Assembly: GCF_035917575.1 (NCBI RefSeq)
Contig: NZ_CP109090.1
Location: 3,162,001 to 3,226,000 of the forward strand
Origin: Streptomyces sp. NBC_01788
GTDB taxonomy: Bacteria > Actinomycetota > Actinomycetes > Streptomycetales > Streptomycetaceae
Direction of reading: 5' to 3'
DNA length: 64,000 nucleotides
The first letter of the stretch is position 1. Each line of letters opens with the position of its first letter. Of the stretch, positions 1 to 64,000 are shown one piece after another. The position numbers and the translations under genes are program-made. A model generated the notes under the pieces. That model ran no database searches. It was not told the DNA's origin and saw nothing but the letters and a program-made list of their open reading frames with translations.

Positions 1-288
1 CTCCACCAGCACGTACTGCTGCGTACGTTGGGGGAACGGCTCGGGTTTCAAGAACTCGTGCGCGGCCGACAACTTGCCTCGCGCTCCGCACAGTTGATCC
101 GCGATCTGCAACAATCTCAGCGTAGGGCGCCGCCGCCCGCACTCCATCGACTTGACGTACTCGTAGTCGTAGCCGGCCTCTTCCGCCAGGGCCTGCCGAG
201 TGACCTGGGCCTCCTCCCGCCACAACTTGATCTGCCCACCGCAGTAACGCCAGTTCTGCTGCGCCTGCTGGGACTCCCCCGTAGCCAC
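1..288 (-). CDS. XRE-family helix-turn-helix regulator, 3' part outside window
   Basis: The 96 visible residues run from a GTG at 288 to the window edge, so the C-terminus is missing. The N-terminal part holds an XRE/Cro-like helix-turn-helix (about residues 18-70): QIKLWREEAQVTRQALAEEA, then a recognition-helix region with YDYEYVKSMECGRRRP, then the LLQIADQLCGA helix. This is the N-terminal layout of the abundant Streptomyces XRE regulators that often carry a C-terminal DUF397-like or ligand domain; that part cannot be seen here. It is divergent from the ATP-binding protein at 426, a common pairing in streptomycetes. The start was chosen because GGTGAAGG lies just upstream. The target is unknown. 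Confidence 0.75.
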   Translation of the reverse strand, partial: MATGESQQAQQNWRYCGGQIKLWREEAQVTRQALAEEAGYDYEYVKSMECGRRRPTLRLLQIADQLCGARGKLSAAHEFLKPEPFPQRTQQYVLVE

Positions 289-425
289 GCGCCTTCACCC
301 GCCTTCCGTCACCGCACCGTGTACAGCCACGCTGCGTACCCGACCCGCTACTGCCGAGGCTAGGCGCAGGCCACCACCCTTATCCCACCGAACGACGGAG
401 AATCACACGCAAGGAACCAGCCCGT

Positions 426-872
426 ATGCCGACACCGCACCGCTCACCCACCGCGCTCCCCCAGGACATCGAGTTCCGTTTCCCCCGCGACGCGCGGAGT
501 GTGGGACGGGCCAGGCTGCTCCTGCGCGAACAGGCAGCGTCGTGGAAAGTGCCCGACGACGTGACGGAGACGGCGGTGCTCCTGCTCAGCGAGCTGATGA
601 CGAACGCCTACCGCCACGCGAAGGCGCCCGGCAGGGAGATCCGGGCGCGCTGCGTACGGAGCGAGGAGGGCCGCCTGCGCGTCTCGGTCACGGACGCCAA
701 CGACACGCTGCCGACGCCCCGGGAGGCGTCACCGGAGGACGAGTCGGGCCGGGGCCTGGCGCTGGTGGAGGCACTGGCGGACGACTGGGGCGCGGAACAC
801 CGGCCGGGCGGCATCGGCAAGACGGTCTGGTTCGAGCTCGAACTCGATGCGGAAGCAAGGGCAGAGAGGTGA
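426..872 (+). CDS. ATP-binding protein, anti-sigma factor (RsbW/SpoIIAB-like HATPase) family
   Basis: This 148-residue protein is one GHKL/HATPase_c domain. Visible motifs are the N-box (LLLSELMTNAYRHA, about residues 52-65), the G1-like region (VSVTDANDTLP) and the G2 box (ESGRGLALVEALADDWG, about residues 107-123). Small stand-alone HATPases of this type are very numerous in Streptomyces. Family knowledge says they act as anti-sigma or anti-anti-sigma switch kinases, or as partners of the neighbouring XRE/DUF397 regulators. There is no membrane segment, so it is cytoplasmic. It is divergent from the XRE gene across about 137 bp. The specific partner is inference only. Confidence 0.85.
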   Translation: MPTPHRSPTALPQDIEFRFPRDARSVGRARLLLREQAASWKVPDDVTETAVLLLSELMTNAYRHAKAPGREIRARCVRSEEGRLRVSVTDANDTLPTPREASPEDESGRGLALVEALADDWGAEHRPGGIGKTVWFELELDAEARAER

Positions 873-962
873 CGTCACTGCCGGTCGACGTCGGCTTCAC
901 GCTGCTCTTCCTTGTCCGCCGCGCACGTTGCCGCCGACGTTCCCATTCTGGGCCTGCGGCTG

Positions 963-1133
963 TCACCCTCTGCTCTTCCTCCGCTCCCTCATTCTGGTGC
1001 CGACATAAGCGCCGGATCCGATGGAAGCCAGCGTCATCACAGCCTGACTCGGAAGGCCACCACCGAGCAGCAGGGCCAGAGCGCCTCCCACAGCCAGGAC
1101 GCCTACGAAGATGAGCAGATCAGAAAGTTTCAT
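963..1133 (-). CDS. Small single-pass membrane protein, unknown function
   Basis: This is a 56-residue protein (starting MKLSDLLIFVGVLAVGG). It has one long hydrophobic helix (about residues 5-25), a second glycine-rich weakly hydrophobic stretch and a basic tail (RMRERRKSRG). I chose the ATG at 1133 over a possible start at 1181 because AGAGGAACG precedes it at good spacing. The IS1182-type element is inserted about 50 bp upstream. Before that insertion the gene lay directly behind the membrane protein now at 3144-3755, on the same strand. The insertion probably changed its expression. No family recognised. Confidence 0.5.
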   Translation of the reverse strand: MKLSDLLIFVGVLAVGGALALLLGGGLPSQAVMTLASIGSGAYVGTRMRERRKSRG

Positions 1134-1184
1134 CGTTCCTCTGTAGCCGTCCGCGATGCCTCGGTCGACTTTGAACCCCATCAG

Positions 1185-1203
1185 GACTCTGCTGCGTAAT
1201 TCG
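1185..1203 (+). repeat. Left terminal inverted repeat of the IS1182-type element
   Basis: Perfect 19-bp match to the reverse complement of 3062-3080. The flanking CATCAG at 1179-1184 is the left copy of the target duplication. Confidence 0.95.
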
Positions 1204-1208
1204 GTTAC

Positions 1209-2993
1209 TCAGGCTGCGAGTTGGTGGCTGAGGCGGGTGAGTCTGCTGGTCCGAGGGCTGAGCGCCGTGTGGCCGGGGTTCCAGTGGGCGTCGAGTCGGA
1301 TGACGTTGAGGGCAGTGGCGGAGAAGGCGTGCTGGAGGCGGACCTTGGGCAGTCCGCGGTAGCGGGCCCGGCGGAGGCCGGTGACGTCGAGGGCCTGGTT
1401 GATGGTGCCCTCGATCCCAGCGCGGAGTGTGTACTTGTCCTTCCAGGTCTTCGTGATCTGCTCAGTTCGCGCTCTGGCCAGGGTCTCGTGGAGTTCTTGC
1501 GGCCGGAGGCTGAGGATGCGGGTGCCACGCGCGGAGGTGGTGCACTCGTCCTGGACGGGGCATGCGTGGCAGTCGGTGGGGGCGAACTGGACGACGATGG
1601 CGTCGCGGCCGTGCTGCCGGACGGGGAACCAGCCGGTGCTGGTGCGGCCCTGCGGGCAGCGGGCCTGGCGGGCCTTCCAATCGATACGGAAGGCGCTCTT
1701 CTGGAAGCCGGCGTCGGCCTTGGCCTGCGGTGAGTGGTCGAGGAGGGCCGGGGTGACCATGGTGATGCCGCGGCCGGCGGCGTCGTGGATCAGGTCGGCG
1801 GACGGGTAGCCGGCGTCGAGGTAGTGCTCGCCCGGCGTGAGGTCGCGGTCGGCGAGGTTTTGCTGGACGGGCCCGGTGGCCTTGACGTCTGGGACGCTTG
1901 CCTCAGTGGTGTAGACGTCCGTGATCAGCCGCAACGGCAGCACTTCGGCTTCGGCTTCGGCTTCGGCTTCGGCTTCGGCTTCGGCTTCGGCTTCGGCTTC
2001 GGCTTCGGCTTCGGCTTCGGCTTCGGCTTCGGTGGGAGTGTCGCAGGTTTCGGTGAGGTGGACCTTGTAGCCGAGCCAGAACAGATCGTCGCCCTTGGCC
2101 GCCCACCGCGCATCAGGGTCGTAGGGAGAGGCCAGGCGGAGATGGCCTGGCGGGACGCCCTCCTTGTCGGCTTCCCGCTTCACGATCACCTCCCGTTCCC
2201 GCGCGTCAGTGGATACGTAGTAGGTCTGCACGAGCATCCTGCGCAGGAACGCGACCGGCTCGATCTCCCGCAGCCATCCCGGCGCCCCGGGTGCCCAGAC
2301 CGCCCGGCAGAGCGCCAGCGCGTCCTGCCCGAACACCACGGCCAGCCGGTCCCGCTTCGACTTCGACGACGGCATCGTCCACCCGTTGACGCGTTCCTCG
2401 TAGCGGTGCGCGAGCTCGGGAACGTCCACCGCGTCGGCCAGCCAGCCCGGAGCCGCGACCGCAAGCGCCTCCAAGGCTGCCCGTACGCTCTCACCCGCGA
2501 GTTCGGTTCGGTTCAGGTCATGGACCGCGCTGATCACATGGGTGGAGTCGGTGCGCTGCTTGCCACCGGCCCCGACCAGGCCCTGCTCGCGGCAGACGTC
2601 CACGAGCCGGTCGAACACCACCCGCTCCATGCCGTGCTCCACGAGCCGGGTCCTGAAGCGGGACAGCACGGTCGCGTCGAAACCGGTATCGGTCAGTTCC
2701 GCGCCGATCGCGTACTTCCAGTCGATCGCGCGGACTGCCATCGCAGCGGCCTGCCGGTCGGTCAGGTTCTCCGCGAACTGCAGCACCGTGACCAGCGATA
2801 ACACCGCCGGCGGCAGGCCCGGCGCTCCACGGCGTCCGAACGCCCCGGTGAACGGCTCGTCCGCGAACACCTCGCCCAGCCGATCCCGCGCCCGCATCGC
2901 CAGTGTCCCGTGAGGGAACGCCGCCCGAGCGACAGCCACGGTCTGTGCCGGGATCTCTGGCAGCCCCTTCGGCTGCAACGACATCTGCTCCAC
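1209..2993 (-). CDS. IS1182-family DDE transposase with an internal Glu-Ala repeat
   Basis: This 594-residue transposase has the DUF772-type N-terminal domain (LPPAVLSLVTVLQFAENLTD, DWKYAIGAEL) followed by a DDE catalytic core. Likely catalytic residues are Asp in RTDSTHV, Asp in YLDAGYPSADL, and Glu in LRAGIEGTINQAL near the C-terminus. A cysteine-containing segment (CHACPVQDEC) lies between the second and third. About mid-protein a (Glu-Ala)15 tract, encoded by 15 perfect CCGAAG units, interrupts the core between KVHLTETCDTPT and VLPLRLITDVYT. Nothing breaks the reading frame. The family cuts and pastes its own element; activity with this expanded tract is unknown. Confidence 0.92.
   Translation of the reverse strand: MEQMSLQPKGLPEIPAQTVAVARAAFPHGTLAMRARDRLGEVFADEPFTGAFGRRGAPGLPPAVLSLVTVLQFAENLTDRQAAAMAVRAIDWKYAIGAELTDTGFDATVLSRFRTRLVEHGMERVVFDRLVDVCREQGLVGAGGKQRTDSTHVISAVHDLNRTELAGESVRAALEALAVAAPGWLADAVDVPELAHRYEERVNGWTMPSSKSKRDRLAVVFGQDALALCRAVWAPGAPGWLREIEPVAFLRRMLVQTYYVSTDAREREVIVKREADKEGVPPGHLRLASPYDPDARWAAKGDDLFWLGYKVHLTETCDTPTEAEAEAEAEAEAEAEAEAEAEAEAEAEAEVLPLRLITDVYTTEASVPDVKATGPVQQNLADRDLTPGEHYLDAGYPSADLIHDAAGRGITMVTPALLDHSPQAKADAGFQKSAFRIDWKARQARCPQGRTSTGWFPVRQHGRDAIVVQFAPTDCHACPVQDECTTSARGTRILSLRPQELHETLARARTEQITKTWKDKYTLRAGIEGTINQALDVTGLRRARYRGLPKVRLQHAFSATALNVIRLDAHWNPGHTALSPRTSRLTRLSHQLAA
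1943..2032 (+). repeat. Hexanucleotide microsatellite, 15 perfect CTTCGG units
   Basis: Ninety bases made of 15 identical CTTCGG copies lie inside the transposase gene, where they encode alternating Glu-Ala on the minus strand. The unit length is a multiple of three, so slippage alters protein length without a frameshift. The other frames give equally regular Arg-Ser, Pro-Lys and Phe-Gly runs, which explains several spurious open frames here. Confidence 0.97.
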
Positions 2994-3061
2994 CCCCTGC
3001 GGCCCACGACGCGACCAGGACCACAGAAGCGATCATGCCGCACCCGCGACGCTCACTCAGT

Positions 3062-3080
3062 CGAATTACGCAGCAGAGTC
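3062..3080 (-). repeat. Right terminal inverted repeat of the IS1182-type element
   Basis: Perfect 19-bp inverted copy of 1185-1203. It is followed by the right copy of the target duplication, CATCAG, at 3081-3086. Confidence 0.95.
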
Positions 3081-3143
3081 CATCAGGCGGTGCGGAGCCC
3101 GAGAAGTGAAAACTTCACGCACCTGCGGGAGAAGGGGCCGCGC

Positions 3144-3755
3144 TCACGTCGTGCTCGTGCCGCACGCCTCGTCGTGGACCGCCTTGCTGACATGCGGCTC
3201 GAAGACCTTGAGGACGGTCCAACTGGCGGCGTCGTCGAGGATTTTCCAGGTGGCGGTGGGGCGGGCGTCCATCGTCACGGTCGCGGTGTCCTGGTCCGTC
3301 GTGATGGAGATATGGAACCTCACCGGGAGCCTCAGCGATTTCCTGCAGATGAGGGTGAGCTTGCCGTGGGTGAATTCCTTGACCTCGTCGATCTCGGGGG
3401 CCGGGAGCTGCTTGAGAGCGTGCAGCACACTGTCAGTGAGCTGGTAGGCGGTCGTGCCGGAACGTATCGGCACGCGGATCTCCGCGGTGCACGGCAAGGG
3501 CACGGCCTCGGCGGACAGCGTCAGGCCATGGCGCGAGACCGCACGCGCGGCGTGCCACGTGTTCGTTGTGGGGAGCACGACGAACATGAAAGCGCTCAAC
3601 ACGAGGAATCCGAGCGTCCCCTGGAGCAGCGCGTCCGCCCAGGCGCTCGGATCCTCCCAGATGATGACACCAGCGATGAAGACGCCCGAGCAGGCGCCGA
3701 TGATGGCGATGACCACGGCGGCACGGCGTACGGTCACGAGCCAGTAGCTGAGCAT
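3144..3755 (-). CDS. Two-helix membrane protein with soluble C-terminal domain, unknown function
   Basis: This is a 203-residue protein. Two hydrophobic helices occupy about residues 9-32 (AAVVIAIIGACSGVFIAGVI) and 44-63 (LLQGTLGFLVLSAFMFVVLP). A soluble domain of about 135 residues follows, probably cytoplasmic by the charge pattern. It has alternating strand-like segments (AEIRVPIRSGTTAYQ, KLTLICRKSLRLPVRFHISI, TATVTMDAR), which suggests a mostly beta fold. It sits 130 bp behind the response regulator on the same strand and could be co-transcribed. The next gene downstream was cut off by the IS1182-type insertion. No family recognised. Confidence 0.65.
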   Translation of the reverse strand: MLSYWLVTVRRAAVVIAIIGACSGVFIAGVIIWEDPSAWADALLQGTLGFLVLSAFMFVVLPTTNTWHAARAVSRHGLTLSAEAVPLPCTAEIRVPIRSGTTAYQLTDSVLHALKQLPAPEIDEVKEFTHGKLTLICRKSLRLPVRFHISITTDQDTATVTMDARPTATWKILDDAASWTVLKVFEPHVSKAVHDEACGTSTT

Positions 3756-3885
3756 GGGTGAAGTTCCCGATTTTCTGTGTGAGAGGTGAACCGCACAGGA
3801 GAGGTGGGGATCCTACTTTCTTGTCGAAGCCTGTGATATGGCCGCCGGGAGCAGGCGGGGCTGCTCCCCAACGCGCCACCACGGC

Positions 3886-4488
3886 CTACAGCCAACCGTG
3901 GCGTTCGGCGATGCGGACGGCGTCGACGAGGGTGCGCGCGTGGAGCTTGCCGACAGCGGAGGAGAGCCGGTTGCGTACCGTGCCCAGGCTCAGGAAGAGA
4001 TCGGCGGCGATCTCACGGGCGTGGGCGCCGGAGGACGCCAGCCGCAGCACCTCTGTCTCCCGCTCGGTCAGAGGGCTGACCGTGTCGGCCCCGCCGTCCC
4101 GCATCCGCGGGTCGATCACGCGCCCACCGACGGCGACCCTGCGAATCGCGTCGGCGGTCTCGGCGGGGGTCACGGACTTGAGGAGGTAGCCGGACGCTCC
4201 GGCGCCCAAGGCACGCCCCAGATGCCCGGGCCGGTCCAGCGCCGTGAGCATCAGAACGCGGCATTCCGGCAGCTGTTCGGCGAGCGCTGCGGCAACGGCG
4301 ATGCCATCCCTGGCAGGCAGGTCGATGTCGAGGAGGACCACATCGGGCCGAAGCCGCTCGGCCTCGGCCAGTGCGGCCTCACCATCGGCGGCCTGACCCA
4401 CGACCCGTATACTCAGCTCGCCCGAGAGCAACGCCACCAGCCCGGACCGCACGACGGCGTGGTCCTCGACCACCAGCACTTTGATCAC
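3886..4488 (-). CDS. NarL/LuxR-family response regulator, no adjacent kinase
   Basis: This 200-residue protein has an N-terminal receiver domain: acidic pair at VVEDHAVVRSG, phospho-acceptor Asp in VVLLDIDLPA near residue 54, conserved Lys in YLLKSVTP near residue 104. The C-terminal LuxR helix-turn-helix contains LTERETEVLRLASSGAHARE and SLGTVRNRL. The start is GTG at 4488. A CACAAT hexamer (4495-4500, minus strand) six bases before it could be a -10 element giving a nearly leaderless transcript. Such regulators are normally encoded beside a HisKA_3 kinase, but none adjoins it. The nearest compatible kinase is the orphan at 13957, beyond the RHS locus. Targets are unknown. Confidence 0.9.
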   Translation of the reverse strand: MIKVLVVEDHAVVRSGLVALLSGELSIRVVGQAADGEAALAEAERLRPDVVLLDIDLPARDGIAVAAALAEQLPECRVLMLTALDRPGHLGRALGAGASGYLLKSVTPAETADAIRRVAVGGRVIDPRMRDGGADTVSPLTERETEVLRLASSGAHAREIAADLFLSLGTVRNRLSSAVGKLHARTLVDAVRIAERHGWL

Positions 4489-4787
4489 CGATCAATTGTG
4501 CCGGGCCGACAGGCGCGGTCGACGAGGAGCTGCTGGCACCTGGGGCCGGGTTCGGCCACGGAGCGCCCGCCGGACTCCGAAGCCCGCTGGCAGCGCTTGG
4601 GCGATGAGCCTCCCACGCCACTGACGGGCCACAGACAGGAGCGCTTACGCCCCGCCCAGCTGATCTGGGATTCTCCGTTCAGAGGGGCCGCCGCCGACGA
4701 TGGTCATCATGCCTGCGCTCGCTCCAGCAGGGCTTAACTCTTCGGCTCCCCGTAGCCGGTCGCTGCGAAAAATGTCCTGCCCAAGCG
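4489..4787. other. About 300 bp without a convincing gene
   Basis: Short frames run through this stretch on both strands but have no recognisable domain or good ribosome site. It holds the promoter side of the response regulator. It ends at the IS4 target duplication (CCCAAGCG, 4780-4787). Confidence 0.6.
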
Positions 4788-6241
4788 CCAATGCCGTTGC
4801 TTGAGAGGTGCAAGTAGTTCCTCTCCCCGGCACGGTGACCGCCGGTGTGTTGGTTCGTTGGCCGGACATGCATCCATGGATCGGGTTATCCGATGAGGTC
4901 CGGCTCGGGTTGCTCACCGAGTGGATCGTTCCTGAGCTGGTGGACGAGGTGCTGACCGCGTGTGGTCGGCGGGATGCCAAGCCCCGTCCCCTGTCGGGCC
5001 GGTTCATGGTCTACTTCGTGCTTGCTCTGGCGCTGTTCCAGCAGGACTCCTACGACGATGTCGCGGAGAACCTGGTCGGGGCCCTGGGCGAGATGGACCA
5101 GTCGGTGCCGAACAAGTCGTCGTTCACCAGGGCCCGCCAGCAGCTCGGGGCCGCACCGCTGGAAGGAGTGTTCCGCCGTGTGGCGGGGGCGATCGCTCCG
5201 CCCACACTCGAGGCGGCGTTCTGGCGCGGGATGAGAGTGGCCGCGGTCGACGGGTTCTTGCTGGACGTGCCGGAGAACGCTACGACACGTGCCGCTTTCG
5301 GTGGGCAGGTGGACAGTGCCGGCCGGCCCATCGGGTTCCCGCAGGCCAGGGTGGTGACGCTGACCGAGACCGGTACGCACGCGACGATCGACGCACGGAT
5401 AGGCAGCTTCAAGGGCGGTGGTGGCGAGCCCGCGCTGGCGACAGAGATGGCCGGTAGTGCCGTCGGCATGCTGGTGATCATGGACCGGGCCTTTCCCGGT
5501 GTCGCACTGTGGAAGGCCTACACTCAGGCCGGAGCACACCTGCTGATCAGAGCCCGCACCTTCGTCGCCGCGAAGCCCATGGAGATCTTGCCCGACGGGA
5601 CCTATCTGACCCGGATGAACCTCGCCGGGCAGCGGCGCTCCCATCCGGGCGGGGTGACAGTGAGAGTGATCGACTACCAGGTCGACGGCGGCGAGACGGT
5701 CAGGCTGCTGACCGACCTGCTCGATCCCGAGGCCGGGCCCGCCGAGCAGCTGGCAGCCCTGTATCACGAGCGCTGGGAGGTCGAATCCGCCTACCGGCAG
5801 CTGAAGACCTACCAGCGGGGAAAGGCCGAGGTGCTGCGGTCGGTGTCGCCGGAACTGGTACGGCAGGAGGTCTGGGCCCACCTGACCCTCCACCACTGTT
5901 TGAACCGGATCATCATGCGGCTGGCCGACGGCGAGGGTATGGACCCCGACTGGATCTCGTTCGTCAAGGTCCTCAAGCACACACGACGCAGCGTCGTCCT
6001 CCAGGCAGGCCGGTCGGCCCGCCGACTACGGCAGTTCACGACGCGGATGGCTGCGAAAGTCGTGCGCAAGCTCGACAACGGTCTCCGGCGGCTACGCGCG
6101 GCGGACCGCTACACCCGCCGTCCGGTCTCGCAGTACATCGTGCGCAGGAAAGGCCAGGCCAGGCGGGGCACACGACGGGTTCCCGAGAAGGCCATCACCC
6201 TTACGCCCGCGATACTTCAGTAGCTCAAGCAACGGCATTGG
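4788..6241 (+). mobile_element. Intact insertion sequence, IS4-type
   Basis: Perfect 18-bp terminal inverted repeats (CCAATGCCGTTGCTTGAG at 4788-4805, inverted at 6224-6241) enclose one full-length transposase. The flanks carry an 8-bp direct repeat, CCCAAGCG, at 4780-4787 and 6242-6249. This is a complete and apparently recent insertion. It lies immediately downstream, in the minus direction, of the last putative immunity gene of the RHS locus. Confidence 0.94.
4808..6223 (+). CDS. IS4-family transposase
   Basis: The protein has 471 residues from GTG 4808; an ATG at 4868 is an alternative start. It has the IS4-type N-terminal domain (LSGRFMVYFVLALALFQQDS) and a DDE core. Asp candidates are in AVDGFLLDVPEN and LVIMDRAFPG. 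The YREK signature is clear in YHERWEVESAYRQLK, matching Y-x2-R-x3-E-x6-K and supplying the catalytic Glu. The gene fills almost the whole element, with start and stop within 20 bp of the inverted repeats. It is uninterrupted and so probably functional. Confidence 0.93.
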   Translation: MQVVPLPGTVTAGVLVRWPDMHPWIGLSDEVRLGLLTEWIVPELVDEVLTACGRRDAKPRPLSGRFMVYFVLALALFQQDSYDDVAENLVGALGEMDQSVPNKSSFTRARQQLGAAPLEGVFRRVAGAIAPPTLEAAFWRGMRVAAVDGFLLDVPENATTRAAFGGQVDSAGRPIGFPQARVVTLTETGTHATIDARIGSFKGGGGEPALATEMAGSAVGMLVIMDRAFPGVALWKAYTQAGAHLLIRARTFVAAKPMEILPDGTYLTRMNLAGQRRSHPGGVTVRVIDYQVDGGETVRLLTDLLDPEAGPAEQLAALYHERWEVESAYRQLKTYQRGKAEVLRSVSPELVRQEVWAHLTLHHCLNRIIMRLADGEGMDPDWISFVKVLKHTRRSVVLQAGRSARRLRQFTTRMAAKVVRKLDNGLRRLRAADRYTRRPVSQYIVRRKGQARRGTRRVPEKAITLTPAILQ

Positions 6242-6259
6242 CCCAAGCGCCCCAAGTGG

Positions 6260-6436
6260 TCAGTCATCCGACCCCCGCTCAACCAGCCAGCCAATCGCCA
6301 GAATGATTGCCGAGCAGAAAAACAGCCGCTCGCCGTCCTTGTGTCCGTACAGGGCGGCTGCCGTGATGCCCAGTGCAAAAACGAAGACGCCGGACCAGAA
6401 CATCGCCCGCGATGTGCGCTTTGCTTGATTTGCCAC
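6260..6436 (-). CDS. Small two-helix membrane protein, candidate immunity protein of the orphan RHS tip
   Basis: This is a 58-residue protein from GTG 6436, with AGGGA about nine bases upstream. A basic N-terminus (VANQAKRTSR) leads into helix 1 (MFWSGVFVFALGITAAAL), a short polar loop with a Lys-Asp-Gly turn, helix 2 (LFFCSAIILAIGWLV) and an acidic tail. It follows the orphan RHS C-terminal module on the same strand, separated from it by a hairpin. That is the position expected for an immunity gene. Its layout resembles the protein at 7133-7324: basic start, helical hairpin with a Asp-Gly turn, and Cys-x2/3-Ile-Ile-Leu in helix 2. The function is inferred from position and layout only. Confidence 0.6.
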   Translation of the reverse strand: MANQAKRTSRAMFWSGVFVFALGITAAALYGHKDGERLFFCSAIILAIGWLVERGSDD

Positions 6437-6452
6437 GTAAATCCCTGTTCCC

Positions 6453-6484
6453 AGAACTGGCCGCCCGCTCGGGCGGCCAGTTCT
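6453..6484 (-). terminator. Strong hairpin between the orphan RHS tip and the small membrane gene
   Basis: A perfect 14-bp stem (6453-6466 with 6471-6484) closes a 4-base loop. It lies after the tip stop codon (6516) and before the GTG at 6436. No U-run follows on the minus strand, which is common for Streptomyces terminators. It may instead protect an RNA end. Confidence 0.6.
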
Positions 6485-6515
6485 TCTAGCGTAAATCTTC
6501 TACATCAGTGGGTGG

Positions 6516-7120
6516 TTACCAACGCCACGACCATGATTTGCGGTGCGAAGCGCGACTTGCGGCGTGTTTGCCGCCGCGCGGGAACCATCGGACCAGGGCC
6601 CGGCCGGCCCCGTACCGCGCTCCCGCACTGAGCCCCCACCCGGTGGCAGCGACTCCGCCGCCGTAGATGGCCGCGCGTCCGACCGAACCCCATGAGGCCT
6701 TGCGATTGCCCAGCTTCTTGGCGGCCCCACCTGCGATCATGCCGACGCCCGCAGCACAGAACGCGCCGGCCACTCCCATAGAGATCACGCCGCAGCCGAC
6801 TCCAGCGAGGCCGGCAGCGATTCCCACCCGGTGGCGCTTGACGAAGCTCTTGGTGTTACGCCATGCCTTCTTCCAGTTCACCTTGCCGTCGAGGTCGTAG
6901 CGGTTGAGCGGGTCGGCGTGGGCCTACTCGTAGGCGTTGGCGTTGCCGCCGTAGACCGTGTCGGGGGAGAGGAAGCGGCCGGTAGCGGGGTTGTAGAGGC
7001 GTACGCCCATCAGGACCAGGCCGGGCAGGGTCTCCGACGAGCGCCGTTTGACGCCGAGCCAGTTGCAGCTTGTGGCCTCCAGCCCCGGCCGGGTCGCCGC
7101 ACTCGTCCGAGTCCAGGGCG
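6516..7120 (-). pseudogene. Displaced RHS C-terminal module: broken core fragment plus an alternative tip
   Basis: From 7120 to about 6891 the sequence is a second copy of the end of the RHS core ([34 protein letters not shown], then LNRYDLDG). It matches the core of the large RHS gene at about 7797-8030. Two lesions break it. Two bases are missing in the stretch before NWLG, shifting the frame, and the Tyr codon after NAYE is TAG at about 6932-6934. Past DLDG an unrelated tip of about 125 residues stays open to the stop at 6516, with an internal ATG at 6881. The tip begins WKKAW..KRHRVG and then has a long Gly/Ala-rich hydrophobic region, followed by a basic end. It looks like a stored alternative toxin tip; the activity is unknown. 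Confidence 0.72.
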
Positions 7121-7132
7121 CTACATCGTGGG

Positions 7133-7324
7133 CTATTCTCGCGATCGTCTCCTTTTCACCCCTTCCCAAATTTCCTTGGCCGCACCCACTGAAATAGAAA
7201 CCCCCAGGATAATTTCGAGCGCCCCGCAGACCGGCGACCACCCATCACTGGAAAGCCTGCTCGCTCCACTCGCCAGCATGAACGGAACAAAAAAGAGAAG
7301 ACATGTCAGTTTGTATCTATGCAT
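7133..7324 (-). CDS. Small two-helix membrane protein, candidate immunity protein of the RHS toxin
   Basis: This protein has 63 residues from ATG 7324, with GGAAG just upstream. A GTG six codons earlier would give 69 residues. It starts MHRYKLTCLLFFVPFMLASG (helix 1), followed by a polar loop with Ser-Asp-Gly, helix 2 (CGALEIILGVSISVGA) and a charged tail (EIWEGVKRRRSRE). It is the first gene after the RHS stop codon, on the same strand and with low-GC codon use like the RHS tip. In polymorphic toxin loci this slot normally holds the immunity gene. Small membrane immunity proteins are known for toxins that attack membranes. The assignment is positional. Confidence 0.6.
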   Translation of the reverse strand: MHRYKLTCLLFFVPFMLASGASRLSSDGWSPVCGALEIILGVSISVGAAKEIWEGVKRRRSRE

Positions 7325-7360
7325 TACACTTCCAGGATTCACGACATTTCGACCAACGCC

Positions 7361-7395
7361 CTGACGGGGGACCGACAGATCCGGACCCCCGTCAG
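7361..7395. terminator. Hairpin between the RHS gene and its putative immunity gene
   Basis: A perfect 10-bp stem (CTGACGGGGG at 7361-7370 with CCCCCGTCAG at 7386-7395) and a 15-base loop lie just past the RHS stop (7409). On the plus strand it is followed by ATTTT. On the minus strand it is read between toxin and immunity gene, as in the second module at 6453-6484. Confidence 0.55.
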
Positions 7396-7408
7396 ATTTT
7401 AACTCCGG

Positions 7409-10400
7409 TCACCAACAACTCGATTTTCCGGTGTACTTTCTACAGACCGAGCGGCGGCCGTCCGACGTCAGGGAATCATTCCAATCGTTGCGGAATTGGC
7501 GATTCTTGTTCCAGTTGTTGAAGTCATTCATCACTGTCTGAACTCCCCAGACAGCTCCAGCGCAGTGAATAGCCCTACTACCGGATTTAGCGCATCGTTT
7601 CAGCGTGCCATGCGGACTCTTGGCGGCCCTCCACACATTCCTGGCCGTCTTTACGCGACCGAACGGTGCGACAAGTGCCGCCGTGCCGATCGCGAACTTT
7701 CCAGAATGGTAAATGCCGCGCCAATTAGGGTTGCGTCCCACACGGTGGCGCTTGTTATTGAACCGGTTCCACTGCTTCCTCACCCAGCTCGACCGCCCGT
7801 CCAGGTCGAACCGGTTGAGCGGATCGGCATGAGCGTACTCGTAGGCGTTCAGGTTGCCCCCGTACACCGGGTCCACCGACAGAAAGCGGCCAGTGGCGGG
7901 GTTATAGAGGCGAGCACCCATGAGCGTGAGACCGGTGAGGGTCTCGGTGGAGCGTTGCTTGGCGCCGAGCCAGTTGTAGCGGGTCGGTGCCTGGCCGGCT
8001 CGCGGGTTGCCGTACTCGTCCGAGTCCAGGGCGACCGGGGCCTTGCCCGCGTCCAGCGGGAGCTGGAACGCCACGTCGCCGTGGATGGTGGTGAGCTGCA
8101 GTACCGTGTCGCCGCTTTTGGCGGTGGTCGCCGCGAGGTCGCCGGAGGCCCCGTCGACGTTGCGGGTCAGGGCTCCTGTGGCGGTGTCCTCCACGATCCA
8201 GCGCGGGTTGTCGCCGTCGCCCCCGTAGTGGTTGAGCTTGGACGCGGTCTGCGTCCAGGTCGAGCCGCTGCCCGTCTCCACCTTCCACGAGCGGAACCGC
8301 AGGGCCGCGTCGAGCTGCCAGGTCTGACGCTTTCCGCCGGAGACCTGCTGGTACGCGAGGTCGTTGGCGTAGTAGCCGATGGTGCTGCCCGGCAGGGCGG
8401 TCGTACGGCCGAACGCGTCATAGGTGTACCCGGAGTTCACCAGCCGGTCGGCGCTGTCGTACGTGGAGTTGGCGGCGGTTCCTCCACTAGTGGGGCAGTC
8501 GGTGCCGGGCGCGCCCGCCGCCGTGGTCAGGGACTTGCGGTTGGTGCGCGCGTCGAAGGCGTAGCTGCGGCGCGTACAGACCGTCTCGGTGGTGTCCTCG
8601 ACCGTGGTGAGGCGGCCCGTGGCGTCGTAGCCGTAGTTCTGGTCGGACCAGCCGGCGTGGGTGGTGACCTGGCCGTGGATGGACTCGGTCACCGTGTCCG
8701 AGTAGACGATGGTGCCGTCGCTGTCACGGGTGTACGTGCGATCGACGGCGGAACCGGTGGGGTCGTTCGTCTGCTTGACGGTGTAGCCGCCGGGCAGCTT
8801 CTCGGTCACCACGGCCCCGGCGGCGTCGTACGTCGCCTGGAACGTGCCGGCGATCGAGTCGGTGGTCTTCGTGACCAGACCGCGCGGCTCGATGGCCGTG
8901 TCGTAGGTGTAGGTGACCGTCGACGGCACCGTGTCCGTTGCCTTGACCGGCCGGTCGAGCAGGTCGTACTCGGTTGTGGTCCTGCCGCCGTCGGCGTCGG
9001 TGTAGGCGATCTGGCGGCCGAGCTTGTCGTACGCCTTGGTGATCGTGCCGCCGGTGGGCGAGGTGGTCTTGGTCACCTTGCCGTTGTTCGGGTCGTACTC
9101 GGTGGTGGCCTCCGGTACGGCCTGGCCGAGCCCGCCGGTGACGGTGGTCTTGGTCGGCCGGCCCGCGGCGTCGTAGGTCGTGGTTGTCGTACGGGTGACG
9201 CCGTTGGCGGTCTCGGTGACCTTGGCCGTGTTGCCCCACCAGTCGTACTCGGTGTTGGTGGTCGGCAGCCCTGTCGGGTTGGAGCCGCCACCGGTGATCG
9301 CGCCGGCGGGTCCGACCGAGCAGAGCAGGTCGGCCCACTCCGGGCGGCCGGCGCAGGCGCCGGTGCCGGTCGCGGACCAGTACGTGGTCACGCGGGTTGC
9401 CGCGTCCGTGCCCGTCGCGCCGGGCAGGAGCTGCTTGACGGTACGCCCCTGGGCGTCGTACTCCGTGGTCTCGGTGATCGCCAGACCACCCGGATCCTTG
9501 ATCGTCTTGGTCGGCAGGCCCTTGACCCAGTCGTAGACGGTCTGGGTGACCCGGGTCTCGCCGTGGACGGAGGAGTGTTCGCGCACCTGGGCGCCGACAG
9601 TGACCTTGGTGATCTGGTCCTTGACCTTGGCCGTGCCGTCCGTGGGCCGGCCCGCGTCGTACTCGTTGACCGTCCACGTCCGGGCGGTGACCGAAGTGCC
9701 CGCGGAGACCAGCAAGGTGGTGCCCTGCTTCAGGTCGGCGGTGAGGTCGGTCCTGCGCAGCGGGCCGAACTCCTCCAGTGCTCGGATTCCGTTCTCGTTG
9801 TAGACGGAGCGAGTCGCCAGCAGGTCGCCGCGCTCGGCGCCGGTGAGCTGAGTGATGCCGAGGTCGGCCTGGGTGGCCTTGTCGTCGGCAGTCAGGCCCA
9901 GGGCGACGCCCCGATTGGCGGCGGTCAGTTCACGGACGGTGTTGCCGAAGCGGTCGTATTCGGTGGTGGAGATGTGCCCGCCGGGGGTGGCGGAGTTGAC
10001 CTCACGGCCGGATACGCCCAGGTAGTGCACATCGGCCCGCTTGTAGGCGGTCGCGGTCAGCGAGCCGCCGGAGTGCGAGGACGGCACGGCGTCGGCCGGG
10101 AAGACCGCGGTCGCGTCCGTCGGCGCGTCGAGCTGGCCCCATGCCTTCACGTCCGAGGCGCCCATCTTGTTCGGGGCGGCGGTGCCGGTCAGCGGCACGT
10201 CGTAGACGATGCTGGTGGCGGCCGTGCCCTCCGCGACATCGGCGGTGCCCTGCTTCAGCCCCGCGCGGGCCGCCTTGAGCAGCATGCCGTCACCGGCGGT
10301 CGCGGCGTTGCCCGCCTTGCCGTAGGTGAAGGTCCAGGGCAGTTCGCCGGGCGGGGTGAACTTGACGACACGGCCAGCGCTGTCGTACTCGTACTCGGTC

Positions 10401-13400
10401 TTGAGTGCGGGAGAGATACGCGGGTTCCAGGTCTCGCGCAGCCGCCCCTGCCCGTCGTACGCGTACGACTGGATGGCAAGGACCTTGGAGCTGGCCGCTC
10501 CGGGCTCGGTGGCCCACAGGCGGATGGACTTGACCTGACCCACCACGTCGCCGAACTCGATGTCCGTGGCGGTGGTGGTCAGCGGGTACAGGTATTCCAG
10601 GACCCGGCAGCCCTTGGTGGCCGGATCGGCCGTGCAGTCCGCGGCGGTCGCGGCTGAGGTGGGTGCGATGACCCACTTGGGCCGGGCGACGGCCTTGCCG
10701 TTGTAGGTGGTCTTCTGCGAGATCACCGTGGTGGTGGAGTTGGTCAGCCCGTCCAGCAGGGTGCTGGAGACCTGCCAGGTCGGCACGGTCGGATCGGGCT
10801 TGGTGAACTCCGTGACCGTGCCTTCGGTGTCGGAGAGCGTGAAGCTGCCGCTCACGCTGCCCTTGAGGGTCAGGTCCTCCGAGCCCGGCTCCGGAATCCA
10901 GCCCGACTTGGCCGCGTTCGCGGTGAAGTGGGTCTCCTCACCTTCGGAGTCGACCAAGGCCACGGCCGTGTCGGAGATCCTGCGGATGTGGGAGTAGTCG
11001 GAGTCCGTCAGCTCGGCGGTCGCACCCGACACCCATTCCTTGCCGAAGATCGGCGCCTGTCCCTCCTGGGTGGCACCCTTCTCCGGTGTGCGGGACGAGG
11101 CGGTACGCGTGACGGACATGTCGAACGCGGAGGCATCCGTGGCCGACAGGCCGAAGTCGCCGGTCAGCATGTTCACCGTGCCAGGACCCACGCCCTGGCT
11201 TGCGGCGCCGTCAGCGTTGCGATCGACGACGACGGTCAGCGGCTCGGTGCTGCCGGAGGCGTTGCCCGGGCCGGTGAAGTCGGCCTTGATCTGCACCGTG
11301 CCGTCGGGGTCGACGGTGTCGGTGGCGTTCCAGACCAGCTGCGCGTTCTTGCCGCCTGTCAGCGAAACGGGCCACGCGGTCAGCGGGGTACCGCCGGAGG
11401 TCACGTGACCGGCGGGAATCTTGTCCCAGTTGTCGGCCTCGGAGCGCCGCCAGAAGAAGGACACCGCGTTGTACTTGGTGCCGTCGGCCTCCGCGACGAG
11501 GGGGAGCCGGCGTGCGGTGCGTTCGCCGTCGTTGGGCTGGATGAAGCCGCCGGGGCCTGCGTGGAAGGTGTACTCGGCCGCCTCGGACTTGTTGTCCGCC
11601 TTGTCCACGGCCCGCACCTGCAGCGTGTGGGTGCCGTCCTTCGGCGGGGCGATGCTGATCGCCTTGTTCGCGCTGGAGCCGCTCGTGGTCACCTTGGTCC
11701 AGGTGATGCCGTCCAGCGACCATTCCAGCCAGTTGTGGTCACCGCCGGCGGGCGGGGTGACCGTGAACGTGCCGGCCTGGCCGGTGCCCTTGACCCACTT
11801 GTCCGACGGGTAGTCCGTGGAGACGATCTTCGTCGGGGCGGACGGTGCCTTGGTGTCGACCGTGAAGGTCTTCCACGCCGACCAGCCAGTGTTGTAGTGC
11901 GTGCCGTCGTAAGGGCTGGTGCGGAACTTGTAGGTCTTGCCGTCCGCGAGCACCCCGGCCGGGACGGTCACCGACGCGACCTGCCCGGAGGGCACGTACT
12001 TCGACACCAGGACGTTGCCGACCTGGGCGTTGGTGACGGAGTCGAAGATCTGGAACGTGCCGTTGACCTTGTCGCCGTCGGCGTCGACGAAGGTGTCCCG
12101 CAGGGTGGGCGTGGTGGTGTTGACGACGTAGTCGCCGCCGTAGGAGAAGTACGGCGGGCCGGCCTCCTGCTTGGTGCCGGTGCGCGGGCGGTAGTTGTAG
12201 TTGACGACCAGCTTCGGCGGGTTGGATGCGGCGTTGGCGGAGTTGACGCGCTTCCACTGGGCCACGACCGCTTCGCTCGTGGCTTGGATGCCCATGTGGC
12301 CGCGGGTGGTCTTGGCCGAGGCCCACTCCTGCGCCAGCGTGGTCACATTGGCGTTGATCCAGCCCGCGGGCTGGGTGCTGGTGCACGACGAGTTGCCGCG
12401 GGTCTCGGTGGAGGTGGCCTTCAGTGCCGTCATCGTCGGGCGGTTGGTCCACCGACTGGAGGTGGAGGCGGCGGGGGAGGACCACACCTCCCACGGGTAC
12501 GCCTTGCAGTCGACGTTGTTGCCCGAGTGGAAGTTCCATAGCGACAGCTTCGCGTCGAGGACCAGCGCGTCCTGGATGGGTGTGGTGTTCCAGGAGATGA
12601 AGGTCTGCGCGGTGCGCGGGGTGCCGTCGGCGTTCTTGGTGCCGGGGTTGCCCCAGTCGAGCTCGGTGTCGGCCGACTGGTCGACCGTCACGCCCTGCTG
12701 CACGTAGGTGTCGAAGACGTTGGAGAGCGAGGAGGTGGACGGGTCAATGGTGACCGGGTACTTGGCGGCCGGGTCGGCGAGGAACTCGGCGTCCGGGGTG
12801 ATCACCAGGTCGACGGAGGCGCCCTTCTGGACCACCTTCAGGCCGACCCTGGCCTTGCGGGTGTGCTCACCGGAGCGCTCGTCGACGGTGGCGTCCCACA
12901 TCACCGGGGCCGGCATCACGGCCCGCTTCTTGTTCTTCCTGTCGGTGAACAGCACGCTGCCGTCGGCGAGTTGCGTCGCCTTCAATCCCTTGGCCTTCAG
13001 CGGAAGGGTGTAGGAGTAGCCGCCCGCGTCACCGGTCTCGGGATGCTGCTTGAGTTCGACGTACTGCTCGAACCCGGTCCGGGTGGCCTCCACGACCACG
13101 TCCGCGCCCGGTACGGCGTTGGAATACTCCGCCCGCGTACCGTCCAGCTTCGGCTGCGGCAGCCCGCCCTTCCACTGCAAGGTGATCTGCTGGTCGCCCT
13201 CGCCCAGGGTCACCAGGTCGGTGGCCTCGGCCCGCTGAGCGGCCTCCAGCGACTTCGCCGGGGTCCCGGACCTGCCGGACAGGCGCAGGCCTCCCGGGTG
13301 CGCCTTGGGTTCGACGGTCCCGTCGGCCCCCCGGACGAGATCCAGGTCGACCTCGCGCCACTCTCCCGTGGGCTCGTCCTTGAACCGGACGGGACCGGCG

Positions 13401-13744
13401 GAGAGTTCGGTGGTGAGCGAGCCGTCCTTGTTCACCCAGGTCGTGGAGGTCTCGGTACGCTCGGACAGCGCCTCGACCCGCTTGCCGGACAACCGGGCCG
13501 CGACCTTCGCGGAGGGGATGTCCGCGGCGGCGTCAGGGCTCTTGGGCGTACTCCTGTCGGCTGTCTGCCGGGTCTTCTCCCGGTGGAGTGCCACCGCCTG
13601 ACCGGTGGTGGCGACCGCTACCGCCGCCTCCGCGGCAAGCACCATCGCGGTCAGGGCCGCGATGCGGGGCAATAGCCGTCTGCGTCTCTGCAGGGCGACG
13701 GCCGACCCCTCCCACTCATCGGTGGGTGGTATTCGCTCTGACAC
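7409..13744 (-). CDS. Secreted RHS/YD-repeat polymorphic toxin-like protein
   Basis: This is a 2,111-residue protein from GTG 13744, which has AGAGGG nine bases upstream; a TTG at 13789 is less likely. A basic N-terminus and one hydrophobic helix ([20 protein letters not shown]) form a signal or anchor. A DNRLRE-like region lies near residues 345-518 ([30 protein letters not shown]), followed by fibronectin/Ig-like segments. Many YD repeats span about 1120-1920 ([30 protein letters not shown]). The RHS core signature [18 protein letters not shown] sits near 1950 and ends at PLNRFDLDG. The last 128 residues are a tip unlike the rest, with lower GC, Asn/Trp/Lys-rich and with several Cys. By family knowledge the core shields and delivers the tip. 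The tip activity is not recognised. Confidence 0.9.
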
Positions 13745-13956
13745 GTTCAGTAACCCTCTGTTGTCGTGAGCATGGGCAGCCGTGATCAAAGCAGGGGTGG
13801 CGCAGCCGAAGAAGTGAAGGCTTCACCAGTTGGGGAGATTCCGTAGAGCCGCTCAACACCGCGAGCCAGAGCCGCTGTTGCTTCCCTGCGGGTCCGCCCG
13901 GCCCTCCCCGGCAGGTCCATAATCGACCGTTGGTGATCAAGACCGGAGCAGGCGGA
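13745..13956. other. Divergent promoter region between the RHS gene and the histidine kinase
   Basis: No gene is seen in these 212 bp. GTGATCAA occurs twice (about 13784 and 13933) and also spans the start codon of the response regulator at 4488. CATAAT at 13918-13923 is a possible -10 element for the kinase. No convincing -35 box was found. Confidence 0.45.
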
Positions 13957-15093
13957 ATGCGGAGCAAAGCAGTAAAGGGCGTGACGGCTCCACCGGGAGC
14001 GCGGGTCGCATTGGGCGCGCTGGCCGTCGTGGTGATCGGATCACTGGGGCTGGTGGCGCTGGATGTCGCCGCTTCGCCGTTCCACAAGCGCACGGTCACC
14101 GCCGGTCTGACCGTGCTGGTGCTGACGCCGGCCGTGCTGCTCGGCCAGTACGCGCCTCCGCCCTACCGGCTGCCGTACCGCTGGAGGTGGGGCCTGCTGC
14201 TGGTGCAGGCCGTGCTCACCTACGTGCCCATCGTGGTCTTCCAGCACCGGTGGTTCACTCTGCTCGGCTTCCTCGCCGGCGCCGTGATGCTCACTCTGCC
14301 TCCGGCCAACTCCGTTCCCGTCGCCCTGGCGGTCGTCGCCAGCGGGCCGCTGCTCATCCACACGGGCGTGGTCGACAGCAGCCGCGGTTCACTGGTCGCT
14401 CTGCTCAGTGCGACGATCACGGCGAGCACGGTCTTCGCGGTCACCCATCTCGCCCTGCTCTCCTCGCGGTTGTACGGCAGCAAGGAGCAGACGGCCCGGC
14501 TCGCCGAGCAGCGCGCCCAGGCGCGTATGCGCCAGGACCTGCACGATCTGGTGGGGTCGTCACTGGTGGCCATCGCGATGCGGGCGGAGAACACCCTGCG
14601 CGCGGACGCCTCCGCCGAGTCCGCCAGGGCGGCGCTGACCGAGGTCGTCGAGCTGGCCCGGCGGACACAGGAGGACGTACGGCTCATCAGCAGCCCCGGG
14701 GCGCCCCGCTCGCTGGCCGACGAGTTCGCCCGGGCACAGCGGCTGCTGACCACCTCGGGGATAGGGGTGCACGCCTCGCTGCCGCCGCGTCTCGAACTGG
14801 ACGGCGCGGTGACGGAGTGCCTGCGGTCGGTGCTCCACGAGGCGGTGGGCAACCTGCTGGAGCACAGCCGCGCCACGTTCTGCGAGATCGAGCTCCACGC
14901 CGACCCGGACGACATCCGCCTGACCGTCCGCAACGACGGCGTCCCCGCGGACACGCCCCTGTCCCCCGCCCCGTCCGGCCGCGGCACGGGCCTGGCCGGC
15001 CTCAGGGGCCGGGTGGTCGCCCTCGGCGGAACCCTCCGCTCCACCCCGGAGGACCGCACCTTCTCCGTGACAGCCACCCTGCCCCTGCCCTGA
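13957..15093 (+). CDS. NarL-type sensor histidine kinase (HisKA_3), no adjacent regulator
   Basis: This is a 378-residue protein. The N-terminal half has about five to six membrane helices (LGALAVVVIGSLGLVALDV, TVLVLTPAVLLGQ, VPVALAVVASGPLLI and others). A linker leads to the dimerisation/phosphoacceptor domain with the H-box QDLHDLVGSSLVAIAMRAE. The catalytic ATPase domain follows, with N-box EAVGNLLEHSRA and G-box SGRGTGLAGLRGRV. I chose ATG 13957 because GGAG stands eight bases before it; GTG 13933 would add eight residues. Kinases of this class usually have a LuxR-type regulator next door, but VapBC-like genes follow instead. The regulator at 3886-4488 is a candidate partner. Confidence 0.88.
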   Translation: MRSKAVKGVTAPPGARVALGALAVVVIGSLGLVALDVAASPFHKRTVTAGLTVLVLTPAVLLGQYAPPPYRLPYRWRWGLLLVQAVLTYVPIVVFQHRWFTLLGFLAGAVMLTLPPANSVPVALAVVASGPLLIHTGVVDSSRGSLVALLSATITASTVFAVTHLALLSSRLYGSKEQTARLAEQRAQARMRQDLHDLVGSSLVAIAMRAENTLRADASAESARAALTEVVELARRTQEDVRLISSPGAPRSLADEFARAQRLLTTSGIGVHASLPPRLELDGAVTECLRSVLHEAVGNLLEHSRATFCEIELHADPDDIRLTVRNDGVPADTPLSPAPSGRGTGLAGLRGRVVALGGTLRSTPEDRTFSVTATLPLP

Positions 15094-15105
15094 CACCACA
15101 GTCCG

Positions 15106-15146
15106 ATGTACAATATCGCCTCTGAATGATGCACCGCTATGTACAT
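15106..15146 (+). promoter_or_regulatory. Candidate operator of the toxin-antitoxin pair
   Basis: ATGTACA (15106-15112) and the palindrome ATGTACAT (15139-15146) are 33 bp apart, about three helical turns, just before the antitoxin start. TACAAT at 15109-15114 could be the -10 box. Antitoxins of type II pairs commonly bind such repeats in their own promoter. Confidence 0.5.
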
Positions 15147-15159
15147 TCGGGAGGGTCCG

Positions 15160-15384
15160 GTGTCACTCACCCACATCGATATCGACGATGAAGCCCTGGA
15201 TACGGCGAAGCGCCTGGGCGGACATCGGACCAAGACGGCCGCCGTCGCGGCGGCGCTCGAGATGTACAACAAGCGTCTGGCTCGCGACGCCGCCTACGAC
15301 AAGTACTTCGAGATGGCCCAGGGCTGGGACGTCGAGGGGGCCGAAGAGGCACATCGAGCGGACAAGGACACGGCACGCCGGTGA
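15160..15384 (+). CDS. VapB-like antitoxin (type II toxin-antitoxin)
   Basis: This is a 74-residue protein from GTG 15160, preceded by GGGAGG. The N-terminal part (VSLTHIDIDDEALDTAKRLGG then HRTKTAAVAAALEMY) matches the DUF2191/VapB layout: a beta strand followed by two helices forming a ribbon-helix-helix DNA-binding dimer. The acidic C-terminal half (YFEMAQGWDVEGAEEAHRAD) is the part that usually wraps the toxin. Its stop codon overlaps the toxin start, so the two are translationally coupled. The paired repeat upstream fits autoregulation. Confidence 0.82.
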   Translation: MSLTHIDIDDEALDTAKRLGGHRTKTAAVAAALEMYNKRLARDAAYDKYFEMAQGWDVEGAEEAHRADKDTARR

Positions 15385-15800
15385 TGCGCTACCTGCTCGA
15401 CTCGTCGGCGCTGTGGCGCCTGCTCCGGGACCGCGACCTGCACGAGGCGTGGCGACCGGTGGTCACGGACGGCTACGTGCTCTCCTGCTACCCGCAGCGG
15501 GCCGAGTTCCTCCGGTCCGCGCGTGACGCCAAGGAGTACAGGGCGTTCAGCGACATGTTCACCGATCTCTACGACGACGTCTCCCTGCCCAAGAGCGCCT
15601 GCCTGTGGATCAGTGCGTTCCAGGAACGGGCGGCGGATCGGGGGGCGCACAGGGCTCTGTCCGCCGTCGACCTCCAGATCTGCGCCACGGCCGCCCACCA
15701 CGGACTCGTCGTCCTCCATGACGACGCCGATTTCGTCACCGCGGCCCGGTTCGCGGTGGAGCTGAGCCAGCACAATGTGCACGACGGTCCCCGCGACTGA
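15384..15800 (+). CDS. PIN-domain ribonuclease toxin, VapC-like
   Basis: This protein has 138 residues from ATG 15384, overlapping the antitoxin stop TGA; GTG 15381 is also possible. The PIN-domain acidic residues are visible: Asp in MRYLLDSSALWRLL, Glu in CYPQRAEFLRSAR, Asp in LSAVDLQICATAA, and Asp in VVLHDDADFVTAA. These coordinate Mg or Mn in the RNase active site. VapC toxins typically cleave tRNA or rRNA. Antitoxin-toxin order, overlap and domain content all agree. It is the last gene before the ssrA terminator region. Confidence 0.85.
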   Translation: MRYLLDSSALWRLLRDRDLHEAWRPVVTDGYVLSCYPQRAEFLRSARDAKEYRAFSDMFTDLYDDVSLPKSACLWISAFQERAADRGAHRALSAVDLQICATAAHHGLVVLHDDADFVTAARFAVELSQHNVHDGPRD

Positions 15801-15853
15801 CTGACCGCGTTCTGCCGTGTCAGGGTTCTGATGTGTCGTGCCGGGCGCGCAAC

Positions 15854-15893
15854 GGGAAAGGCCCCGCCGCTTGGTAGCGGCGGGGCCTTTCCC
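15854..15893. terminator. Bidirectional terminator hairpin
   Basis: A 17-bp perfect stem (15854-15870 with 15877-15893) closes a 6-base loop. It sits between the convergent VapC-like gene and ssrA and could end both. T-runs are present inside the right arm (CCTTTCCC). Confidence 0.8.
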
Positions 15894-15931
15894 GCATGGG
15901 TGATGAAGGAGGCTCGGGAGCCTCCCGATCG

Positions 15932-16327
15932 TGGAGATGGCGGGAATCGAACCCGCGTCCAACGGTGCGGAATCAGGGCTTCTCCGTGTGCAGTCCGCTT
16001 CGATTTTCTCGGCCCCGGAGATCACGCGGACAAGTCTCCGACGGGCTCAGTCACTGTTTGGTTTCCCTCTTCACCCCGCGACCGGGATCAAGGTTTAGTC
16101 CCCTAGCTGATGCCAGGATCCGGGTCGGGAACAGCCCCGGGCTGACACTCCCTGTATAGGAGGCTCGCTCTGCTACCTGAGATCAGGCAGCGAGGGCGAA
16201 GGCCTGCTGGGAGGAATCGCGCTTGGTGTTGGCGATTATTTTTTCGGCCTGTGGTTTACGAGATCATGGCCGCTTCCTCGACACGCTTCCCCTGCTTCGA
16301 CAACCGCTGTCGAAACCGATCATCCCC
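15932..16327 (-). ncRNA. ssrA: Transfer-messenger RNA (tmRNA)
   Basis: On the minus strand the 5' end GGGGATG (16321-16327) pairs with CATCTCC near the 3' end to form the acceptor stem. A T-arm with GGGTTCGATTCCCGCC follows the pattern of alanine-type tmRNA. The tag reading frame encodes ANTKRDSSQQAFALAA and a TGA stop, at about 16186-16236. CCA is not encoded after the discriminator base, so it is added after transcription. With SmpB the RNA rescues stalled ribosomes and tags the product for proteolysis. The 3' end faces the accessory region. Confidence 0.97.
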
Positions 16328-16458
16328 ATGTTGATTTTTCAAGACCCCTCTACGAGGGGATCCGCACCGGCCTCGCGGTGCTGATGTCATCGTACGTGAC
16401 CAACGCAGGTCCGTGCCAGCGTATTCCCCGCGTCCCGGACCACGCCCGCGACCCGCCG

Positions 16459-16938
16459 TTACGCCTGCTGCCTGCGGCGCGCCGCCGACACCGCGCGGTC
16501 CGTCTCGCGGCGGTCCTGCCTCTCGCGGAGCGTCTGCCGCTTGTCGTACTCCTTCTTGCCCTTCGCCAGCGCGATCTCGACCTTGGCCCGGCCGTCCTTG
16601 AAGTACAGCGCCAGGGGGATGATCGTGTGCCCCGTCTCCTGGGACTTCGACTCCAGCTTGTCGATCTCCTCCCGGTGCAGCAGCAGCTTCCGCTTGCGGC
16701 GGGCACTGTGGTTGGTCCAGGTGCCCTGGCTGTACTCGGGCACGTGCACGTTGTGCAGCCACGCCTCGTGCCCGTCGAGCTGCACGAAGCCGTCGACCAG
16801 CGACGCCCGCCCCTGACGCAGCGACTTCACCTCGGTCCCCATCAGCACCAGACCGGCCTCGTAGGTGTCGATGATGAGGTAGTCGTGCCGCGCCTTCTTG
16901 TTCTGCGCGATCAGCTTGCGCCCTTTTTCCTTAGCCAT
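16459..16938 (-). CDS. smpB: SsrA-binding protein SmpB
   Basis: The protein has 159 residues from ATG 16938 ([20 protein letters not shown]). An upstream in-frame start at 16950 adds only four residues. The typical SmpB barrel is present, including [30 protein letters not shown] and [20 protein letters not shown]. The basic C-terminal tail ([18 protein letters not shown]) normally enters the mRNA channel of the stalled ribosome. It binds tmRNA and delivers it to the ribosomal A site. It lies 131 bp upstream of ssrA on the same strand. Confidence 0.96.
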
Positions 16939-17028
16939 AGTGCCGTCCATTTTGGCACTACGCGGGGGGTGCGCGGAAAGCGTATTAAGGGGTGTGCCCG
17001 CCGGACCGGGACAGGGACCGGGCCTGGG

Positions 17029-18201
17029 CTAGGACGCCTCGCCCAGCCCCGTCAGGACCGTCTGCGCGCGCCGCAGCCCGTCCTGCCCGGCATCCAGGTC
17101 GGGGGTGATGCCATGGCCGTCCACGGTGTGCCCGCCGGGGGTGCGGTAGTGCCCGACCGTGAGCTCGGCGACCGAGCCGTCGGGCAGCCGGCTCGGCATC
17201 TGCACCGAGCCCTTGCCGAAGGTGCGGGAGCCCACGACGACCGCGCGGCCGCGGTCCTGGAGGGCGCCGGTGAGCAGTTCGGCCGCGCTCATCGTGCCGC
17301 CGTCGACGAGCACGACCAGGGCCCGGGCGGTGTCCCCGCCGGAGCCGGCGTGCAGGGCGCGCTGGTCGCCGTCGACGTCGTAGGTGGCCACCAGGCCGCC
17401 GTCGAGGAAGGCGGAGGCGGTGGTGACGGCCTCGGTGACCAGGCCGCCGGAGTTGCCGCGCAGGTCGAGGACGATCCCGCCGGCGGCCGGGGACCGGCGT
17501 ACGGCGGTACGGACCTTCTCGCCCACGCCCTTCGAGAACGCGGCGATCTTGATGACGGTCACGCCGTCCGCCGACCGCCGTACCGTGACCGGGTCCGTCG
17601 ACAGGCGGGCCCGCAGCAGCGTCCGGCTCCACACGTGCTTGCCGCGTTGCAGGCCCAGGGTCACGGGGGTGCCGGCGGGCGCGCCCTCGGCGTCGCCCCG
17701 CAGCAGCGCGACCACCTCGGTGACCGGAAGACCGTCGGTCCGCTCGCCGTCGACACTGCGCAACCGGTCGCCCCGGCGGATGCCGGAGGCCGCCGCGGGC
17801 GAGCCCGCCTGGACCCTCGCCACCTCGACCCGGCCGTCCCGCCGGCGCCGCGTCGACAGCCCGACTCCGGTGTACTGGCCGTCCAGGGCCTCCTGGAACT
17901 CCTCGTACTCTCCGCGGGAGTAGACGGCTCCCCAGCGGTCGCCGCTGCGGCTCACGGCGCGTTCGGCGGCCTGCATGGGGGACTCGCCGTCGGCCATGGC
18001 CTCGGCCGCCGCCCGGGTCACTTCCTCGGGCCGGCCGGCGGGCGGGGCCGAACGGAACTGGTCCGGAAGGGACTTGCGGTCGTCATGGCCTGGCAGGGAG
18101 CCCGTCACCGCGCCCGCCACCAGCACGCTCGCGAAGACCAATGTCAGGGCGGCCCCGGCGCGGCCGCGGCGGGGCTGGCGAAACAGGTCACGGCCTGACA
18201 T
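17029..18201 (-). CDS. S41-family C-terminal processing peptidase with PDZ domain
   Basis: The protein has 390 residues from ATG 18201; a GTG at 18273 overlapping the ftsX stop would extend it by 24. An N-terminal membrane/signal helix (AALTLVFASVLVAGAV) is followed by an S41 N-terminal helical part. A PDZ domain (YTGVGLST to TLGLQRG) and the protease core come next. The catalytic Ser is in VDGGTMSAAELL and the Lys in SRTFGKGSVQMP, the Ser-Lys dyad of Ctp/Tsp proteases. It is probably extracytoplasmic and membrane-tethered. It lies directly behind ftsX, which may link it to cell-wall or division-site proteolysis, though its substrate is unknown. Confidence 0.9.
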   Translation of the reverse strand: MSGRDLFRQPRRGRAGAALTLVFASVLVAGAVTGSLPGHDDRKSLPDQFRSAPPAGRPEEVTRAAAEAMADGESPMQAAERAVSRSGDRWGAVYSRGEYEEFQEALDGQYTGVGLSTRRRRDGRVEVARVQAGSPAAASGIRRGDRLRSVDGERTDGLPVTEVVALLRGDAEGAPAGTPVTLGLQRGKHVWSRTLLRARLSTDPVTVRRSADGVTVIKIAAFSKGVGEKVRTAVRRSPAAGGIVLDLRGNSGGLVTEAVTTASAFLDGGLVATYDVDGDQRALHAGSGGDTARALVVLVDGGTMSAAELLTGALQDRGRAVVVGSRTFGKGSVQMPSRLPDGSVAELTVGHYRTPGGHTVDGHGITPDLDAGQDGLRRAQTVLTGLGEAS

Positions 18202-18269
18202 GGCGGTGAGTCTAGGACAACGCCCGGAGGCCGCACGGTTGCTCGACCGTACGACCTCTTTGGCGTGCG

Positions 18270-19187
18270 TCACACCTTCAGGTACTTGCGCAGAGCGAAG
18301 AACCCGGCCAACGCCGGCATCAGCACGCTCGTCGCGAGGATGAGCGGCAGCTTGGTCAGCACCGCGTCCCAGCCGATGAAGTTGATCAGATTCAGCTTCT
18401 CGGACAGGGCGAGACCGTGGTCGATGATGAAGTACCGCGCGGTGACCAGGAATCCGCAGGCGACCCCGCCCCCGATCAGTCCGGCGACCGCCGCCTCCAT
18501 GATGAACGGCGCCTGGATGTAGAAGCCGGAGGCGCCCACCAGACGCATGATCCCGGTCTCACGCCTGCGGCTGAACGCCGAGACGCGCACGGTGTTGACG
18601 ATCAGCATCAGCGCCACGACCAGCATGAGTGACATCACCGCGCGCGCGGCCCAGTTCATGCCGTTCAGCAGCCCGAAGAGGTTGTCCAGGATGCCCTTCT
18701 GGTCCTGCACGGCGTACACGCCGTCGCGACCGTTGAAGGCGCTCGCGATGACCTTGTACTGCTCCGGGTTCTTCAGCTTGATCCGGTACGACTCCTGCAT
18801 CTGGTCCGGCGTGATGGTGTTGGCCAGCGGGGTGTCGCCGAACTGCTCCTGATAGTGCTTGTACGCCTCGTCCTGGGACTCGTAGGTGACGTCCTCGACC
18901 ACCGACATCTTCTTCAGGTCGGCGAGGATCGTCTTCTTCTGGTCCTCGGTGACCGCGCCCTTGGCGCAGTTGGCGTCGCTCTGGGCGTTGCTCTTGTTGC
19001 AGAAGTAGATCGAGACGTTGATCTTGTCGTACCAGTAGCCCTTCATCTGGTTGACCTGGTCGCTCATGAGGAGCGACCCGCCGAACAGGGCGAGCGACAG
19101 GGCGACGGAGACGATGACGGCGAAGGTCATCGTCAGATTGCGACGAAGACCGACACCGATCTCCGACAGGACGAACTGGGCGCGCAT
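18270..19187 (-). CDS. ftsX: Cell-division ABC transporter-like membrane protein FtsX
   Basis: This 305-residue protein has the FtsX layout. A first helix (MTFAVIVSVALSLALFGGSL) is followed by a large extracytoplasmic loop of about 130 residues containing two cysteines (FCNKSNAQSDANCAKG). Three more helices end the protein (MSLMLVVALMLIVNTV, IMEAAVAGLIGGGVACGF, LILATSVLMPALAGFFAL). With FtsE it forms a complex that activates peptidoglycan hydrolases at the division site. It starts 33 bp after ftsE and shares its strand. Confidence 0.95.
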   Translation of the reverse strand: MRAQFVLSEIGVGLRRNLTMTFAVIVSVALSLALFGGSLLMSDQVNQMKGYWYDKINVSIYFCNKSNAQSDANCAKGAVTEDQKKTILADLKKMSVVEDVTYESQDEAYKHYQEQFGDTPLANTITPDQMQESYRIKLKNPEQYKVIASAFNGRDGVYAVQDQKGILDNLFGLLNGMNWAARAVMSLMLVVALMLIVNTVRVSAFSRRRETGIMRLVGASGFYIQAPFIMEAAVAGLIGGGVACGFLVTARYFIIDHGLALSEKLNLINFIGWDAVLTKLPLILATSVLMPALAGFFALRKYLKV

Positions 19188-19220
19188 GGCGTCTGGTCAA
19201 GCCTTTCCGTCGTGGACTGG

Positions 19221-19910
19221 TCAGTGCTGGTAGCCGTAGACGCCGCGCGCCTGGTCGCGGACGAGACGGCCCTTGTCCAGCTCGATGACGCGCTTGCGCA
19301 TCTGGTCCACGATGTTCTGGTCGTGGGTCGCCATCACCACGGTGGTGCCCGTCCGGTTGATGCGGTCGAGCAGCTTCATGATGCCGACGGAGGTCTGCGG
19401 GTCGAGGTTGCCGGTGGGCTCGTCGCAGATGAGCAGCTTGGGCCGGTTGACGAAGGCGCGCGCGATGGCGACGCGCTGCTGCTCACCACCGGACAGCTCG
19501 CCCGGCCTGCGGTCCTCCTTGCCCCCGAGCCCGACGAGGTCGAGCACCTGCGGCACGGACTTGCGGATCTCGCCCTTGGACTTGCCGATGACCTCCTGCG
19601 CGAAGGCCACGTTCTCCGCGACCGTCTTGTTGGGCAGGAGGCGGAAGTCCTGGAAGACCGTGCCCAGCTGGCGGCGGATCTGCGGGACCTTCCAGTTGGA
19701 GACGCGTGCGAGGTCCTTGCCCAGGACGTGCACCTGGCCGTGGCTGCACCGCTCCTCGCGGAGGATCAGCCGCAGGAAGGTGGACTTTCCGGAGCCGGAG
19801 GACCCCACGAGGAACACGAACTCACCCTTCTCCACCTCCAGGGTCACTTCCCTGAGGGCTGGGTGGGTCTGCTTGGGGTAGACCTTGGAGACACTGTCGA
19901 ATCGGATCAC
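19221..19910 (-). CDS. ftsE: Cell-division ATP-binding protein FtsE
   Basis: This is a 229-residue ABC ATPase from a GTG start. Motifs are Walker [10 protein letters not shown] near residue 38, Q-loop [13 protein letters not shown], signature [14 protein letters not shown], Walker [13 protein letters not shown] and H-loop [11 protein letters not shown]. The conserved FtsE start FDSVSKVYP is present. It is cytoplasmic and binds FtsX at the membrane. It is the first gene of the ftsE-ftsX-S41 peptidase-smpB run. Confidence 0.96.
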
Positions 19911-20190
19911 GGATGCACCACGGATCGCCGGGGGTAGATGAGCGTGACCTTACGCGAACCGGGGAGGGGTGCGCAGTCGCCGGTCAGGGTTGGGTGTGGG
20001 TTGTGTGTTTTTGTGCGGGGCATATTCTCGCGGAGCCGGTACCGCGAGGATTCGGTGCGGGGCCCGTGCGGGGCCCGCTTTTGTGGAGCGACCCGCGCGC
20101 CGTCCCGGCGAACCTGGCATTGTGGGGGAGGGAACGTTCACGCGCGCGTGGGCGTTGACTGAGTAGGACCGGTGCAAGGAGGGCGAGCGC

Positions 20191-20382
20191 ATGACGTACG
20201 ACCGGCTGGTGTGCGCGAACTGCGCGGCGCCCGTGAACGAGGGCCGGTGCCCCGTGTGCCGTGCGAACCGCGAGCGGCTGCAGCAGGAGAACTTCCTCTC
20301 GGGGCTGAACCCGATGACGCTGGTCGCGCTGCTGGTGGTACTGATCGCCGCGGTGGCGCTGCTGGCCCACCAGACGGTGTAG
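20191..20382 (+). CDS. Small zinc-ribbon, single-helix membrane protein
   Basis: The 63-residue protein starts at ATG 20191 after AAGGAGGG-like sequence. Two CxxC pairs (CANC at residues 8-11, CPVC at about 20-23) form a zinc-ribbon-like N-terminus. A short charged linker leads to one C-terminal helix (MTLVALLVVLIAAVALLAH). It is tail-anchored with the zinc ribbon probably cytoplasmic. It lies alone on the plus strand between divergent ftsE and a convergent surface-protein gene. Function not recognised. Confidence 0.75.
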   Translation: MTYDRLVCANCAAPVNEGRCPVCRANRERLQQENFLSGLNPMTLVALLVVLIAAVALLAHQTV

Positions 20383-20409
20383 GGCGCATCCCGAGGACGC
20401 GAGACGCGA

Positions 20410-20440
20410 AGGGGCCCGGAGCTTGCCGCTCCGGGCCCCT
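20410..20440. terminator. Bidirectional terminator hairpin
   Basis: A perfect 13-bp stem (20410-20422 with 20428-20440) closes a 5-base loop. It lies between the convergent zinc-ribbon gene and the LAETG surface-protein gene. Confidence 0.82.
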
Positions 20441-20499
20441 CGTCGTTCACTCAGCCGTACGCGCGTGTGTACCTACCGTGCGTACGTCGCCGGCCACGC

Positions 20500-21300
20500 T
20501 CAGGCAGCGGCGCCGCCGCGGCCCTCCATCAGGCGCGGCAGGAACCGGAAGCCGATACCGCCGGCGATCATCGTGGCGGCGCCGACCAGCAGGAACGTGG
20601 TCTCCGCCGCACCGGTCTCGGCGAGCTCCTGGCCGTTGCCCTGCGCGGACGGGTTGCTGTCCGAGCTGGTCTCGGTCAGCGCCGAGGAGCCCTGCTCCTG
20701 CGGGACGGTGTTGTTGCCGCCGCCGTTGGGGGTGGTGCCGCCGGTGGAACCACCGTTGCCACCGGTGGACCCGCCGCCGTTGCCGCCGTTGCCGCCGGTG
20801 GACCCGCCGTTGCCGCCAGTCGAACCGCCGTTGTTGCCGCCGTTGCCGCCAGTCGAACCGCCGCTGTTGCCACCGTTGCCGCCAGTGGACCCGCCGTTGC
20901 CGCCGCCGGTCTCGTTACCCCCGGTCTCGTTACCGCCGGTCTCGTTACCGCCGGTCTCGTTACCCCCGGTCTCGTTACCCCCGGTCCCGTTACCGCCGGT
21001 CCCGTTACCGCCGGTCTCGTTACCCCCGGTCTCATTACCGCCGGTCTCATTACCGCCGGTCTCATTACCCCCGGTCTCATTACCCCCGGTCTCGCCGTCA
21101 CAGACGCCGACGACGTCGCAAGGGTCGGTCGGGTCTTCGTCGCCCACGGACGCGACCGCCTTGATGCCGGTGCCGCCGACGCCGGCGGCGATGCCGAGGT
21201 CGAGGGCCGAGGCCGCGCCCGCGGCGGTCAGCGAGGCGCCGGCGGCGATCACGGCACCGGCCGCGATGCGCGCGACACGAACCCGCGTCTTCTTCGTCAT
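20500..21300 (-). CDS. Repeat-rich surface protein with LAETG sortase signal
   Basis: This is a 266-residue secreted protein. It has a signal peptide (MTKKTRVRVARIAAGAVIAA, Ala-rich, cleavage near AASA), a short domain with a Cys pair (DPCDVVGVC), and a tract of GGNET pentapeptides (two units read NGT). A GGST/GGNGG tract and a Ser/Thr-rich stretch follow. The C-terminal sorting signal is LAETG near residue 225, a hydrophobic helix (TTFLLVGAATMIAGGIGF) and a basic tail. LAxTG is the class E sortase motif used by Streptomyces; no sortase gene is in the window. The repeat region is probably an extended wall-spanning stalk. No ligand-binding domain is seen. Confidence 0.85.
   Translation of the reverse strand: MTKKTRVRVARIAAGAVIAAGASLTAAGAASALDLGIAAGVGGTGIKAVASVGDEDPTDPCDVVGVCDGETGGNETGGNETGGNETGGNETGGNETGGNGTGGNGTGGNETGGNETGGNETGGNETGGNETGGGNGGSTGGNGGNSGGSTGGNGGNNGGSTGGNGGSTGGNGGNGGGSTGGNGGSTGGTTPNGGGNNTVPQEQGSSALTETSSDSNPSAQGNGQELAETGAAETTFLLVGAATMIAGGIGFRFLPRLMEGRGGAAA
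20911..21090 (-). repeat. Twelve tandem 15-bp units in the surface-protein gene
   Basis: Twelve consecutive 15-base units follow the plus-strand pattern CTCGTTACCSCCGGT (variants CCC.. and CTCATT..). They encode GGNET or GGNGT pentapeptides on the minus strand. Neighbouring units are often identical, as expected from unit duplication or loss. Confidence 0.95.
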
Positions 21301-21427
21301 ATGGTTGCTACCCCCAGTAGCTGAATCGTCTTCGAGCGGCGCGCGGGGCAGTGATCAACGGGGGTGGTTGGCGCAATGCAGATCCCCCCGGTTCACATGC
21401 GCCCCAGAAATGCGCATGCCACGTTTC

Positions 21428-21456
21428 ACCTTTGCCGCTTTTTGAAAGACCGTCAA
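21428..21456 (-). promoter_or_regulatory. Possible promoter of the surface-protein gene
   Basis: On the minus strand TTGACG (21451-21456) is followed after 17 bases by AAAGGT (21428-21433), about 130 bp before the ATG at 21300. The -35 box is good and the -10 box weak. The rest of the 318-bp gap (21301-21618) holds the prfB terminator and no gene. Confidence 0.35.
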
Positions 21457-21548
21457 GGTCGTTGCGGGCGCGATGTCCAACTGTGCGCTGTTTGCACGTG
21501 GTTGAAGTATGTGAGCGTGACGTAAAACCTGGACATCGGCCAACAGAA

Positions 21549-21583
21549 AAGGCAACTGCCGCTGGAGGAGCGGCAGTTGCCTT
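21549..21583 (-). terminator. Terminator downstream of prfB
   Basis: A perfect 15-bp stem (21549-21563 with 21569-21583) and a 5-base loop lie 36 bp past the prfB stop. On the minus strand the right arm ends in CCTT followed by TTCTG. Confidence 0.85.
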
Positions 21584-21618
21584 GTCGACAAAGAGTCTGC
21601 TTGCGGTGTCCCGGGCTG

Positions 21619-22731
21619 CTACTTGCCCTGTTCCTGCTGCTTGCGCCAGCGAATTCCGGCCTCCAGGAACCCGTCGATCTCGCCGTTGAACACGGCCTCG
21701 GGGTTGCCGACCTCGTGCTCGGTGCGCAGGTCCTTGACCATCTGGTACGGGTGCAGGACGTAGGAGCGCATCTGGTTGCCCCAGGAGTTGCCGCCGTCGC
21801 CCTTGAGGGCGTCCATCTTGGCCTGCTCCTCCTGGCGGCGGCGCTCGAGCAGCTTCGCCTGGAGGACGTTCATGGCCGTGGCCTTGTTCTGGATCTGCGA
21901 GCGCTCGTTCTGGCAGGAGACCACGATGCCGGTCGGGATGTGCGTGAGGCGGACCGCGGAGTCCGTCGTGTTCACACCCTGGCCGCCGGGGCCGGAGGAG
22001 CGGTAGACGTCGACGCGCAGCTCGGACTCGTCGATGTCGATGTGGTCGGTCTGCTCGACGACGGGCAGGATCTCGACACCGGCGAAGGAGGTCTGGCGGC
22101 GCCCCTGGTTGTCGAAGGGGGAGATGCGCACCAGGCGGTGGGTGCCCTGCTCGACGGAGAGGGTGCCGTAGGCGTAGGGCACCTGCACGGCGAAGGTGGT
22201 CGACTTGATGCCGGCCTCTTCGGCGTACGACGTCTCGTAGATCTCGGTCTTGTAGCCGTGCCGCTCGGCCCAGCGCAGGTACATGCGCTGCAGCCGCTCG
22301 GCGAAGTCGGCGGCGTCGACGCCGCCGGCCTCGGCCCGGATGTTCACGAGCGCCTCGCGGGAGTCGTACTCACCGGAGAGCAGCGTCCGGACCTCCATCT
22401 CGTCCAGCGCCTTCTTGACGGCGGCGAGCTCGGCCTCGGCCTCGGCGCGGGTGTCCGGGTCGTCCTCGGCCTCGGCGAGCTCGAAGAGCACGTCGAGATC
22501 GTCGATCCTGCCGCGCAGGGCCTCCGCCTTCCGTACCTCCGCCTGGAGGTGGGAGAGCCGGCTGGTGATCTTCTGCGCCTCGTCCGGGTTGTCCCACAGG
22601 GAGGGCGCGGCCGCCTGCTCCTCGAGCAGGGCAATGTCTGCCCTCATCTTGTCGAGGTCCAGAACGGCCTCGATCGACTCCATGGTCGAGGAGAGGGACT
22701 TCAGCTCTTCGGATACATCGACGACTGCCAC
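21619..22731 (-). CDS. prfB: Peptide chain release factor 2
   Basis: This is a 370-residue class I release factor. The GGQ motif is in [19 protein letters not shown] and catalyses peptidyl-tRNA hydrolysis. The RF2-type anticodon tripeptide SPF is in [15 protein letters not shown], for UGA/UAA recognition. The N-terminal helical domain ([20 protein letters not shown]) is complete. The frame is open from GTG 22731 with no internal in-frame stop near codon 25. The autoregulatory frameshift known from many other bacteria is therefore absent. It lies upstream of ftsE in the same direction, separated by the surface-protein gene. Confidence 0.96.
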
Positions 22732-22880
22732 GCATCCAGCGTAACGGCTCCGCCAGCCGGCAAACGCCGCGCTCCCCCGGTACCTCGGGCCTCAGCGGTC
22801 CCTCGGACCCCACCAGGGCCGGGCGTGACCGTCCCCGCGCTCCGCGCCCCGGGGCGCGGTCCCGGAGGCCGGCGGCGCCG

Positions 22881-24128
22881 TCACGGAGACGCCGATCGGC
22901 CCGGTGTCCCCGGGGTCCCGTCCGATCCGTCCCCCGACGACGCCCACCACACGCCCGCCCCGAGTACCCCCGCGACCACCACGCCCGCGACGCCCAGCGT
23001 CAGCCTTCGCCGCCGCGCCGCGGCCCGGTGGCGGGCGGCGGAGCCGGGGCGGGGCGCACCCGCCGCTCGCGGCACCCGGGCCGTACCCCGCGCGCCTCCC
23101 GCCAGCTCGTCGGGTGCCGGCACCCGCATCGACGTGTGCGTGTCCCGGTTGGAGTCCGGCTTCGCCCCGGGCACCAACGGGACCGCTCCCCGCCGTACCC
23201 GCTCCCCGGCCCCGGCAGGCGGCGCCGGCCGGTCGGACGACGCCTCCTCGCCCGCCTCCCGCGAGGCCTCCGCGTCCGGCTCGTCCACGTCCAGCGGCGG
23301 CATCCCCGCGAGCATCGGCTGAAGCTCCCTGAGCCGGGCGCCCAGCTCCGAGGCCCGCAGCCGCGACGCCGGCGCCTTGGCCAGGCACTGCACGATCAGC
23401 CGCCACAGCTCGTCCGGGATGCCCGGCAGCGGCGCCACCGTCTCCGTGACGTGCCGGCGCAGCACCGCGCCCTGATGCCCGCCGCCGAACGGGGTGAAGC
23501 CCGCCAGCAGCTCGTACAGGACCGTGGCCAGCGCGTAGATGTCGACGGCCGCCCGCGGGGGCAGGCCCTCCACGATCTCCGGCGCGAGGTAGTCCGGGGT
23601 GCCGATGATCTTCGTCGCCCGGGTCCGCTTCGGCGAGTCGATGAGTTTGGCCACACCGAAGTCGGTCAGCAGCGCCGGATGCGCGCCGCCGGGGCCGAGC
23701 GGTCCCTGCATGTCCAGCAGCACGTTCTCCGGCTTGACGTCCCGGTGCACGACCCCGGCCGCGTGCGCCGCGGCGAGCCCGTCCGCCACATCGGCCACGA
23801 TCGCCACGGCCGCCTCGGGCGCCAGTCGCCGCTCCCGCTCCAGCCGGGTGCGCAGATCCGTGCCGCGGACCAGGTCCATGACGAGGGCCAGGTCGTTGCC
23901 GTCGACCACCAGGTCGCGTACGGAGACCACGTTCGGGTGCTCCAGGCCCAGCAGCGCCGTCCGCTCCTGCACGAAGCGGCCCACGAGTTCCTGGTCGGAC
24001 GCGAGGTCCTCGCGCAGCAGCTTGACGGCGACGGGGCCGTCGGGTCCTTCGCCGAGCCACACCGTGCCGGCGCTGCCCCGCCCCAGGATCTGGTTGGCGG
24101 TGTACCGGCTACCGATCTTCCGTGCCAA
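22881..24128 (-). CDS. Membrane-anchored Ser/Thr protein kinase
   Basis: This is a 415-residue protein. The Hanks-type kinase domain spans about residues 8-270: glycine loop LGRGSAGTVWLG, catalytic Lys in PVAVKLLRED, HRDVKPENVLL near residue 129, DFG in LLTDFGVAKL near 156, activation loop TKIIGTPDYLAPE. An acidic, then Pro/Arg-rich linker leads to one membrane helix (LTLGVAGVVVAGVLGAGVWW) near residue 375-395. Only a short Ser/Gly tail lies outside, so there is no PASTA sensor domain. It is co-oriented with a second kinase just upstream. Substrates are unknown; the FHA protein at 26458 is a candidate. Confidence 0.93.
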   Translation of the reverse strand: MARKIGSRYTANQILGRGSAGTVWLGEGPDGPVAVKLLREDLASDQELVGRFVQERTALLGLEHPNVVSVRDLVVDGNDLALVMDLVRGTDLRTRLERERRLAPEAAVAIVADVADGLAAAHAAGVVHRDVKPENVLLDMQGPLGPGGAHPALLTDFGVAKLIDSPKRTRATKIIGTPDYLAPEIVEGLPPRAAVDIYALATVLYELLAGFTPFGGGHQGAVLRRHVTETVAPLPGIPDELWRLIVQCLAKAPASRLRASELGARLRELQPMLAGMPPLDVDEPDAEASREAGEEASSDRPAPPAGAGERVRRGAVPLVPGAKPDSNRDTHTSMRVPAPDELAGGARGTARVPRAAGAPRPGSAARHRAAARRRRLTLGVAGVVVAGVLGAGVWWASSGDGSDGTPGTPGRSASP

Positions 24129-24238
24129 GACTGCTCCTACAGACGCGTGTTGCCGACAAAGCTACGCGTCCGGCGAGCCAACCCTCACCAGGAGCCGGAA
24201 TTCACCCGCCGGTTGTCGACAAATCCCCAGACCCGCGC

Positions 24239-25954
24239 CTAGTTCCCGCCGCCGACGTCCTTGATCCAGTTACCCACCGTGCCGACCCAGGAGCTCAGTA
24301 GGTGCCAGTAGCTCCCGCCGGTCCCGAACCAGGTGTGCAGCGGCGTCAGTTCCCAGACGAGCCAGCCGGCCACCACCAGGATGATGATCGTGAACAGGCA
24401 GCCCTTGAGGCAGCCGAGTCCGGGGATCTTCATCGGGTTCGCGCTGCGCTGCCGCGGCGGCCTCGGCTCGCGGACCGGCCGCCGGGGCTCCGGCTGGGCG
24501 GGGGGCGCGTACCGCTGCGGCTGGGGTGCGTACCGCTGCGGCTGCGGCTGTTGCTGCTGCTGGTAGCCGCGGGGTTGGGCCTGGGGAGCCTGCGACCGGC
24601 GCGGCGGCTGCTGCTGAGGCCGGGCGACCTGCCGCTGCGGGCGGCGGCGCAGCGGGTCCTCGCCTGGGTCCAGGTACTGGACCTGCGTCTGCTCGTTGCG
24701 GTCGCGGGCGGCGCGGAGCTGGTTCTGCCAGGGGTGCGGCTGCTCGGGCTGCTGATCCCCGTACGGCCCGCCGGCGCCGTTCATGTCGCCGGGCGGCCCC
24801 TGCGGCATCGGCGGCATCACGCGCGTGGAGTCGGCGCCGCCGTGGGCGGGCAGCACGGTGGTCGGATCGGCCGCGCCGGGCACGCCCGTGTGCGGCAGGA
24901 CGCTGGTCGCGCCGTTCGGGTCGTACGACGCCGCGCCCTGCGGCAGCACCTGGGTGGGGTCGGCGGCGCCGGGCACGTCGGGAGCGGGCACGGTCGCGGG
25001 TGCCGGGTCCGGCGCCAGCAGCGCGCCCACGGCCTCCGCGGCGGCGATCTGCGCGGCGCCCGCGTGCACGCCCACGCCGTCGGCGACGACACGCAGGCCC
25101 CGGGCGAGGTTCTCGGCGCTGGGCCGTTCGTCGGGGTTCTTGCGCAGGCAGCGCTCGATGACCGTCCACAGCGGGTCCGGGACGGTGGACGGGCGGCGCG
25201 GCTCGGCGCTCAGGTGCTGGTGCAGGACCTCGAGCGCCGACCCGCCGGAGAACGGCGGACGGCCGGTGACCAGCTCGTACAGCAGGATCCCGGCGCCGTA
25301 GACGTCGACCGCGGAGGTCTGCGGCCGGCCCTCGGCGGACTCGGGCGCGACGTACGCGGGCGTGCCGACGAACTCGTGGGTGCGGGTGAGTCCGGGCGAG
25401 TCGGCCAGACGGGCGATGCCGAAGTCGGTGAGCATCGGGTGCATCTGCCCGCCGTCCTGCCGCAGCAGGACGTTGGCCGGCTTCAGGTCGCGGTGCACGA
25501 CCCCGTCGGCGTGGCTCGCCGCGAGCGCGTCGGCGATCTGGGCGGTGAGCAGCGCGGCGGCCACGGGTGTGAAGGGCCCGTTCTCGCGCAGGTAGCGGTG
25601 CAGGTCGGGGCCGTCGACGAGGTCCATGACCAGCGCCAGCAGATCGCCCTCGACCACCAGGTCGCGCACTCGCACGATGTTCGGATGGGTCAGCCGGAGC
25701 AGGACGGACCGCTCCCGCAGGAACCGCATCACGATGTCGGAGTCGTTCGCCAGCTCCTCCTTGAGGACCTTGATGGCGACGGTCTCACCGGGCTGCCCGG
25801 GCACGGCCGCTTCCGCGCCCGCCGCCTCCCTCCCCCAAGCTCCTGCGACGAGCTCCGGAGCAGGGGGTGCCCCCATGCGGGCTCGCCAGACGGTCCCGGT
25901 GGCACCGCGTCCGAGCGGCTCCTCCAGGAAGTACTTGCTGCCTACCGGCCGCAC
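24239..25954 (-). CDS. Ser/Thr protein kinase with Pro/Gln-rich linker and C-terminal membrane helix
   Basis: This is a 571-residue protein. The kinase domain (about residues 8-290) shows LGRGATGTVWRA, TVAIKVLKEEL, HRDLKPANVLL near 155, LTDFGIARL and FVGTPAYVAPE. An insertion rich in Ala/Gly/Pro (APPAPELVAGAWGREAAGAE) lies between the glycine loop and the catalytic Lys, which is unusual. A long Pro/Gln/Arg-rich linker (about 300-505) contains repeated PGAADPTxVLP motifs. A membrane helix (GCLFTIIILVVAGWLVWEL) and a short aromatic tail follow. It starts 110 bp upstream of the other kinase on the same strand. Confidence 0.92.
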   Translation of the reverse strand: MRPVGSKYFLEEPLGRGATGTVWRARMGAPPAPELVAGAWGREAAGAEAAVPGQPGETVAIKVLKEELANDSDIVMRFLRERSVLLRLTHPNIVRVRDLVVEGDLLALVMDLVDGPDLHRYLRENGPFTPVAAALLTAQIADALAASHADGVVHRDLKPANVLLRQDGGQMHPMLTDFGIARLADSPGLTRTHEFVGTPAYVAPESAEGRPQTSAVDVYGAGILLYELVTGRPPFSGGSALEVLHQHLSAEPRRPSTVPDPLWTVIERCLRKNPDERPSAENLARGLRVVADGVGVHAGAAQIAAAEAVGALLAPDPAPATVPAPDVPGAADPTQVLPQGAASYDPNGATSVLPHTGVPGAADPTTVLPAHGGADSTRVMPPMPQGPPGDMNGAGGPYGDQQPEQPHPWQNQLRAARDRNEQTQVQYLDPGEDPLRRRPQRQVARPQQQPPRRSQAPQAQPRGYQQQQQPQPQRYAPQPQRYAPPAQPEPRRPVREPRPPRQRSANPMKIPGLGCLKGCLFTIIILVVAGWLVWELTPLHTWFGTGGSYWHLLSSWVGTVGNWIKDVGGGN

Positions 25955-26457
25955 GTCATGTGCTCCCTGCTGCTTGCTTGCCTGAACCCGCGCTCCCGGG
26001 GCGCCCCGCGGGTGCCGCGACCCGTCGTGCGGGTGTTCCGACCCACTTTAGGGCCTGCCTCCGCGGTGCCGGGCGGTCAAGCTGACGCGCCCGGTGCCGC
26101 GGCCGCGCCGCGCCGGCTCCTTCCACGGCGACGTACGCACGGGGCCCCGTACATGTTCGACGGAAAGACGCTCGGCTCGGGTCGGTTGGTTGCCCCGTAC
26201 GGTCATGAACGATCTCAAGCAGGCATCGAGCGGACATTCGATGGGCATGGGCCGGGAACTTTTGCGGGCAGAGCCGACCAATCAAGATCACTTGGCGGTG
26301 GGCGGCAGGCGCGCTGTCGGTGGTAGGTGCGAGGATGCCTCCAGAACTGGCCGACGTGCTCGTGCGGTGGTGGGGGAAAGTCCGCGGTGGGGGACCGCGG
26401 GGCGGTTTCGCCCCACGCCGGTCGCGGGTGCCCGCGCAGAAGGGACCGCTGACGGCG
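25955..26457. other. About 500 bp divergent intergenic region, no gene seen
   Basis: It separates the minus-strand kinase and the plus-strand FHA protein. Open frames on both strands run through it but show no domain; most are extensions of antisense frames. It must hold the promoters of both transcription units. No clear -10/-35 pair was recognised. Confidence 0.5.
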
Positions 26458-29400
26458 ATGCAGATCCGGCTGACCGTCGTAGATCCGCTGGGCCCGCCCT
26501 CCCCCACGGTCCCGGCCTCGCAGGAGCGAGGCGGCCACCCACCGGCGCGCGACCGCGCCGCGCGTTGCGACGTACTGGTCACGGCGCCCGCCGGCACCGC
26601 CCTGGCCGCGGTGGCGGCGGCGCTGGCCGCGGCGGTCTGCGGCGAGGGGACCTCGGCGTCCGAGCGGGGCGGCCGGGAGCGGGGCGCGTCCGGCGGCCGG
26701 GAGCCGGGAGCCGGCCCGGTGGTGCTGTACGCGGGCGCGGAGCGGCTGGACGCACAGCGCTGCACGCTCGGCGAGCCCCCGCTGCTCGACGGCGCGGTGC
26801 TGTCCCTGGGCGCCCCCGCCGACACCGAGCCGCACCCCGAACTCGACGACGCGCCGACCCAGCTGCACGTGGTCGCGGGGCCGGACGCGGGCGGGGTGCA
26901 CCTGCTGCACGGCGGGCAGATCACGGTGGGCCGTTCCGCCGACGCGGACGTGCCGCTGGACGACCCCGACGTCTCGCGCGTGCACTGCGCGGTGACCGTC
27001 GCCCCCGACGGCGGCGTCTCGGTCGCCGACCTGGGCTCCACCAACGGCACGGTCCTGGGCGGCAGGCCCGTCGGGTCCCGCCCGGTCCGCTTCGCGCCGG
27101 GAGCGCTGCTGCGCATCGGCGAGTCGGCCCTGCGCCTGACACCGGCCGCGGGACCGGACGCCCGCGTACGGACCACACCCGACGGGGAGGGCCATGTGCG
27201 GTTCCCCGCCGGGAACACCCCCGCACCCGCCACCACCACTTCCGCACACGCGCGCGTACGGGACGGCGGCGACGGCGACGGCGACGGCGACGGCAGCGGT
27301 GCTCAGGCGGCGGCCACGCGCGCGTACGGCGATGCCGCGGGCCCGACCGTGACCCACCGGGGAACGTTCGCGCCGCACCCGCCGGAACCCCAGGCACACG
27401 GGCCCGTCGACCCGACCGTGGTTCCCTCGCAGGCGGGCCCGCCGCGGATCGAGAGCGGTCAAGGCCCGCACGGCTCGGCGCGGCCGCCTGTGCCCTTCGC
27501 CATCACGGCCGACGGCGGCACCGGCGTGCCGCAGGTGCTGCGGCGGCGCGGCGGACTCGGGGCGTGGGCGCGGCGGCTGACCGGCGGGCGCGGCGAGCAG
27601 GCGTCCGACCGGCGTGGGACGTACGACGGCGGCGCGGCGAACACGCGCGCGCAGGACGCGCCCGCGTGGTCCGCCGCGCCGCAGCAGCCGGAGACCTGGC
27701 CGGACCCCGCGGCCCTGCTCCTCGCGGCACTGGGCCCGGGGCCGCGGCTGTGGGAGCGCGGGCCGGGGCACCCGGAGGCGCTCACCGTGCGGCTCGGCAC
27801 GGCCGACCGGCCGGCGCCCGACGGTTCGGGACTGCTGCCCGCGGTCCCCGTCACCGCCGACCTGCGCGAGGTGGGAGCGCTCGGCCTGGCCGGACCGCGC
27901 GCCCGTCTGTCGGGGCTGGCCCGCGCGGTGCTCGCCCAGCTCGCCGCGGCGCACTCCCCCGACACCCTTGAGATCGTGCTGATCAGCGCCGACGGCGGCC
28001 GCCCGCTGGAGGAGCGCACCGCCGAGTGGTCCTGGCTCGGCTGGCTGCCCCACGTCCGCCCGGCCCACGGCCAGGACTGCCGCCTCCTGCTCGCCCACGA
28101 CCGCGAGCAGGCCGCGGCCCGCACGGACGAACTCCTGCGGCGCGTCGAGGACCACACGGCGCACCACTCGGACCACACCGCGGACCACTTGGGCGACGCC
28201 CCCGCTTCCGGGACGGACGACGCGCACTCCGGCCCACGGCGGCCCTCCTGGGCGCTGGACGGAGATCCGGCGGGCGAGCAGGGCTTCGCGGGGCCGTACA
28301 CGGTGGTGGTCGTGGACGGCGACCCCGGCGGCGCCGCGGCGCGCGAGGCGGTGGCTCGCCTGGCGCACGACGGCCCGCGGGCCGGGATACACGTGGTGTG
28401 TCTCGCCGAGACGACGCCCGCCTCGCCCGCGTCCCCGGTGACGGACACCTACGAGTCGGCGTGCGCGGTGTCGCCGGGGTTCGGGGAGTGCGGGGCCGTC
28501 GCGCTGCTCAGCGGTGACGTGGCGACGGCGTTGCGGCTGATGCGTGTCGCGGGGCACCCGGCCGCGGCCCGTCCGGACGGCGGGGCCGAGCGGATCCGGC
28601 GGCACCCGGACGACCCCCTTCGCGCCCCGCGCGCGGACGCGGCCGCCGGGGCCCCGGCGGCACGGGCCCCGCACCGCGACCCCATACCACCCGGCACCAT
28701 CGCCGTCGTCGACGCGGTGTCCCTGGCGTGGGCCGAGCGGTTCGCGCGGGCCCTGGCGCCCTTGCGGACGGACGGGCCCGGAGCGGACCGGCCGGCCCGG
28801 GTGTCGGCGCCGCTGCCCCTGTCGGCGCGGTTGCTCGACGAGCTGGGGCTGGCCCGGGCCACCCCGGCCTCGCTCCAGGCCCGCTGGGCGGACGCGGCCG
28901 ACGACACGACGGCCCTGGGCGGGCGCGCCTGGACGATACTGGGCGCCGGTCCGCGCGGGCCGGTCTGCGCCGACCTCGTGGCGGACGGACCGCATCTGCT
29001 GATCGAGGGACCACCGGGCAGCGGCCGTACGGAACTGCTGCGGTCCGTCGTCGCCTCGCTCGCCGCCGCCGAGCGCCCCGACCGCCTCGGCATCGTGCTG
29101 GTGGACGGCCGGGACGGCACCGGCGCGGGCGGCGGGCACGGGGACGGCCTGCGGGTCTGCACGGACGTGCCGCACGTGACCACCCACCTCACCGCCAACG
29201 ACCCCGTCCGTATGCGGGAGTTCGCCCAGTCGCTGAGCGCCGAGCTGAAACGCCGGGCCGAACTGGTGGGGCTGACGGACTTCACCGAGTGGCACACCCG
29301 CCGCGAGGTCTCCGGCCGCATCGTCCCCCAACGCACACCGGCGCCCTCCGGCACACCCGGCCCGACCTCGACTTACGCGGGCGCGGCCGACTCCCACACC

Positions 29401-30438
29401 ACGGGCACCCCGCAGCGGGGGGCGGCGCCCCGCAGCGCGTACGAGCCCGGCCACACCGGCGCAGGCACGGCTCACACGGCTCTGCCCGGCCCGAGGACGA
29501 CCGGCACCCCGCAGCCAGGGGCGGCGCCCCGCGGCACGTACGAGCCCGGCCACACCGGCGCAGGCACGGCCCACACGGCCCCACCCGGCCCCAGGACAAC
29601 GGGCACTGATGCGGCCGGCTCCCGCACCGGCACCTCTCAGCAGGGGACGTCGGCCCGCCGCACGTACGAGCCCGGCCACGCCCCCACGGACCCCACCGGC
29701 CCAGGCACGGCCCACTCGGCTCTGCCCGGCCCGAGGGCGACCGGCGCGGACGCGGCCCGGGCCGCCCAGCGCGCGGCGGCCGTCCACGGCGCGTTCCCCC
29801 CGGGGCACACCGGCACGGGCCCGACCGGACCGGGCGCCGGTGGTGCGGGAGACCTCGACAGCCCGCCCAGTTCGACGATGCGGCTGAGGCCCGCCTCCGC
29901 CCGCCGGCAGGCGGAGGCCGCGCCGCCGCTGCCCCGGCTGGTGGTGGTCGTCGACGACCTCGACGCCCTGGTCTCCCCCTCGCTCGGTTCGCCCGGCCGG
30001 CCCTCGGCCGGGTCGGTCATCCGCGCGCTGGAGGCGGTGGCCCGCGAGGGCGAGCGCCTCGGCGTCCACCTGGTGGCGGCCACCACGCCCGGCGGACGTA
30101 CGGCGCAGACCGAACCGGCGCGCCGGGCCACGCTGCGGGTCACGCTGGACGCACCGGCCCAGGGGCTGGACGAGCCGGCGCCCGGACGCGGCCGGCTGGC
30201 CTGTGCGGACGGCCGGGTGACGGCGTTCCAGGGCGGCCGCGTCACGGGCCGTATCCCCCGCACGGCGACCCAGCGCCCCACGGTCGTCCCCCTGGAGTGG
30301 CACCGCATGGGCGACCCGCCCACCCGGCGCTCGGTACGGGAGTTGGGCAACGGGCCGACGGATCTGGCCCTGCTGGCAAGCGCGTTGGAGCGGGCGGCGC
30401 GGGAGGTGTCGGCGGCCCGCGTTCCCTCGTTGCTGTAA
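26458..30438 (+). CDS. Large FHA-domain protein with P-loop (FtsK/EccC-like) region
   Basis: This is a 1,326-residue protein from ATG 26458 (MQIRLTVVDPLG). An in-frame start at 26320 has a composition unlike coding sequence, and AAGGGA precedes 26458. An FHA domain lies near residues 150-210 (ITVGRSADADVPLDD, SRVHCAV, DLGSTNGTVLGG) and would bind phosphothreonine. A P-loop motif (LLIEGPPGSGRTELLRSVV) is near residue 850 and a Walker B-like segment (LVVVVDDLDALVSP) near 1165. That is the FtsK/SpoIIIE-like order, split by a Pro/Thr/Gly-rich repeat tract of about 190 residues. Facing two Ser/Thr kinases, it may be their phospho-dependent partner. Role unknown. Confidence 0.82.
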   Translation: MQIRLTVVDPLGPPSPTVPASQERGGHPPARDRAARCDVLVTAPAGTALAAVAAALAAAVCGEGTSASERGGRERGASGGREPGAGPVVLYAGAERLDAQRCTLGEPPLLDGAVLSLGAPADTEPHPELDDAPTQLHVVAGPDAGGVHLLHGGQITVGRSADADVPLDDPDVSRVHCAVTVAPDGGVSVADLGSTNGTVLGGRPVGSRPVRFAPGALLRIGESALRLTPAAGPDARVRTTPDGEGHVRFPAGNTPAPATTTSAHARVRDGGDGDGDGDGSGAQAAATRAYGDAAGPTVTHRGTFAPHPPEPQAHGPVDPTVVPSQAGPPRIESGQGPHGSARPPVPFAITADGGTGVPQVLRRRGGLGAWARRLTGGRGEQASDRRGTYDGGAANTRAQDAPAWSAAPQQPETWPDPAALLLAALGPGPRLWERGPGHPEALTVRLGTADRPAPDGSGLLPAVPVTADLREVGALGLAGPRARLSGLARAVLAQLAAAHSPDTLEIVLISADGGRPLEERTAEWSWLGWLPHVRPAHGQDCRLLLAHDREQAAARTDELLRRVEDHTAHHSDHTADHLGDAPASGTDDAHSGPRRPSWALDGDPAGEQGFAGPYTVVVVDGDPGGAAAREAVARLAHDGPRAGIHVVCLAETTPASPASPVTDTYESACAVSPGFGECGAVALLSGDVATALRLMRVAGHPAAARPDGGAERIRRHPDDPLRAPRADAAAGAPAARAPHRDPIPPGTIAVVDAVSLAWAERFARALAPLRTDGPGADRPARVSAPLPLSARLLDELGLARATPASLQARWADAADDTTALGGRAWTILGAGPRGPVCADLVADGPHLLIEGPPGSGRTELLRSVVASLAAAERPDRLGIVLVDGRDGTGAGGGHGDGLRVCTDVPHVTTHLTANDPVRMREFAQSLSAELKRRAELVGLTDFTEWHTRREVSGRIVPQRTPAPSGTPGPTSTYAGAADSHTTGTPQRGAAPRSAYEPGHTGAGTAHTALPGPRTTGTPQPGAAPRGTYEPGHTGAGTAHTAPPGPRTTGTDAAGSRTGTSQQGTSARRTYEPGHAPTDPTGPGTAHSALPGPRATGADAARAAQRAAAVHGAFPPGHTGTGPTGPGAGGAGDLDSPPSSTMRLRPASARRQAEAAPPLPRLVVVVDDLDALVSPSLGSPGRPSAGSVIRALEAVAREGERLGVHLVAATTPGGRTAQTEPARRATLRVTLDAPAQGLDEPAPGRGRLACADGRVTAFQGGRVTGRIPRTATQRPTVVPLEWHRMGDPPTRRSVRELGNGPTDLALLASALERAAREVSAARVPSLL
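29439..29740 (+). repeat. Degenerate 99-bp tandem repeat inside the FHA/P-loop gene
   Basis: GTACGAGCCCGGCCACACC starts at 29439 and again at 29538, exactly 99 bases (33 codons) apart. A third, more diverged copy starts at 29664. The repeated peptide is YEPGHTGAGTAHTALPGPR with small changes. It lies between the Walker A and Walker B segments of the ATPase region. Confidence 0.88.
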
Positions 30439-30450
30439 CCAGGCCCCGCT

Positions 30451-30480
30451 GCCACCGACAGCTCCGTTGCTGTCGGTGGC
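30451..30480 (+). terminator. Terminator after the FHA/P-loop gene
   Basis: A perfect 12-bp stem (GCCACCGACAGC at 30451-30462 with 30469-30480) and a 6-base loop lie 12 bp past the stop codon. Confidence 0.8.
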
Positions 30481-30671
30481 CCCGACATCGTCACCAGCCC
30501 CACGTCACGTGCGCTCGCCGCCGTGATCAGCTCCTGACTCTGCGTCACGACGTGGTCACGATCGCCCGGTTGACACCGTGGGCGCCCTTGCCGACTCCCG
30601 GACCTCGGCGTACACCGGAGCCCACGGGACAGCGCTCGGACGTTCGACGAGAAGCGGAGAACGGGGCAGTC

Positions 30672-32060
30672 ATGCGCAGCACGAGCAGCACCATCCTCAG
30701 CCACAGGGCCGCCAGGACCGCGGCGGCCGTCGCCGCGGGAGCACTGGCCCTCTCCCTCACCGCGTGCGGCGGCGGAAGCGACGACAAGAAGAGCGGCGAC
30801 AACCAGAGCATGGGCCCGAAGCCCGGTGCCGCCGTCACCCTCCCCAAGCTGGACGGCGCGACGCTGGAGGTCGCCGCCGTGTGGACCGGCGGCGAGCAGA
30901 AGAACTTCAAGCAGGTCCTCGCCGAGTTCGAGAAACGCACCGGCGCCAAGGTCACCTTCGTCCCCGCCCAGGACCCGATCATCAACTTCCTCGGCTCCAA
31001 GATCGCGGGCGGCCAGCCGCCGGACGTGGCGCTGCTTCCGCAGCCCGGTGCCATCAAACAGGCCGTGGACAAGAAGTGGGCCACGCCGCTGGGCCCGGAG
31101 GCACAGGCACAGCTCACCAAGAACTACTCGCAGGGCTGGCAGGACATCGGCAAGGTCGACGGCACGCAGTACGGCGCCTACTACAAGGCCGCCAACAAGT
31201 CGCTGATCTGGTACAACGCCAAGGTCTTCGAGGACGCGGGCGCGAGCGAGCCCAAGACCTGGAAGGACCTGCTGAGCGCCGCGCAGCAGGTCTACGACTC
31301 CGGGGTCACCCCGTTCTCCGTGGGCGGCGCCGACGGCTGGACCCTCACCGACTGGTTCGAGAACGTCTACCTCTCGCAGGCGGGCCCGGAGAAGTACGAC
31401 CAGCTCGCCCAGCACAAGATCAAGTGGACGGACCCGTCCGTCAGGGACGCGCTGACCACGCTCGCCCAGATCTGGTCCAAGAAGGACTACATCGCGGGCG
31501 GCCCGGACGGCGCGCTCCAGACCGAGTTCCCGGCCTCGGTGACCCAGACCTTCACCGGCGGGGGCCAGCCGAAGGCCGGCATGGTCTACGAGGGCGACTT
31601 CGCCCAGGTCAACATCGGCGAGACCAAGGCCGAGGTGGGCACGGACGCGAAGGTGTTCCCGTTCCCTGCCGTGGGCTCCACCCCGCCGGTCGTCTCCGGC
31701 GGCGACGCGGCCGTGATCCTGAAGGACTCCAAGGCGGCCCAGGCCCTGGTCACCTTCCTGGCCTCGGCGGACGCGGCGACGATCCAGGCGAAGCTCGGCG
31801 GCTACCTGTCGCCGAACAAGAACGTGCCCGACTCGGCGTATCCGAACGCGGTCCAGCAGAAGATCGCCAAGGCGCTGATCGACTCGGGCGACGACTTCCG
31901 CTTCGACATGTCCGACCAGGCCCCGCAGGCCTTCGGCGGCACGCCCGGCAAGGGCGAGTGGAAGGAACTCCAGGACTTCCTGAAGAACCCGTCGGACGTC
32001 ACGGGCACCCAGGCGAGGCTGGAGAAGGACGCGGCGGCGGCGTACGGCGGCGGGAGCTGA
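30672..32060 (+). CDS. Carbohydrate ABC transporter substrate-binding lipoprotein (CUT1 type)
   Basis: This is a 462-residue protein from ATG 30672 (MRSTSSTILSHRAARTAAAV). A lipoprotein signal peptide ends at the lipobox LTAC (Cys near residue 35), followed by a Gly/Ser/Lys-rich spacer. The mature part is a type 1 extracellular solute-binding protein: ATLEVAAVWTGGEQKNFKQV, FEKRTGAKVTFVPAQD, PPDVALLPQPG, ALIWYN-like NKSLIWYNAKVF, KTWKDLLSAAQQV. It would be anchored outside the membrane and pass a sugar to the two permeases that follow (7 bp, then a 4-bp overlap). The substrate cannot be told from the sequence. Confidence 0.92.
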   Translation: MRSTSSTILSHRAARTAAAVAAGALALSLTACGGGSDDKKSGDNQSMGPKPGAAVTLPKLDGATLEVAAVWTGGEQKNFKQVLAEFEKRTGAKVTFVPAQDPIINFLGSKIAGGQPPDVALLPQPGAIKQAVDKKWATPLGPEAQAQLTKNYSQGWQDIGKVDGTQYGAYYKAANKSLIWYNAKVFEDAGASEPKTWKDLLSAAQQVYDSGVTPFSVGGADGWTLTDWFENVYLSQAGPEKYDQLAQHKIKWTDPSVRDALTTLAQIWSKKDYIAGGPDGALQTEFPASVTQTFTGGGQPKAGMVYEGDFAQVNIGETKAEVGTDAKVFPFPAVGSTPPVVSGGDAAVILKDSKAAQALVTFLASADAATIQAKLGGYLSPNKNVPDSAYPNAVQQKIAKALIDSGDDFRFDMSDQAPQAFGGTPGKGEWKELQDFLKNPSDVTGTQARLEKDAAAAYGGGS

Positions 32061-32067
32061 TCCGGCG

Positions 32068-33411
32068 ATGGCGCCGGCCACGGCGGCGGGAGCCCCGACG
32101 GGTCCCGCCGCGCCCCGTCGTCGCAAGAGCGTGACCGGCACCCGCAGGACCGTGGCGGCCCTCTTCCTGCTGCCCGCCCTGGTGCTGCTCGGCGCGCTCG
32201 TGGTCTACCCCATCGGGTACTCGGTCGTCCGCAGCTTCTACAACGCCTCCGGCGACGGATTCGCCGGATTCGACAACTACAAGGCCCTGTTCACCGACGA
32301 CGGCATCCGCACCGCGCTGAAGAACAACATCGTGTGGGTGGTGTTCGCGCCCGCGGTCGCCACCGCGCTCGGCCTGGTCTTCGCGGTGCTGACCGAACGG
32401 GTGCGCTGGGGAACGGCGTTCAAGCTGGTCGTCTTCATGCCGATGGCGATCTCCATGCTGGCGGCCGGGATCATCTTCCGGCTGGTGTACGACCAGGACC
32501 CGGACCGGGGCGTCGCCAACGCGGTGTGGGTCGGTGTGCACGACACCTTCGCGCAGTCCTCGGCGTTCCCGAAGGCCCACCCGGGCCGCGACTCGCCGCT
32601 GAGGCCGGACCGGGGCGGCTTCGTCACCTCGGCCACGGTCCGCACCGGCGAGTGGGTGGCCCTGCCCCTCGTCGGCGTCGCCCCCGACCGGATGCCGAAG
32701 AGCGCGAAGAAGGCCGTACAGGCCGAGTCGGAGGCCGGGAAGATCACCGGCACGGCCTGGCAGGACTTCACGCGCGGCAAGGGCGTCGGGAGGCTCGGCG
32801 CGGTCGACCCGCCGGAGTTCGGCTACGCCGGGATGCGGATCGAGGCGGTCAAGGACGGCAGGGTGGTCGCGTCCACGAAGGCCGCCGACGACGGCACGTT
32901 CACACTGCCCGCCCAGGCGGACGGCGCTCGGCTGAGGCTTCCGGCCGGCAACTTCAAGGCACCGTACAACGGCGTGGACTGGCTGGGCCCGACGTTGGTG
33001 ACCCCGGCCATCATCGGGGCGTACGTGTGGATGTGGGCCGGGTTCGCGATGGTGCTGATCGCCGCCGGGCTCGCGGGCGTGCCCAGGGAGTTGCTGGAGG
33101 CGGCCCGGGTCGACGGCGCCAACGAGTGGCAGGTGTTCCGCAGGGTCACCGTGCCGCTGCTGGCGCCCGTGCTCGCGGTCGTCGTGGTCACCCTGATGAT
33201 CAACGTGCTGAAGATCTTCGACCTGGTCTTCATCATCGCCCCGGGCTCCTCCCAGGACGACGCCAACGTGCTGGCGCTGGAGCTGTACCGCAAGGGGTTC
33301 TCGGAGGGTCAACCCGGCATCGCCAGCGCCATCGCGGTGTTCCTGCTGCTGCTGGTCGTCCCGGTGATGCTGTTCAACATGCGGCGGCTGCGGCGGGAGG
33401 TACGGCGATGA
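32068..33411 (+). CDS. Sugar ABC transporter permease with large extracytoplasmic insert (MalF-like position)
   Basis: This 447-residue permease has a normal N-terminal part (LFLLPALVLLGALVVYPIGY, helices to IISMLA-type MAISMLAAGIIFRL). An insert of about 155 residues follows (about 147-302), and then the remaining helices and the EAA loop ELLEAARVDGANEWQVFRRVTVP. The insert has no hydrophobic helix and ends in a beta-sandwich-like stretch (GRVVASTKAADDGTFTLPAQ) resembling carboxypeptidase-regulatory-like domains. Typical actinobacterial CUT1 permeases are about 300 residues and lack it. No ATPase gene is present; a shared MsiK-type ATPase elsewhere is the usual arrangement. Confidence 0.9.
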   Translation: MAPATAAGAPTGPAAPRRRKSVTGTRRTVAALFLLPALVLLGALVVYPIGYSVVRSFYNASGDGFAGFDNYKALFTDDGIRTALKNNIVWVVFAPAVATALGLVFAVLTERVRWGTAFKLVVFMPMAISMLAAGIIFRLVYDQDPDRGVANAVWVGVHDTFAQSSAFPKAHPGRDSPLRPDRGGFVTSATVRTGEWVALPLVGVAPDRMPKSAKKAVQAESEAGKITGTAWQDFTRGKGVGRLGAVDPPEFGYAGMRIEAVKDGRVVASTKAADDGTFTLPAQADGARLRLPAGNFKAPYNGVDWLGPTLVTPAIIGAYVWMWAGFAMVLIAAGLAGVPRELLEAARVDGANEWQVFRRVTVPLLAPVLAVVVVTLMINVLKIFDLVFIIAPGSSQDDANVLALELYRKGFSEGQPGIASAIAVFLLLLVVPVMLFNMRRLRREVRR

Positions 33412-34319
33412 CGGCGCGAGCCGAGAGCCCGGCGGGGACGGCGCCCGTTCCCGAGGCCGTGGCGGCCGAGCGGTCCCTGGGGGCGCGGCTGGCGGAGGCC
33501 GTCAGCGGCGGCGCGGTGCGCGTCTTCCTGATCGTGGTGGGCCTGTTCTGGCTGGTTCCCACGATCGGCCTGCTGCTGTCGTCGCTGCGTGCGCCCGAGG
33601 ACATGAGCGCGAGCGGCTGGTGGACGGTCTTCAGCAAGCCCGCGCAGCTCACCTTAGGCAGTTACCGGAAACTGCTGGAGAACGGCGACATCACCGACTC
33701 CCTGGTGAACACGGTGCTGATCACCGTGCCGGCGACGCTCCTGGTGGTCCTCGTCGGCTCGCTGGCGGGCTACGCCTTCGCGTGGATGGAGTTCCCCGGC
33801 CGGGACTGGTGGTTCCTGGCCGTGGTCGGCCTGCTGGTCGTGCCGGTACAGGTCGCGCTCATCCCGATCGCCGAACTGTTCGGCAAACTCGGCCTGTTCG
33901 GCACGATCTTCGGGGTGATCCTGTTCCACACGGGCTACGGTCTGCCGTTCGCGGTGTTCCTGCTGCGGAACTTCTTCGCGGAGATCCCCCGCGAGCTGCT
34001 GGAGGCGGCCCGCCTCGACGGCGCCGGTGAACTGCGGCTGTTCGCCCGCGTGGTGATGCCGCTCGGCGGGCCCGCGATCGCGAGCCTGGGCATCTTCCAG
34101 TTCCTGTGGGTGTGGAACGACATGCTGGTCGCGCTGGTGTTCACCAAGTCCGGCACGCAGCCGATCACGGTCGCCCTCCAGACGCAGGTACGCCAGTTCG
34201 GCAACAACATCGACGTTCTGGCGCCCGGGGCGTTCATCTCCATGGTGATCCCGCTGGCCGTGTTCTTCGCCTTCCAGCGGCAGTTCGTCTCGGGCGTGAT
34301 GGCGGGCGCGGTCAAGTAA
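33408..34319 (+). CDS. Sugar ABC transporter permease (MalG-like)
   Basis: This is a 303-residue permease. ATG 33408 overlaps the stop of the preceding permease by four bases, with GGGAGG upstream, so translation is coupled. Helices include VFLIVVGLFWLVPTIGLLLS, VLITVPATLLVVLVGSLAGY and LAVVGLLVVPVQVALIPI. The EAA loop reads ELLEAARLDGAGELRLFARVVMP and would contact the ATPase. The family-typical FLWVWNDMLVALVF segment is present. It forms the heterodimeric membrane channel with the preceding protein. Confidence 0.94.
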   Translation: MTARAESPAGTAPVPEAVAAERSLGARLAEAVSGGAVRVFLIVVGLFWLVPTIGLLLSSLRAPEDMSASGWWTVFSKPAQLTLGSYRKLLENGDITDSLVNTVLITVPATLLVVLVGSLAGYAFAWMEFPGRDWWFLAVVGLLVVPVQVALIPIAELFGKLGLFGTIFGVILFHTGYGLPFAVFLLRNFFAEIPRELLEAARLDGAGELRLFARVVMPLGGPAIASLGIFQFLWVWNDMLVALVFTKSGTQPITVALQTQVRQFGNNIDVLAPGAFISMVIPLAVFFAFQRQFVSGVMAGAVK

Positions 34320-34337
34320 CGGCGCTTGAGCACAACT

Positions 34338-34367
34338 CGGGGGCGGGCCGGCACCGGCCCGCCCCCG
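34338..34367 (+). terminator. Terminator after the sugar ABC operon
   Basis: A 12-bp GC stem (34338-34349 with 34356-34367) and a 6-base loop lie 19 bp past the permease stop. It separates the importer from the glycopolymer genes. Confidence 0.75.
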
Positions 34368-34499
34368 ATCCGACACCCGCTCGCAACTGTGTGGCAACCC
34401 GCCGGCCGGCAGACCGTCACCCGGAGCCTTTGAACACCGTTTGCTCTTTTGGGAGTCCGTATGCACACAGCGGACCGAATCAACACAAGAAAGAGCGGA

Positions 34500-36692
34500 A
34501 TGCCCCGATTCAGCATCGTCGTCCCGTCGCATGGCGTCGCGGGCCGGCTGTCCCTGGCGCTGGACTCGGTCCTCGCCCAGTCCTTCGGAGACTTCGAGCT
34601 GATCGCGGTGTGCGACGGCCCGGCCGCCCCGGCCGCCGGCGTCGCCGCCGACCACGCGACGCGGGACTCGCGGGTGGTCCTGGTGCACTCGCCCCCGTCC
34701 GAGGGCCTCGGCGCGGCGCGCAACGCCGGGATGCGGGCGGCGAGCGGCCTCTACCTGCTGTTCCTCGACGGCGACGACGTCCTGGCGCCGGGCGCGCTGG
34801 CCGCGCTGGCCGCCCGCCTTGAGGAGACGGGCGAGGTCGACGTGCTGTATTTCGAACACGAGCGGAGCCCCTGGTGGGACGGCGAACCCGCCACCACGGC
34901 CGGGCCCGCGCCGGTCACCGTCCGCGCACCCGCCTTCTCCCCCGCCGAGGCCCCGCAGCTGACCGGCGTGGCGCTGCCCGCGTGGAGCGCGGCCTACCGG
35001 CGCTCCTTCGTCACCGCACACGACCTGACCTTCCCCGACGGGCACTTCACCGATGTCGGCTGGGGCGGCCTGGTCACCGTCGCGGCCGAGCGTGTCGCGG
35101 TACTGCGCCGGGTCGTCGTACGGCATCTGCTGCGCCGGCAGGGCAGCCGGCTCGATCTCCCGGGCGAGCACCAGTTCGACCTCCTCGACCAGACCGAGCG
35201 GGTGCTCGTCCGGGCCGCCGCCGGGAAACTGCCCACAGAACGGTTCACGCCCCTGTTCGAGCAGCTCTTCGACACGGTGCTGGCGGTGGCCACGGACCGG
35301 GATCGGGTGCCCGCGGGCCGGCGCCGCGCGTTCTTCCGCCGGGCCCACCGCCTGTACCGGCGCCACCGCCCGGTCGGCCACCGCGCCCCGCGCGGCCGGT
35401 CCGGCGTGCCGCACCGACTGATGGCGTCCGGCGCGTACACGTTGTTCCGCGTACGGTGCGCTGCCGGCCGCACGGCCGTGGCCGCCGCCCCGCGCCTGCC
35501 GCGCGCGGGCCGGCTGCGCACCCGCCTCGCCTACCGCCTGCACCTGCGCCGCCCACTCGACGAGAACCTCGTCGTGTACTGCGCCTACTGGGGCCGGGGA
35601 TACGCCTGCAACCCGGCCGCCCTGCACGCCAAGGCCCGCGAACTCGCCCCGCACCTGCGCGGTGTGTTCCTGGTGGAGCCCGGCCAGGAACACACCGTCC
35701 CCGAGGACGTCGAGTACGCGGTGATCGGCAGCCGCCGCTACTGGAAGGTGCTGGCCCGCGCCAAGTACCTGGTGAACAACGCCAACTTCGCCGACGCCGT
35801 CGTCAAACGCCCCGGCAGCGTGCACCTCCAGACCCAGCACGGCACCCCGCTGAAGACGATGGGCTGCGACCAGTCGACGTACCCGGTGGTCGCGGCGCGG
35901 TCCGGCAGCTTCACCAAGCTGCTGCGCCGCGTGGACCGGTGGGACTACAACGTCTCCTCCAACCGCCACTCCACCGAGATGTGGGAACGGGCCTTCCCCG
36001 GCTCCTACGAGCCCCTGGAGTACGGCTACCCGCGCAACGACGTCTACTGCACGGCCCGCGCCGAGGACGTGGCCCGCGTCCGCCGCGAACTGGGCGTCCC
36101 GGAGGGGAAGACGGCCGTCCTGTACGCGCCCACCCACCGCGACCACCACACCGGCTTCGAGCCCGGCCTCGACCTGGAGGCCTTCTGCGCGGCGGCCGGC
36201 GAGGACGTCGTCGTCCTGCTGCGCGCCCACTACTTCTACGACCGGGGCGGGCCGCGAAGCGGCGGCCGGATCATCGACGTCACCGCGCACCGCTCCGCGG
36301 AGGACGTGTGCCTGGCCGCGGACGCGCTGGTCACCGACTACTCGTCGATCATGTTCGACTACGCCAACCTGGACCGCCCGATCGTCGTGTACGCCGACGA
36401 CTGGGAGGTCTACCGGGAGATCCGCGGGGTCTGCTTCGACCTCATGGACACACCGCCCGGCCCGGTCGTCCGCACACCGGGGGGACTGGCGGCGGTCTTC
36501 CGCGACGGCGGGTACGCGGGCCCGGAGTCGGCGGCGCTGCGCGCCCGGTTCCGGCAGCGGTTCTGCCAGTTCGACGACGGCCTGGCCGCCGAGCGGGTCG
36601 TCCGCCGGGTGTTCCTCGGCGAACCGCCCGAAGCGCTCCCGCCCGTGATCCCGCTCGCCGAGCGTGTCCCGGCCCCCGCCGCCATCCACTAA
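34500..36692 (+). CDS. Bifunctional GT2 glycosyltransferase / CDP-glycerol glycerophosphotransferase
   Basis: This is a 730-residue protein from ATG 34500 (MPRFSIVVPSHG, aligned with the paralogue's start); ATG 34461 is an alternative. The N-terminal GT2 domain (about 1-250) has IVVPSHGVAGRLSLALDS, GLGAARNAGMRAA and the DxD-like LFLDGDDVL. The C-terminal half is a TagF/TarF-type transferase: NNANFADAVVKRPGSVHLQTQHGTPLK, YEPLEYGYPRND, VLYAPTHRDH, and a phosphate-binding TDYSSIMFDYANLDRPI. By family knowledge it adds sugar and glycerol-phosphate or a related polyol-phosphate to a wall polymer on the cytoplasmic face. Confidence 0.9.
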   Translation: MPRFSIVVPSHGVAGRLSLALDSVLAQSFGDFELIAVCDGPAAPAAGVAADHATRDSRVVLVHSPPSEGLGAARNAGMRAASGLYLLFLDGDDVLAPGALAALAARLEETGEVDVLYFEHERSPWWDGEPATTAGPAPVTVRAPAFSPAEAPQLTGVALPAWSAAYRRSFVTAHDLTFPDGHFTDVGWGGLVTVAAERVAVLRRVVVRHLLRRQGSRLDLPGEHQFDLLDQTERVLVRAAAGKLPTERFTPLFEQLFDTVLAVATDRDRVPAGRRRAFFRRAHRLYRRHRPVGHRAPRGRSGVPHRLMASGAYTLFRVRCAAGRTAVAAAPRLPRAGRLRTRLAYRLHLRRPLDENLVVYCAYWGRGYACNPAALHAKARELAPHLRGVFLVEPGQEHTVPEDVEYAVIGSRRYWKVLARAKYLVNNANFADAVVKRPGSVHLQTQHGTPLKTMGCDQSTYPVVAARSGSFTKLLRRVDRWDYNVSSNRHSTEMWERAFPGSYEPLEYGYPRNDVYCTARAEDVARVRRELGVPEGKTAVLYAPTHRDHHTGFEPGLDLEAFCAAAGEDVVVLLRAHYFYDRGGPRSGGRIIDVTAHRSAEDVCLAADALVTDYSSIMFDYANLDRPIVVYADDWEVYREIRGVCFDLMDTPPGPVVRTPGGLAAVFRDGGYAGPESAALRARFRQRFCQFDDGLAAERVVRRVFLGEPPEALPPVIPLAERVPAPAAIH

Positions 36693-36707
36693 GGAGCTGA
36701 CGCAGCC

Positions 36708-38954
36708 GTGCCCCGCCTCAGCATCATCGTCCCCTGCTTCAAGGTGCAGGGGTTCCTGCGCGAATGCCTGGACTCGGTCCTGACGCAGTCCTTCGCCGAC
36801 GTCGAGGTGATCGCCGTCGACGACTGCTCCCCCGACGGCAGCGGCGCCGTCCTCGACGAGTACGCCGCCCGCGACCCGCGCGTCCGGGTGCTGCACCTGC
36901 CGGAGAACGTCGGCCTCGGCCGTGCCCGCAACGCCGGAATGCCGCTGGCCACCGGCGACTTCCTGTTCTTCCTCGACAGCGACGACACCCTCACCCCGGG
37001 CGCCCTGAGCGCCATCGCCGACCGGCTGGAGGAGACCGGCGACCCGGACGTGCTGGTCTTCGACTACGCCCGCACCTACTGGTGGGGCGGAACCCGGCGC
37101 AACGTGCTGGCCGCGGTGCTCGCGGAGGCCCGCTCCGGCACCTTCACCGCCGCCGAACACCCGCGGATCCTGGACCTGCTGATGGTGGTGTGGAACAAGG
37201 TCTACCGCCGCGGCTTCGTCGAGGAGCACGGCTTCGTCTTCCCGCCCGGCTACTACGAGGACACGCCCTGGACGTTCCCCGTGCTGCTCACCGCCCGGCG
37301 GATCGCCACGCTCGACCGGATCTGCCTGTACTACCGCCAGCGCCGGCAGGGCAACATCCTGTCCACCACCAGCCGCAAGCACTTCGACATCCACGACCAG
37401 TACGAGCGGGTCCTCGCCCATCTCGACTCCCATCCCGAGCTGGCGAGTTGGCGACCTTTCCTGCACCGGAAGATGGGCGAGCACTGCCTGGACATCCTCG
37501 CCAAGCCGGACCGGCTGCCGCCCTCGGAGAAGGCCGAGTTCTTCCGCCGTACCGCCCGGATGTTCCGCGCCCACCGGCCCCCGGACGCGGACACGAGCGG
37601 TCAGGTGCGGATGCTGGAGGGCGGTTGGGCCGCCTACCAGGTCAGGCGGCAGGCCGGGCGGGCCGGCCGGGAACTCGGGCGCCGGGCGCTGCGGGTCCGC
37701 CGCGCGGCGGCCGGACGGGTCAAGGGCGGCTGGGCCGCGCTGCACACCCGCCGGCCCCTGGACCAGGACCTCGTCCTGTACTCGGCGTTCTCGCACCGGG
37801 GCATGCTCGGCGATCCGGCGGCCGTCCACCGCAAGGCACGTGAGATCGCGCCGCATCTGCGCGGGGTGTGGGTGGTCGGCGACCGGGAGCAGGCCGCGCT
37901 GCTGCCGCCGGACGTGGAGTACGTCCTGCCCGGCACCCTGCGCCACCGGCAGCTCGCCGCCCGGGCCGCGTTCTTCGTCAACAACGTCAACTGGCCCTCC
38001 GTACCGGCCAAACGGCCCGGCAGCACGCACATCCACACCCATCAGGGCACCCCGCTGAAGTTCATGGCGGCCGACCTGCTGGGCAAGCCGGGCGCCCGGC
38101 ACGGCGTCGATGTGCCGGGCCTGCTGAAGCGCGCCGACCGCTGGGACCACAGCCTGGTCGCCAACCGCCACTCCGAGCTGGTCTGGGAGCGGGCCTACCC
38201 GTGCCGGTTCACCTCCGCGCGCACCGGCAGCCCGCGCAACGACGTGCTCGTCACCGCGCGCGCGGACGACGGCGCCGCCCTCCGCGACCGGCTCGGCATC
38301 CCGCCCGGGCACACGATGGTGCTGTACGCGCCGACCCGCCGGGACTACCGGCGCGGCGGCCTCGTCGAACGCTTCGACCTGGCCCGGTTCGCCGCGGACC
38401 TCGGCGAGGGCCACACCCTCGTCGTACGCCTGCATCCCTCGCTGGCCACCGGGCCGGCGCGCGGCCTGGGCCTGGCCGAGCTGCACCGGCGCGGAGTGCT
38501 CGTCGACGCGACCGACGAGCCGCACGTGGAGGAGCTCATGCTCGCCTCCGACGTACTGGTCACCGACTACTCGGCCCTGATGTTCGACTACGCGAACCTG
38601 GACCGCCCGATCGTGGTGCACGCCGACGACTGGGACGCGTACACCGCGAGCCGGGGCGCCTACTTCGACATCACCGCCGAACCGCCGGGCCATGTGTCGT
38701 GCACTTACGAAGAGTTGGCGCGGCTGTTCACCTCCGGCGACTGGCGGGACGCCGAGTCCGCGCGGCTGCGGACCGGCTTCCGGGAGCGCTTCTGCGAGTT
38801 CGACGACGGCTGGGCGGCCGAGCGGGTGGTACGGACCCTGATCCTCGGGGACAAGGAGTGGACCCCGGATCCGGCGGCGGCACCCGCGGCCCCCGGAACG
38901 GTCGCCCACCTGCCCGCCCAGGCCTCCGGCCGCGATCTGCTGGCGCCCTCGTGA
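36708..38954 (+). CDS. Second bifunctional GT2 / CDP-glycerol glycerophosphotransferase
   Basis: This is a 748-residue paralogue of the preceding protein, starting at GTG 36708 after AAGGAG, 16 bp from its stop. The GT2 domain shows LSIIVPCFKVQGFLRECLDS, VDDCSPDGSGAV, GLGRARNAGM and FFLDSDDTLTPG. The transferase half shows HIHTHQGTPLKFMAADL, SPRNDVLVTA, MVLYAPTRRDY and VTDYSALMFDYANLDRPIVV. The GT2 part matches a standard family-2 fold better than its partner, whose SHGVAG and CDGPAAP replace typical residues. The tandem pair may add different units or work at different polymer steps. Confidence 0.91.
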   Translation: MPRLSIIVPCFKVQGFLRECLDSVLTQSFADVEVIAVDDCSPDGSGAVLDEYAARDPRVRVLHLPENVGLGRARNAGMPLATGDFLFFLDSDDTLTPGALSAIADRLEETGDPDVLVFDYARTYWWGGTRRNVLAAVLAEARSGTFTAAEHPRILDLLMVVWNKVYRRGFVEEHGFVFPPGYYEDTPWTFPVLLTARRIATLDRICLYYRQRRQGNILSTTSRKHFDIHDQYERVLAHLDSHPELASWRPFLHRKMGEHCLDILAKPDRLPPSEKAEFFRRTARMFRAHRPPDADTSGQVRMLEGGWAAYQVRRQAGRAGRELGRRALRVRRAAAGRVKGGWAALHTRRPLDQDLVLYSAFSHRGMLGDPAAVHRKAREIAPHLRGVWVVGDREQAALLPPDVEYVLPGTLRHRQLAARAAFFVNNVNWPSVPAKRPGSTHIHTHQGTPLKFMAADLLGKPGARHGVDVPGLLKRADRWDHSLVANRHSELVWERAYPCRFTSARTGSPRNDVLVTARADDGAALRDRLGIPPGHTMVLYAPTRRDYRRGGLVERFDLARFAADLGEGHTLVVRLHPSLATGPARGLGLAELHRRGVLVDATDEPHVEELMLASDVLVTDYSALMFDYANLDRPIVVHADDWDAYTASRGAYFDITAEPPGHVSCTYEELARLFTSGDWRDAESARLRTGFRERFCEFDDGWAAERVVRTLILGDKEWTPDPAAAPAAPGTVAHLPAQASGRDLLAPS

Positions 38955-40270
38955 GACGGCCCCGTTGGAAAGCGCGCGCGTGGCGGCCGGGCACCTGGGT
39001 GCTGGTCCTGGCCGCCCTGTTCGCGCTGCTCCAGCTCGGCACGGTCACCGGCCGGGACACCCCCGACACCAAGAACTACCTGTCGTACGCGCTGAGTCTG
39101 CGCGGTGCGGACAAGCGGGAGGCGGCGGCCGTCACGATCGACTACGCGTGCGCCGGGAAGGCGGCCCGGGCGAGCCGGGCACGGAGCGTGGACGTGCTGC
39201 GCTTCCGTGAGCCGAGTCCTGCGGCCCGGGTGGCGGACACGTGCCGGTCCGGGCTGCGGCGCGAGGTGGAGGCACGGTTGCGGGCCGGGCAGACCGGCGG
39301 GCACACCCTGCCGTTCATGCCGGAGCGCTTCATGCGGATCTTCGAGGCACGCCCGGGCTATCCGGTGTTCCTGATCCCCTTCATCACGGTGTTCGGCGTG
39401 ACGTGGGGCGTGTGGGCGGCGGGCGTCGTCGTCACCGCGGTGGGCGGCGTCCTCGTCTTCCTGGTGCTGCGCGGCCGGCGTGGGCCCACGCCCCTGGCGC
39501 TGACCGGCCAGGCCCTCTACTACGTGCTGCCGTGCGGCACGACGGCCATGCGCCCGATGACCGAGGGCCTGATGCTGGCGCTGACCCTGGCGGCGCTGTG
39601 GGGCTGCTCGCTGGCGCTGGACGGGCGTGTACGGGCCGGCACCGTCCTGGTCGCGGGCGCGCTGCTCGCGCTGTTCACGGTCAAGCACTCCCAGGCGCTG
39701 TTCCTCGGCCTGAGCCTGGCTGCCGCGGGCGCGGCCGTCGCCGTACGGCGGTGGACACGGCGGCGCCCGGCGGGGCGGGGCGTCCTCGCGGTCACCGCGG
39801 TGGCCTGCGGAGCCGCCGTCGGCACGGTGCTCCTGGCACGGGCGCTGCGCTACCCGACCGGGACCGACAGCGTTCAGGACCTGCTCACCGGCCACTACGC
39901 CCTGCCCGACCGCGACCGCCCCTGGCCGGAGCTGCTGCGGCTGGAGGGCTCGTTCTGGCTGGAGTGGCTGCGCCGGCAGCTGTGGCAGCCGCTGTTCGCC
40001 GCCCTGCTCGCCGCCGGCGCGTGGGGTGCGCTGCGGCGGCGGGGGGCGTTCGGGCTCTTCGTGGTGGCGACGGCGTTCTCCGGGTTCCTCACCCAGGCGG
40101 CGCATCCCGACATCACCGTCTGGGGCGAACGGCTGATCGTGGTGGCCTGGCTGCTGCCGGTGGTGGGGGTGCCGCTGCTGCTGGAGCGTGTGGCGCTCCG
40201 GCCGACGGCGGACGTCCCCGGCCCGCGTCCCCGCAGCCTGCCGGACGAGCGGAGCCCGGTCACCCGGTGA
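38951..40270 (+). CDS. Multi-pass membrane protein, GT-C/Dol-P-sugar transferase-like
   Basis: This protein has 439 residues from GTG 38951, overlapping the previous stop (GTGA). A first helix (TWVLVLAALFALLQLGTVTG) is followed by an extracytoplasmic loop of about 90 residues (DTPDTKNYLSYALSLRGADK, two Cys). About eight to nine more helices follow (FLIPFITVFGVTWGVWAAGV, VLVAGALLALFTVKHSQALFLGLSLAA). The Asp-rich first loop (GRDTPDTKNYL) is where GT-C transferases carry catalytic acids. No precise family is recognised. It is translationally coupled to the glycopolymer transferases, so a role in polymer decoration is a fair inference. Confidence 0.75.
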   Translation: MRRPRWKARAWRPGTWVLVLAALFALLQLGTVTGRDTPDTKNYLSYALSLRGADKREAAAVTIDYACAGKAARASRARSVDVLRFREPSPAARVADTCRSGLRREVEARLRAGQTGGHTLPFMPERFMRIFEARPGYPVFLIPFITVFGVTWGVWAAGVVVTAVGGVLVFLVLRGRRGPTPLALTGQALYYVLPCGTTAMRPMTEGLMLALTLAALWGCSLALDGRVRAGTVLVAGALLALFTVKHSQALFLGLSLAAAGAAVAVRRWTRRRPAGRGVLAVTAVACGAAVGTVLLARALRYPTGTDSVQDLLTGHYALPDRDRPWPELLRLEGSFWLEWLRRQLWQPLFAALLAAGAWGALRRRGAFGLFVVATAFSGFLTQAAHPDITVWGERLIVVAWLLPVVGVPLLLERVALRPTADVPGPRPRSLPDERSPVTR

Positions 40271-40396
40271 TCCCGAAGAACCCGAAGAACCCGGTGAGGG
40301 TGCCGGGGCCGGTTTGGTCCACTTGGCAGGCTCTTGCCGACACCAGGAAGCGTATCAGCACATATACGGCTTTCCATCGGATTACGATCCGCCGTG

Positions 40397-41683
40397 ATGA
40401 GTGCCTTCCAGAGCGTGACGCGTCTTCCCGCGCGCCCGTCGACGAGACACCGCCTCCTCGGCCTGACGGCCGCCTGGCTCCTCACGCGCGCCCTGATGCT
40501 GTGGCTGCTCGCCCACAACGGACTGCCCCTGCTCGGCCGGGGCTCGGTGGCGCGCGAGGTGTGGAAGCTGTACCAGCACTGGTACGTGCTGCTGTCCCAC
40601 GGCGCGTTCCCGGCGCACGACACGCTGTGGCAGTACCCGCCGGGCGCCGGTCCGGTGCTGCTGTCGCCCGCGCTGCTGCCGGGCCTGACCTACTTCCAGG
40701 CGTTCGTGGTGCTCACCGTCGCCGTCGACGCGCTGGTCACGCTGGCGCTGGCGCACGCGGGCACCCGGCCGGACAGCAGCCTGCGCGGGGCCGGCTACTG
40801 GACGCTGGGCCTGCCCCTGCTGCTGCACGTCCCGCTGGCCCGCTACGACGTCCAGGCGACCGCCCTGGCGGTGCTGTCCCTGCTGGCCCTGTCGCGCTCC
40901 CCGCGCGCGTGCGGCGCGCTCGCCGCGCTGGGCGCCCTGGTGAAGGTGTGGCCGGTCCTGGCGCTGCTCGGACTCCCCCGGGGCCGTCCGACCCGCTCGG
41001 CGTGGACCTGGGCGGCCGCCACCGGCGCCGTCGTGCTGACCGTCCTCGCCGTCCTGTTCAGGAACCCGCTCGCCTTTGCTCGCCAGCAGGGCGGCCGGGG
41101 CGTGCAGATCGAGTCGTTGGGCGGCACCGCGCTCGCGCTGGCCACGCACGCCGGCTGGCCGGGACGGGTGCGCTACCGGTACGGGGCCCTGGAGTTCACC
41201 GGTCCGTACGTCTCCACCGTCGCGCATCTCTCGCTGGCCCTGTCGGCGAGCGCCTTCGGACTGCTGCTGCTGTGGCGGATCCGGGCCCGGCACTGGACGC
41301 CCGCGACCCCGTACGACGCCGCGCTGAGCGCCGTCCTGCTGTTCACCGTGACCAGCAGGGTGATCAGCCCGCAGTACATGGTGTGGCTGCTCGGCCTCGC
41401 GGCGGTGTGCCTGACGTCGCCGCTGACCACGCAGCGGCCGGCCGCCGCGCTGATCGCACTGGCGAGTCTGGTCAGCGTGATCGCCTATCCCGCGCTGTAC
41501 CACCAGGTGGCGTCCTGCACGTGGAAAGGTTGCGCGCTCATGGTCATGCGCAACGGTCTGCTGGCCGCCGCCGCGCTATTCTCTTTTGCCCGGTTGTGGC
41601 GATCGACGAAATTGATGACGCAGGAAGGGGAACCCGAGTCGGGCGCACACCGTCTTCCGCACGGGACTCTAAGTCCCTCTTAA
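40397..41683 (+). CDS. Multi-pass GT-C glycosyltransferase-like protein (GT87/DUF2029 type)
   Basis: The protein has 428 residues from ATG 40397, with GTG 40394 adjacent. TACGAT at 40383-40388 could be a -10 box giving a leaderless transcript, since no ribosome site is seen. About ten helices include HRLLGLTAAWLLTRALMLWLL, FQAFVVLTVAVDALVTLALA and LLLHVPLARYDVQATALAVL. The periplasmic segment AFPAHDTLWQYPPGAGPVLL and the RYD motif resemble GT87 mannosyltransferases that use polyprenyl-phosphate sugars. It sits between the TagF-like genes and a GT2 gene and probably glycosylates the exported polymer. Confidence 0.8.
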   Translation: MSAFQSVTRLPARPSTRHRLLGLTAAWLLTRALMLWLLAHNGLPLLGRGSVAREVWKLYQHWYVLLSHGAFPAHDTLWQYPPGAGPVLLSPALLPGLTYFQAFVVLTVAVDALVTLALAHAGTRPDSSLRGAGYWTLGLPLLLHVPLARYDVQATALAVLSLLALSRSPRACGALAALGALVKVWPVLALLGLPRGRPTRSAWTWAAATGAVVLTVLAVLFRNPLAFARQQGGRGVQIESLGGTALALATHAGWPGRVRYRYGALEFTGPYVSTVAHLSLALSASAFGLLLLWRIRARHWTPATPYDAALSAVLLFTVTSRVISPQYMVWLLGLAAVCLTSPLTTQRPAAALIALASLVSVIAYPALYHQVASCTWKGCALMVMRNGLLAAAALFSFARLWRSTKLMTQEGEPESGAHRLPHGTLSPS

Positions 41684-41704
41684 CGGGAGATTACCGACCG
41701 CCCC

Positions 41705-41710
41705 TACTAT
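41705..41710 (+). promoter_or_regulatory. Possible -10 box for the GT2 gene at 41719
   Basis: TACTAT lies nine bases before GTG 41719, so a start point about seven bases downstream would give a leaderless or nearly leaderless message. No clear -35 box and no ribosome site are present. Confidence 0.3.
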
Positions 41711-41718
41711 TCCCGCTC

Positions 41719-43338
41719 GTGGACTCCATGCCTCTGCAGCCCCACCTTTCAGCCGACGTCAGCGTTGTCGTGATCGGTTACAACGACGCCGCCCACATAG
41801 CCGATGCTGTGCGCTCGGCACTCGCGCAGGGCCCCTCCGTCAGCGAGGTCGTCGCCGTCGACGACTGCTCGACCGACGGCACCTCCGAGCTGCTCGACCG
41901 GCTGGCCGCGGCCGAACCGAGAGTGCGGGTGATCCGGCGCGAGGAGAACAGCGGCGGCTGCGGCACCCCGCGCAACGCCGGCATCGACGCGGTCACGACG
42001 TCGTACGTGATGTTCCTGGACAGCGACGACGTACTGCCGCCGGGCGCGGTGGACGCGCTGCTCGGCGCCGCCCGCGAGGAGCAGGCCGAGGTCGTCAGCG
42101 GCCTGTGCGTGCGCCGCGAGCTGCCCTCCGGGCGCGAAGTGCCGTGGCAGGGCAAGCTGTACGCCGAGGGCGCCGTCCTCGCGCGCCCCGCGCACCTCCC
42201 TCGCCTCGTGCACGACACCCTGTGCGTCAACAAGCTGTACCGCACCGACTTCCTGCGCGAGCACGCGATCCGCTTCCCCGAAGGACGCTTCCCCTACGAG
42301 GACTTCGTGTTCACCGCGCGTGTGCTGGCCGCCGGGCCGCGCATGGCCCTCATCCCGGACCAGGTCTACGTGTGGAACGTACGCCGGTCGGCCGGACATC
42401 TGTCGATCTCGCTGGACCGCTCGGACATCGAGAACTGGCACGCGCGCACCGAGGCCAGCCGGTCGGCGTACGACATCCTGCTGAACGCCGGTCAGAAGGA
42501 GCTCGCGCGGGCGGCCCGAGCCAAGTTCCTCGACCACGAACTGCGCATGTACGCGCGTGAGCTGGGCCTGCGCGACGCGGAGTACCGGCGCGCGTGGTGG
42601 GACCACACGCGGGAATACCTCGGCGAGTACGACGCGGCCGACTGGGCGGTCAACCCGACGGCCTCCGGACGCCTACTCGGACGGGTGATTCTCGCGTCGC
42701 CCGAGCCGCGGGATCTGGCGCGTCTGAAGGAGTTCGCCGCCCGCCCGTCCCGGCTGTGTCCGCCCTACGCCAGGGACAAGGACGGCGCCCCCGTCTGGGC
42801 AGACGATCTTCCCCAGGTCAGCCTGGAGCCCTACCTGGTCCGGCCGCTCCACGTCCTGCCGCTGGCCGTGGACGCGGAACTGCGCCCCCACGCGAGCACC
42901 AGCCTGCTGCGGCTGCGCCTGCACGACCTGTACGGCAGGGTGGCGTCCGCCGGGCCCGAGGCCGTGGAGGTGGAGTGGCGGCACCGTGAGGCGGGGCGCA
43001 CGGTCCAGCACGCCGCCGTCCCGCTCACACCGTCCGAGGACGGCACCTGGTCGGCCGAGACGGTCGTGGAGCTCGCGGGACTGGGGGCCGGCACCTGGGA
43101 CCTGCGGCTGCGGGTGCGGTTCACCGACGGCGCGAGCCGTGAGGTGACGGCGCACGCGGGCGCCGGTCTGCTGCGCCGTCGTGTCGTACCGAGCGTGCGC
43201 TACGGCGTCCTGCTGGTCCAGCCCTACGCCACGCACTCCGGCGCGCTGGCGCTGCGGCTGGCGGCGGGGCTGAGCGGGGTGACGTCCGTGCTGCGGGGCA
43301 GACTGAGCCGTCTGCTCCACCGGGCCGCGTCCCGGTGA
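41719..43338 (+). CDS. GT2-family glycosyltransferase
   Basis: This protein has 539 residues from GTG 41719; ATG 41728 (MPLQPHLSADVSVVVIGYND) is an alternative. The GT2 domain in the first 230 residues has VSVVVIGYNDAAHIADAV, VDDCSTDGTSELLDRL, NSGGCGTPRNAGID and the DxD-like MFLDSDDVLPPG. The remaining 300 residues contain a helical part (YDILLNAGQKELARAARAKF) and a beta-rich C-terminal domain (RLRLHDLYGRVA, TWDLRLRVRFTDGAS). The GT2-plus-beta architecture is seen in actinobacterial wall-polymer transferases. The sugar donor is unknown. Confidence 0.88.
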   Translation: MDSMPLQPHLSADVSVVVIGYNDAAHIADAVRSALAQGPSVSEVVAVDDCSTDGTSELLDRLAAAEPRVRVIRREENSGGCGTPRNAGIDAVTTSYVMFLDSDDVLPPGAVDALLGAAREEQAEVVSGLCVRRELPSGREVPWQGKLYAEGAVLARPAHLPRLVHDTLCVNKLYRTDFLREHAIRFPEGRFPYEDFVFTARVLAAGPRMALIPDQVYVWNVRRSAGHLSISLDRSDIENWHARTEASRSAYDILLNAGQKELARAARAKFLDHELRMYARELGLRDAEYRRAWWDHTREYLGEYDAADWAVNPTASGRLLGRVILASPEPRDLARLKEFAARPSRLCPPYARDKDGAPVWADDLPQVSLEPYLVRPLHVLPLAVDAELRPHASTSLLRLRLHDLYGRVASAGPEAVEVEWRHREAGRTVQHAAVPLTPSEDGTWSAETVVELAGLGAGTWDLRLRVRFTDGASREVTAHAGAGLLRRRVVPSVRYGVLLVQPYATHSGALALRLAAGLSGVTSVLRGRLSRLLHRAASR

Positions 43339-43396
43339 GCGCGCCACGATCCGCATTCCCGCGACGACCTGGGCCAACTGACGAGGAGACGCCCGC

Positions 43397-44380
43397 ATGA
43401 CCTGGCTGATCACCGGCGGCGCCGGCTACATCGGAGCGCACGTCGTCCACGCGATGACCGAGGCGGGCGAGCGGGCGGTGGTGTACGACGACCTGTCGAC
43501 CGGCATCGCCGAGCGCGTCCCGCAGGGCGTCCCGCTGGTGGAGGGCTCCACGCTGGACGGCGACCGTGTGGCGCGCGTCCTCGCCGAGCACGAAGTGACC
43601 GGTGTCGTCCACCTGGCGGCGAAGAAGCAGGTGGGCGAGTCGGTGGAGCAGCCCCTGCTCTACTACCGGCAGAACGTCGAGGGCCTGCGGGTCCTGCTGG
43701 AGGCGGTGACGGAGGCCGGGGTCGGGTCCTTCGTGTTCTCCTCCTCGGCGGCCGTGTACGGCATGCCGTACGCCGCGCGGGACGATGCCCTGGTGACGGA
43801 GGAGACGCCGTGCGTGCCGATGTCGCCGTACGGCGAGACGAAGCTGGCCGGCGAGTGGCTGGTGCGTGCGACCGGCCGGGCGACGGGACTGTCGACGGCG
43901 TCCCTGCGGTACTTCAACGTGGCAGGCGCGGCGAACCCGGGGCTGGCGGACGTCGGGGTCTTCAACCTGGTCCCGATGGTCTTCGAACGGCTGACCGAGG
44001 GCAGGCCCCCGCTCATCTTCGGGGACGACTACCCCACGCCGGACGGCACCTGCGTCCGTGACTACATCCACGTGGCGGACCTCGCGGAGGCCCACGTGGC
44101 CGCGGCGCGCGCCCTGCGCTCCTCGCCCGGTCGCGACCTCACGCTGAACATCGGCAGCGGGGAGGGGGTCTCGGTGCGCGAGATGATCGACACGATCAAC
44201 GCCGTCACCGGCTACGACAGCCCTCCGACGGTCGTCCCCCGCCGCCCCGGCGACCCCGCCCGCGTCGTCGCCTCCGCCGAGCGGATCACCACGGAACTCG
44301 GCTGGAAGGCCCGCCGCGACCTCCGCGACATGATCACCACGGCCTGGGAGGGCTGGCTCCACCACCACTCCCGGCCCTGA
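43397..44380 (+). CDS. galE: UDP-glucose 4-epimerase
   Basis: This is a 327-residue extended short-chain dehydrogenase. The NAD-binding motif GGAGYIG is at residues 7-13. The catalytic YxxxK is in MSPYGETKLAGE, with the upstream Ser in FSSSAAVYG. GalE-type features include DDLSTG, HLAAKKQVGESV, RYFNVAGA and YPTPDGTCVRDYIHVADLA. It interconverts UDP-glucose and UDP-galactose and so would supply donor to the glycosyltransferases upstream. GAGGAG precedes the ATG. Epimerases of closely related sugars share these motifs, so the substrate could be an acetylated form. Confidence 0.9.
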   Translation: MTWLITGGAGYIGAHVVHAMTEAGERAVVYDDLSTGIAERVPQGVPLVEGSTLDGDRVARVLAEHEVTGVVHLAAKKQVGESVEQPLLYYRQNVEGLRVLLEAVTEAGVGSFVFSSSAAVYGMPYAARDDALVTEETPCVPMSPYGETKLAGEWLVRATGRATGLSTASLRYFNVAGAANPGLADVGVFNLVPMVFERLTEGRPPLIFGDDYPTPDGTCVRDYIHVADLAEAHVAAARALRSSPGRDLTLNIGSGEGVSVREMIDTINAVTGYDSPPTVVPRRPGDPARVVASAERITTELGWKARRDLRDMITTAWEGWLHHHSRP

Positions 44381-44388
44381 CACCGCCT

Positions 44389-44434
44389 GAGGGCGCCACC
44401 GGGTCCGCCCGCCCGCGGACCCGGTGGCGCCCTC
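44389..44434. terminator. Bidirectional terminator between galE and the TetR gene
   Basis: A perfect 20-bp stem (44389-44408 with 44415-44434) closes a 6-base loop. It sits between convergent stops. Confidence 0.88.
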
Positions 44435-44452
44435 CCCTGCGTGGCCCCGTGG

Positions 44453-45076
44453 TCAGAGGGCCTTGAGCGCCTCGGCCGTGCCGTGGGCGAGGGCGTTCAG
44501 GTAGCCCTTGGGGAGCTTCGGCGTGCGGATGACGACCGCGCGCCAGTACAGCGGGCCCGAGATCAGGTCGAGGGCCAGGTCCCGGTCCAGATCGGGGCCG
44601 ATCTCGCCACGGCGCTCGGCCGCCGCCAGGATGCTGCTGGCCACGCTCTCCTGACCGTCGCGCAGGGCCTTCTGCATGGCCTCGGCGATGTCCGGATTGC
44701 GGGCCGCCTCCGCCTGGAGGTCGGGGATGATCTGCGAGGCGATGGGGTGGCGCAGGGCCCGGGAGGTCACCTCGTACAGCAGCCGCAGATCGCTCTCCAG
44801 GGAGCCGGTGTCCGGCGCGGGCAGGCCCTGCACGGCGAGCGCCGAGACGATGTCCAGCACCAGATGCAGCTTGGAACGCCACCGGCGGTAGACGGCCGTC
44901 TTGCCGACGCCCGCGCGCCGCGCGATCCCCTCGATGGACGTCCGCGCGTAGCCGACGGACGCCAGTTCCTCGAAGACCGCCGCACGGATCGCCTCCGTCA
45001 CATCCTCGCGGAGCACGGCCGCTCCGGCGGGGACCCGGCGGGGGCGCGTCTGGGGCTCGTCGGCGTTCGTCGTCAT
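44453..45076 (-). CDS. TetR-family transcriptional regulator
   Basis: This is a 207-residue protein from ATG 45076. The N-terminal TetR helix-turn-helix is clear: VTEAIRAAVFEELASVGYA then TSIEGIARRAGVGKTAVYRRW. The remaining helices form a ligand/dimer domain with a TetR_C-type ending (GPLYWRAVVIRTPKLP). It is divergent from the polysaccharide ABC exporter. Two similar 18-bp palindromes lie in the shared promoter region, so repression of the exporter and of itself is likely. The ligand is unknown. Confidence 0.9.
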   Translation of the reverse strand: MTTNADEPQTRPRRVPAGAAVLREDVTEAIRAAVFEELASVGYARTSIEGIARRAGVGKTAVYRRWRSKLHLVLDIVSALAVQGLPAPDTGSLESDLRLLYEVTSRALRHPIASQIIPDLQAEAARNPDIAEAMQKALRDGQESVASSILAAAERRGEIGPDLDRDLALDLISGPLYWRAVVIRTPKLPKGYLNALAHGTAEALKAL

Positions 45077-45100
45077 GGGGCCAAGCATAGGGCGTTACGA

Positions 45101-45166
45101 CGAAACGGTTGCGTTGCGGCGTGCCTTCGCCGTACGCTCACGTTGCGACGATACGGTCCCGTTCCG
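45101..45166. promoter_or_regulatory. Two candidate TetR operators
   Basis: CGAAACGGTTGCGTTGCG (45101-45118) and CGATACGGTCCCGTTCCG (45149-45166) are related imperfect palindromes whose starts are 48 bp apart. They lie between the divergent TetR gene and the ABC permease. Their shared pattern CGAxACGG..CGTTxCG marks them as one regulator's sites. Confidence 0.6.
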
Positions 45167-45258
45167 ACGTAAGAAAACGTAAAGAGAACCGTAAGGAAAC
45201 GATCGGCGACCCGGAGCCGGACCCCCGCACCACCTCCCCCCGAGCGAAAGCAGCGGAT

Positions 45259-46173
45259 GTGAGCCAGGCCCTCCACACACCGCCCCACACACCGACCGCG
45301 GCCGAGCACCCCCTCTCGGCGCTCGCCACTCGCCACGGCCTGTCGGTCAGCGGCGCCCGCCCCTCCCTGCCCGAGTACGTCCGCCGGCTCTGGGCGCGGC
45401 GCCACTTCATCAGCGCCTTCGCCACCGCCAAGCTCACCTCCCAGTACAGCCAGGCGAAGCTCGGCCAGATCTGGCAGGTCGCCACCCCGCTCCTGAACGC
45501 GGCGGTGTACTACTTCATCTTCGGCATCCTCATGGGCACCAGCCGCGGCGTCGCGGACTACATCCCGTTCCTGGTGACGGGCGTGTTCATCTGGACGTTC
45601 ACCCAGAACTCGATCATGGCGGGCACCCGGGCGATCTCCGGCAACCTCGGCCTGGTGCGGGCCCTGCACTTCCCGCGGGCCGCGCTGCCGGTCTCCTTCG
45701 CGCTTCAGCAGCTCCAGCAACTGCTGTTCTCGATGGTCGCCCTGGTGGTGATCCTGTTCTGCTTCGGCATGACGCCCTCCATGTCGTGGGCGCTGGTCGT
45801 CCCGGTGCTGCTGCTCCAGTTCGTGTTCAACGCCGGCGTCTCCATGATCATGGCCCGGATGGGCGCCAGGACCCCGGACATCGCCCAGCTGATGCCGTTC
45901 CTCCTGCGCACCTGGATGTACATCTCCGGCGTGATGTGGAGCATCGACAAGACGCTGGACCGCACCCACATGCCGCACGTGCTGAAGGTGCTGCTGCAGT
46001 CCAATCCGGCCGCCGTCTACATCGACCTGATGCGCTTCGCGCTGATCGACAGCTTCAAGGCCCACCAGCTCCCCCACCATGTGTGGGCCTTCGCAGTGGG
46101 CTGGGCCCTGCTCGCCGGGGTCGGCGGCTTCATCTACTTCTGGAAGGCTGAGGAGACGTACGGCCGTGGCTGA
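45259..46173 (+). CDS. Polysaccharide/teichoic-acid-type ABC exporter permease
   Basis: This is a 304-residue protein. I chose GTG 45259 (VSQALHTPPHTP) because the in-frame extension back to 45109 crosses the TetR operators. The ABC-2 permease domain follows a cytoplasmic N-terminus: an amphipathic start (FISAFATAKLTSQYSQAKLGQIWQ kept in two parts, split at TSQ) and six helices (LLNAAVYYFIFGILMG, FLVTGVFIWTFTQ, LLFSMVALVVILFCFGM, LVVPVLLLQFVFNAGV, VWAFAVGWALLAGVGGF). This is the Wzm/TagG pattern. With the ATPase it would move the finished lipid-linked glycopolymer across the membrane. Confidence 0.9.
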   Translation: MSQALHTPPHTPTAAEHPLSALATRHGLSVSGARPSLPEYVRRLWARRHFISAFATAKLTSQYSQAKLGQIWQVATPLLNAAVYYFIFGILMGTSRGVADYIPFLVTGVFIWTFTQNSIMAGTRAISGNLGLVRALHFPRAALPVSFALQQLQQLLFSMVALVVILFCFGMTPSMSWALVVPVLLLQFVFNAGVSMIMARMGARTPDIAQLMPFLLRTWMYISGVMWSIDKTLDRTHMPHVLKVLLQSNPAAVYIDLMRFALIDSFKAHQLPHHVWAFAVGWALLAGVGGFIYFWKAEETYGRG

Positions 46174-46975
46174 GCTGAACACCGACAAGGTCCCCACCGT
46201 CGTCGTCGACGGGGTCGACATCGTCTACCGGGTCAACGGAACCGGCTCCGGCCGGGGCTCCGCGACCGCCGCCCTCAACCGGATCCTGCGCCGCGAGAAG
46301 GCGGAGAAGGCGGCCGGCGTACGCCGGGTGCACGCGGTCAAGAAGGTCTCGTTCGTCGCCTACAAGGGCGAGGCCATCGGCCTGATCGGCACCAACGGCT
46401 CCGGCAAGTCCACGCTGCTCAAGGCGGTCGCCGGACTGCTGCCCGTGGAGAACGGCAGGATCTACACCAACGGCCAGCCCTCGCTGCTCGGCGTGAACGC
46501 GGCCCTCATGAACGACCTGACCGGCGAGCGCAACGTCCTCCTCGGCGGACTGGCCATGGGCATGTCCCGCGAGGAGATCAGGGAGCGCTACCAGGACATC
46601 GTCGACTTCTCCGGCATCAACGAGAAGGGCGACTTCATCACGCTCCCGATGCGCACCTACTCCTCCGGCATGGCCGCCCGGCTGCGCTTCTCCATCGCCG
46701 CCGCCAAGGACCACGACGTCCTGCTGATCGACGAGGCGCTGGCCACCGGTGACCGCTCCTTCCAGCGACGCTCGGAGGAGCGGATCCGCGAGCTGCGCGC
46801 CGAGGCCGGCACGGTGTTCCTGGTCAGCCACAGCAACTCCTCGATCCGCGACACCTGCGAGCGCGTCCTGTGGCTGGAACGCGGCGAACTGCGCATGGAC
46901 GGCCCCACCGAGGAGGTCCTCGGGGCCTACGAGGCCTTCACGGGCGGCTCCGACAAGAAGAAGGCCAAGCGGTAG
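46166..46975 (+). CDS. Polysaccharide/teichoic-acid-type ABC exporter ATPase
   Basis: The protein has 269 residues from GTG 46166, overlapping the permease stop by eight bases. Motifs are Walker A GTNGSGKST, signature YSSGMAARLRFS, Walker B VLLIDEALATGD and H-loop VFLVSHSNSSI. The YSSGM signature and the LLGVNAALMNDLTGERN region are typical of TagH/Wzt exporters. There is no C-terminal carbohydrate-binding domain; the protein ends in a short Lys-rich tail. It energises export of the surface polymer. Confidence 0.94.
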   Translation: MAELNTDKVPTVVVDGVDIVYRVNGTGSGRGSATAALNRILRREKAEKAAGVRRVHAVKKVSFVAYKGEAIGLIGTNGSGKSTLLKAVAGLLPVENGRIYTNGQPSLLGVNAALMNDLTGERNVLLGGLAMGMSREEIRERYQDIVDFSGINEKGDFITLPMRTYSSGMAARLRFSIAAAKDHDVLLIDEALATGDRSFQRRSEERIRELRAEAGTVFLVSHSNSSIRDTCERVLWLERGELRMDGPTEEVLGAYEAFTGGSDKKKAKR

Positions 46976-47003
46976 CCCGTGCCCCACGCCCGCGGCGGGC
47001 CGG

Positions 47004-48518
47004 TCAGGGCGTCACCGCGTACAGGATCTGCCCGTCCGGACCGCGGGTCACCACGCGCAGTTCCGGATCGCGGCGGGGCGTGCTCCGGTCCACGACCCAG
47101 CGCACGTCATAGGTGCGCAGGATGTCCCGGCGTACGTCCTCCGGCGTGCGGCGCGTGTAGTAGCGCCGCACCGCCCACTCCCGCCGCGACTCGTCCGGCA
47201 GGAAGAAGTCCGGGTAGCCGGGGGCGACGGTGTAGGGGCCGTAGGCCGGGATCAGCCGGGAGGGCAGGTCCCGGGCCATGACCACGTCCCCGTACTTCAC
47301 GTACGGAGTGATCCAGTAGTACCCGTTCCACGTCCGGGTGTAGCCGGCCGCGAGCACGCCAGGCAGCGCCTCGCGCCCGACCGCGTACCCGAGCACGCCC
47401 GCCTGGGCCCACGCGCCCAGGGCCAGCGCGCCGCCCAGCACCCACGCCCAGCGGATCCGCACGGTCCGCGGGCCGCTGTGCACCACCTCCAGCGCGGCGG
47501 CGAGCTGCGCCGGGACGAGGGCGGCGGGCAGGGTCCGGCCCCAGGCGTAGTGGCCGGTGACGAAGCCCGCGGCGCACATCAGCGCGCCCAGCAGGAAAAA
47601 GATCACCAGCGGGTCGCGCCGGTCGCGCCGCCACCGCGGGACCAGCGCGGCCACTCCGAGCAGCGCCAGCCAGTAGCGGCCGAGGAACTCCTCGTAGAGA
47701 GCCCGGTGCACCTCCTCCAGATCGTCTCCGGCCGAGAACAGGGCGAAGAAGTCGTAGTACGGCCACAGCCACAGCACCAGCAGCCCCAGGGCCGCCCCGG
47801 CGCCGAGCCGCGGCCACAGGGCCCGCGGGGGGCGGGCCGCGAGCACCGCGGCGAGACCGCCGAGCGTGGCGACGACACCGGTGAACTGATGGCACAGCAG
47901 GATCAGCGCCCACAGCGCCCCGAGCCCCAGCCACACCTCCCACCCGGCCGCCGTGCGCAGCGCCCGCGTGAGCCAGGCCCAGTGATGGAAGGCGAGGCCG
48001 AGGGCGAACACGCTCGGGTACGACACCGTCAGCGCGAGGGAGTTGAGGGAGAGGAAGCCGCTCCAGTTGATGAGCTCCGTACCCCACAGGAGCACCAGGC
48101 TCAGGGCTGCCAGGGCGGGCGCGGCCCGGTGCGCGCTCAGCGTCCTGACGTACCGCCAGACGCCCGTCGCGAGCAGCGTGAGCCCGGCGAGCGCGGCGAG
48201 CCGCAGCACCACGAACACCGACAGCCCGCCGGCCCGGGCGACACAGCCGAGCAGCACCATCCACGGCGAGTAGTACGGGCTCGGGGTGTCGGCGTCGACG
48301 AGCGGATTGCCGGGGTGGAACAGGCTGTGGCGCAGCCGTTGGATGGTCGCCGCGTGCATGCCCAGGTCGCCGGCCCAGGGCAGCCGGACGACCATCAGGA
48401 GCAGCAGGGCGACGAGGAAGGCGGCGGCCACGCGGGGCGCGTAGGCCCCTGCCGGGGCGGTGGACGGCCGGGCGACGGCCGCATCCGCTGACGGTGCCTC
48501 AGGCGGCGCGGTGCGCAT
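47004..48518 (-). CDS. Multi-pass membrane protein, GT-C-like, function uncertain
   Basis: This is a 504-residue protein with about ten to twelve helices (VAAAFLVALLLLMVVRLPW, FVVLRLAALAGLTLLATGV, GAGAALGLLVLWLWPYYDFF, PLVIFFLLGALMCAAGFV). A C-terminal extracytoplasmic domain of about 120 residues follows (YYWITPYVKYGDVVMARDLP, YAVTP end). The first loop carries GDLGMHAATIQRLRHSLF, with acidic and His residues placed as in GT-C transferases. It is convergent with the exporter ATPase, 28 bp apart, at the end of the glycopolymer cluster. An associated role is plausible but not shown. Confidence 0.72.
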   Translation of the reverse strand: MRTAPPEAPSADAAVARPSTAPAGAYAPRVAAAFLVALLLLMVVRLPWAGDLGMHAATIQRLRHSLFHPGNPLVDADTPSPYYSPWMVLLGCVARAGGLSVFVVLRLAALAGLTLLATGVWRYVRTLSAHRAAPALAALSLVLLWGTELINWSGFLSLNSLALTVSYPSVFALGLAFHHWAWLTRALRTAAGWEVWLGLGALWALILLCHQFTGVVATLGGLAAVLAARPPRALWPRLGAGAALGLLVLWLWPYYDFFALFSAGDDLEEVHRALYEEFLGRYWLALLGVAALVPRWRRDRRDPLVIFFLLGALMCAAGFVTGHYAWGRTLPAALVPAQLAAALEVVHSGPRTVRIRWAWVLGGALALGAWAQAGVLGYAVGREALPGVLAAGYTRTWNGYYWITPYVKYGDVVMARDLPSRLIPAYGPYTVAPGYPDFFLPDESRREWAVRRYYTRRTPEDVRRDILRTYDVRWVVDRSTPRRDPELRVVTRGPDGQILYAVTP

Positions 48519-48661
48519 GACGCAGGAGCCGGGTGCGACTGCCGAGGGAGTTCACGCGGCAACTTTATACGAATGATCCCGTTTAGCCGGAAAGGGTAAA
48601 TTCGGCGTGCGGCGTTTCCTGGACGGCAGGAAGACGGCGTGGGCGGGAGCGTGGACGGCAT

Positions 48662-48698
48662 GAGGGCGCCCCGGACCTTTCCGGTCCGGGGCGCCCTC
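48662..48698 (-). terminator. Terminator after the glutamate dehydrogenase gene
   Basis: A perfect 16-bp stem (48662-48677 with 48683-48698) and a 5-base loop lie 25 bp past the stop codon. Confidence 0.83.
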
Positions 48699-48722
48699 GG
48701 GTACGGGTCGGCCTCCCGCGTG

Positions 48723-51700
48723 TTACGAGTGCGTGCGCAGCAGCGTGCGCATCGTCCGCATCGCCACCGACAGGTTGGCCAGGTCGAACGCGTCCGAGCC
48801 GCGGATCTCCTCGAGGGTGGAACGCGCCCGGGACAGGAGCGCCCCGTTCTTCTGCTCCCACACCTTGAAGCGCTGCTCCGGCGTGGCGGTGCCGTTGCCC
48901 GCGGCCAGCACGTCCGCGGTCAGTGCCGCGTGCGCCGCGTACAGGTCCTCACGGATCGCCGCACGGGCCATGGACTGCCACCGGTCGGCACGCGGCAGCT
49001 CGATGATGCGGTCCATCAGCTGGGTGATGTGCAGGCGGTCGGCGAGGTCGTAGTACACCTCGGCGACATCCATCGGGTCCTTGTCCATGCGGTCGGCCAC
49101 CGAGACGATGTCGAGCGCCGGGAAGGCGGAGGAGAACCCGGCCACGCGCGTGGCCAGCTCGTCCGGGACGCCGACGCCGGACAGCTCGTCGTAGACCTGC
49201 TGGTACCACTCCAGGTCCGCGCCCTTGAGCAGCTTGGGCAGCTCCGCCCACACCTGCCCGACCCGCTCGGAGAAGAACTCGACGGTCTCGGCGAGCTCCA
49301 GCGGCTGCGGCCGGTTGTTCAACAGCCAGCGCGTGCCGCGCTCGACCAGTCGGCGCGAGTGCAGGCGGATACGGGTCTGGACATCGGCCTCGACCTTGTT
49401 GTCCAGCGCCTCGACCGCGTCCCACACCGGAGCCGAGCGGAAGATCGTGCGGGCCACCGTCTGCGCCCTGACGATCTCCTCCAGCGACGCGCCGGTCTCC
49501 TCCCGCAGGCGGTGCAGATAGGTCGTACCGCCCGTGTTGACCGTGTCGTTGACCAGGACGGTCGTCGTGATCTCACGGCGCAGCGGGTGGTTGTCGATCC
49601 GCTCGGCGAACTGCTCGCGCAGCGGGGCCGGGAAGTAGGCGTGCAGCAGGCCGCGCAGGTACGGGTCGTCCGGCAGCGAGGTGTGCAGCAGCTCCTCGGC
49701 GACCGTGATCTTCGTGTACGCCAGCAGGACGGCCGTCTCCGGACCGGTCAGGCCGCTCCCCGCGGCCAGCCGCTCACGGATCTGCCGGTCGGTGGGCAGG
49801 AACTCCAGCGCCCGGTCCAGGTGGCCCTCGCGCACCAGGTGCTTCATGAAGCGCTGCTGGGCGTTGAGCATGTCCTTGGACTGGGCGAGCGCGTTGGCGA
49901 TCGCCGTGTTCTGCGCGTAGTTGGTGCGCAGCACCAGGGCGCCGACCTCGTCGGTCATCTCGGCGAGCAGCTTGTTGCGCTGCTTGACCGTCATGTCGCC
50001 TTCCGCGACCAGGCCGTTCAGCAGGACCTTGATGTTCACCTCGTGGTCGGAGGTGTCCACACCGGCGCTGTTGTCGATGGCGTCGGTGTTGATCCGGGCG
50101 CCCTGCATCGCGCACTCGATCCGGCCGAGCTGGGTGAAGCCCAGGTTGCCGCCCTCGCCGACGACCTGGACCCGCAGGTCGCGGCCGTCGACGCGGATGG
50201 CGTCGTTGGCCTTGTCACCGACGTCGGCGTGGGACTCGGTGGACGCCTTGACGTACGTGCCGATGCCGCCGTTCCACAGCAGGTCCACCGGGGCCTTGAG
50301 GATCGCCCGCATCAGGTCGGCCGGGGTCAGCTTGGTGACACCGGCCTCGATGCCGAGGGCCTCGCGGATGTGCGCGTTGACCGGGATCGACTTGGCCGTA
50401 CGCGGGAACACCCCGCCGCCGGCCGAGATCAGCTCGGCGTTGTAGTCCTCCCACGAGGAGCGCGGCAGCTCGAACAGGCGGCGGCGCTCGGCGTAGGAGA
50501 CGGCCGCGTCCGGCTCGGGGTCGATGAAGATGTGCCGGTGGTCGAAGGCGGCGACCAGGCGGATGTGCTCGCTCAGCAGCATGCCGTTGCCGAACACGTC
50601 ACCGGACATGTCGCCGATGCCGACGACCGTGAAGTCCTGGGACTGGGTGTCCACGCCCAGCTCACGGAAGTGCCGCTTGACCGACTCCCAGGCGCCGCGG
50701 GCGGTGATGCCCATGCCCTTGTGGTCGTAGCCCGCCGAGCCGCCGGAGGCGAAGGCGTCGCCGAGCCAGAAGTCGTACGACTGGGCGACCTCGTTGGCGA
50801 TGTCCGAGAACCGTGCCGTGCCCTTGTCGGCGGCGACCACCAGGTAGGTGTCGTCACCGTCGTGCCGCACGACGTCCTGCGGGGGCACGACCTCGCCGGC
50901 GACCATGTTGTCGGTGATGTCGAGCAGCGCCGAGATGAAGGTCTTGTAGCTGGCGATGCCCTCCGCCATCCACGCGTCCCGGTCCACGCTGGGGTCGGGC
51001 AGCTGCTTGGCGACGAACCCGCCCTTGGCGCCGACCGGCACGATGACGGTGTTCTTCACCATCTGCGCCTTGACCAGGCCGAGGATCTCGGTACGGAAGT
51101 CCTCGCGCCGGTCGGACCAGCGCAGGCCACCGCGGGCGACCTTGCCGAAGCGCAGGTGCACGCCCTCCACCCGCGGCGAGTACACCCAGATCTCGTACGC
51201 CGGGCGCGGCGCCGGCAGGTCCGGGATGGCCCGCGGGTCGAACTTCATGGCCACGTACTCGTGCGGCCCGCCGCCCTGCGCCTCCTGGAAGAAGCTGGTG
51301 CGCAGGGTCGCCTTGATGACGGTGAGGAAGGACCGCAGGATCCGGTCCTCGTCGAGGGACGCCACCTGGTCGAGGGCCGCGTCGACCTCTTCCAGCAGCG
51401 CGTCCACGAGTTCGTGCCCGGCGCGCTGGCGCTCCGGCGACATCCGCGCCTCGAACAGGGAGACCAGCAGCCGGGTGGTGTGGACGTTGTTGCGGAGGGT
51501 GTCCTCCATGTAGTCCTGGCTGAAGGTCGAGCCCGCCTGGCGGAGGTACTTGGCGTAGGCGCGCAGCACCATCGCCTGACGCCAGGTCAGCCCGGCGCCC
51601 AGCACCAGGGCGTTGAACCCGTCGACCTCCGCCTTGCCCGTCCAGGCGGCGGCGAAGGCGTCCTGGAAGCGCTCGCGGGCGTCGTCGCCGAGGTGGTCGC

Positions 51701-53657
51701 CGATACCGGCGGACTCCTTCGGCATCCGCAGACCGAAGTCGTACACCCACGCCGTCGTACGGTCCGCGCAGCGCAGTTCGTACGGCCGCTCGTCGGTGAC
51801 CTCGACGCCGAGCCGGCTGAGCACCGGCAGCACGGCGGACAGGGAGACCGAGCCGCCCTTCTGGTAGATCTTGAACCGGCGCTCCTCGGGGGCGGCGCCC
51901 ACCGGCTCGTACAGGCTCAACGCGAAGCTCTTGTCCTCGCCCAGCTGCTCTAGGTTGCACAGGTCGGCGACCGCGGCGCGCGGGGTGTGGTCGGCCTTGT
52001 AGCCCTCGGTGAAGGCGCCCGAGTAGCGGCGCAGCAGCTCAGCGGCGCGCTCCTCGCCGATTTCGGCCGTCAGCGCCTCGGAGAAGGCGTCCGTCCAGGA
52101 GCGGGCGGCCTCGACCAGGCGGGCCTCGATGCGCTCCTTGTCGCCGTCGGACAGCTCCGGCAGCTCGGTGCCCTGCGGCACCCGGACGACGAAGTGCAGC
52201 CGGGAGAGCACCGACTCGGTGTTCCAGGCCGTGAAGTCGACGCTGGTGCCGCCCAGCTCCTCCTTCAGGATGTCGATGATCCGCAGGCGGACACCGGTGG
52301 TGTAGCGGTCACGCGGGAGGTACACGAGGGCCGAGTAGTAGCGGCCGTACTCGTCCTGGCGCAGGTACAGGCGCAGCCGGCGGCGCTCCTGGAGGTACAG
52401 CACGGAGGTGGCGATCGCCTGGAGCTCGGCGGCCGGGGTCTGGAAGAGCTCGTCGCGCGGGTAGGTCTCGAGGATCTGCAGCAGGTCGCGCCCGTCGTGG
52501 CTGTTGGGCGAGAAGCCGGCGAGCTCCAGGACCTCCTCGACCTTGCGGCGGATGACGGGGACCCGGCGCACGGACTCGGTGTAGGCGGCGGACGAGAACA
52601 GGCCGAGGAAGCGGCGCTCGCCGACGACCTCGCCCTTGTCGTTGAACTTCTTGACGCCCACGTAGTCCAGGTAGGACGGCCGGTGGACGGTGGCCCGGCT
52701 GTTGGCCTTGGTCAGCACCAGCAGCTTGTGCTCGCGCGCCTTGGCGCGGGCGTCGGCGGGCAGCCGCTCGAAGGACGGGCTGACCGGGTGGCTGTCGTCG
52801 CCGGCGTGCGGCGGGTCCGCGCGCAGTATGCCGAGACCGGTGCCGGGGACGGCGGCCAGGGAGTCGTCGTCGCGCAGCCGGTACTCGCGGTAGCCGAGGA
52901 AGGTGAAGTGGTCGTCGGACAGCCAGCGCAGCAGCTCGCGGGCCTCCTCGACCTCCTGCGTGCGCAGGTCGCCGGGGGCCGGCTCGCCGGGCAGGTCCTC
53001 GGCGAGGCTGGTCGCCGCCTGGCGCATCTTCTCCCAGTCCTCGACGGCCTCGCGGACGTCGGACAGCACGCGCAGCAGGTCGGCGGTGATCTGCTTGAGG
53101 TCGGCGCGGTCGGTCTCGCGGTCGGTCTCGACGTGGATCCAGGACTCGGTGTGCGCGTCGTGCGGCAGCTCCTCGCCGGGCGCCGCGGTGGGCAGCACCT
53201 CGATGAGCTTGCCGGCGACGTCACGGCGCACCACGAACTGCGGGTGGATCACCACGTGGATGCCACGGCCCTGGCGGGTCAGCTCGTTCGTCACGGAGTC
53301 CACGAGGAAGGGCATGTCGTCGGTGACGACCTCGACGACGGAGTGGCTGCACGTCCAGCCGTTCTCCTCGACGGTCGGGGTGTGGACCCGGACGTTGGCC
53401 GTGCCCTGCGGGCGGCTCTCGGCCAGACGGTAGTGGGAGTAGGCGGTGCCGAAGATGTCGACCGGGTCGCGGTCGGCGAGGTCCTCGGGGGCGGTGTGCA
53501 GGTAGAAGCGCTGGAGGAACGCGAGCACGGACTCCCGGTCCGGCATGCCCTCGCCCGTCGACCCGGTCGGGGCGTGTCCCCCGAGCGGACTGTTCTCAGC
53601 TACCCGGGCGGCCCTCTCGAGCAGCTCGGCCTTGGCTTCGTCCAGCTTGGTCTGCAT
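48723..53657 (-). CDS. gdh: Large NAD-dependent glutamate dehydrogenase
   Basis: This is a 1,644-residue protein of the Bac_GDH family, the length typical of the Streptomyces type enzyme. The N-terminal ACT-like regulatory part includes SVVEVVTDDMPFLVDSVTNE and EILRWL-type RELLRWLSDDHFTFLGYRE. The central catalytic region includes GLRWSDRREDFRTEILGL, VPVGAKGGFVAKQLPD and PQDVVRHDGDDTYLVVAADK. The Rossmann part follows (FTVVGIGDMSGDVFGNGML), then a long helical C-terminal domain. It oxidises glutamate to 2-oxoglutarate and ammonium with NAD, in the cytoplasm. It stands as a single-gene unit with its own terminator. Confidence 0.95.
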   Translation of the reverse strand: MQTKLDEAKAELLERAARVAENSPLGGHAPTGSTGEGMPDRESVLAFLQRFYLHTAPEDLADRDPVDIFGTAYSHYRLAESRPQGTANVRVHTPTVEENGWTCSHSVVEVVTDDMPFLVDSVTNELTRQGRGIHVVIHPQFVVRRDVAGKLIEVLPTAAPGEELPHDAHTESWIHVETDRETDRADLKQITADLLRVLSDVREAVEDWEKMRQAATSLAEDLPGEPAPGDLRTQEVEEARELLRWLSDDHFTFLGYREYRLRDDDSLAAVPGTGLGILRADPPHAGDDSHPVSPSFERLPADARAKAREHKLLVLTKANSRATVHRPSYLDYVGVKKFNDKGEVVGERRFLGLFSSAAYTESVRRVPVIRRKVEEVLELAGFSPNSHDGRDLLQILETYPRDELFQTPAAELQAIATSVLYLQERRRLRLYLRQDEYGRYYSALVYLPRDRYTTGVRLRIIDILKEELGGTSVDFTAWNTESVLSRLHFVVRVPQGTELPELSDGDKERIEARLVEAARSWTDAFSEALTAEIGEERAAELLRRYSGAFTEGYKADHTPRAAVADLCNLEQLGEDKSFALSLYEPVGAAPEERRFKIYQKGGSVSLSAVLPVLSRLGVEVTDERPYELRCADRTTAWVYDFGLRMPKESAGIGDHLGDDARERFQDAFAAAWTGKAEVDGFNALVLGAGLTWRQAMVLRAYAKYLRQAGSTFSQDYMEDTLRNNVHTTRLLVSLFEARMSPERQRAGHELVDALLEEVDAALDQVASLDEDRILRSFLTVIKATLRTSFFQEAQGGGPHEYVAMKFDPRAIPDLPAPRPAYEIWVYSPRVEGVHLRFGKVARGGLRWSDRREDFRTEILGLVKAQMVKNTVIVPVGAKGGFVAKQLPDPSVDRDAWMAEGIASYKTFISALLDITDNMVAGEVVPPQDVVRHDGDDTYLVVAADKGTARFSDIANEVAQSYDFWLGDAFASGGSAGYDHKGMGITARGAWESVKRHFRELGVDTQSQDFTVVGIGDMSGDVFGNGMLLSEHIRLVAAFDHRHIFIDPEPDAAVSYAERRRLFELPRSSWEDYNAELISAGGGVFPRTAKSIPVNAHIREALGIEAGVTKLTPADLMRAILKAPVDLLWNGGIGTYVKASTESHADVGDKANDAIRVDGRDLRVQVVGEGGNLGFTQLGRIECAMQGARINTDAIDNSAGVDTSDHEVNIKVLLNGLVAEGDMTVKQRNKLLAEMTDEVGALVLRTNYAQNTAIANALAQSKDMLNAQQRFMKHLVREGHLDRALEFLPTDRQIRERLAAGSGLTGPETAVLLAYTKITVAEELLHTSLPDDPYLRGLLHAYFPAPLREQFAERIDNHPLRREITTTVLVNDTVNTGGTTYLHRLREETGASLEEIVRAQTVARTIFRSAPVWDAVEALDNKVEADVQTRIRLHSRRLVERGTRWLLNNRPQPLELAETVEFFSERVGQVWAELPKLLKGADLEWYQQVYDELSGVGVPDELATRVAGFSSAFPALDIVSVADRMDKDPMDVAEVYYDLADRLHITQLMDRIIELPRADRWQSMARAAIREDLYAAHAALTADVLAAGNGTATPEQRFKVWEQKNGALLSRARSTLEEIRGSDAFDLANLSVAMRTMRTLLRTHS

Positions 53658-54281
53658 TGTCCTCTGGCTCCTGTCGCGCGCCGTTGCGTGACGTAGAAGG
53701 AAGTACGGTCTCTTCCTCTCCGGCGTGACGCCGCGGCCCGGGATGTCCGGTGTGCTTCGACGCTATGCCGGAAAGTGAGATGAGCGGGGGGATATCAGTC
53801 ATGTTCGACGCGTCCGACGGGTGTGACGCTGCTCTCCGCCGCGCCCGTACCCGTGGATGACGCGGCGTCCCGGGGGCCTCCATGGCCCCTTCCCGCCCGC
53901 GAGGACCAGCGACCGCCGCCCGGACACGGATACGGTCCGTGCTCACCGGGCGCACAGCGGAGGCGACGATGCCCCCGCGAACTATCGCGCTGATCACGCC
54001 ACAAGGCTATCGCTCCTCACGGGGGGCCCGTCATGAGCCGTATGTGTACAAAACCGGGGGTGGAAGTTTGACGTTCTGCACAGGGGTGGTGCCGGCGAAG
54101 GCGGCGTATGGCTCCACCGGACCCCGCCGTGCCCCGCCTTCCAGTTTCCCGCTGCGCGCTTCCCACTCCACGTTTCTCACCCCGTTGCTCCCCCGCGTCC
54201 TCTCCCGCGTCTTCCTGCGCCGGTCCGTCCGCGCTTCTCCCCCCGCTCCTCCCGTGCCTCTCGCCGCGTGCCGCGCGCCGC
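53658..54281. other. About 620 bp with no convincing gene
   Basis: It lies upstream of the glutamate dehydrogenase gene and downstream of the HAD gene, both on the minus strand. Open frames on both strands are Pro/Arg-rich without domains. It should contain the dehydrogenase promoter. On the plus strand TTGACG at about 54069 has no matching -10 that I trust. Confidence 0.5.
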
Positions 54282-54950
54282 TCAGTCGGCCAGCCGCTGC
54301 GCCTCCGCGACCGCCTCCCGCAGGGTGTCCACCACCGGCACGCCGACCTCCTCCAGGCTGGCCCGGCTGTGCGAGCCGCCGGTGTAGAGCACCGCCCGCG
54401 CCCCGACGCGCCGCGCGGCCACCGCGTCGTCCGCCGCGTCCCCGATCACCACCGTGCGCGCGGGGTGCACCGTCTCGGACAGCGCGCCCAGGTGCCGCAC
54501 CATGTGCTCGGCCTTGCTGCCGCCGGATCTCCCCGTTCTCCCGTCCACCCGGAGGAAGTGCGCCTCGATCCCGAAGCCCCGGACCAGCGGGACGAGGTCC
54601 TCGTGCCCGTACATGCTGAGGATCGACTGGCTGTGCCCGGCCGACGTCCATCCGGTGAGCAGGTCCACGACGCCCTCGGTCAGGGCGCATGCGGTGCGGT
54701 GCTCGGAGTAGTACCGGTGGAAGACGCCGTCCATCGCGTCCCACTCGGCCTCGGTGGGCAGCCGGCCCAGCAGCCGCTCGTAGAACTTCGGGATCGGCAC
54801 GCAGTACAGCGCGCGGTACTGCTCCAGTGTGATCGGCTCCATGCCCAGCTCGGCGAAAGCCGCGTTCGTCGCGCCTATGACCGCGTCGTTGTCGTGGAAC
54901 AGCGTGCCGTTCCAGTCCCAGACGATGTGCGCCCCTGACTGTTTCCCCAT
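54282..54950 (-). CDS. HAD-superfamily hydrolase (phosphatase-like)
   Basis: This is a 222-residue protein from ATG 54950 (MGKQSGAHIVWDWNGTLFHD); a TTG ten codons upstream is less likely. The HAD motifs are present: motif I DWNGTLFHD (nucleophile and acid Asp), motif II in QSILSMYGHED, a Lys in GSKAEHMVRH as motif III, and motif IV GDAADDAVAA. A helical cap follows motif I. This is the pattern of phosphoglycolate-phosphatase-like enzymes. The substrate cannot be deduced. It is cytoplasmic. Confidence 0.88.
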   Translation of the reverse strand: MGKQSGAHIVWDWNGTLFHDNDAVIGATNAAFAELGMEPITLEQYRALYCVPIPKFYERLLGRLPTEAEWDAMDGVFHRYYSEHRTACALTEGVVDLLTGWTSAGHSQSILSMYGHEDLVPLVRGFGIEAHFLRVDGRTGRSGGSKAEHMVRHLGALSETVHPARTVVIGDAADDAVAARRVGARAVLYTGGSHSRASLEEVGVPVVDTLREAVAEAQRLAD

Positions 54951-55042
54951 ACCGGAAAACGTACCCGCCGCCACTGACAATCAGGAGAGCGGCGGGTCGC
55001 GAGCCGTGGTCAGGTCGCGTGTGCCGTCGCGGTCCGCGGGCC

Positions 55043-55558
55043 TCAGCCGCCGAGCCCCACCAGGTTCGGGATCTCCTGCGTGGCGTACCAGAGCAGTTCG
55101 TGGTCCTCGGCGCCGTCCACGACGAACTGGGCGTCGTCGTCGTCCGCGTCCGCCGCCCCCAGGGCCCCGGCCGCGGCGGTCACGTCCGCCTCCGCGTCAC
55201 CGCCGTCGACGTGCACGGCGGCCGCCTTGGCCAGCCGCACCGGGCCGGCCACCCGGACCTCGCCGAGCGCGGCCGGGTCGAGCCCGCGGTCGGGGTCGGC
55301 CGTCGCCGCGCCGTCGGGCACGTCCACGGCGACCACCACGCGGCGCCGCGGGGCGCCCGGGTCCAGTGCCAGCAGTCGCAACGAGGCGAGCGCGGCCCGG
55401 TTCAGCGCGGCGTACTCCAGCTCCTCGATGTCGTCGGAGAGGCACCACTCGCGCAGCGCGGGCGTCACGGCGTACGCGGTGAGCGCCTCTGTCCCCAGCT
55501 CCCCCGTCTTGTGCGCCTCGGCGAGGCCCGAGAGGGTCAGGGGGACGTAGACACGCAT
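55043..55558 (-). CDS. Conserved actinobacterial protein, DUF6912-like
   Basis: This is a 171-residue protein with an N-terminal MRVYVPLTLSGLAEAHKTGE, a helical middle (LREWCLSDDIEELEYAALNRAALASL) and a C-terminal half rich in Ala/Asp (AGALGAADADDDDAQFVVD). It contains no membrane helix or catalytic motif that I recognise. The start matches what I recall of a small conserved actinobacterial family of unknown role. It lies 92 bp upstream of the HAD gene on the same strand and could share its transcript. Confidence 0.7.
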   Translation of the reverse strand: MRVYVPLTLSGLAEAHKTGELGTEALTAYAVTPALREWCLSDDIEELEYAALNRAALASLRLLALDPGAPRRRVVVAVDVPDGAATADPDRGLDPAALGEVRVAGPVRLAKAAAVHVDGGDAEADVTAAAGALGAADADDDDAQFVVDGAEDHELLWYATQEIPNLVGLGG

Positions 55559-55899
55559 GGCAGGCCGCTTTCGTGGTCGGAGGGCTCGCCGCCCGGACGG
55601 CCTTCAGGATACGTGCGGGAGTCCCCTTTCGAGTCCCCGGCCACACCTCCTGTCCGTCCACCGCACACCCCTCGTCTCACCCGGTACACCCCAGTCCCCG
55701 CACGGCCGACGACGCTCACGATCACACGGAGGGGTGAACTGGTCCACGGTCCGACGCGCGCCGGACCTTCCTTGCCGCGGCGCCCTCGGACCCGTACAAG
55801 AGCCCCAGCAGGAAGTTACTGCCCGGTACGAACGGGTCGGCCCTGGGCCGGCCCATGCCTGTGGGCGCCGACGCCGGGCACGACACCGAACGGGGACCC
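55559..55899. other. About 340 bp divergent intergenic region
   Basis: No gene is seen. It lies between the minus-strand conserved gene and the plus-strand Rv3235-type gene and should hold both promoters. No clear promoter boxes were recognised. Confidence 0.45.
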
Positions 55900-56862
55900 A
55901 TGAACAAGGTCATGACCAGGACCCAGCGCCGCCCGGGCGCCCACCCGCCGGGCCGCCGCGACCCCCGCCGCCCCGGCGGCCACCCACCCCGCACCCCGGG
56001 AGGAACCCTCCCCCGCACAGCCGACGACAACCCCCCGCCCCGCCACACCCCCGCGCTCCCCACCGGCCCCCGGGACACCCGCCCCCCAGCGACCCCCCTC
56101 GGCCCCCGCCGGACGCGTACCGGCACGCGGGCCTCAGGAGGCCCCGTACCGAGGCCGAACGGCACCGCCGCCCCGACGAGCCCACCCGTCGACCCGGTCG
56201 AGTCCCACAGGACGGGAACGGCACACACAGGCACCGACCCGGCAGCCCGCGCGGGCGTAGGTTCCGGGGCCGCCCCCGGTCGCACAGGGGACGCGGCCCG
56301 AGTCCTTCGGGCGGGTGCCTACCGGTCCGTGCCCGGCGCCGACGCGGACGCGGCCCTTGCCGCGGGTGCCGCAGGCGCGGCGGGCATCCGCGCACGTGGA
56401 GCAGCCCGCGCGGCAGGCGTCCGCGTCGGTGAGACCGCCCTCGCGGCGGGGATCGGCGCCGACGGACCCGCCCCGGCGGAGGCCGGGGCTCCCGGTGCCG
56501 CGCGGGCCGTTTCGCTGCCCATGGCCACCGATCTGTTCGCCGATCGGCTGCTCGCCGTGCTCAGCGGGCAGCGGCCCGTGCACTGGATGCTGCGGCACAC
56601 CGCGGGCCGCGCCTACGACGAGCTCGCGTGGCTCGCCGAGCGCGGCACGCTGCGCACCCGCGGCGCCCGCCCCGTCGTGCGCGACATCGGCTACTACGAG
56701 CCCCGCCCGGGCGCCGTGGAGGCCTTCGCCCGCATCGGCGCGGGCGACCAGTTGCGCGCGATGGCGTTCCGCCTGGAACAGGGCCGCGACCGGCGCTGGC
56801 GCTGCACCGCAGTGGAACTGGGCGGCCCTCGCATGCCTCGCACGAGGGACGACCTGCCCTGA
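55900..56862 (+). CDS. Rv3235-family protein with low-complexity N-terminus
   Basis: The protein has 320 residues from ATG 55900. The first about 200 residues are low-complexity Pro/Arg/Thr and then Ala/Gly-rich. The C-terminal about 115 residues form a conserved domain: DLFADRLLAVLSGQRPVHWMLRHTAG, AYDELAWLAERGTLR, YEPRPGAVEAFARIGAG, RRWRCTAVELGGPR. This is the Rv3235-type domain, commonly found beside secA in actinobacteria, as here (convergent, 89 bp apart). Its function is unknown. The long disordered N-terminus could also mean that the true start lies further downstream, for example at the ATG at about 56521. Confidence 0.75.
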   Translation: MNKVMTRTQRRPGAHPPGRRDPRRPGGHPPRTPGGTLPRTADDNPPPRHTPALPTGPRDTRPPATPLGPRRTRTGTRASGGPVPRPNGTAAPTSPPVDPVESHRTGTAHTGTDPAARAGVGSGAAPGRTGDAARVLRAGAYRSVPGADADAALAAGAAGAAGIRARGAARAAGVRVGETALAAGIGADGPAPAEAGAPGAARAVSLPMATDLFADRLLAVLSGQRPVHWMLRHTAGRAYDELAWLAERGTLRTRGARPVVRDIGYYEPRPGAVEAFARIGAGDQLRAMAFRLEQGRDRRWRCTAVELGGPRMPRTRDDLP

Positions 56863-56883
56863 CGGCGAACCGCGGCCAAACCG

Positions 56884-56916
56884 AAGGGCCGGACACCCCG
56901 AGGGTGCCCGGCCCTT
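56884..56916. terminator. Bidirectional terminator between the Rv3235-type gene and secA
   Basis: A 15-bp stem with one mismatch (56884-56898 with 56902-56916) lies between convergent stops. Confidence 0.75.
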
Positions 56917-56951
56917 CCCCGGCCGCTGCCGGATGTCTCAGTGAGCGGCGG

Positions 56952-59768
56952 TCACTTCTTGCGGCGGCGCCCGGCCTTCGCCTGCTTGCGCCGCTCCGCA
57001 CGCGTGAGGCCGTCGGCCTCCGAGCGCACGGGCTCGCCGTCCGTGGAGAACTCACCCTCGACGATGCCGCCCTCGCCGTCCACGGTCGGCGCCGAGAAGT
57101 GCAGGTCACGCCGCTGCGGCGCGTCCAGCCCCTTGGCCCGGATCTCCGGGCGCGCGCCGGCCTGCGCCGGAACCGCGTCGTGCTTCTCCAGGTCGGCCAC
57201 CGGCTTCGTGTCCTCGACCGGCACCTCCTCGACCTGCTGCTCGACCTGGACCTCCAGGTTGAACAGGTAGCCGACGGACTCCTCCTTGATGCCCTCCATC
57301 ATCGCGGTGAACATGTCGAAGCCCTCGCGCTGGTACTCGACCAGCGGGTCCTTCTGCGCCATCGCGCGCAGGCCGATGCCCTCCTGGAGATAGTCCATCT
57401 CGTAGAGGTGCTCGCGCCACTTGCGGTCCAGCACCGACAGCACCACCCGGCGCTCCAGCTCACGCATGATCTCCGAGCCGAGCTGCGCCTCGCGGGCCTC
57501 GTACTGCTCGCGGACGTCGTCCTCGATGGACTCGCTGATGAACTCCGCCGTCAGACCCGCGCGGTCCCCGGCCGCCTCCTCCAGCTCCTCGATGGTGATC
57601 TTCACCGGGTAGAGCTGCTTGAAGGCGCCCCACAGCCGGTCGAGATCCCAGTCCTCCGGGAAGCCCTCGGCGGTCTCCGCGCCGACGTACGCGTCGATGG
57701 TGTCGCTCATGAAGTGGAGCACCTGCTCCTGCAGGTCCTCGCCCTCCAGGACGCGGCGCCGCTCGCCGTAGATGACCTCGCGCTGCCGGTTGAGCACCTC
57801 GTCGTACTTGAGAACGTTCTTGCGCGTCTCGAAGTTCTGCTGCTCGACCTGCGACTGGGCGGACGCGATCGCGCGCGTGACCATCTTGTTCTCGATCGGC
57901 ACGTCGTCCGGCACGTTCGCCATCGACATCACGCGCTCGACCATCTGCGCCTTGAACAGACGCATCAGGTCGTCGCCCAGGGAGAGGTAGAAGCGGGACT
58001 CGCCCGGGTCGCCCTGACGGCCGCTACGACCGCGCAGCTGGTTGTCGATACGACGCGACTCGTGCCGCTCGGTGCCGAGCACGTACAGGCCGCCGAGCCG
58101 CTCGACCTCGTCCTTCTCGGCCTTGACCGCCGCCTCGGCGCGCTGCAACGCCTCCGGCAGGGCCCCCGCCCACTCCTCGATGTGCTCCTCGGGGTCGAGG
58201 CCGCGCTGGCGCAGCTCCGCCTCGGCGAGGTCCTCCGGGTTGCCGCCGAGCTTGATGTCCGTACCGCGGCCGGCCATGTTCGTCGCCACGGTCACCGCGC
58301 CCCTGCGGCCGGCCTGGGCGACGATCGACGCCTCGCGCTCGTGGTGCTTGGCGTTGAGCACCTCGTGCTGGACGCCGCGCTTACTGAGCTGCTGCGAGAG
58401 GTACTCCGACTTCTCCACCGAGGTGGTGCCGACCAGGATCGGCTGGCCCTTCTCGTGCTTCTCGGCGATGTCGTCGACGACCGCCTCGAACTTGGCGACC
58501 TCGGTGCGGTAGATCAGGTCCGCCTGGTCCTTGCGGACCATCGGCTTGTTGGTCGGGATCGGGACCACGCCGAGCTTGTAGATCTGGTGGAACTCGGCGG
58601 CCTCGGTCATCGCCGTACCGGTCATGCCGGAGAGCTTGCCGTAGAGGCGGAAGAAGTTCTGCAGGGTGATCGTGGCGAGCGTCTGGTTCTCGTCCTTGAT
58701 GTCCACCCCCTCCTTCGCCTCGATCGCCTGGTGCATGCCCTCGTTGTAGCGGCGGCCGGCGAGGATACGGCCGGTGTGCTCGTCGACGATCATGACCTCG
58801 CCGTCGATGACGACGTAGTCCTTGTCTTTCTTGAAGAGCTCCTTGGCCTTGATGGCGTTGTTCAGGTAGCCCACGAGCGGGGTGTTCACCGACTCGTAGA
58901 GGTTGTCGATGCCCAGCCAATCCTCGACCTTGGAGACACCGGCCTCGTGGATGGCGACCGTGCGCTTCTTCTCGTCGACGTCGTAGTCACCGGTCTCCTC
59001 GACGCCCTTGAGCGGGTTGCCCGCCTCGCCCTTCTTCAGGCGGGTGACCAGCTTGGCGAAGTCGCCGTACCACTTGGTGGCCTGGTCGGCCGGGCCGGAG
59101 ATGATCAGCGGCGTACGGGCCTCGTCGACGAGGATGGAGTCGACCTCGTCGACGATCGCGAAGTTGTGGCCGCGCTGGACGAGCTCGTCCTGGGACCACG
59201 CCATGTTGTCGCGGAGGTAGTCGAAGCCGAACTCGTTGTTCGTGCCGTAGGTGATGTCGCAGCCGTACTGCTCGCGGCGCTGGGCCGGCGTCATGTTCGC
59301 GAGGATGCAGCCGACGGACAGACCCAGGAACCTGTGGACGCGGCCCATCATCTCCGAGTCGCGCTCGGCCAGGTAGTCGTTGACCGTGATGATGTGCACG
59401 CCGTCGCCCGAGATCGCGTTCAGGTAGGCGGGCAGGGTGCCGACCAGGGTCTTGCCCTCGCCGGTCTTCATCTCGGCGACATAACCCAGATGCAGGGCGG
59501 CGCCGCCCATCAGCTGGACGTCGTAGTGCCGCTGGCCGAGGACACGCTTGGCCGCCTCGCGCACCGTGGCGAACGCCTCGGGGAGCAGGTCGTCCAGGCT
59601 CTCGCCGTCCGCGTACCGCTGCTTGTACTCATCGGTGAGGGCACGCAGATCGGCGTCGGAGAGGGCGACGAAGTCCTCTTCGATGGAGTTGACCTGGCCC
59701 GCGATGCGGTGCAGCTTGCGCAGGATCTTGCCTTCGCCTGCACGCATGATCTTCGAGAGGACGGACAC
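56952..59768 (-). CDS. secA: Preprotein translocase ATPase SecA
   Basis: This is a 938-residue protein from GTG 59768, with AAGGAG upstream; the open frame extends far beyond but this is the SecA start ([16 protein letters not shown]). Motifs are Walker A in [40 protein letters not shown] (DEAD-type), [12 protein letters not shown] and [20 protein letters not shown]. The C-terminus is basic ([18 protein letters not shown]) and lacks the Cys-rich zinc motif of E. coli SecA. It drives unfolded preproteins through SecYEG and would export, for example, the LAETG and lipoprotein precursors seen here. Confidence 0.97.
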
Positions 59769-60065
59769 GGGGGTTGGTCTCCTTGCCGGTCGGGCCTGGG
59801 ACGGTTGGTTTCCATTGACGTACTGAGCAACGGCCATCGTATGCGAGGACACGGCCGAGCCGGGAGGGCCTGCCGCAAGGCCACCCGTCCGCAGCTTCGC
59901 GGGGCCTCCACGGGGACAACGTCCGGGGGGCGCGGATGGTGCCGTGTTCCGGCGGCGATTTGCGCGAATTGTGATCACTTCTTCGCGCGGTGGGGATGCG
60001 GTCGGCCCGTGGCACGCCGGGAAAAAGTATGGCGGCCCTCGCGGCCCCCCGAGCAGAATCGGGCG

Positions 60066-60644
60066 ATGGAACCCGTCACGCTCACCACGGACCGTCTGCT
60101 CCTGCGCACGCTCCTTCCCGGGGACTCCGACGCGGTGTACGCGGCCGCGCAGGACCCGGACATCCAGCGCTGGCTCTCCCAGCTCCCCTCGCCGTACCTG
60201 CCCGAGCACGCGCGGAGTTTCACCGAGGACATGGTCCCGGTGGGCTGGGCCAACGGTTCGATGTTCACCTTCGGCCTCTTCCTGGCCGGCGCCTCGGGAG
60301 ACCTCGTGGGCACGCTCGGCATGACGATGCGGTCGCTGGGCGAGGCCGAGATCGGCTACTGGGCCACGAAGGAGCACCGCGGCAACGGCTACGTGACCGA
60401 GGCCTCCCTCGCCGTCGCCCGCTGGGCCTTCACCCAGCTCGCCGTGGACCGCCTGGAGTGGCGCGCCGAGGTCGGCAACCACGCCTCCCGCGCGGTCGCC
60501 GAACGGGTCGGCTTCACCGTGGAGGGCATCCTCCGCTCGGGGCTCAACAACAAGGGGGTACGACGGGACTGCTGGGTGGGCTCCCTGCTGCCGTCCGACC
60601 TGAGCCTGCCCTCGGCGGCGCCGTACCTGCCCGCGCCGGCCTAG
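60066..60644 (+). CDS. GNAT-family N-acetyltransferase (RimJ/RimL-like)
   Basis: This is a 192-residue protein from ATG 60066 ([20 protein letters not shown]). It has the RimJ/RimL pattern: TDRLLLR start, [18 protein letters not shown] for acetyl-CoA binding, and [22 protein letters not shown] near the end. It would transfer an acetyl group to an amine of a protein or small molecule in the cytoplasm. It is divergent from secA across about 300 bp in which no other gene is seen. Confidence 0.9.
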
Positions 60645-60827
60645 TGACCTGCCGCCCGTCGGCTGCCGGCTTTCGTGTCCACTGACGGCTGACGGAAGGC
60701 GGCTGATGGCCGGCTGAGGTCTCGTGCGCACCGGCGGCCGACGGTGCCGCTTTCGTGTGCACCGGCGGCCGGCGGCGAAAGCGCAGCTCAGCCCGCGTTG
60801 TCGGTGCCGCCCTCTATCGTGCGGGCC

Positions 60828-62030
60828 ATGACCTCGCTCCCGCGTCCCAGCACCGACCTCTCGGCGGACGAAGCCCGCCGCCTAGCCCTGCGCGCCCAGG
60901 GTTTCCTCGGCGTGCCCGACCGGCGGTCCGGCGTGCGCGGCGTCCTGCGGCACCTCGGCGCGGTCCAGCTCGACACCATCTCGGTGCTCGCCCGCTCCCA
61001 CGAGCTCGTGCCCTACGCCCGCCTGGGCGCGGTCGGCCGCAGGACCGTCGAGCGGGCCTACTGGACGGCCGCGTCCACGGGCGCGCCGTCGGAGCGTCCG
61101 CACGCCTTCGAGTACTGGTCGCACGCCGCCTGCATCCTGCCCATCGAGGAGTGGCCCCACTTCGCCTTCCGCCGCCGCGCCTACCGCAACCGCCCGCACT
61201 GGAACCACGAACTGCCCGACGGCGCCTACGAGCAGGTCGTCAAGCAGTTGCACGCCGAGGGCCCGTTGACGGCGACGGAGCTGGGCGGGGCCAAGAGGAC
61301 CAGCGAGTGGTGGGACTGGTCGGGCGCCAAGGTCGCCGTCGAGCGCGCCCTGATGTACGGCGAGGTGGTCTGCGTGGAGCGCCGGGGCTGGAAGCGGGTG
61401 TACGACCTCGCCGAGCGCGCCGTCCCCGGGGAGCTGCTGCACGACGAGCTGGACGACACCGAGTGCCTGCGCCGGCTGGTCCGGCTGGCCGGCCAGTCCC
61501 TGGGCGTGGGCACCCGCGCGGACATCGCGGACTACCACCGCCTCAAGACCGAGCAGGTCGACGAGGTGATCGGGGACTCCGGGCTGGTCCCGGTCACGGT
61601 CGAGGGCTGGTCCAAGCCGGCCTGGGCGGACCCGGAGGCGCTGGCGACGCCCCCACGCGGCCGCCACCGCACCACGCTGCTGTCCCCGTTCGACTCGCTG
61701 GTCTGGGAGCGGGCGCGCACCGAGCGGATCTTCGGCTTCACCCACCGCCTGGAGGCCTACGTCCCCAAGCAGAAGCGGGTCCACGGCTACTTCGCGATGC
61801 CCGTGCTCGCCGGCGGCCGTCTCGTCGGCCGTGTGGACCCCGCCCGGGAGGGCCGCACCCTCGTGGCCAAGCAGGTCACCCTGGACGGCGTCCGGTCCGT
61901 GCCCGCGGTCGCCCAGGCGCTCGTCGAGGCGGCGAGCTGGGTGGACTGCACGGACGTGCGCGTGGAGCGGGTGGAAGCGCCCGAGCTGCGCGAGCCCCTC
62001 GTGCTGGAGCTGGCCCGCGCCGTCGGCTGA
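60828..62030 (+). CDS. Winged-helix DNA-binding protein, YcaQ/AlkX-type DNA glycosylase family
   Basis: This is a 400-residue protein from ATG 60828. The HTH_42-type fold is suggested by [54 protein letters not shown] and [20 protein letters not shown]. The QxD motif (QLDTI) reported as catalytic in YcaQ-family interstrand-crosslink glycosylases is present. Many actinomycetes carry such proteins, some for self-resistance to DNA-damaging metabolites. No biosynthetic genes adjoin it, so a housekeeping repair role is the simpler inference. Confidence 0.85.
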
Positions 62031-62054
62031 CCGTCCGGGCAGCGCCGCCGGGCG

Positions 62055-62801
62055 CTACCGGATCTCCAGGATCTTCTCCCGCATCGCGTAGACCACGGCC
62101 TCCATCCTGGAGTGCAGCTGGAGCTTCTCCAGGATGTTGCGGACGTGGTTCTTCACCGTGTTCTCGGAGATGAACAACTCCTTGGCGATGTCCCTGTTGT
62201 TCATCCCTGTGGCGACGAGCTTGAGCACCTCCAGCTCACGGTCCGTCAGCCGGGGAGCGGGGACGAGACGGCGCTCGTCGGTCCGCTGGATCATCGACTT
62301 GAACTCGGTGAGCAACTTCGACGCCATGGAGGGGCTGATCTGCGACTGTCCGTCGGCCACGGCGCGAATCGCGGTGGACACCTCGTCCGTGGAGATCTCC
62401 TTGAGGAGGTAGCCGGTGGCGCCGGCCTTGATCGCCTCGTAGAGGTCGGCCTCCTCGTCGCTGATCGTCAGCATGATGATCTTGGCGCTGGGCGCGACCT
62501 CCTTGATGGACGTGCACGCCTCGATCCCGCCGCGCTTGGGCATGCGGACGTCCATCAGGATGATGTCGGGCAGCAGGTCGGCGGCCTTGTCGACGGCTTC
62601 GGCGCCGTCGCCCGCCTCTCCGACCACCTGGATGTCCTCCTCAGCGGCGAGCACGATCTCCAGGCCTCGGCGGAAGAGGGCATGGTCGTCCACGACAAGG
62701 ACTCTGATCGGCTCCTTGCGCGCAGTCCCCGCTTCCGGTCCCACGCCGACGGCGCCGCCGTCGGCGTCCCCGGCCCGCATCGGTCCGAAGCTGTCCGCCA
62801 T
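62055..62801 (-). CDS. NarL/LuxR-family response regulator
   Basis: This is a 248-residue protein from ATG 62801, with GGGGAGGAA upstream; an in-frame extension is unlikely. A 35-residue Gly/Asp-rich leader precedes the receiver domain (VLVVDDHALFRRGLEIVL, phospho-acceptor in DIILMDVRMPKRGG, Lys in GYLLKEISTDE). The LuxR helix-turn-helix ends the protein (LTDRELEVLKLVATGMNNRD, ISENTVKNHVRNILEKL). No kinase gene is within view. It lies between hpf and the YcaQ-type gene, an arrangement I associate with Streptomyces chromosomes. Its stimulus is unknown. Confidence 0.92.
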   Translation of the reverse strand: MADSFGPMRAGDADGGAVGVGPEAGTARKEPIRVLVVDDHALFRRGLEIVLAAEEDIQVVGEAGDGAEAVDKAADLLPDIILMDVRMPKRGGIEACTSIKEVAPSAKIIMLTISDEEADLYEAIKAGATGYLLKEISTDEVSTAIRAVADGQSQISPSMASKLLTEFKSMIQRTDERRLVPAPRLTDRELEVLKLVATGMNNRDIAKELFISENTVKNHVRNILEKLQLHSRMEAVVYAMREKILEIR

Positions 62802-62856
62802 CGTTGTTCCTCCCCCTGAGGCTGTGGCCCGGTCTGTGGTGCTGTGGCCAACCCAA

Positions 62857-62885
62857 GGCAACGGCCCATCGGTTGGGCCGTTGCC
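62857..62885 (-). terminator. Terminator downstream of hpf
   Basis: A perfect 12-bp stem (GGCAACGGCCCA at 62857-62868 with 62874-62885) and a 5-base loop lie between the hpf stop (63016) and the response-regulator start (62801). Confidence 0.75.
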
Positions 62886-63015
62886 GCCATGATTCCATGT
62901 CCGGCCGGCACTGCGGTGACCAAGCGCCGTGTGAAGGGGGCGCACACCGATGCCCCTGGGGGCGCACACCGCGCTCCAGGGGCACCGTCACAGCTGTTGT
63001 TGCCGGCCGGGTGGC

Positions 63016-63702
63016 TCAACCGCCCAGCGTGCCGCCCGCCTCGGGCGCCTGAGTGACCATCGTGTCCGTCCTGAGGTGGATCACTCCGTAGTCATAAGCA
63101 TGCCGCCGGTAGACGACGCTGGGTTCCTTGGTCTCGGAGTCGACGAAGAGATAGAAGTCGTGCCCGACCAGTTCCATCTCGTAGAGGGCCTGGTCGAGGG
63201 TCATCGGGGCAGCGACGTGGGTCTTCTCGCGCACGACGAGGGGTCCGTCCCCCTGCACCTCCAGCGAGCCGACCTTCTTGGTGGGCACCTGGCCCGCGTC
63301 CGCTTCCGTGGCGGTCTGACCGCTGCCGTTCAGCGTGGCCGCACCGGGGACGTGGTCGGGGACCTCGGCGGCCGAGATCCGGCGTGCGCCACGCCGCGAG
63401 AAACGCTTGTCGTGCTGCTTGCGCAGCCGGGCCCCGAGCTTCTCCGCCGCCAGGTCGAGCGCGGCGTACGGATCGCTGGCCGCCGCCTCCGCCCGGATCA
63501 CCGGACCGCGGGAGCGGAGGGTGATCTCCACCCGGTCGCAGCGGTCGGCCTGTCGGGGGTTGGGCTCCTTGGACACCTCGACGTCGAGGCTGATCACCTT
63601 GCCATCGAGCTTCTGGATCTTCTCCAGGTTCAGCTTCTCGGCCACGTGCTTGCGGAACCGCTCGGGCACCTCGGTCTTGCGGCCCTTGACGACGATGTCC
63701 AC
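63016..63702 (-). CDS. hpf: Long-form ribosome hibernation promoting factor
   Basis: The protein has 228 residues from GTG 63702 (VDIVVKGRKTEVPERFRKHV), with GGAG seven bases upstream. The open frame upstream of this start is not protein-like. The N-terminal HPF/RaiA domain has VEVSKEPNPRQADRCDRVEI and AAASDPYAALDLAAEKLGARL. After a linker, the C-terminal dimerisation domain has MTLDQALYEMELVGHDFYLF and SVVYRRHAYDYGVIHL. The long form alone pairs 70S ribosomes into inactive 100S dimers in stationary phase. It has its own terminator. Confidence 0.95.
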   Translation of the reverse strand: MDIVVKGRKTEVPERFRKHVAEKLNLEKIQKLDGKVISLDVEVSKEPNPRQADRCDRVEITLRSRGPVIRAEAAASDPYAALDLAAEKLGARLRKQHDKRFSRRGARRISAAEVPDHVPGAATLNGSGQTATEADAGQVPTKKVGSLEVQGDGPLVVREKTHVAAPMTLDQALYEMELVGHDFYLFVDSETKEPSVVYRRHAYDYGVIHLRTDTMVTQAPEAGGTLGG

Positions 63703-64000
63703 GCAGAACTCCGTTCCCGGATCGCTCCGCTCCGACGGCGGAGCATCTCCCTTGTGCACCCGGTTCCGGTGAGCTCCGGAACCTCGGACTCGGTGACGTC
63801 CACCTCCTCCTCCCCCGCGGGCGAGATCTCCACCCGACCGGTACGGGTGATGGCGAAAAACCCGCAGCACGGCATTCGGATATGGCGGGGATGGCCTGCG
63901 CCTTTCCCTCACATCCCGAACATATCTCGCCCGGACGGATGACGTCACCCTCTACTGCCGCGTACCTCCGTTCAGGTGAATTGACCCGCTCATTACCTGC
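63703..64000. other. Region upstream of hpf, no gene seen
   Basis: These 298 bp should contain the hpf promoter on the minus strand. No convincing coding frame or promoter pair was recognised before the window edge. Confidence 0.45.

What the first reader, a model, noticed from the sequence alone, without database searches (positions are those of the whole stretch)
6260..13744. RHS polymorphic-toxin locus with two alternative tips, each followed by a small helical-hairpin membrane protein
Seen: the big RHS gene and the displaced second module both end their core at PLNR(F/Y)DLDG. Both then enter a different tip of nearly equal length (128 and about 125 residues), each tip starting with two Trp and KRHRVG at the same place. 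Each tip is followed by a protein of about 60 residues with a basic start, two hydrophobic helices around an Asp-Gly turn, and a Cys..Ile-Ile-Leu stretch in helix 2. Known: RHS loci keep a toxin tip, a cognate immunity gene and sometimes spare tip-immunity cassettes. Inference: two cognate pairs of one family. The Gly/Ala-rich hydrophobic orphan tip and the membrane immunity candidates suggest toxins that act at the membrane. I know no described family with these tips.
Basis: partly seen in the sequence, partly recalled or inferred. Interest (0 to 1): 0.85.

Follow-up and report, generated by a model that had tools for sequence, protein, structure and literature searches.

The report
Two membrane-toxin tips with membrane immunity
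A Streptomyces cell-surface weapon gene ends in one toxin tip and keeps a spare, broken-off second tip beside it; each tip is followed by a tiny two-helix membrane protein that most likely protects the producer, which suggests that these toxins attack the target cell's membrane or envelope rather than its DNA or RNA.

Summary
Observation confirmed, with small corrections. A 2111-residue RHS gene (7409-13744, minus strand) ends in a 128-residue tip (tip1) followed by a 63-residue two-helix protein (imm1). Downstream lie a broken RHS core remnant, a 122-residue tip (tip2) and a 58-residue two-helix protein (imm2). Neither tip nor either small protein matches a known family above its curated cut-off. 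The linkage recurs: own locus included, imm1 follows 6 of 6 close tip1 relatives and imm2 11 of 12 strong tip2 relatives. It fails in 3 of 3 distant plasmid-borne tip1 relatives examined. Both pairs evolve under purifying selection. 'One family' is not supported: imm1 and imm2 are unrelated by profile, and the tips share only the first 21 residues. imm2 is, however, homologous to the immunity of an unrelated hydrophobic tip family. Among 30 tips with the same entry segment, hydrophobic ones are followed by membrane proteins in 16 of 16 cases, the others in 1 of 14. Best reading: two cognate toxin-immunity pairs, tip2 (confident) and tip1 (less so) acting at the target membrane, like Tse5/Tsi5 and the CDI ionophores. 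No structure could be predicted and nothing was tested by experiment.

The parts
7409..13744 (-). RHS/YD-repeat polymorphic toxin gene, 2111 aa, N-terminal basic-hydrophobic export signal or anchor (by eye), C-terminal Rhs-associated core ending ...PLNRFDLDG
   Evidence: translation; RHS_repeat E 1.6e-14; Rhs_assc_core E 4.1e-14 at 1910-1983; similar to solved Rhs proteins 8qja, 7q97, 8h8a
7412..7795 (-). tip1, 128 aa, the tip in use; four invariant Cys (68, 78, 118, 127)
   Evidence: relatives
7133..7324 (-). imm1, 63 aa, two predicted membrane helices, basic C-terminus; start ATG 7324 with GGAAG upstream, 84 bases after the tip1 stop
6885..7120 (-). displaced remnant of the RHS core 3' end, broken by a frame change and an in-frame stop (6924-6926)
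6516..6884 (-). tip2, 122 aa, displaced (orphan) tip; Gly/Ala-rich hydrophobic hairpin, 22 Lys+Arg and no Asp/Glu
   Evidence: intact relatives at the end of about 2100-aa RHS genes
6260..6436 (-). imm2, 58 aa, two predicted membrane helices, N and C termini predicted inside; 79 bases after the tip2 stop
4788..6241 (+). insertion sequence: transposase-like ORF 4808-6223 (IS4-like by look, recalled) between 18-bp inverted ends at 4788-4805 and 6224-6241; ends 18 bp from the imm2 stop
   Evidence: sequence, inverted ends checked; ORF; family name recalled, not searched

Best explanation
The locus is a polymorphic RHS toxin system in Streptomyces. The big protein is exported and carries its last about 128 residues as a toxin tip, released from the Rhs shell after the DLDG motif. 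In the target cell the tip acts at the cytoplasmic membrane (tip2: confident; tip1: less so, perhaps from the outer face, given its four invariant Cys), most simply by inserting and letting ions through. The gene just behind each tip makes a two-helix membrane protein that sits in the producer's own membrane and blocks that tip. Tip2 and imm2 are a displaced spare cassette: imm2 still protects, and tip2 is silent unless recombination through the shared core end brings it into use. Shown here: the anatomy, the recurrent pairing, purifying selection, and (within one tip cluster) the match between hydrophobic tips and membrane partners. Inferred: toxicity, export, release, membrane insertion, neutralisation.
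For: Pairing: own locus included, imm1 homologues directly follow 6 of 6 close tip1 relatives (own; L136; L010/L137; L011/L139; L012/L138; fragment L013), imm2 homologues 11 of 12 strong tip2 relatives. Reverse: an imm2 profile in 392 Streptomyces genomes gives 17 hits at E <= 8.2e-6. Six are rows of the profile itself. Of the 11 others, 6 lie right behind an RHS tip (all C1 type), 1 is displaced inside an RHS locus beside a tip2 remnant, 3 are solitary and 1 sits at a contig end with its upstream side missing. Selection: dN is below dS in all 13 comparisons of tips and small proteins (ratio 0.14 to 0.6 where dS is not saturated). Site of action: of 30 tips sharing the entry segment (cluster C0), the next gene is membrane-like in 16 of 16 hydrophobic tips and 1 of 14 others (Fisher 1.2e-7; counted by groups of related tips 9 of 9 against 1 of 8, p 4e-4). 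Control: behind 43 ordinary long genes of the window the next ORF is membrane-like in 9 and small membrane-like in 1. Shared immunity: imm2 is homologous to the immunity of another hydrophobic tip family, C1 (hhalign 98.3%, E 1.5e-14; HMM E 2e-12 to 7e-6). Precedent: Tse5-CT, an Rhs tip that makes pores, has Tsi5 with two predicted membrane regions (PMC9637101, passages).
Against: No structure or assay. Tip1 has no strong hydrophobic segment. Distant tip1 relatives on Streptomyces plasmids (28-33% identity; 3 of 7 records examined, two of these displaced fragments without a core) have no small membrane ORF behind them; L145 carries tip2 without imm2. Outside cluster C0 hydrophobic tips and membrane next genes are not correlated (13 of 23 against 36 of 59, p 0.80), and cluster C3 has hydrophobic tips with soluble next genes. 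Only 6 of the 14 tips of cluster C1 have an imm2-like partner. The C0 tips are related to each other, so its p-values overstate. GxxxG motifs in tip2 are no more than composition gives (5 against 4.4).
Confidence: 0.66

Rival explanations
1. The small membrane proteins protect by blocking uptake of the tip at the membrane, not by binding a membrane-acting toxin; the tips could then act anywhere.
For: Proposed in print for the two-helix immunity families Imm-CdiI and Imm17 (PMC3482391, passage). One immunity family (imm2-like) goes with two tip families that show no sequence likeness.
Against: C0 tips with the same entry segment but without a hydrophobic stretch have soluble next genes in 13 of 14 cases, 11 of these 13 acidic, so the partner follows the payload, not the entry segment.
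Confidence: 0.15
2. Tip2 is only the membrane-crossing (pre-toxin) module of a longer toxin that lost its payload; tip2 is not itself toxic.
For: A similar hydrophobic stretch stands before a pretoxin HINT domain in L153 and L154 (profile E 8e-5 and 9e-5; PT-HINT E 2e-13 and 8e-12). L071, weakly alike at its front (E 4.4e-5), and L109, in the same cluster C0, also carry HINT.
Against: Hairpin-only tips end intact about 2100-aa RHS genes in several genomes, show dN below dS, and keep a dedicated membrane partner (11 of 12).
Confidence: 0.12
3. Tip1 is a soluble enzyme with an extracytoplasmic target (wall or a surface protein), held by two disulfides, with imm1 shielding that target from the membrane.
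For: Four Cys invariant in 5 of 5 aligned tips and visible in the plasmid relatives L163 and L164; no strong hydrophobic segment; imm1 loop predicted outside.
Against: No enzyme family matched; the best solved-structure hits are colicin E7 at E 0.4, chance level.
Confidence: 0.25

Closest known systems
Tse5-CT / Tsi5 (Rhs effector of Pseudomonas aeruginosa, T6SS)
   Same: Rhs tip of 149 aa without predicted function; immunity with two predicted membrane regions; membrane site of action (PMC9637101, passages read)
   Different: T6SS-delivered, PAAR-like N-terminus, Gram-negative; here a signal-like N-terminus in Streptomyces. Sequences not compared directly (none fetched).
CDI ionophore toxins (CdiA-CT EC93 group) and hydrophobic CdiI
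   Same: Polymorphic helical membrane toxins with hydrophobic, cognate immunity; entry domain plus ionophore domain (PMC11630599, passages)
   Different: CdiA context with VENN motif (absent here) and five-helix bundles (fold not testable here)
Imm17 and Imm-CdiI
   Same: Small proteins of two membrane helices in polymorphic toxin loci (PMC3482391, passages)
   Different: Imm17's WxW motif is absent from the loops of imm1 and imm2; Imm17 is not listed there for Actinobacteria
Tox-WTIP pore-forming domain
   Same: RHS-linked, two membrane-spanning helices (PMC3482391)
   Different: Its Wx[ST]IP motif is in neither tip; listed for proteobacteria
Orphan rhs-CT/rhsI and cdiA-CT/cdiI modules
   Same: Displaced tip plus immunity behind the main gene, same direction, homologous core piece, transposase next door (PMC4927057, passages)
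   Different: Here the core piece is itself broken

Membership tests
RHS polymorphic toxin system | RHS/YD repeats and Rhs-associated core before a variable C-terminal tip | tested here: met
   same core with 116 distinct tips in 118 loci examined
RHS polymorphic toxin system | cognate immunity gene directly behind the tip | tested here: met
   6 of 6 (tip1, close relatives, own included) and 11 of 12 (tip2, own included); 0 of 3 examined for distant tip1 relatives
RHS polymorphic toxin system | tip is toxic and immunity rescues | not testable with these tools
   needs expression assays
Orphan tip-immunity module | displaced core fragment in the same direction, tip and immunity behind it | tested here: met
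Tse5/Tsi5-like pore-forming Rhs pair | sequence or fold homology to Tse5-CT | tested here: inconclusive
   no meaningful Pfam, NCBIfam, PHROGs or PDB-sequence match for the tips; Tse5 itself not fetched; fold not available (structure machine busy)
Tse5/Tsi5-like pore-forming Rhs pair | immunity with two membrane helices | tested here: met
   hydropathy; prediction only
Tse5/Tsi5-like pore-forming Rhs pair | depolarises the membrane, forms pores | not testable with these tools
   needs assays
CDI ionophore family | glycine zipper GxxxGxxxG | tested here: inconclusive
   tip2 has one; 0.78 expected from composition
CDI ionophore family | CdiA/VENN context | tested here: not met
   RHS context; no VENN in the 2111-aa protein
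Imm17 | WxW and Arg between two membrane helices | tested here: not met
   loops: no WxW in imm1 or imm2; no Pfam match above cut-off
Tox-WTIP | RxxR and Wx[ST]IP motifs | tested here: not met
   no W-x-[ST]-I-P in tip1 or, by eye, tip2 (sequence)

The most novel reading that the evidence does not exclude
Streptomyces RHS systems hold a large, unnamed arsenal of membrane-acting tips. In part of it the hydrophobic hairpin that elsewhere precedes a HINT-released payload stands alone and has itself become the weapon. One small two-helix immunity superfamily has spread between such hairpin tips and an unrelated hydrophobic tip family (C1).
Probability: 0.3. Interest if true: 0.72.

Novelty: new variant of a known kind. 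Interest (0 to 1): 0.55.

Why it matters
All but a few of the immunity proteins catalogued in 2012 were soluble and cytoplasmic (PMC3482391, passage), so membrane toxins may be under-counted. Here is a Gram-positive genus in which tips with the same front end split by payload: soluble payload with soluble partner, hydrophobic payload with membrane partner. It also offers one immunity family facing two unrelated hydrophobic toxins, which makes the question of how a two-helix protein neutralises a membrane toxin directly testable. The small immunity genes are easily left out of annotation, which would hide such loci (inference).

Tried and rejected
Considered and rejected: (1) one family for both pairs: imm1 against imm2 hhalign probability 0.4%, tips alike only over residues 1-21. 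(2) Known nuclease or enzyme tips: no match above a curated cut-off in Pfam or NCBIfam and none at a meaningful E-value in PHROGs, PADLOC or PDB sequences. Sub-threshold hits taken as chance: imm1 to YfiM (E 0.005, 17 bits against a cut-off of 117), imm2 to MatE (E 0.027), tip2 to phrog_3454 (E 0.019) and METTL5 (E 0.27), tip1 to colicin E7 (E 0.4). (3) Glycine zipper as proof of pore formation: not above composition. (4) Imm17 or Tox-WTIP membership: motifs absent. (5) Linkage as a by-product of any RHS end: C0 tips without a hydrophobic stretch have soluble partners. (6) An earlier notebook entry calls the hit L179 a composition artefact; one search shows it is a real imm2-like protein at a contig end, and the report follows.

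Limits of the survey: core-end matches at E 1e-8 were found in 203 of 392 genomes. I examined 118 loci (124 core ends, 116 distinct tips), mostly the best-scoring matches, not a random set; 8 of the loci had come in through the tip searches. I left out two matches at contig ends and three that I took for duplicate copies, and fetched nothing that scored below about E 4e-26. 114 tips of 60 aa or more with a stop entered; two had no candidate next gene and dropped out. The automatic choice of next gene is crude: for the window's own tip1 it picked a wrong overlapping ORF instead of imm1, counted as non-membrane; the picks for L074 and L080 also look wrong (positively charged). The 1.6 hydropathy cut-off was not tuned, but 1.4 and 1.8 give 16 of 19 against 1 of 11, and 13 of 13 against 4 of 17. 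Over all clusters the test is weaker: 18 of 20 against 20 of 41 fine clusters, p 0.0019; per tip 29 of 39 against 37 of 73, p 0.017. The group count 9 of 9 against 1 of 8 was made by hand, the one mixed group split in two (one search gives its p). Weak hits (E above about 1e-5) were looked at only in part. Only 3 of the 7 plasmid records were opened. Tip2 had no match on plasmids. The profile comparison of small proteins inside one search gave no output; it was done with protein comparison.

Literature: the searches (the last found none) listed no title on these Streptomyces tips; one search showed 15 of 21 papers, 9 of 10. I read passages only of PMC3482391, PMC11630599, PMC9637101 and PMC4927057, and saw listings with abstract starts for the rest.
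Full report
What is there. On the minus strand of the window an RHS gene runs from a GTG at 13744 to a stop at 7409 and encodes 2111 residues with a basic-hydrophobic N-terminus, RHS/YD repeats and an Rhs-associated core. After ...PLNRFDLDG come 128 residues (tip1). 84 bases after the tip1 stop starts imm1, 63 residues (7324-7136). Directly behind imm1 lies a piece of RHS core (6885-7120), 77% identical in DNA to the end of the main core, broken by a frame change and an in-frame stop. After the stop it leads, through ...PLNRYDLDG, into a 122-residue tip (tip2, 6519-6884); 79 bases on follows imm2, 58 residues (6436-6263). An insertion sequence with 18-bp inverted ends stops 18 bp beyond imm2.

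Is it real coding sequence? Against relatives, dN is below dS in all 13 comparisons made for tips and small proteins, for example tip2 against L142 dS 1.06, dN 0.15; imm2 against L142 dS 0.64, dN 0.17; imm1 against L011 dS 1.51, dN 0.45; the weakest is imm2 against L019, dS 1.21, dN 0.73. The displaced tip2 and imm2 thus descend from genes kept by selection, although this does not show that this copy is still used.

Does the pairing recur? Tip1 was found in 8 of 392 Streptomyces genomes at E 0.001, five of them strong (own, three nearly full-length, one fragment), and in four named contigs of the 84,980-genome collection. All 6 distinct close relatives, own included, have an imm1 homologue right behind the tip. 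Tip2 has 12 strong members, own included, (392 genomes; 394 genomes of the family); 11 have an imm2 homologue behind, L145 has none in its 1.5 kb. Running it backwards, an imm2 profile hit 20 of 392 genomes. Of 22 hits, 17 have E at most 8.2e-6, and 12 of these lie directly behind an RHS tip. Six of the 12 are rows of the profile itself, so the independent count is 11 hits: 6 behind an RHS tip (all C1 type), 1 displaced within an RHS locus beside a tip2 remnant, 3 solitary, 1 at a contig end whose upstream side is missing. In the 5 weaker hits no RHS core was found. Against: distant tip1 relatives on plasmids of S. canus and S. hygroscopicus (28-33% identity; four Cys in L163 and L164; the S. 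canus copies are fragments without a core) lack any small membrane ORF behind the tip; 3 of 7 records were examined.

Are the two pairs one family? No. imm1 and imm2 profiles do not match (probability 0.4%). The tips align only over their first 21 residues (probability 47%). What they share is an entry segment (two Trp, Lys/Arg-rich, KRHRV) that resembles the front of many other tips, including tips with soluble partners.

Where do the toxins act? I used the RHS core end as bait and examined 118 loci. They hold 116 distinct tips, of which 114 fall into 31 clusters, which shows how strongly this core swaps tips. In cluster C0, 30 tips sharing the entry segment, the next gene is membrane-like behind 16 of 16 hydrophobic tips and 1 of 14 others (p 1.2e-7); by groups of related tips it is 9 of 9 against 1 of 8 (p 4e-4). 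Of the 13 soluble next genes 11 are acidic, as expected for partners of basic nucleases. Because the entry segment is the same, the partner follows the payload and not the way in. This speaks for a membrane site of action of tip2 and against the idea that two-helix immunity proteins merely block uptake, which PMC3482391 suggested for Imm17 and Imm-CdiI. Outside C0 the correlation is absent (13 of 23 against 36 of 59), and cluster C3 has hydrophobic tips with soluble partners, so hydrophobicity alone proves nothing. As a control, the same rule applied behind 43 ordinary long genes of the window gives 9 membrane-like next ORFs, 1 of them small. Tip2 has no acidic residue, 22 basic ones and 39% Gly+Ala. 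Tip1 is different: weakly hydrophobic, with four invariant Cys, so an extracytoplasmic action on or at the membrane is plausible but open. Both small proteins are predicted as hairpins with both ends inside (Lys+Arg totals for the imm2 family: N 25, loop 12, C 24; for imm1: 8, 8, 30, so there the N end is undecided).

A possible origin of tip2. The tip2 profile also finds, weakly, a hydrophobic stretch in two much longer RHS tails, L153 and L154 (E 8e-5 and 9e-5), where it is followed by a pretoxin HINT domain. So a module that elsewhere seems to help a payload across the membrane may here stand alone as the weapon. The alternative, that tip2 lost its payload and is dead, is hard to square with intact relatives on full-length RHS genes and a dedicated partner.

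The spare cassette. In CB01373 tip1 and imm1 are about 95% identical to the window and the flanking DNA 91-96%, while tip2, imm2 and the insertion sequence are absent and the RHS gene there has a large internal deletion. So tip2 and imm2 vary within the species. The main core end differs by 14% between the two strains while tip1 and imm1 differ by 5%, which points to recombination in the core. The displaced module fits the orphan tip-immunity modules described for CDI and Rhs loci (PMC4927057, passages). The simplest function now is protection by imm2; re-use of tip2 would need recombination.

Known or new? The kind is known: Rhs tips that depolarise membranes with a two-helix partner (Tse5/Tsi5, PMC9637101, passages) and CDI ionophores with hydrophobic immunity (PMC11630599, passages). 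New here, as far as the searched libraries and paper listings show, are the tip families, the imm1 and imm2 families, the sharing of the imm2 family between unrelated hydrophobic tips, and the payload-partner contrast in cluster C0. I score it as a new variant of a known kind, interest 0.55. The decisive gaps are structure and toxicity.

Noticed in passing
L161 (Streptomyces sp. CB01373) 2920-5656 and window 9704-13512: In a same-species strain the RHS gene has lost about 3.8 kb internally and runs out of frame after its N-terminus, while tip1 and imm1 are intact; an assembly error is possible.
   Followed up: partly
window 7796-8031 against L136/L161: The main core end is 86% identical to the same-species strain although tip1 and imm1 are about 95% and the flanks 91-96% identical; the nearest core by DNA among the loci held is L149 (87%), which carries another tip.
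   Followed up: partly
L084, L086, L087 and others (cluster C3): Seven RHS tips with a strongly hydrophobic front and a soluble tail; next genes soluble, in five of seven with the pattern LWHxxH (the other two picks look wrong), apparently a different toxin-immunity family.
   Followed up: no
L054, L065, L070, L077, L079, L104, L114 (part of cluster C1): Hydrophobic tips, six of seven ending YPWRGxC; partners of six belong to the imm2 superfamily, the seventh (L079) ends at a contig end.
   Followed up: partly
L172, L174, L178: Solitary imm2-like genes with no RHS core, tip1, tip2 or C1 tip found within 1.5 kb; candidate orphan immunity genes.
   Followed up: partly
L031/L023 and L186 (G043): Further RHS loci with spare cassettes: a third tip type behind the first in G340; a displaced imm2 with a tip2 remnant between two RHS ends in G043.
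   Followed up: partly
own genome C1:1348487, 1409140, 3343988, 3362178, 3405079: RHS repeats in five further long open frames (1682-3703 aa) of the same genome; the one at 1409140 ends in an unrelated tip (L060).
   Followed up: no
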